Source: Smittium mucronatum (taxonomy: Eukaryota; Kickxellomycota; Harpellomycetes; Harpellales; Legeriomycetaceae). From it: 29,604 nt of DNA. Positions 1-29,604 of this stretch are shown here, one piece after another (position 1 is the stretch's first letter; every line of letters begins with the position of its first letter). The position numbers and the translations under genes were made by a program. The DNA lies in assembly GCA_001953115.1 (NCBI GenBank), contig LSSL01000328.1:1-29604 (forward strand). Direction: 5' to 3'. The notes beneath the pieces are model-generated. The model saw nothing but the letters and a program-made list of their open reading frames with translations, did not search any database and was not told where the DNA came from.

Positions 1-311
1 CCTGTTAGAAGTAGGCTCTGACTAGGAGCTCAATAGCTTCAATTAACTGTTGTTCATTGACAAAGAGCTTAATTCATGACTGCACGTAACCTCAGTCATC
101 CAGCCTACTTGAAGCAATGCCAGAGGGGGTCTTTCGGTTGGTAGATTGAACCCTTTTCCCGTAGGTACGCAGCCGGTAGTCCGGCAGAGGATCTTATTGT
201 AGTTAGTATAATAGTCTTTTCTATACGTCTTTTTCTTTTTTTCAAAATTTTTTGGTATAGTTTTTAATGACGTTATCTTACAATAAAATTCCGTAATACA
301 AAAAAAAAAAA
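1..311 (+). mobile_element. Family R retroposon, 3' portion (copy A), cut by the window start
   Basis: This copy reads 5' to 3' on the plus strand and ends in a short A-run after the family's 3' motif (aataaaattccgtaatac). Its reverse complement matches 18632-18941, 19237-19461 and 29391-29604 almost base for base, which shows it is dispersed. The 5' part, including the ribozyme end, lies outside the window. Near positions 120-140 it carries the ccaaccgaaagacc variant (on the complement), shared with the copy at 29.5 kb but not with the one at 18.8 kb, so at least two subfamilies are present. No protein is encoded that I can recognise, so it is best read as a non-autonomous retroposon. Confidence 0.85.
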
Positions 312-388
312 AGAAAATTTTGGTTATGAGAAAGAAATATTGGGTGGCAAAAGCAAGATTAAGGACTATTGGATGAAATTTTGGTAAT

Positions 389-579
389 GATAAAGGTCTA
401 ACAAATAATAAAATGCTGTTTTTTTTAAACGGATTTAAGGCTTTTTAAGAAAGAATCTGATATTTTAAACATTTTCTGATCTTTTGTAGCTTTTCTGGTC
501 TTTTATTTGTTTACCCGAGCTTTTATGCAAAAAATCTGATGTATTTATTAAATCCTGTAATATAATTTCCATTTATGGA
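389..579 (+). repeat. Left terminal inverted repeat of the 1.5-kb element
   Basis: The reverse complement of this stretch aligns with 1743-1935, roughly nine positions in ten identical in the best 170 bp by eye. Shared landmarks include the block taaacggatttaaggc, the block gatcttttgtagctttt and the inner end tccatttatgga, which is a small palindrome. The match stops sharply inside position 579. Confidence 0.75.
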
Positions 580-1742
580 AATTTTTTATCAATACATAAA
601 TTTTTATCCAGTAGTATTTTCAGATTTCCAATTAAAATAATAAAGCCTATGTTGATTGATTAAAAGACTCTTATTGTAGTTTAGATTTAAGAAATTTTAT
701 CTGATGATTTTTTTCAAGCAAACTAAAGAAAGCAATCAATAATCGATGATATTCCACGGTAAAAATGAGTTTGATATTAATTTATACCAATGTGAGAATT
801 TTATTCTGATTAAAGACTAGCCTTTTTATAAGATTTTTTTCACTTTTTAATGAATGGTATATTAAATTTTTGGATGCATAAACTAACGAATAAATAGAAT
901 TTCGTAGCATGTATTATAGTTATATTCATACTCATTGAAATGAAATGAGAAAAAAACTTTGCGATATAGTTACTCTAGATTTTTTACCTTTCAAGGGGTT
1001 TGTAAAATAAAGATATTTGTAAATTTAATGTTTAAATTTAAGCCAAAGTTTTATAAATTAAATTTAGATGCCGGTTTTATCAAATTCATCAATTTCCTAA
1101 GACTAAATTAATAAATCATTTAAACTGAAGATTATAGTTATAATACCATTAATGATGGCTTTTATGAAGTAATATATATTGGATTATAACTTGATTTTGT
1201 TTGAAAAATTAAAAAGTAGATCCAATTTTAGAATCTGTAATTACAGTCCAATTTTTTCAATATTACGTATACCTTACACCTCTATCATATAAATTTCATT
1301 TATACAGTATTTTATTGTTTTTTTCGGGTAACATAAACATTTCTAAACACTGGGCGTAATTAATATTTAATAAATACGCTTCATTATTTTGAAAGTGTTT
1401 ATATCTCATAAAATGGTGATATTATTTCCTCATTAAAAAAATGACTTTAGTTCCAAACCATTATTTAAACCAAATTAAAATTCGAAAACTATTACAATTT
1501 ATTTTTATTAAGTAAACTTGCTGGAATTTTTTTTTTTTTAAAATGCATTATCTAAGAAGGAAAGTTAAATCTGGTAATTTTAGCTATAAAATGTTGAAAA
1601 AATCCTTCAGTTAAAAATATATATTTTTTGTGATATTATTGCCCCATTTTTTCTTGCTCTATGTATAAAAATTAGCACAAACTTTAAAATTAGTCAATAA
1701 ATTTTATCTTTAGCTTTTTTTTCAGTTTTAATTATAACGCTG

Positions 1743-1935
1743 TCCATAAATGGAAATTATGTTACACGATTTAATAAAGACACCAGATTTTTCACATAAA
1801 AGCTCAGGTAAACAAATAAAAAACCAGAAAAGCTACAAAAGATCAGAAAATTTTTAAAAAATCAAATTCTTGCTTAAAAAGCCTTAAATCCGTTTAAAAA
1901 AACAGCACTTTATTAGCTAACCTTATTAATTTATC
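1743..1935 (-). repeat. Right terminal inverted repeat of the 1.5-kb element
   Basis: Inverted partner of 389-579. The inner edge is sharp at tccataaatgga (1743). The outer edge decays around 1935, where gataaa-type sequence is still shared with the left end. Confidence 0.75.
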
Positions 1936-4696
<2,761 letters not shown>

Positions 4697-4753
4697 TATT
4701 TTAGTTTTTTTTCTGGTATTTAAATATTATAAATAAATTCCCTTTTAAAAAAA
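4697..4753 (+). repeat. Short inverted repeat, left arm
   Basis: About 55 bp whose reverse complement aligns with 6363-6417, sharing the core tatttaaatattataaata and the following attccctt. Because it is AT-rich, chance contributes, but the length and the shared GC-containing block make a real pair likely. It may be the TIR of a small DNA element now split by the old family R copy at 5347-5945. Confidence 0.45.
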
Positions 4754-5346
4754 GTTTTTTATCTAAATTAATAATTTAGATTATGAAGCTTGATAAACAC
4801 AGTCTTGCTCACAAAGAGAATAAAAAAGTGTATTTTGATGAATTATGATAAAAAAATATACTAAACTATTTTAAATAATGACCATTGGAATTTTTAAAAA
4901 TGTAGAGGATTTTTTTGGATTTTGATATTTCCATATGCATAATTCATTCAAAAAATCTAAGTTTTTATGCCAAAAACGCATGCTATTTTATTCTATATAA
5001 TACTAAAATTAAATCACCTTTAAATTTAAAAGAACTAAATAGGAGCGCTATAAATTAAAAGTCATTTATGGGCGTTGTATAAAAGTTTATTTTTTGTCTA
5101 TCACTTTATTTATTAAATGGATCACAAATATTTTATAAAGGACAAAACCGCTATTGTTATTCATACCATCATTTAAGATATGCTATTTCTAGATAATAAT
5201 AACATTATGGAATTTATCAATCAAATATAATTTTATTTAAAAATTATATGAAAAAATTTATTCAAAAAAAATGATATCGATTAAAATTTAATACAAATAT
5301 CTATTGTTCTATGAAAAAAATTAAGATAATTTTAAATATTTATATT

Positions 5347-5945
5347 TTCGCAAGAGCGAAATACTTTCCCGCAATTTAGAGACTTAAGCAATACGCTTTT
5401 ATAAATACAATATACAAAAGTCTCACACAGAATTTTACCATTCTTGGTTGGGAGTAATGGAGGCAGTGCACAGTGATTCGTAAGGCGAAAATTTCAGATT
5501 ATTAGCATCTCAAATCATAATGAATCCAGTCTTTTAGAGCTCTCTGAGACATCTTCTCTAGAAAATTCCGGAGTTCAACATTCATGCGGATCTCAAAGTT
5601 TAATAGCTATTTGTAGAAAGGCCTAGAAGATCAATCTCATGTTCTGGTAGGATCATATTTTTATTAATGCTATATAAATAGGCTCTAGCTAGGGGCTTAA
5701 TAGTTTAAAATAATTTTTTAGATGAAAATGCTCTTAAGTTTATAATAGTTGTAAACTCATCCATGCACCTAATTTAAGAGATTAAATATAAAGTGTATCA
5801 TTTCAGAAACTTTACCCAATCACCAATGGTATACAGTCTTAGAAGGTCAGAGTATAATAATATAGATAGTATAATGCAATTTTACATTCGTTTTTTTTTT
5901 TTGAAATAGATTTTTAATAAGTCATTTTAAAATAATTAAGTAAAA
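5347..5945 (+). mobile_element. Old, degenerate full-length family R retroposon (copy E)
   Basis: This aligns with the whole length of the young copy, from the ribozyme region to the tail. Shared landmarks are gcgaaatactttcccgc (ribozyme P2/P3 region), ctcacacag, the block ccattcttggttgggagta, aatagctatttgtag, ataggctctagctagg and the 3' part gatttttaataagtca. It carries one copy of the 43-bp unit that is doubled in the young element. The ribozyme stems are broken by substitutions (the P1 3' arm reads gaga instead of gggg and the P4 hairpin is lost). It supports the inferred full length of about 600-680 bp. Confidence 0.75.
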
Positions 5946-6362
5946 TTAAAATCAAACGATCTTAAAATAAAACTATGAGATAAAAAAATCAATGTTCTTC
6001 ATTGGAGTATATTTTATAATCAGTTTAATACAAAAATGGAAATATTCCTGATAAATAGTTTCAAAAATTCTATTTATGAGGAGAATAGAAAATATAAGTT
6101 CAAATTTCAACTCATTTTTCTACATTAAAAAATGTAATGATGTTCATTTCTAAATCAGCCTTTATCAAGAAAATGCGTATAATTAGGTTTAAGGTATAAT
6201 TCTCTTTAAAATGAAGTATTTTTAAGGTTGATATGGCATATCCTTATGTTTAAATAAAATTAATTTTGATACTATTTTAATTATTTTTCTAGAATTTGAT
6301 AAAATGGAACTCATTCTATATATTTCTTTTATACAAAATGCAATAATTGCGCCTATTTTTTT

Positions 6363-6417
6363 TTTTTTTAAAGGGAATTTTATTTATAATATTTAAATAC
6401 TAGAAAAAAAATTAATA
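6363..6417 (-). repeat. Short inverted repeat, right arm
   Basis: Inverted partner of 4697-4753, with 1.6 kb between the arms. No target duplication could be recognised. Confidence 0.45.
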
Positions 6418-9400
6418 AAGATATTTGCACCTATTTTAACCACTTAATCACTAAAAAATTAAAAAAACTAAAAAAACCAAAAAAATTCAAAATCACTAAA
6501 ATAAAGTTCCATCTAATCATTTCGATAAACTAATTAAATGAATATATTTATTTATTTATAATTTTTTTTTACGGGAAATTTATTCAATCTATCTTCTAAA
6601 AAATTTTAATTTTTTTATTTATTTTAATTTTTTCTTTTTTGGTTTTTGAAAAATTTGTGTTTGCTAAAAGATGATTAATTAAAGGTTATATTGTTTTTAT
6701 GGTATCAAAGATAAATTTAAAGAGTTGATTTTAAATTATATATATTTTATTAAGGCTTAATGTAAAATTTTCATCCAAGGGTACCTTTAGTTATCTTATT
6801 ATTGATACCTTATAAGTTTTATTTAGTATCCTTAAATCATATTCACATTATTATTACCATTTTTCATAAGAAAAATTAAAACAAATAAACCAAAAGTATT
6901 TATTTTAATCTACCCCGATATCTAGGTGAGTGGATTTTTGATATTTAAATGGGGCATTAAACTAAATTAGAAAATTTTTCGATTATATAATCCTTTTATA
7001 TCACGTTTTGCCATTATTAAATACCCAAAACCTAAAATTCATCAAAGCATATATGATTAAAACCCTCTTTCTGACAAAAAAATGAATAGAATTATGTTCA
7101 TAAAAGTAAATTCTAATAATTTTAGTCCTTCTAATCAAAATTTATTTGAAATAATGGATTTTGACGGTTTTAATCTTAATCTTCTAATATTTTCAAGTGC
7201 AATGATAAAAACAGTAGATATTATTGTATTCAGACTGATTTTTTTATTTTTGTAATTATTAATGTTCAGTATTAATTAAAATCACTATTGAATCCATCTT
7301 TGGCTATTTACATATTAAATATAAAACCAATTCCCACTCAATACCTTTACCTTTAATGAAATCATCGCATGATAATTAATCAATTTATAAATGAATATAT
7401 ATCAATAGAACTTCTTTAAATTTATTCAGAAAAAACACAAAAGCTTTCTTTCGAAGTTATCTGAAATGTTACATTTTTTGAAAATATATAAACTAAAATA
7501 GCTTACAGAATATTCTTACATATATAATATTCAATATGTGTATTTGTATGTGTATGTGTGCAGCTTTTGTAAAATTAAAATTTTTATTTATTATTTGTTG
7601 TGTTGGTAAATGAATAATATAGTATAAAGATTTAATATTAATCAAAAAAATCTTTTGAAGACAAAGAATATTTATTTTCACTATTTAAATATTCGTTTAA
7701 AAAAATTTTAAATTCGGTAAAAAAAAAAAAAGGATTTGAAATCGATTAACTAGATCAATACTGCGGAATAAAGTTTAAATAAAGTTTTTTTACTTTTTTA
7801 TGATTTATTGAATTATAAAAAAACAGACACCATTTTTTTTTAAAAAAAGTACAGTGATCATAACCATAAAATATTGAGATTAAAAATCACAGAGCAAGTG
7901 TTTATCTACTAAATAAGCTACTATATTAGAAGTTAGATTATCATTTTCTGGCTATTAAATAATTTTTTAAATTTTCTAAAGTGCTTTTTAGTTATCTATT
8001 AGAATACTCTGAATAAAATTATTTTGATAACAATAATAATCGAAAGATCATTGATTCAAATGAGATTTTTTAAAGCATGTTTTATCATCATACATACAAA
8101 TATGGGCTTGAAATATGTTTCAGATCCATAATTTAAGAATTTTTTCAATCCATAAAAAAATCAATACTCATTTTTTCCCTTTTTTTATAGGGAGATGTTT
8201 ATAAATTGAAGTCTTACATAATTAGGAGTGTATAGATTATTATTTTTTAGTTAGCTTCCTAAAATATCCCAACTAATTGATTATACATAATTTACCGATT
8301 CTATATTCATCGATTATATAAAACCTGAATCATTCAATTTAGTTGTCTTATTTTTTCCATTTGTTAATTTTATTATATTTTTTTGTATAAAATATGGTAA
8401 TCGACAATGGTTATATCAATTAAATCTTTAAAAAAATATGTGCTTTCATTTGTGGCCTTTTCTACCAACTTCAAATGAAAATTATACTTATATACAGTTT
8501 TTCAACTGAATTCGTATATCTATTTTAGTCTAAAGTCGTCTAAGATATTAGAAATCCTTTTTCGATACAACCGAATTGTACTCTCTTGGTTACAGCCAGA
8601 ATATTTGTGCTATGATAATTTGAAATCAATTGAACTGTCTAAATACCAATAAAATTAGTTTTTGATAAAATTTGGTAGATCCAAATCTTTCCAATTCATA
8701 TCTTTCAATTTTATAATCATTAAAAAATTAATAATGTTTTTTTTTCAGTATTTGTAGCCACTCTGCAATCGTAAAAGTTGTTATTGTTTAATAAATCATG
8801 GGATGAACATGAGTTAAAATTATATAGAAAAATTCTCCGAGATTTTTCAAATATATATGTCTAATTTTAGCCACGATAATATTTTAAAACATAATCACTT
8901 AAAAATATTTACATCAATTTTTCACCGATAAATTTTGAATTTCCAATAATTCTCCGATTTTTCGGAAATAATCCAAAATTTAAAAACTCTATCAGTTAGC
9001 TTTAATGGTTTATACCGTTTGGTATAATCATTTCCTTTAAATTTAATCATAGATTAATAAAAAAAAAAAATCTGTGTTATTTTATAAAAATCTTCGATTT
9101 TTTTTTAATGAACTTGATAAAATAATTAATTTTTTGCCATTTTTCTTGGATAATATTATATTTAGATCCATTTTCATAGTCATCTAAAGTGTTAGTATTT
9201 GATAAGATATATGAAAATATTTTCGATCTCATAAAATAAGAAATTAACCATCGCGTATTTTTGGATGTGTACACGAATATTTCATAAAAGAAGTAATTTT
9301 TTTATCTCAATAAAAATATTTATAGCTAAAAATACTACCAACTCATCAAAAAAAAAGGGATTACTTTCTGTTAATTATATTATGTAGTTATTATAAAAAA

Positions 9401-10300
9401 ACTTAAAATGATATCAAAAATTTCATCCTTAAAATATATATTAAACTTTTAATCGGTTAAATATCCAATAATTTTTTTTAAAAAAAAAAAAAAACTCAAA
9501 ACAGCAAATATTCCCTTCAATAATTATTTTTCTACTCCAAATAGCTGAAATATAAATAATTCAACAATATTCTTGAAAGTTTATAATATTCTGAGATACA
9601 TTGAAAAAATTTCTATCAAATTAATTTTCAATGAAACTATTAGGGTTAGAAATTAATGTGTTTTAGATTGGATTTCTGTAAAAAAAAAAACTAGCTAACT
9701 AACTATTTATAAATATTAATGCTGCTCACGAACAGATAGAAATAAAAAAATATACAATTTTAAAAAATTTCACGATTATAATAGCCAAAAAATTGATAAA
9801 TAATGTTAAATAAATAGTATATAATTTAAGAATATAGCCCCGTTTAATTAAAATTATATGATTGTTTATTTAATAAAAAAACAAAACTCTGAAAAAATCA
9901 AAGAATTTTTTTTTGGTTTAACTGTTTAATTAATATCAGAAAATAAATCGATGATAAATATAGCAAGTATAGTTAGAGTGATATTTAATAAATAATTTAA
10001 TCCCGTTTTAAAACATATAAGGGATTAAAATTTAAATAGATTATGAATAATATTACATATCTAAAAATTTAATTTACTTAAAAAATTGTAAATATATTGC
10101 TTAATTTTATAATAATAAATCAAAATTTTGAAAAAAAATGTCTTATTACCTGAGCTTTATTATAAATAATTTTTATTATTATTATTGCTAAAAATTTTAT
10201 ACTAGTAATAATTTTAAAAAAATTACAGCATGGCAAGCTTTTAAACATAAGGCAACACATTTCTTGAAACAGCGATTAAAGTATTGAAATAATCTTTTAC
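6418..10300. other. AT-rich non-coding stretch
   Basis: Nearly 4 kb with no recognisable gene, RNA or element. Short open frames on the minus strand at 7493-7681 and 9077-9274 show no family signature. The first overlaps an imperfect TG-rich tract near 7535-7560. Any transposon remnants here have decayed beyond reading by eye. Confidence 0.5.
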
Positions 10301-10470
10301 TATTAGAAATAAACCCCGCACTTAGGAATTCGATTTTTTTATGATAATACAATAAACTTTTGGACAGCTATAAAATTTTTCTTGGCGAAGGATGTAAAGA
10401 TAGAAATTATTAAATAAGATTAGAATAAAATTCCTCACTCAGAAATTCGACTTTTTTATAAAATTACACA
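10301..10470 (+). repeat. Imperfect direct repeat, about 53 bp, period about 117 bp
   Basis: 10301-10353 and 10418-10470 share the pattern attagaa-taaa, a c-cact-ag-aattcga core and a following T-run with a-aatac, roughly three quarters identical by eye. Some similarity extends upstream of each copy, so this may be an old tandem duplication with a unit of about 117 bp. Confidence 0.35.
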
Positions 10471-10860
10471 TATTACCATATTACTTGTATTTTAATAGTT
10501 TTTGGTTTAAATTTTTTACTTCAAATACATTTTTCATTTTTCAATTTATATATATTTATCATTAATTAAGTTTTAAAGATATAGCCTATTAATTTTTAGC
10601 TTTTTTTTTAAAAAATATTCATGTTTAATGTAGGTATTTTTACCTTAATATACATTATTTTGTACAAATTAATTTCTTAATCTAATTTTATCGCCTCACA
10701 TTTTATTTATTCATATCTTTATACTTCAAAATATAACTATGTTACTGAATAACCCATTTACTGAATATTTTTCTTTCATTTCTTGTAATAAGGGAATTTT
10801 TTTTATCAAATAATATTTATTTGTTGAAATTATCATTATTATTTATAATTATTATTTTTA

Positions 10861-11010
10861 TTATCACGGAGTATTGATGTATTATAACATCATTAAATTA
10901 TAAACTAAAAAAATATGAAAAAATAAAAAGACTATTATTCCAATTACAATAAGCTCATCAGCTAGACTACTGGCCCCATCCCTACAGAAAAAGATTGCAT
11001 CTGTATTTAT
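10861..11010 (-). mobile_element. Degenerate 3' fragment of the family R retroposon (copy F)
   Basis: On the plus strand it shows the family's tail complement in order: tatcacgga, aacatcattaaa, aaactaaaaaaatatgaaaa, aaaagactattatt, caattacaataagctcatcagc and a decayed form of the block around gggttcaatct. It is oriented like the copies at 18.6 and 29.4 kb but far more diverged. Alignment becomes unclear after about 11010. Confidence 0.7.
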
Positions 11011-14000
11011 TAGATCAAACTAAATCTGTTACTCACACATAATTTTTTACAAGCATTAGTTTCATCATTTAGTAAAATCAAACTTTATTCCGGTAATCCT
11101 GGGATAAATAATTCTCTTATAGTAAATTATACTAGTATAACTTTTGGTATTTTCTCTTATTTAGGTAATTTTAAGTGATTTTTGTGAAGGTGGATTAATT
11201 TAGATAAAAACATGGTTTTCATGAACTAAGTTATCGGTGAAATTTATATAAGCGGTTTAAATGAGATAAACTGAAAAATAAAATTGAGATAAACCCTGAT
11301 TTAAAGTGAAATACTCTTCATTCAGCATTTAATTTAATCACCATTAATTATTTGAAGAGAGGGGGGGGGGTTAATAATGGGTTCTATTCCCTATTGAAAA
11401 GCATTGCATAAAAAATTTACAAATTTAATCGTTTTTTGAATCTATTTCTTACTTCTCGAATCATTTTTTTAAAATCAATTTCTCATGAGCCAAATTTTTA
11501 CTGCGTTTGCTTTTATGGACTATATATAGTCTTATTACTATAATCTTTCCCTCAAAATGATTGAACCAGATTTATATCTTGTATCAGTTTGCAGCCCCTC
11601 TTGCAATTATCTAATATTTATTTTGATTTTTTTCCCCATTAATTGAATATAACTTTCTAAATTCCGATTAATTGATGACTTGGAATCTAAATTTATTTTA
11701 AATATATGAAAAAGAAGCTGGGAAATTAATTGGCAAAAATTTTCTTATAATTAGTGGGAGATTATCTTTGAGAGCCAAATTTTTTTATTAATCTTTCGCT
11801 AAATTTCAGATTTCAAATTTTTTATTTAGGATAATTAATAAATTTTCCAACATTCTGGGAATTTAAATTATATAAAAAAACTTGTTTTGTAGAAACGTGT
11901 AATTTTATTAGAGCTAGTGTTCTTTTCTGCTTTTATTGGTTTTGAGGTAAAAAAAATTCGATTAAATCTAATTTTTTACCTTTCAGGGCAGATGGTATAA
12001 AAAAATTCATAATATGTTAAATACTATCATTATACAAATAATTATTGGATACTTTTTGATAAAAAATATTTTTGGACCAGTTCAAATTTGTAATTAGCAA
12101 AAATAGGAACTAGCTAAAAACTTTTCCCAGGAAATGGTTAAAAAGAAAAAAAAATCTGCTCTCGAAAATAATCTCTAAATTTGAAATTTCCCACATTTTT
12201 TTTATGACATTTACTAATAAAACCCCACAATGAAAAATTCTTTACCTTTAAAAAATAATCTAAAAATATTAAGATGAAAAATTAAACGTTTCTAATTAAT
12301 AAAATAATATCCAAACTTAATTTTTAAATATCATCTTAATTATAAAAAGTTTTAGGGGAGTTTTAAGAAATGAGGGTATGTGAATATATATATATATTGG
12401 GAAATTAATTTTAAATTAAATAAAAATTATGAAAAAAAACTTTAAAACTTGAAAAAGTAGAAGATATTTTGACCCCTCCCACATATCACCTTCCTAAACT
12501 CTAAAATTATTATATTATTATATATAATTTTCTAGAAACCTAGCCAATTCTTAAAATGATGAGATTAAGTGTTATCAGCACGTGAATAGCAATCAGTAAT
12601 TATTCTTTTTACAAAAAAAAATTTACGATCTGCAGTTTTTTCTCAGTTTGAATTAAATTTTTTTTATCACCCCTCCTTCAAGTATTTTCCTATTATATCC
12701 AACCGGTACCAGTTGAAATTAGAAAGGTTTGATTTTCTGAGTAAATATGTGCATTTATGGGCTGTTTAACCATCTTTTTATTAATTTTATTCCATTTCAT
12801 ACAGTTCGGAGGATGTTTTCAGCTGTTTAAGGTACATAGAGTTTGAATAATTGATATTTTTTTGCTAATTTCTCATCTGTAAGCTTCATATTTTATAGAC
12901 ACTGGGTCTTTTGGAAATTATGAATTCAAACTCTCTAAATTTGTCTGCTTCCTAGATTCAAGTCATGGTTCATTAGCTTGAGACAGGAAAACCTGCATTT
13001 TCCACTAATTTTTTTGGTGCTCAATTCTCCGATGGATTTTTCGTCTGTTTCTCTATTTTTCTTGTCGAAAATATTTTATTTTTCGCATTTTTGAATTATA
13101 AAAAAAATTAAATCATATTTATTTTGCTACAGATAACCAATATTTCTAGCACTATCTCATATCATTTAATTGTTTTATAATAGTAAGTTTTTAGCATCCG
13201 CTTTCATGACCATTAACTTCCTCTTCGTCTACGACCTTAATTTCTAGGTTCATCAATATTTTATTCTCTAGTTTGAATTTATTAATGGGTATGATTATCA
13301 TCAGTTTTATATCAATTTTTTGGGCATAATTTCGTTTTAATCATTGGGTTTTGAGAAATTTTATCATTTTAAAGAACATTTTTAGTAAAAATCAAGGGGC
13401 TGAGTAAAAAAATATTACAGAAGGTGGAAACAGGAACATTCCAAAAACCATTATACCTTTGCTATTTATATATTTCTGTTTGATTTGAAATATCAATAAT
13501 AAACACTAATTTTATATCTAAGTTATATAATCTTTCATTTTTATGTTTATGTGTGTGTGTGTGTCAAAGAAATCGCATCATTAAATGCAGTGATTAATCA
13601 AAAAATTTCAAGTCGCATAAAACTAATAACATATTTTACATCTAGGTCCTTTTTAAGGCTATGAAATACTGATATTGAAATTTTGGTATTCTTTTCTTTA
13701 TTTTTTTATTAAATTTTTTTCTGTAGAGGAAATAATAATCATTTCATCGAACTTTACACCAACCCCTTAGATTAATTTTTAATCTATTCTGGCGAAAATT
13801 TAATTTTTGATATTATCAATCAACATTAATTTGGGTTAAGAATTATTTTTAGGGATCTTGTTTATCCATAGGTGCTTATTTGCTAAACTTAATTAAATCA
13901 TTTTAATAGCTAACAATTGAATAATTACATTGAATCTTCTTTACTGAAATAAAATAAAATTATGATGTATTAATTTAACAGATTTTTTAAGTTAAGTTAT

Positions 14001-14183
14001 GAAAAAAACCGACATAAGGTAAAAAAAATAATTCTCACGACCTTTTTTCTTTATTATAAATAATAAAAAATAAATAAATAAATATTTATTTTTTGAGTTC
14101 CGTGTAAACGTATCAGAAGTTTTTTATGGATTGCCCCTTATGAAATATAATTTATGTTTCAGAGGAACAGAAATAGGACTACA
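11011..14183. other. AT-rich stretch; probably holds the gypsy 3' LTR at its right edge
   Basis: No recognisable coding sequence. Small landmarks are a run of ten G at 11361-11370, an AT dinucleotide run near 12385 and a (GT)n run at about 13549-13564. If the polypurine tract near 14184 is real, the LTR of the minus-strand gypsy element begins at 14183 and runs towards lower coordinates, but its other end and its 5' partner were not found. Confidence 0.45.
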
Positions 14184-14229
14184 CCCCCCTCACAAAGTAT
14201 GAGCTTCTATTTGAATTATAACAATGTAA

Positions 14230-15200
14230 TTGCATATACCTTGATCATATTAAATCTTTGATCAGTAGCTTTAGTAAACTTCTATGTGCTATATTACTTA
14301 GTTTATAGGAATTTAATACGTTTTTACGAACTCGAATATTAACGATTTTGTACGAGTCGGCACCGATTTTATCTTCGACTTGAAATGAGCCTTCCTTTTT
14401 GGGGCTTGTCTGTTAAACCTTTAAGAATTAATTAACTTAGAATAAATCGCCCATTTGGAATTTTCTACTTCTGACAATCTTTCCGCAATTATTTTCCCAA
14501 CAATTTTTTTTTCGTTTATTTTTGTTTCTTTAAGATTTTTTCTTCTTCTCAGCCAGTCTATTATAATAGGTCTATATATCCGAATATTTTTTTTATATTA
14601 AATTATTTCTTGGAAAATTAATTTCTCGGATCTAAGTAATTGATAATTTACAACCGTATACCATTTCTTCTGGGGTTTTCTCTATTTTCTTGTTTTTTGA
14701 AGTTCTTAGCGTCATAATTGCTCCCAAAATGAACTTGTGTCAAAGGTCTGAATCTTCTGCACTGATTTTTTAAATATTTTGATTGAGAGAATTAATTGCT
14801 TATTCTAATTGAGTATTTCAAAAGGTCCATATTCTGATAATTGAACTGAATTTTTTTTTTTTTGAAAAAAAATTGTACTTTTATAATTAGGAGTGTGTTG
14901 AGCGGTCTGAAATAAATCTCTTCGTGACATCATAACTTTTTTTCATTTTATTCTTGATAAAAATTATACCGTAACTGTTTATATTTTTTGTCGCCTTAGC
15001 AAGGTTCCATTTAGAAAAATAATCAACACAATATATGAAATACGTATTTTCTTCTCTTTATAACGAAAAAATCCACATCAAGTCTATTTTTCACACCTCA
15101 AATGCGATTCAACTGTTTTTATGTCAAAGTTACATGCCATTATTTTGGTTTAATTCATCCTTTGACACATATCCCATCTTCTAATAATAGAATTAGACAA
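14230..15200 (-). pseudogene. Ty3/gypsy integrase remnant
   Basis: Integrase joins retroelement cDNA to the host chromosome. Visible minus-strand blocks, from N to C: a zinc-binding remnant with a CQRM-type pair of cysteines (about 15150-15190); the first catalytic Asp block LDVDFFVIKRRKYVF (about 15035-15090); after a frameshift, VDYFSKWNLAKA (about 14990-15030), the usual ID-FSK block; RFISDRSTHS (about 14890-14925), the second catalytic Asp block, in which the usual DRGT has become DRST; KTPEEMVYG (about 14650-14685), the family's TP-E--YG block; and a C-terminal module containing FQVEDKIGADSYKI (about 14290-14440), the GPF/Y-like region. At least one frameshift and several stops separate these blocks. 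It is non-functional. Confidence 0.8.
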
Positions 15201-15459
15201 TCTGAAGCTTTATTTTACATTCGGTTTTTTCTTTAATATTGTTGATGTATCTTTATAACCTCTTGATCGGTACTGAGTGCTAATTTAGTCAATTACGGCT
15301 TATCGGGTTGATTTTTACATGTTATAATTATTTCATTTGCCACCATACTCTTTATTAATAACCTCAATTATTCTTATTTTTTTATCAGTCTCATTTGAAT
15401 AATTTTTACTATCCCATAGAAACATGGATAAATAATCTTCAGGATTTTTACTTCAAGAT

Positions 15460-15770
15460 TTTTATATTTATAAAATTCGTATGATGTCTGTATAACCACC
15501 CAGCGAAAAACCCACCCTTTCAGTGGCGTTTTTTAAAAAATATATACACCAAAACCTAATGATGGATTATTATCTTAAATAAATTCCCATAAATATATTT
15601 ATATTGGTTTTTGAGCACCCTAAAATACAACCGACGCTTCATTATGCGCTATAAATACTTCTTTTTAGCTTCCAGAAATGATTTGTCTGCATATTTTATA
15701 AACCAATATTCCCCATTTCCCACATGCATTAATGTAGAGCCTAATTATAACGTGGGTGCATCTGCTATAA
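15460..15770 (-). pseudogene. Ty3/gypsy RNase H remnant
   Basis: RNase H removes RNA from the RNA:DNA hybrid during reverse transcription. On the minus strand the block IADAPTL, then a stop, then LGSTLMHVGNGEYWFIKYAD and a following FLEAKKKYL match the family pattern of a catalytic Asp (DAS), G-G--L, an IAYASR-like strand and an AE--Y helix (about 15640-15765). Further on, RWVVIQTSYEFYKYK (about 15462-15505) matches the C-terminal RW---LQ-Y-F-I-Y block. Stops interrupt the sequence, so it is dead. An 83-codon plus-strand frame at 15611-15862 is antisense to it. Confidence 0.7.
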
Positions 15771-15899
15771 AATTATATTATTTTTCTTTATTTGAATATA
15801 TCATTCTTGGTGTTTTTTTCTTTCTTTTTCTTTCAAATTTTCAAAAAAAAAAATTTATTTAGCAGCCTATACAAAATATATATCAAACCCAGTCAATAC

Positions 15900-16560
15900 T
15901 AATAGAGTTCTTGAGATAGCTGCATAATTTTTGGATTTTTTGTAGCAATCTGTTAGCAGCAAGAAGTTTTTTTATTTCCCTAGGGGTTTTTTGGATCTGA
16001 AATTTATCCAAAACGCCGCTTTTTCCGTATAAGTTCCAATCCGATTTTTTAATAATGCACAAAATAAACATTTAATTTTGTTGTACCCTAATCTAAATTT
16101 TCCTGTGTGGAATTTATGTTCGTGATTTGAAATATCCTGAAAAAGATGATTAAATATTTAAAATTATTTTACCAAGTAAATATATAGATAATAACATCAC
16201 TATGACACTAATATGTGTTTCCACGATGAAGGTTGAAAAAAAGTCAAAATTTCTCTTTGAAAAACTACAAGAGGGGTTTTCAGCCCGGATTGAAGTACAT
16301 TAGGTTGATATAATCATAGTTCTGGGCCAATAATGAATGAATTTTTTCTCTCTTTTGTGGTGAGACTTATTTTTTACTAAATCTAGAAAAAACTTCAAGT
16401 GTTGAAATAGAGCTAGCTACTTCTAATACATACAAAAATCCGTCAATATATAGCTGTTGGTATGAATCTTTTTTTTGATTCGGTTCAATTTTTTATAGTA
16501 AATATTATATATTTTTTATTTTTATTTTGATTCACAATTATCATTGGATATAGGGTCTAC
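15900..16560 (-). pseudogene. Ty3/gypsy reverse transcriptase remnant
   Basis: Minus-strand motifs in order: YKKLNRI (about 16480-16500, the DYRKLN block); after a frameshift, SSISTLEVFSRF (about 16379-16413, the FSTLDL-SGF block, with the catalytic Asp replaced by Glu); YINLMYFNPG followed by LKTPLVVFQREI (about 16250-16310, the MPFGL--AP--FQR block); SDVIIY (about 16180-16215, the Y-DD motif with the first Asp lost); and TPREIKKLLAANRLL (about 15930-16000), which fits the thumb or connection region less securely. Two catalytic aspartates are altered and frames shift repeatedly, so the enzyme is inactive. Confidence 0.75.
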
Positions 16561-17089
16561 TATTTTGCGCTTTTTTTCCATTTCTCTAACCTTTTTTTAC
16601 TTTATTTTTTAAACCATCTTCCAATTTTTATGGATTTACTCTGAAAGATACAGTATCAGAAAATTTAATGATATATAGTGGTATATCGCTAGATCAAAAA
16701 TCACTAGTTTCTTTTGTAAAAATATGTTTAAAGTTTTATGTAAGTTTTTCTGATTTTTTTTTACTTTTTGTGAGTTCAATGCTTATAAGAACTTATTCTT
16801 CAGCGATTTTATAAAAGCTAAATATAATTATAATGCTATCATTGTTTTTTTTTTGACTAATCATATTTTTATACTGTGAATTTAAAATCAAGATTTTACT
16901 AGGTCATTTGATTTTTCAAAACTATTTCGGCCCGTAGGGAGTATATCTTTTCTACCATAATAGTATCAGATTTTTATCCGGACCTTTAATCACGTTTAAG
17001 TCTGTTAATTTAGAGAACGTATCAAAGTAGAATGTAATTTAAGAAATTTTGAAAATCTTATTCTCCCGAAATTGTCAATTTGTATAAAA

Positions 17090-17175
17090 ATAATTTTTTC
17101 AATTTCAATTTTCACACCAAGATTTTTGATAAAGTCTCTTGATATAGCATTCACTGCCGCCCCAAGGCCATATCC
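17090..17175 (-). pseudogene. Ty3/gypsy aspartic protease remnant
   Basis: The minus strand reads GLGAAVNAISRDFIKNLGVK, which matches the retropepsin flap-to-active-site pattern D-S/T-G-A followed by an N-IS--F---L helix. The catalytic Asp position now reads Gly or lies out of frame. It sits upstream of reverse transcriptase, as expected for gypsy pol. The region beyond it, to 17582, has no recognisable Gag. Confidence 0.6.
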
Positions 17176-17582
17176 AAACATTAAGCTTTTATTGTTTATT
17201 TTAAGTTAACCTGAAATGTATGCAGAGTTTCAACTACTAATATACCCTTTTAAAAACTGAATATTGTTTAGAGAGTTACTATCTGAGCAATATATCTGTT
17301 TCGGTAGGGTGCATTTTGAGAAATCATATTTTCTCTAGAAAAAAGTCTCAATTATTTTAGCTGTTTATTTGGGAGTTTTTTATAGGGAAAATTGCAAAAA
17401 TGGTCAAAGTTGCAAAACATTATTAAAAACAATCAAAACATATTAACGGGACTATAAAACCAACAAATGAAATGGATTTATACCTCTCTGCAGTAAAAGA
17501 TTTTTTCTTTTTGCCCAGTCATTTTTTAATCTCATTTATAAATTTTTTGATAGTAATTATGTTCACTCCTGTATTTTTATAA
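17176..17582. other. Unassigned AT-rich stretch between the gypsy protease and the long inverted repeat
   Basis: It should hold gypsy Gag-to-protease sequence if the element is contiguous. A minus-strand stretch around 17180-17330 reads like protein-coding sequence with stops, but has no diagnostic motif such as a CCHC knuckle. Confidence 0.4.
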
Positions 17583-18200
17583 GTTTTCCCTTCAAAATGA
17601 AAAAAGCTCAAAAAAAGGGGCTTGTATTTTAATTCCTATTAAAATCAAAAATTGGAGGTATTATATTAACCAGAATCTTTCAAATCCAGAAACAAAACTG
17701 GGTCCGCGAAAAATATACCGTTCAGCAATGAATCTTAATCAACGGCAAGCAATTTTCGAAACGATACAATAGTGCTTTATACTTAAATCTTTTTTCGAAG
17801 CTCATGGAAACGATTAAAGATTGTTTTTATTTTTATTTTTTTAATTGGGGGTTTTTATTACCTAAATTTTTTTATTGAATATTGACTAATAATTCAAAGT
17901 AAAGAAGCTAGACATTTCAATTTTTTCGGGTATAGAGATTCGATTTTAAAAAACACAAAAATAATAAGGAGATTGCATTTCGGATCGGAGTTTTGAAATC
18001 TTTACCAGGATTTAAGTATATACCAACGCAGGGTATATATATATATATATCTATTTTTTGATCTGGTAAGAACGAAATATTTTGCTTTAACTTATTTTTA
18101 AAAACTTTAAATCATAACAGCGTTAAACTTTAAATAAGCCAATAGGAATTTTTTTATAATACCAATAACAGGAATTTAGAAAATACAAGTATGAAATTTA
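17583..18200 (+). repeat. Long inverted repeat, left copy (candidate MULE TIR)
   Basis: Its reverse complement matches 28785-29390 along the whole length, about nine positions in ten by eye. Shared landmarks include gggtccgcgaaaaatatacc, caacggcaagcaattttcg, gaagctcatggaaacgat, aaggagattgcatttcgg, accaggatttaagtata and the end acaggaatttagaaaatac. It contains an AT dinucleotide run near 18040. No coding was recognised. It faces its partner across 10.6 kb that includes a minus-strand MULE transposase starting close to the partner copy, so it could be one TIR of that element. Two independent copies of a dispersed repeat is the alternative. Confidence 0.8.
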
Positions 18201-18612
18201 ACGCTATTAGTAGCTAGAAACCCAATTTTATTGTAAGCGCTATCAGTCCAGTCCAGCCCAGTCTATTTATTTTATTTTAAATTTTATCGTAATTTGAAAG
18301 TTTTGATCTGGACCTGAATCTGTCTAGTCATAAATCCAAAAATTTTATTAAGATAACTGTTATTATAATAATATCGCTTTGTAATTTTAGCTTCACCGAA
18401 GAAATTGACTCACTCAAAAGATAAATAAATTTTAAAATGATTGATTTAATTTTAGCTGATAGAAATCAGTCAATATGCTTTAGAATGTTTCAAATTGTAT
18501 CAAAATTATTTAAATCAACCAAAATTTGGCCAAATTTTATTATAATGGATCAAACTAGCCGAAAATGAGTCAAATAGTAGTTTCAGCTAATAAAAATACG
18601 CCAAATTTTAAT
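18201..18612. other. Non-coding spacer inside the nested complex
   Basis: Nothing recognisable except a short run of cagtc-like pentamers at 18243-18262. Confidence 0.5.
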
Positions 18613-18627
18613 AATAAAAGAACACGT
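18613..18627 (+). repeat. Target-site duplication, left copy
   Basis: aataaaagaacacgt here is identical to 19828-19842. The last T could also belong to the poly(T) of the insertion. It defines the limits of the young family R insertion. Confidence 0.85.
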
Positions 18628-18713
18628 TTTTTTTTTTTTTTGTATCACGGAATTTTATTGTAAGATAACGTCATTAAAAACTATACTAAAAAAATTTGAA
18701 AAAAAGAAAAAGA

Positions 18714-19129
18714 CGTATAGAAAAGACTATTATCTTAACTACAATTAGCTCCTCTGCCGGACTACCGGCTGCGTACCTACGGGAAAAGGGTTCAATCTAC
18801 CAACCACCAAATAATACCCTGGCATTGCTTCAAGTAGGCTGGATGACTGAGGTTACGTGCAGTCATGAATTAAGCTCTTTGTCAATGAAAAACAGTTCAT
18901 TGAAGCTATTGAGCTCCTAGTCAGAGCCTACTTCTAACAGGATTAATAAAATTAGGCTCCTACCCAAACGTGGGTTTGATCGACATGGCTTTCCTACAAA
19001 TAGCTGTTAGACGCTGAGATCCGTCTGACTGTCGAACGCTGGACTTGTGCACTAGACTATGTCTCAGCTGTGCTAAACGATCGGTTCCTCCTGTTTCGAG
19101 ATGGTCCTCCTCTGGAATCGCTGTCCTCC
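18714..19129 (-). repeat. First copy of the 416-bp block duplicated around the assembly gap
   Basis: Appears base-for-base identical to 19237-19652, in the same orientation and of equal length, ending exactly where the N run begins. Confidence 0.95.
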
Positions 19130-19236
19130 NNNNNNNNNNNNNNNNNNNNNNNNNNNNNNNNNNNNNNNNNNNNNNNNNNNNNNNNNNNNNNNNNNNNNNN
19201 NNNNNNNNNNNNNNNNNNNNNNNNNNNNNNNNNNNN
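19130..19236. other. Assembly gap of 107 N
   Basis: A run of undetermined bases. The sequence to its left ends and the sequence to its right begins inside the same element, with a complete 416-bp overlap between the flanks, so the gap is probably not real sequence. Confidence 0.99.
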
Positions 19237-19652
19237 CGTATAGAAAAGACTATTATCTTAACTACAATTAGCTCCTCTGCCGGACTACCGGCTGCGTACC
19301 TACGGGAAAAGGGTTCAATCTACCAACCACCAAATAATACCCTGGCATTGCTTCAAGTAGGCTGGATGACTGAGGTTACGTGCAGTCATGAATTAAGCTC
19401 TTTGTCAATGAAAAACAGTTCATTGAAGCTATTGAGCTCCTAGTCAGAGCCTACTTCTAACAGGATTAATAAAATTAGGCTCCTACCCAAACGTGGGTTT
19501 GATCGACATGGCTTTCCTACAAATAGCTGTTAGACGCTGAGATCCGTCTGACTGTCGAACGCTGGACTTGTGCACTAGACTATGTCTCAGCTGTGCTAAA
19601 CGATCGGTTCCTCCTGTTTCGAGATGGTCCTCCTCTGGAATCGCTGTCCTCC
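19237..19652 (-). repeat. Second copy of the 416-bp block duplicated around the assembly gap
   Basis: Same sequence as 18714-19129. Only this copy continues into the 5' part of the retroposon with the tandem repeat and the ribozyme. Confidence 0.95.
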
Positions 19653-19656
19653 GAAT

Positions 19657-19742
19657 CGCTGTGCGCTATCTCCACTACTCCCAACCAAGAATAGTGCAAC
19701 GCTGTGCGCTGTCTCCACTACTCCTAACCAAGAATAGTACAA
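19657..19742 (-). repeat. Two tandem 43-bp units behind the ribozyme
   Basis: 19657-19699 and 19700-19742 differ at only two positions, and a partial third unit (cgctgtgtg) starts at 19743. The old copy at 5.4 kb has one unit, so the doubling is probably a derived state. In the element's sense each unit includes ctattcttggttaggagta, placed directly after the 3' arm of ribozyme stem P2. Confidence 0.9.
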
Positions 19743-19748
19743 CGCTGT

Positions 19749-19827
19749 GTGAAATTTTAGTCTAGTGTACTTCGAAAAGTACACTATTAAGCCCCTAAAC
19801 CACGGCAAGGTATTTCACTCTTAGGGG
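19749..19827 (-). ncRNA. HDV-like self-cleaving ribozyme at the retroposon 5' end (predicted)
   Basis: Numbering the minus-strand RNA from the element's first base (19827 = 1), all helices of the HDV fold can be drawn. P1: 1-7 (CCCCUAA) with 30-36 (UUAGGGG). J1/2: 8-9. P2: 10-16 (GUGAAAU) with 73-79 (AUUUCAC). P3: 17-19 (ACC) with 27-29 (GGU), closing a 7-nt L3 (UUGCCGU). P4: 42-51 with 56-65, ten perfect pairs closed by a UUCG loop. J4/2: GACUAAA, with C68 (plus-strand 19760) followed by UAA, as at the catalytic cytosine of HDV ribozymes. P1.1 is weak: G22-C23 could pair with G36-C37 only if P1 shortens by one pair. Cleavage would fall exactly at the element's 5' end, as known for R2-type and related retroposons. 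Position 1 is C rather than the usual G. Confidence 0.8.
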
Positions 19828-19842
19828 AATAAAAGAACACGT
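19828..19842 (+). repeat. Target-site duplication, right copy
   Basis: Identical to 18613-18627. It directly abuts the first base of the element and of the ribozyme. Confidence 0.85.
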
Positions 19843-21055
19843 AAACATTATTCAAACCGATAAAAATGCATAAATATCATTATTTAAAATTAATTGGTTT
19901 TTCGAATAAAAAATTATGTAATAATAAAAATATTCCAATAAAACGTTTTTATATGTCGATAGATTTTCATTCTGTAGAAAAACATTTTCCCAACTATTGA
20001 GAAAAATATTAAGTTTTATAAGTTTCATAAATGGTGCCCATTATTCACAAAAAGAAGCTTTTTTATATTTTAAAAGTAGTGGAACTATATAAAACCCCAA
20101 TATTAATTTATTTTTTGTGAAATAATAATTCCAAATATTCCAACAGAACATGAAAATGGAATCCGAATCGACGGTTTATCGACAAGAAAAAGCCTAAATA
20201 CTAAATAATTAAAGCTTAATACAAATCTGGGATAAACGGTCAAATTTTTTCAACGGATATTTGCAGACAGACTTCAGGTGATCGTGTAAGGTAAGAATAT
20301 TCATAAAAAATATATAAATTATAATTAAATTTTCTATATTTAATAATTATAAACTTTCTTAAATTTCAATAATTAAATACCAATTTTCGTTTTTTTATGT
20401 TAGAAAGTACAATTGTACACAACGGGAGCCTGTCATATGACGATTGAACCTAAAGTTTTATCCGAATAAATCTATAAATAAAAACCTAAAAGCTCAATAC
20501 GATGATGGAAATCAGTATAAATATGCAATGAATTATTACTGCACAAATTACTTAACTTTATTTAAATTTTTAAGTATTGTTTAGGTAAAAATAAACAATA
20601 TTAAATTAAGTTTTACCTTAAAATATTTATGAACTGGTGTTTTTTTTACTTTTTTTGACCTTCCAACCCTTTTCACGTCTTAAAGAAGGGTTATATTCAC
20701 TATTACTGGATATTTTTTTTCATTTCTAGGAATGTGAATATGTGCATGCATTTCGTTATATACAAAAATTGCTCACATGAACAGTATATGTCGTCCCAGC
20801 TGAAAATTTTAGAGCATACGTAAAAAAAATGATTAATCTTCAAAATTATTAGCCATCGTGTCAAACCTTTACCAGTTTAGTTTTCCATAAGATAAACGTA
20901 TGATTACCTTTTATATAAGACCTATTTTTCTTTTTTCAATAAAAAAAAACATCAATTTCACAACTTTTACAAATAAATGAAAATAAATAGATGTGTATTT
21001 AGTTTTAATTATTTCATTTTACAATATTTTTGAAGTACCCGGCTTTTTTAATCGA
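19843..21055. other. AT-rich stretch with one intron-like segment
   Basis: No secure gene. On the plus strand a GT donor in good context (gtgtaag then gtaagaatattc, about 20289) and a pyrimidine-rich acceptor (ttttttatgttag, about 20402) bracket about 115 bp. The joined flanks read with a stop and give VQLYTTGACH-like residues, faintly like a zinc-finger end of a transposase. This is too weak to call a gene. A perfect 12-bp palindrome, gtacaattgtac, lies near 20408. Confidence 0.35.
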
Positions 21056-22230
21056 TTATATCCCTGAAAAAAAGTCACTGATATACTCAAAAAATTTAGT
21101 GTATTTATTTTCCTTCCACTTTGTATATCTATCTTTTAATTTTCTATTGAAACTTTCCAAAATTTTGTTTGTTGAAGGCGAAAATAAGTTGTATCCATTA
21201 TAACAGTTGTCATTTTTTTGTAAATAAAATTAATATATTTTCTTAATCACATTATTTAACTCGCTTAAATATTTCCATTTTTTGAAGAAAATATGCTTTG
21301 GTATTTGTTAAATTTCAATATTTAGCGAAATTCGGGGGATTTTTTTGATCCACTTGTACTTTATTTTTTAATAATGGATAATTTATTTTAGGCTTTTCGT
21401 CATATTTTTGGGTATACGAAACAAAAATGAATTCTTTTAGTTTTATATTGAAATTTTGCAACCAAATTTGAAATTTTCTGAGCATAATCTGCAATAATTT
21501 TTCCTATATTCCAGATTAATATAATTGTCTTAAGTTTAATTTCAAGGGCTCTCAGTATCCAGGAATAAGAATCTTCATTATTTCTGCTTACATCTCCTAT
21601 TGATATCTGATAGAAAGATTTTTTATTATCTGAAATCCCAGAGATTACAGCAGGGTATTTACCCTGAATCATAATAAATTTTGAATTAAGGTGCATATTC
21701 TCAGCATATGAAAGCATTTTGACTGAGCCTTCTGGGGTAATCAAACCCCTTAGATCATGCACATCGGATAAATAAGATTCCAATTAAGTTTCTTTAGAAA
21801 AAATTTTCAATTTTAAAAACTCACACATATTAGTGAAATCATCCAGAATTGTTTTGTTGATTTTTCCCCTCCTATTTTGACTCATTTTTGATGACTTTAT
21901 ATATTTTATCAATTCCAACTACCATTCCAGTCTTACTTAAAATGCTTTAAAAATTACCAGACTTATGTCCAATATTTTTAACTTTCAGAATTTTTCATTT
22001 TATATCTTTATTTTCCGTTATGATACATTAATCTGAATGTGAACCATTCAAATGTTAGGTTTTATCCATCATAAATTCCACACAGTTTTATCATCGCAGG
22101 ACATTTAAATTTGTTAAAATTTTTGCTGTAGAATAATGAAGACTCTTAATTTTTAAGTTTTTTGAATATCGTTTCTTCCAAAATTATAAGTATTCCGAAT
22201 ACTCCAAACAATCTTAATCAGCAAATTATT
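21056..22230 (-). pseudogene. Mutator-like (MULE) transposase remnant, lineage 1
   Basis: MULE transposases cut and paste DNA with a DDE active site. The longest open piece is 21400-21783 on the minus strand. It includes KYPAVISGISDNKKSFYQIS, SRNNEDSYSWILRALE and ADYAQKISNLV, matching the family order of a core strand (YP-L--G--D----F), an E--E-Y-W----L helix and the second-Asp region. Downstream, 21056-21208 gives PSTNKILESFNRKLKD, the conserved STN--LES-NR block, then a stop. Upstream, about 21990-22125, KFKCPAMIKL and a later YHNG resemble an N-terminal FLYWCH-type zinc finger. Several stops and frameshifts separate the pieces. It differs in sequence from the other MULE in this window, so it is a separate lineage, possibly inserted within it. 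Confidence 0.65.
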
Positions 22231-23269
22231 TTAATAATAGGGGGGTTTTAAGTGAATCCATTGTTTCAAATTTAAATTTCAAATTCTTTTATTGATTTTT
22301 TTAAAAAAGAGTATAAAGTTTATAAAAACTTTTTCTAGCTAAAAGGTATTATTATTTTTGTGGTATTAATTTTAGTACATTATAAAAATAAATCTGGTGA
22401 ATTTTTCAAGAGGGATATTGAAAATGAATAATTTTAAGGTTTGTACTCATTGGTTGTATATGTATTAAGTTTTTATCTAAACAATCACCTATGTCTTCAA
22501 TTTTGTCGAACTGACAGATTTTTATTGGGAAATACCACAACTCGACTAATTTATTGAAAATCGATGCAATTAAACACGATTTTATTGATATTTAATTTTT
22601 TGGACTGATTTTTGCACAGTTTGATACAGTTTCCCACAAATCAACCTATAAATACATTTTAACCCCACTTTAATCAATCTGGACATTTTTCAGACTTAAA
22701 AATAGCCAATAAAACTTTACCTTAACTTTATGTTAATATAATTAATTATCACTGTATTAATTTTTAATTCAGAAAACAATTATTTTTGGATATGATATAA
22801 TTAAACCAGCAAAAAAAAAATTTTTTTTGGGTTATTAGAAATATATAGAAATTTTATGAAACTTAGATTTTTTTTTTGATGTTCTTCTGAAGTTCCCAGA
22901 GTTTCTGGAACTCCAAAATTTTAATATATATTTATATCTATACTCTCTAAAACTGAGATATCTTTTGTTTTTTGGTTTCCCCGGAAGTTTTTAAATTAAA
23001 GGATTTAATTTGATATTGTCATTTAAAATTAAACTAGAACAATCGGGATAAAATTAGTCCATATTCTAATAGAAATGTTTCCTTTTGTTATGAAGCATCC
23101 AATTAATCCTCATGCTTTAGTTTTAATAATGTGGCTACCTTGCAGAAATATAAAAAAAGGATTTTATGATCCTGAATATAAATACAGCTTATTATTTTTT
23201 TTCCAAAAAATCTACTACCAAATAACACCCTTTATTTCTTTCTAATCTAATTAAAAAATTTACAGATCA
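22231..23269. other. AT-rich stretch between the two MULE remnants
   Basis: No gene or repeat recognised. It could be the 3' flank of the second MULE gene, whose reading stops near 23270. Confidence 0.45.
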
Positions 23270-24189
23270 CCTTAATATTCTATTAAAGCCAAGTTTAATA
23301 TTTTTCTGTAAAATTTTTTTCGACTTAATTGAACTTTTTGACTCACTGCTGTCGATTTCTGTATATTTTCGAACATTTTTTCTCCCATTTTTGCTATTGG
23401 ATTCTTGATATAATCAAATTATGATAGTTTCCTTTAATTAATAATCCAACTATTGATAGATTCTGACGCATTGGATGATAATATCCCGTACTTAGAGACT
23501 GGAAAATGTTATGAAGCCCATTTCTCAAATTCTATGCCCCTCAGATAATTATATATATCTTCATTTTGAATGTTTATATATTCAATTTTTTCAAGGAATG
23601 ATATTTTTTTCTAGATCTATAGCAGCAAACCAAATTTCACTGTTGAACTTTTTACTAAAATTTTCCAATTATATCGCGCCATATATGAAAAAGAAATCTT
23701 GAATGGCTCGAAAGTGAAAGTTTATTGGTTACTGTAAATTATATTCCTTTTAAACCGTCAACGATTATAACCAATTCACAGTTTTTCAATATGAATTCAT
23801 TATTATTATCAAAAAAAATTTCAAAATTTGTCCAATACTCGGTATCTTCTGATTTGATTATTTCAAAACCCAATGTAAATATATTATTGGATTTTGGGAT
23901 CAAAAAATCTATAATAATTACAGCCAAATATTAATATATAAACGGAAAGCATCTAAAGACACCGACAGTGTCGATTTTTTTGCGTATATGACGCGTGAGT
24001 ATGTAAACATACTGCAGCTTAAAAGTATATTTCCCCTACTACTGAAATTGAAAAAATTCCCCGGGTTGAATTATGTTATTTTTTATAAAATATTTTTTAT
24101 TTTACACATTTTTTCTTCTGTTAAAGTATCGATTCGTTTTTAATTTTGTCTATCCCGAGATAAGCCAAAGAATATAAAGTTTCAAAATT
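23270..24189 (-). pseudogene. MULE transposase, lineage 2: catalytic core and C-terminal part
   Basis: Read on the minus strand from 24189 downwards: NPGNFF (about 24060); LSVSLDAFRL (about 23942-23969), the first catalytic Asp block (VDA/VDG--L); then at 23739-23927 FTLGFEIIKSEDTEYWTNF and LVIIVDGLKGI, which match the P-AFAIVE-E----W-WF helix and the second Asp block (SD--KG); FSFRAIQDFFFIYGAI and IWFAAIDLE (about 23600-23720), the usual H-FC----N and W-AA region; and NASESINSWI (about 23441-23472), the TSN--ESIN-W hallmark, followed by a basic helical tail. Frameshifts and stops occur between blocks, so the gene is dead. The gene is cut at 24189 by the DIRS element; its N-terminal part lies on the far side of that insertion. 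Confidence 0.75.
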
Positions 24190-24342
24190 ATTATACTTCT
24201 GAGTGGAGACATATTAAGTGTTACCATTTTATTGGATAATACTAAACAAAAATTACAAGCCAATATAATCTAGTAAATAAAATGTACTAAATTTTTTATA
24301 ATTAATATGGTTTAAAGTGCGTGTATGTGACATCCTTATCAT
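24190..24342 (+). repeat. DIRS left inverted terminal repeat
   Basis: The reverse complement aligns with 28207-28352, sharing gataaggat, the cattttatttactagat-type block, tattggctt and tagtattatccaataa. The outermost 30 bases (24190-24219) are also complementary to 28071-28102. Confidence 0.9.
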
Positions 24343-24419
24343 TTTTTCTCTCGCAAAGGTGCTCTACCGGTTTGAAAAAGGATTTTCCCATTAAACCTTT
24401 TAAAATTAAAAGATAAATC

Positions 24420-25213
24420 ACGTCTGAAAAGACCGATGCCGGAATTCAGGAGGTTACAGCTTTGGTGCAACAGTTTCTACATGCAAGAGCAGTTCTAACC
24501 AAAGAAGAGGATCCGCATATCACCACACATATCCCTGTCACCAGCTTTATTCTTATCCTAAACTCACAGAAAAACTCCCTTCAATAGGTGAGGACTTCTA
24601 AAGGCTATCCATGTCAGAAGAGGACCGCAAGACAGCTATTTTCACGTGTCCAAGAAAAATTTCTATTAATCACACCCCTCCTCCATTGAAAAACTCAGCT
24701 TCAACTGCAGTAAGGAAAGTTGATGCAGTTCTACACACAATACAGACTGCTCTTACCCAGGCAACTAGAACTATATATTTCTATGTCCACAGGAGGCTCC
24801 AGAAACGCCCAGTGGTTATGATCTCTAACAACCCAATCGTCATATTTGCAAACAAAATGCGGGTTCTGCTATCTGATATTGCAACACAGATCACCCAAAA
24901 TAGAATATAAAATACACATAAGGGAATGTAACTCTCTGGAAAAGTTCAGCAGATAGTGGAAATTGATACCAAGCCGCTGATTGGCCAGGAAACTTTTGAT
25001 GCACTCCTGACTAGTAGGAAAACTGATATCAGAAAGAGAAGAGTTCAGACCTTTTTTAAGTACCAGAAAGCCGCGGTCACACTGGAAACCGCAAGCAGCA
25101 ATTCTGTTACGTTTCAAAACTCTTCAGCTGCATCCGCCTCGATCCTCAACAATCTTCCCCAAAGAAACCAGCAGAGTTTTAGGTGGAGAGGAAGCGAAAG
25201 GGGAACCCAATAG
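24420..25213 (+). pseudogene. DIRS ORF1 (Gag-like) remnant
   Basis: This is the first coding unit of the element, presumed to make the nucleic-acid-binding structural protein; the DIRS literature calls it ORF1 or Gag-like. A first block (24420-24548) reads VTALVQQFLHARAVLTKEED. After a frameshift the remainder is in one frame: YSYPKLTEKLPSIGEDF, a stop, SEEDRKTAIFTCPRKIS, a proline-rich HTPPPLKNSAS stretch and VDAVLHTIQTALTQATR (24611-24910). The TPPPL block and the helix after it recur in ORF1 of DIRS families. Two more stops (24908-24910 and 24929-24931) precede a basic C-terminal part that ends at 25213 (QSFRWRGSERGTQ). No zinc knuckle is visible. RT-side coding starts in another frame overlapping this end. 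Confidence 0.7.
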
Positions 25214-25221
25214 GGACTCCA

Positions 25222-26210
25222 ATGAGCCCTCAAGTAGGTGGGCGTCTACCTATGTTCGTAACGGCATGGACCAGATTAATGGACAGCCGCTGGATCCGGG
25301 TAATGGTGAAAAAATAATTCATAATCCCATTTAAAGATCTAGTATCTCTCAAGTCGAACCCGTCTTAGGTGAAAGCAGAAGCTGACACCGGAAGAAAACA
25401 AGGTTATCACGGAGAAAGTATCATCACTTCTCACAAAGAGGGCAATCGGGGAGGCTCGATCGAGTTACCTAAGTTTTTACAGTAATCTCTTCGTGATACC
25501 CAAGAAGACAGGAGGACTCAGACCAGTTCTAGATCTGAAGAGGCTAAATGTTCATTTTCAAGAAAGAAACTTTAAAATGGAGACCCTAGAAACGATATGA
25601 AGAATGATACGCGGGAAGGATTACATGACTTCTCTGGATTTGGAAGATGCTTTCATGCACGTTCTTATCCACAAGTCATGCAAAAAATACCTCAGATTCT
25701 GTTGGAATAGGAAGTCATACCAGTTCCGGGTCCTTCCTTTTGGAATATCGCTCAGTCCTCATACATTTAACAAGGTGCTAAGACCAATACTGAAATGGGC
25801 TCGATGCCAGGGAATCAGGATCTCTACATACCTTGACGACCTCCTTATTCTAGAAGATTCAAAGGAGGTATGATCATCTAATACGGACAAGATTTACTAC
25901 AAGCTAGAAAAATTGGGGTACAAGATCAACCCAACTTAAGGAAATCGACAATTTCTCTTTTTCAAACGATTTTTCATCTAGAGATGCGTATAAGCTCAAG
26001 GGATATGATGCTATTAGTACCACCATCAAAGGTCAGAGATATACGCAGGGAAGCCAGCAAGCTTCTGAAAACTGGAAGGTAGCTCTGAAGAGCCTGGTGA
26101 GCTTCATAGGGAAGGCACAAGCAATGTCAGTTGCACTGTTACCCGGTCACCTAACGTTGAGGAGGCCCCTAGAACTGAAGAACAGCTGTCTGTCAAGGTC
26201 GAGATGTTGA
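25222..26210 (+). pseudogene. DIRS reverse transcriptase remnant
   Basis: An N-terminal block in frame 1 (GGRLPMFVTAWTRLM, then a stop at 25315) leads, after a frameshift near 25370, into a long frame-2 stretch from 25379 to 25873 with a single internal stop (TGA 25598-25600). It contains FVIPKKTGGLRPVLDLKRLN, MTSLDLEDAFMHV (catalytic Asp), LPFGISLSPHTFNKVLRP and YLDDLLI (the YxDD active site, intact). All catalytic aspartates are kept. Beyond 25873 frames shift: VRDIRREASKLL (about 26032-26067) and SLVSFIGKAQAMSVALLPGH (about 26090-26155) are the connection region typical of DIRS polymerases. It is recognisably functional in ancestry but broken now. Confidence 0.93.
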
Positions 26211-26284
26211 AAAAAAACTGCAATATTAACGGGTCCAGCAATAAAGAATTTAGAATTCGGGAGAGAACAACTAAAAATATGTAA

Positions 26285-26660
26285 TGGGACTTCGTTCCTT
26301 CCGGAGTAGCTGTAATCAGAGATATTCACGGAATCCAGCGACAAGGCATGAAGGTGGTTATTATAACAAAATTATACTCTGGAATATGGATTCCCTCAGA
26401 AGCATTGATGCATATCAATGCCAAGGAGATATTAACAATATTATATTCCTTGCAACTACTGAAAGTTTTAGGGAAATCAGTACTGATTTACTCCGACAAC
26501 TCAACCTCTCTGGCCCACTCCAGGAAATTTGGAGGCATTCATCGGCCAAATTGCTAGAAATATTGGAAATAATTTGATCACATTGTCTAGACACAAACAC
26601 TTGACCTCAAGTTACATACGTACCGTCTATACTGAACCCAGCGGACGCACTGAACAGACT
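26285..26660 (+). pseudogene. DIRS RNase H remnant
   Basis: Follows the RT in the same polyprotein. Frame 2 (26285-26557) gives SGIWIPSEALMHINAKEIL, in which the Glu of NAKE is the family's second catalytic position, and then VLIYSDNSTSLAHSRKFGG, in which SDN holds the third (Asp). The first catalytic Asp is not clear; a WDFVPSGVAVIRD stretch stands where it should be. A frameshift follows, and the end of the domain reads PSILNPADALNRL in frame 1, matching the IPG--N--AD-LSR block. Confidence 0.8.
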
Positions 26661-26871
26661 TACTGCCCAAAACGAATGGTCGATATCCAAAGAAACTGTA
26701 TGGATTCTGAATTCCCTATTTGGAACCCACAATGTGGATCTGTTTGCCTCGCGGCGAAACAAGAAGGCGGAGGCATACTAAAGCTGGTTCCCAGACAAAA
26801 ATGCCCAGGGAGTGAATTATATAGTCTTCAGTTGGTCCGAATGGCGTAATCCTTACGCCTTCCCGACTTGA
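26629..26871 (+). pseudogene. DIRS block with DLFAS motif after RNase H (methyltransferase-like region)
   Basis: Frame 1 gives VWILNSLFGTHNVDLFASRR, a stop at 26779-26781, then SWFPDKNAQGVNYIVFSWSE and YAFPT before a stop at 26869-26871. The DLFASR-N followed by SW-PD and a W----YAFPP stretch is conserved between RNase H and the recombinase in DIRS-group elements, where a DNA methyltransferase-like domain is reported. I infer the assignment from position and this motif; catalytic residues were not identified. A further block, VVRKFRRDRLTLTFISPLWK (from 26887), continues the family pattern to a stop near 26947. Confidence 0.6.
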
Positions 26872-27212
26872 AGCCTTATATCCCAGGTAGTCCGGAAGTT
26901 CAGGAGAGATAGGTTAACTCTTACTTTCATATCACCACTTTGGAAGTAAGGCTATTTGTTTTCCAGATATCAAAGAGCTTTCAGTGAGCCAACTACTGCT
27001 TTACAGACAACGAAGATGGTACTAGACCCAAAAAGCGTAAAATCGTCGTTCACAGAGAATAAGAGTTGGAGTCTAATGCCATGGAGGATCGGCGGCGCGC
27101 CCATCAAACGCAAGGTCTCTCTGATCTTTCCATTAAAATTGTCTTTTCTAACGAGCGATGTATCGAACATTGATCCCGATACTATCATGTGCAACAGCGG
27201 TTTTTAGACTGA

Positions 27213-28073
27213 AGAACCTGCAAGAATATAACATCTGCCATATCCCCACCTCAGATAGTAAACTGTCTCGCAGAAGTTTACAAGGATATGAAACTAAAGG
27301 TCGGCACAGTTCGTGCATACAAGTCCGCAATATTGATGCTCGTGGAAAATCCAGAATAATTGAAGAATGTTAAAATATTTAAGGGGTTCTTTGGCGCTCT
27401 GAAATATGCTTCATTAACTTCGTTCGTTAGGCCTTCAATCGACATCACTCCAGTAATAACCCAAATCAGAGACTGGGTGACTATAGAAAAACTGAATGAA
27501 AAAGACCTCACATCAAAACTCAGTTGATTAATAGCTGTAACCGGATTCCTTCGAGCATCGGACAGTCATCGGATAAACGATATAAGGACAGTTTTTGATC
27601 TTGGTACGCTAAAGTTTGTAATAGTGGCACCCAAAGAAAAGCGCAATAGACGCCCAATTATTAGCCTGTGTCAGATATCCAGACATCCTGATCCTATTAT
27701 GTGCCCAGTTTCCACATATGAGGTTTACAAACTCAGAATCGCTCAAAATCCGTGTCCAATCCCTCACAACTATAACAGCTCTCTTGCAGTCAACCGACTG
27801 CTGAGGTATCTAAAGGATCACTCTAAGCCTCTAACGTTGGATAGTATCACACGATACATACACACATCATCAGGTCTTATAGGACGCCCACCGAACACCC
27901 TAATACCGAAAGCACGTGCGATTGGAGCTACTCTTGATTCCTCTGCTGGGGTATCGGCTGAAGACATAGTTACACACGCTTTTTGGTTAAACTAATCTAT
28001 GCTTGAATCGTATTATAGACTCTCAAGAAGCTCCACAGGAAACTTGACAAAATCTATTTTACCTTTGGAGTAA
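27213..28073 (+). pseudogene. DIRS tyrosine recombinase, one frame with three stops
   Basis: This enzyme integrates the circular DIRS DNA. A single frame runs 287 codons, broken only by stops at 27357, 27525 and 27993, with no frameshift. The N-terminal core-binding part contains VGTVRAYKSAILMLVENP and LTSFVRPSIDITPVI. The catalytic part has GFLRASDSHRI (first Arg), VIVAPKEKRN (conserved Lys strand), CPVSTYEVYKLR, then LIPKARAIGATLDSSAGVSA (second Arg, in R--G), EDIVTHAFW (His-Trp position) and, after the last stop, MLESYYRLSR carrying the nucleophile Tyr. All catalytic-type residues are present. The reading ends with TAA at 28071-28073, which overlaps the first bases of the internal complementary region. 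No start codon can be chosen with confidence. Confidence 0.9.
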
Positions 28074-28162
28074 ATTAATATGTATCCACTCCGAAGTATA
28101 ATGTTAGAATTGATCAAGCTCTAAGAGCGAAGATTAATTCAAATTATATGAGGAGGGGAGAT
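28071..28162 (+). repeat. DIRS internal complementary region
   Basis: 28071-28102 is complementary to the left terminus (24190-24219) and 28101-28162 to the right terminus (28339-28400). The two halves meet at the AT shared by both element ends. In DIRS-1 this region is thought to template completion of the termini and the formation of the circle. It begins at the recombinase stop codon. Confidence 0.9.
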
Positions 28163-28206
28163 ATACCAAGTCCCACCCACCCGTTCCCATTTACCTTTGC
28201 TGAAAG

Positions 28207-28400
28207 ATGATAAGGATATCACATATACGTACTTTACACTATATTCATTAAAAAAATTTTAGTGCATTTTATTTACTAGATTTTATTGGCTTATAATTTT
28301 CGTTTAGTATTATCCAATAAGATGGTAAAACTTAATGTGTCTCCCCTCCTCATATAATCTGAATTAATCTTCGCTCTTAGAGCTCGATCAATTCTAACAT
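28207..28400 (-). repeat. DIRS right inverted terminal repeat with extension
   Basis: 28207-28352 mirrors the left repeat. 28353-28400 is a right-end extension absent from the left repeat but present, inverted, in the internal complementary region (gcgaagattaattc and gttagaattgatc blocks). A right-end extension of this kind is a known DIRS feature. Confidence 0.9.
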
Positions 28401-28404
28401 AATT

Positions 28405-28650
28405 TTATAAAGCGAAAATTTTCACATCCACAGGCGTGGATTTTGGGAAATCTTCACATATTTTTTTAGCTATTTTTTTGAATTTTTTTGCTTTTAATCT
28501 TGATCCAACTCGACAGCAGGTATGATTTTGGTTAATATAAACATGAAATAAACTATCAGCATTTAAATAACAATAGAAAGAATAATCGCAATTCGAAAAT
28601 CTGTACTTTTCAGAAAGAAGTTTTTTAGAACCGTAAATTATTTATATTTA
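28405..28650 (-). pseudogene. MULE transposase, lineage 2: N-terminal zinc-binding part
   Basis: A minus-strand frame of about 80 codons, stopping at 28405-28407, reads SEKYRFSNCDYSFYCYL, then HVYINQNHTCC and KFKKIAKKICEDFPKSTPVD. A Cys-rich start, an H-T-C motif preceded by a beta strand, and a helix followed by P---V match the N-terminal DNA-binding domain of MULE (MuDR-type) transposases. It lies immediately outside the right end of the DIRS element, on the same strand as the MULE core that begins immediately outside its left end, so both are halves of one gene. The start codon was not identified; 28785 onward is the long inverted repeat, leaving about 135 bp as a leader. Confidence 0.7.
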
Positions 28651-28784
28651 CTATGCATTTCAATAGTTTTTTAATACACTATCTTCAGCTTCAGTTTTAT
28701 TTTTTAAAAAAAACTCGCCAAATTTTTTTGATAAAAAGCTTATTAGGTCTAAAAAATTTGCACCTTAAGTTTCAAAACTTCCAT

Positions 28785-29390
28785 CCATCTCATACACGTA
28801 TTTTCTAAATTCCTGTTATTGGTATTATAAAAAAATTCGCTATTGGCTTATTTAAAGTTTAACGCTGTTATGATTTAAAGCTTTTAAAAATAAGTTAAGG
28901 CAAAATATTTCGTTCTTACCAGATCCAAATATATATATACCCTGCGTTTGAATATACTTAAATCCTGGTAAAGATTTCAAAACTCTGATCCGAAATGCAA
29001 TCTCCTTATTATTTTTGTGTTTTTTAAAACCGAATCTCTATACCCGAAAAAATTGAAATGTCTAGCTTCTTTACTTTGAATTATTAGTCAATATTCAATA
29101 AAAAAATTTAGATACTAAAAAATCCCAATTAAAAAAAGAAAAAGAAAAACAATCTCTCATCGTTTCCATGAGCTTCGAAAAAAAATTTAACTATATGGCA
29201 CCTTTGTATCATTTCGAAAATTGCTTGCCGTTGATTAAGATTTATTGCTGAACGGTATATTTTTCGCGGACCCAGTTTTGTTTCTGGATTTGAAAGATTC
29301 TGGTTAATATAACACCTCCAATTTTTGATTTTAATAGGAATTAAAATACAAGCCCCTTTTTTTGAGCTTTTTTCATTTTGAAGGGAAAAC
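28785..29390 (-). repeat. Long inverted repeat, right copy (candidate MULE TIR), ended by a retroposon
   Basis: Inverted partner of 17583-18200. Its outer end, gaagggaaaac, is directly followed by the T-run of a family R copy, so the repeat's natural end cannot be seen here; the last shared bases coincide with the insertion point. It lies just upstream of the MULE N-terminal coding piece, where a MULE TIR and promoter would be. Confidence 0.8.
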
Positions 29391-29604
29391 TTTTTTTTTG
29401 TATCACGGAATTTTATTCCAAGATAACGTCATTAAAAACTATACTAAAAAAAATATGAAAAAAAGAAAAAGTCATAGAAAAGACTATTACCCTAACTATA
29501 ATAAGCTCCTCTGCCGGACTACCGGCCGCGTAACTACGGGAAAAGGGTTCAATCTACCAACCGAAAGACCCCATTCCCTGGCATTGCTTCAAGTAGGCTG
29601 GATG
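29391..29604 (-). mobile_element. Family R retroposon, 3' portion (copy D), cut by the window end
   Basis: Starts with the T-run and the family's tail complement (gtatcacggaattttatt), then matches 18641-18850 closely, with the ccaaccgaaagacc variant also seen in copy A. It is inserted at the outer end of the long inverted repeat. The 5' part and any ribozyme lie beyond the window. Confidence 0.88.

Follow-up and report, generated by a model that had tools for sequence, protein, structure and literature searches.

The retroposon family R of Smittium mucronatum, one copy of which lies on the minus strand of a 29,604-nucleotide stretch of DNA (contig LSSL01000328.1; hereafter the window), very probably opens with an HDV-type ribozyme: its 79-nt head can be arranged as a double pseudoknot, and this fold would likely free the RNA of the non-coding, poly(A)-tailed element at its very first base. 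At the level of sequence, our analysis supports the core of the original prediction, namely that an HDV-like fold marks the exact 5' end of a carrier that had not been described.

Read from element position 1, the sequence provides, on paper, a nested double pseudoknot made of P1, P2, P3 and P4, in the HDV order and with HDV lengths (Table 1), and all 27 pairs of the predicted fold are Watson-Crick. Every part of the architecture first proposed (four helices of 7, 7, 3 and 10 pairs, a 7-nt L3, a UUCG-capped P4 and a C-U-A-A in J4/2) is present in the sequence. MFE folding of the 79-mer returned P1, P3 and P4 together (z -2.89; 2 of 200 shuffles were equally stable); P2 is missing from this fold because the folding program forms no pseudoknot, and taken as a lone duplex it amounts to -5.0 kcal/mol.

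Table 1. Features of the family R copy and of its predicted ribozyme, in window coordinates.
Feature	Position	Strand	Details
5' 591 nt of retroposon (family R)	19237..19827	-	
Predicted HDV-like ribozyme	19749..19827	-	predicted cut between 19828 and 19827; from sequence, folding and descriptor
P1, 5' strand	19821..19827	-	CCCCUAA; 7 pairs with 19798-19792; the first base is C, paired to G 19792
J1/2	between P1 and P2	-	GA, two bases
P2, 5' strand	19812..19818	-	GUGAAAU; 7 pairs with 19755-19749
P3	19811-19809 with 19801-19799	-	ACC/GGU, 3 pairs; P3 and L3 together 19799..19811
L3	19808-19802	-	UUGCCGU, 7 nt; U at L3 position 1, G at position 6
P1, 3' strand	19792..19798	-	UUAGGGG
J1.1/4	between P1' and P4	-	CUUAA
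P4	19786-19777 with 19772-19763	-	UAGUGUACUU-UUCG-AAGUACACUA; 10 pairs, UUCG loop
J4/2	19756..19762	-	GACUAAA; predicted catalytic C at 19760
P2, 3' strand	19749..19755	-	AUUUCAC
Two 43-nt tandem units	19657-19699, 19700-19742	-	directly after ribozyme
Second copy of 19237-19651	18714..19128	-	415 bp, 100% identical, beside N run
3' end	18627..18713	-	AATAAA 18654-18659; poly(A) 18627-18641
Target-site duplication, 5' copy	19828..19842	.	15 bp, AATAAAAGAACACGT
Target-site duplication, 3' copy	18613..18627	.	15 bp, AATAAAAGAACACGT

Two features had initially been regarded as weak points, the C (not G) at position 1 and a poor P1.1, and, in view of what is described for HDV-like ribozymes, the first does not count against the ribozyme and the second probably does not either. 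Fungal HDV variants, of which 230 representatives from 26 species are described and two were shown to cleave, typically have a C-G pair at the cleavage site (PMC5640933). The trypanosomatid element L1Tc also appears to begin with C if, as we infer, the primer named 5'Pr77, which begins with C (PMC4748587), starts at +1; the L1Tc ribozyme cleaves upstream of +1 (PMC8190864). By inspection, P1.1 of the predicted ribozyme would comprise a single possible G-C pair (19806 with 19791) and a U-U, which may lie within range, as P1.1 is described as having one or two pairs (PMC4908430).

The start of the element is constant among its copies. The first 36 nt of family R gave 706 genome matches (up to 3 mismatches), compared with 0 for a reversed-pattern control; the true copy number may be somewhat below 706, because some contigs repeat the same flanks. 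Two DNA similarity searches were also performed, in which the best 40 of 1,597 and the best 40 of 2,711 candidates were scored. Of 63 distinct 5' ends taken from the fetched loci, 59 have C as their first base and 49 open with CCCC. Because the 5' part served to select most of the loci, these figures reflect a constant start rather than the share of truncated copies. The base preceding these ends is mixed (T in 24, A in 22, C in 9 and G in 8). Many contigs among the loci picked by the 3' part break inside the element. The original prediction had named 5' ends that do not begin at the fold as evidence against it; other copies do begin there, with the same first base between unrelated flanks, and exceptions are few (the first bases are missing from L017, L021, L032, L034 and L052).

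The target-site duplications mostly place the boundary at the same base. In the window, the 15-bp duplication AATAAAAGAACACGT adjoins the first base of P1, as had been stated. Target-site duplications (score 9 or more) were detected in 12 of the 30 complete copies and in 5 of 870 cross-pairings; nine of the 12 are 12-15 bp long. Excluded beforehand were copies that contain N or lie close to a contig edge, copies whose 5' match begins after base 8, and copies whose flank had been counted before. With L017 and L052, which are missing the first 5-6 bases, set aside, nine of the ten duplications belonging to copies that are not 5'-truncated adjoin base 1 with nothing added, including that of L063, which is weak because of a CAA repeat; the tenth (L060) has one extra C, as has a lower-scoring duplication in L047. 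A junction to which no base has been added agrees with an uncapped template, although it does not prove one.

The description of the element as a poly(A)-tailed, apparently non-coding retroposon is borne out by its poly(A), its target-site duplications, its many dispersed copies and its lack of a long frame (in a 677-nt element, the longest stop-to-stop frame has 72 codons in the sense and 76 in the antisense direction). The AATAAA starts 18 nt upstream of the poly(A) run. In the window the element appears too long by about 520 bp, as the 415-bp repeat at 18714-19128 is likely an assembly or scaffolding duplication (window 18714-19236 with the N run included); corrected for this, the element measures approximately 663 nt plus poly(A). 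Sorted by length, 19 of the 30 complete copies measure 612-622 nt and six 658-664 nt, while five differ (574, 587, 597 and 947 nt, and the window copy at 1187); the step of about 43 nt between the two classes suggests subfamilies with two units and with one unit.

A SINE transcribed by RNA polymerase III would share much of this appearance, its constant 5' end being a transcription start and its 5' hairpins serving another purpose. The size of family R is indeed SINE-like, poly(A) and the lack of a long frame agree with such an origin, and an A box-like TGGTTTAGGGG lies at element positions 26-36. However, the nearest loose B box lies at 324 and there is no strict B box in the element, ARAGORN detected no tRNA, the window has no Rfam match, and the element contains, from position 50 on, T runs of 4-7 that would likely stop polymerase III. 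Moreover, such an origin would leave the full HDV signature at position 1 unexplained; hence, we regard a polymerase III origin as unlikely and favor the HDV-type ribozyme as the source of the constant 5' end.

In HDV-like ribozymes, the catalytic C of J4/2 is followed by N-A-A. The window ribozyme has this C-N-A-A motif at C 19760, and the A-A-A of J4/2 is kept in 50 of 50 copies of our alignment A1, which holds 50 distinct copies after three of 53 distinct 5' ends (L032, L090 and L052) were dropped for missing first bases. A genome-wide count in one exact context finds the predicted catalytic C in 409 of 426 copies, the other 17 having A (10), U (5) or G (2); in A1, divergent copies included, 42 of 50 copies retain it and the remaining eight have A (7) or U (1). 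A trans U/G pair in L3 is another signature of HDV-like ribozymes (PMC3386971); by our own numbering, the U is first and the G sixth in L3, and A1 retains them in 50 and 47 of the 50 copies, respectively. Subfamilies differ mainly at J4/2 positions 66 (G/A) and 69 (U/C), as well as immediately downstream of the ribozyme. We observed A at the catalytic place (AAAAUAAA or GAAUAAA) in L055, L066, L057, L050:393-476, L054 and L063. Such A-for-C copies possibly form a subfamily with a weakened ribozyme and nearly the same 5' end; since some C-less copies share AAAAUAAA, an older subfamily may lack the catalytic C.

Covariation among the copies is weak. Across 50 distinct copies, 93.7% of the cells are paired, compared with a shuffled mean of 93.3; double-change cells number 6, where the value for shuffles is 1.7 (1 of 500 reached 6) and that for slid controls 5-11, and double changes affect 3 of the 27 pairs, against 4-7 pairs in slid controls. 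They comprise G-C to A-U at P4 46-61 (three copies of A1), C-G to U-A at P1 2-35 (two copies) and A-U to G-C at P3 17-29 (one copy). Outside A1, L104 has a clean C-G to U-A exchange in P1 (CUCCUAA/UUAGGAG) together with a J1/2 of one base, a spacer length that left another HDV-like ribozyme with little activity (PMC4908430). In the genome-wide pattern search, U61 accompanies A46 in one of eight copies (strict context) and A35 accompanies U2 in two of 22 (L104 being one of the two), while a base other than G stands at 35 in seven C2 copies. The mostly uncompensated changes genome-wide, and with them the weak covariation, are attributed to neutral decay, in which dead copies mutate freely, and they weigh little either for or against the ribozyme.

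The same observations could be taken to mean that the fold is a relic, i.e., that an HDV-like ribozyme was active in an ancestral LINE or short element, whereas the present 5' ends are kept by template jumping or by a promoter within the first 79 nt, as in Pr77. The weak covariation fits this scenario, and so does the replacement of the predicted catalytic C in a minority of copies, some of them an apparent subgroup. Additionally, CGTG at element +24 to +27 (window 19804-19801) resembles the DPE of Pr77 at +25 to +28 (PMC4748587), but L3 and P3 alone could require these letters. Given that the helices are intact in the most uniform copies and that 409 of 426 copies keep the predicted catalytic C, we consider a mere relic unlikely, and a ribozyme that would still free the RNA at its first base remains our preferred reading.

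Descriptor searches point in the same direction. An HDV descriptor tolerant of G-U pairs recovered the ribozyme site at element position 1 on the minus strand. Dinucleotide shuffling of the 79-mer yielded no match at position 1 in 60,000 sequences, and shuffling of the 591-nt part of the element yielded, in 1,500 sequences, one that matched somewhere on the element strand. In the window as a whole the descriptor reported two sites, the ribozyme and an unrelated G-U-rich site at 21267 on the plus strand, while 20 whole-window shuffles contained one site. A second descriptor, to which the L3 U/G signature was added and in which longer P4 loops were allowed, was applied to the fetched loci, which overlap in part and total 298,585 bases. 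It gave 36 sites script-labelled as family R and four more that are plainly family R (L028, L041, L082 and L086), besides two distinct places outside the family, one in four overlapping or duplicate loci and one in L028. The Rfam-type covariance search that the original prediction had proposed was unproductive, as the curated HDV families gave no match: there was none at the gathering score in the window and six loci, and a search of 201 bases at E up to 10 retrieved no HDV family, its two hits both belonging to other families. That a conserved, hairpin-rich 5' end resembles an HDV ribozyme by chance is hardly conceivable: the lack of an Rfam match would fit, as would the unrelated second site of the loose descriptor in the window and the two in the fetched loci, but no shuffle matched at position 1, L3 and J4/2 carry sequence signatures besides the helices, and the start of the fold coincides exactly with the first base of the element.

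On this reading, copies of family R would be read through within host RNA polymerase II transcripts, the ribozyme would cleave during transcription and leave a 5'-OH end, and the 3' end would be set by cleavage and polyadenylation. We infer that a LINE mobilizes the family, its reverse transcriptase presumably copying the released RNA in trans by target-primed reverse transcription. As a part of the element, the ribozyme would be carried into every full-length new copy, which could thereby regenerate its exact 5' end at any site of insertion. More tentatively, as a suggestion that could well prove wrong, we propose that family R is a promoterless retroposon in which the ribozyme replaces an internal promoter, so that any polymerase II read-through would yield a perfect, uncapped, full-length template; it would then be the first short fungal retroposon with a ribozyme at its head.

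A profile search with RVT_1 gave at least 151 matches (the best 150 of 605 candidates were scored). A parent LINE with the same ends was not found in three short pieces upstream of presumed LINE frames (L100, L102 and L103, placed by estimate) and one piece downstream of such a frame (L101). These four pieces contain no HDV site, and their only matches to the element are short low-complexity or poly(A)/T-run matches of 10-16 nt, and one of 29 nt at 76% in a T run. L099 was rejected as the parent, as we read its frame as that of a Ty3/gypsy-type LTR element; the locus (C1333:1-9500) holds two tandem RT-bearing stretches that share 99.8% identity across 4,285 bp and are spaced 5,215 bp apart. 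The window itself contains a degenerate reverse transcriptase domain at 25496-25933 on the plus strand (RVT_1, 78.1 bits, two TGA). The ORF at 27624-27995 has no Pfam match and looks recombinase-type; the two are perhaps parts of one decayed retroelement. A scan of viral contigs gave one relative of the ORF at 27624 (41% over residues 38-71) and no ribozyme pattern.

The host belongs to the Harpellales (Kickxellomycotina), an early-diverging lineage. The Smittium group lives in the gut of insect larvae. A close relative is described as having the same habitat (PMC12611240). A 339-aa frame in L013 is 100% identical to a Smittium mucronatum protein and 79% identical to a protein of S. culicis. 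Our literature search, with subscription papers mostly outside it, found no paper that places an HDV-like ribozyme in Harpellales or in any fungal retroposon.

Ribozyme-defined 5' ends are already known for R2 and for trypanosomatid elements. If our reading is true, a fungal family that is non-coding, present in high copy number and equipped with a plain HDV fold would indicate that this trick arose or spread well beyond these two, and its hundreds of natural copies would allow one to measure which ribozyme mutations stop amplification.

The CPEB3 ribozyme reportedly has a 7-nt L3 and a P1.1 made of one G-C pair and a U-U, and it would resemble the window ribozyme in both respects. It maps to the CPEB3 gene of mammals (PMC4908430), whereas the family R ribozyme heads a retroposon. 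The fungal HDV variants share with family R the C-G at the cleavage site and fungal hosts, but their P4 contains an E loop and an additional base separates their P2 from P3 (PMC5640933); family R is ruled out as a member of this E-loop class, since its P4 is a plain 10-bp hairpin and its P2 abuts P3. The main text of that survey never uses the word 'retrotransposon' (PMC5640933). In R2 and R2-derived non-autonomous elements, self-cleavage frees the RNA from the host co-transcript and sets the 5' end (PMC3774820, PMC3414825), and we propose that the same may happen in family R; R2, however, inserts site-specifically in 28S genes (PMC3774820, PMC3414825), whereas the flanks of family R are unrelated and its duplications, where detected, are mostly 12-15 bp. 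A further parallel in arrangement is L1TcRz/Pr77 of the trypanosomatid L1Tc, NARTc, RIME and SIDER elements, which is likewise an HDV-like fold of approximately 77-79 nt at the extreme 5' end, heads both LINEs and their short non-coding relatives, and has a reported promoter function (PMC4035085, PMC4748587, PMC8190864). The two differ in sequence and kingdom, and for the trypanosomatids a coding LINE with the same ribozyme is known, whereas none was found in the pieces that we read for family R. Hence, judged from its sequence, family R is best read as a fungal retroposon with a putative HDV-like ribozyme at its head, an arrangement like that of L1Tc/NARTc and R2 in a new branch of life.
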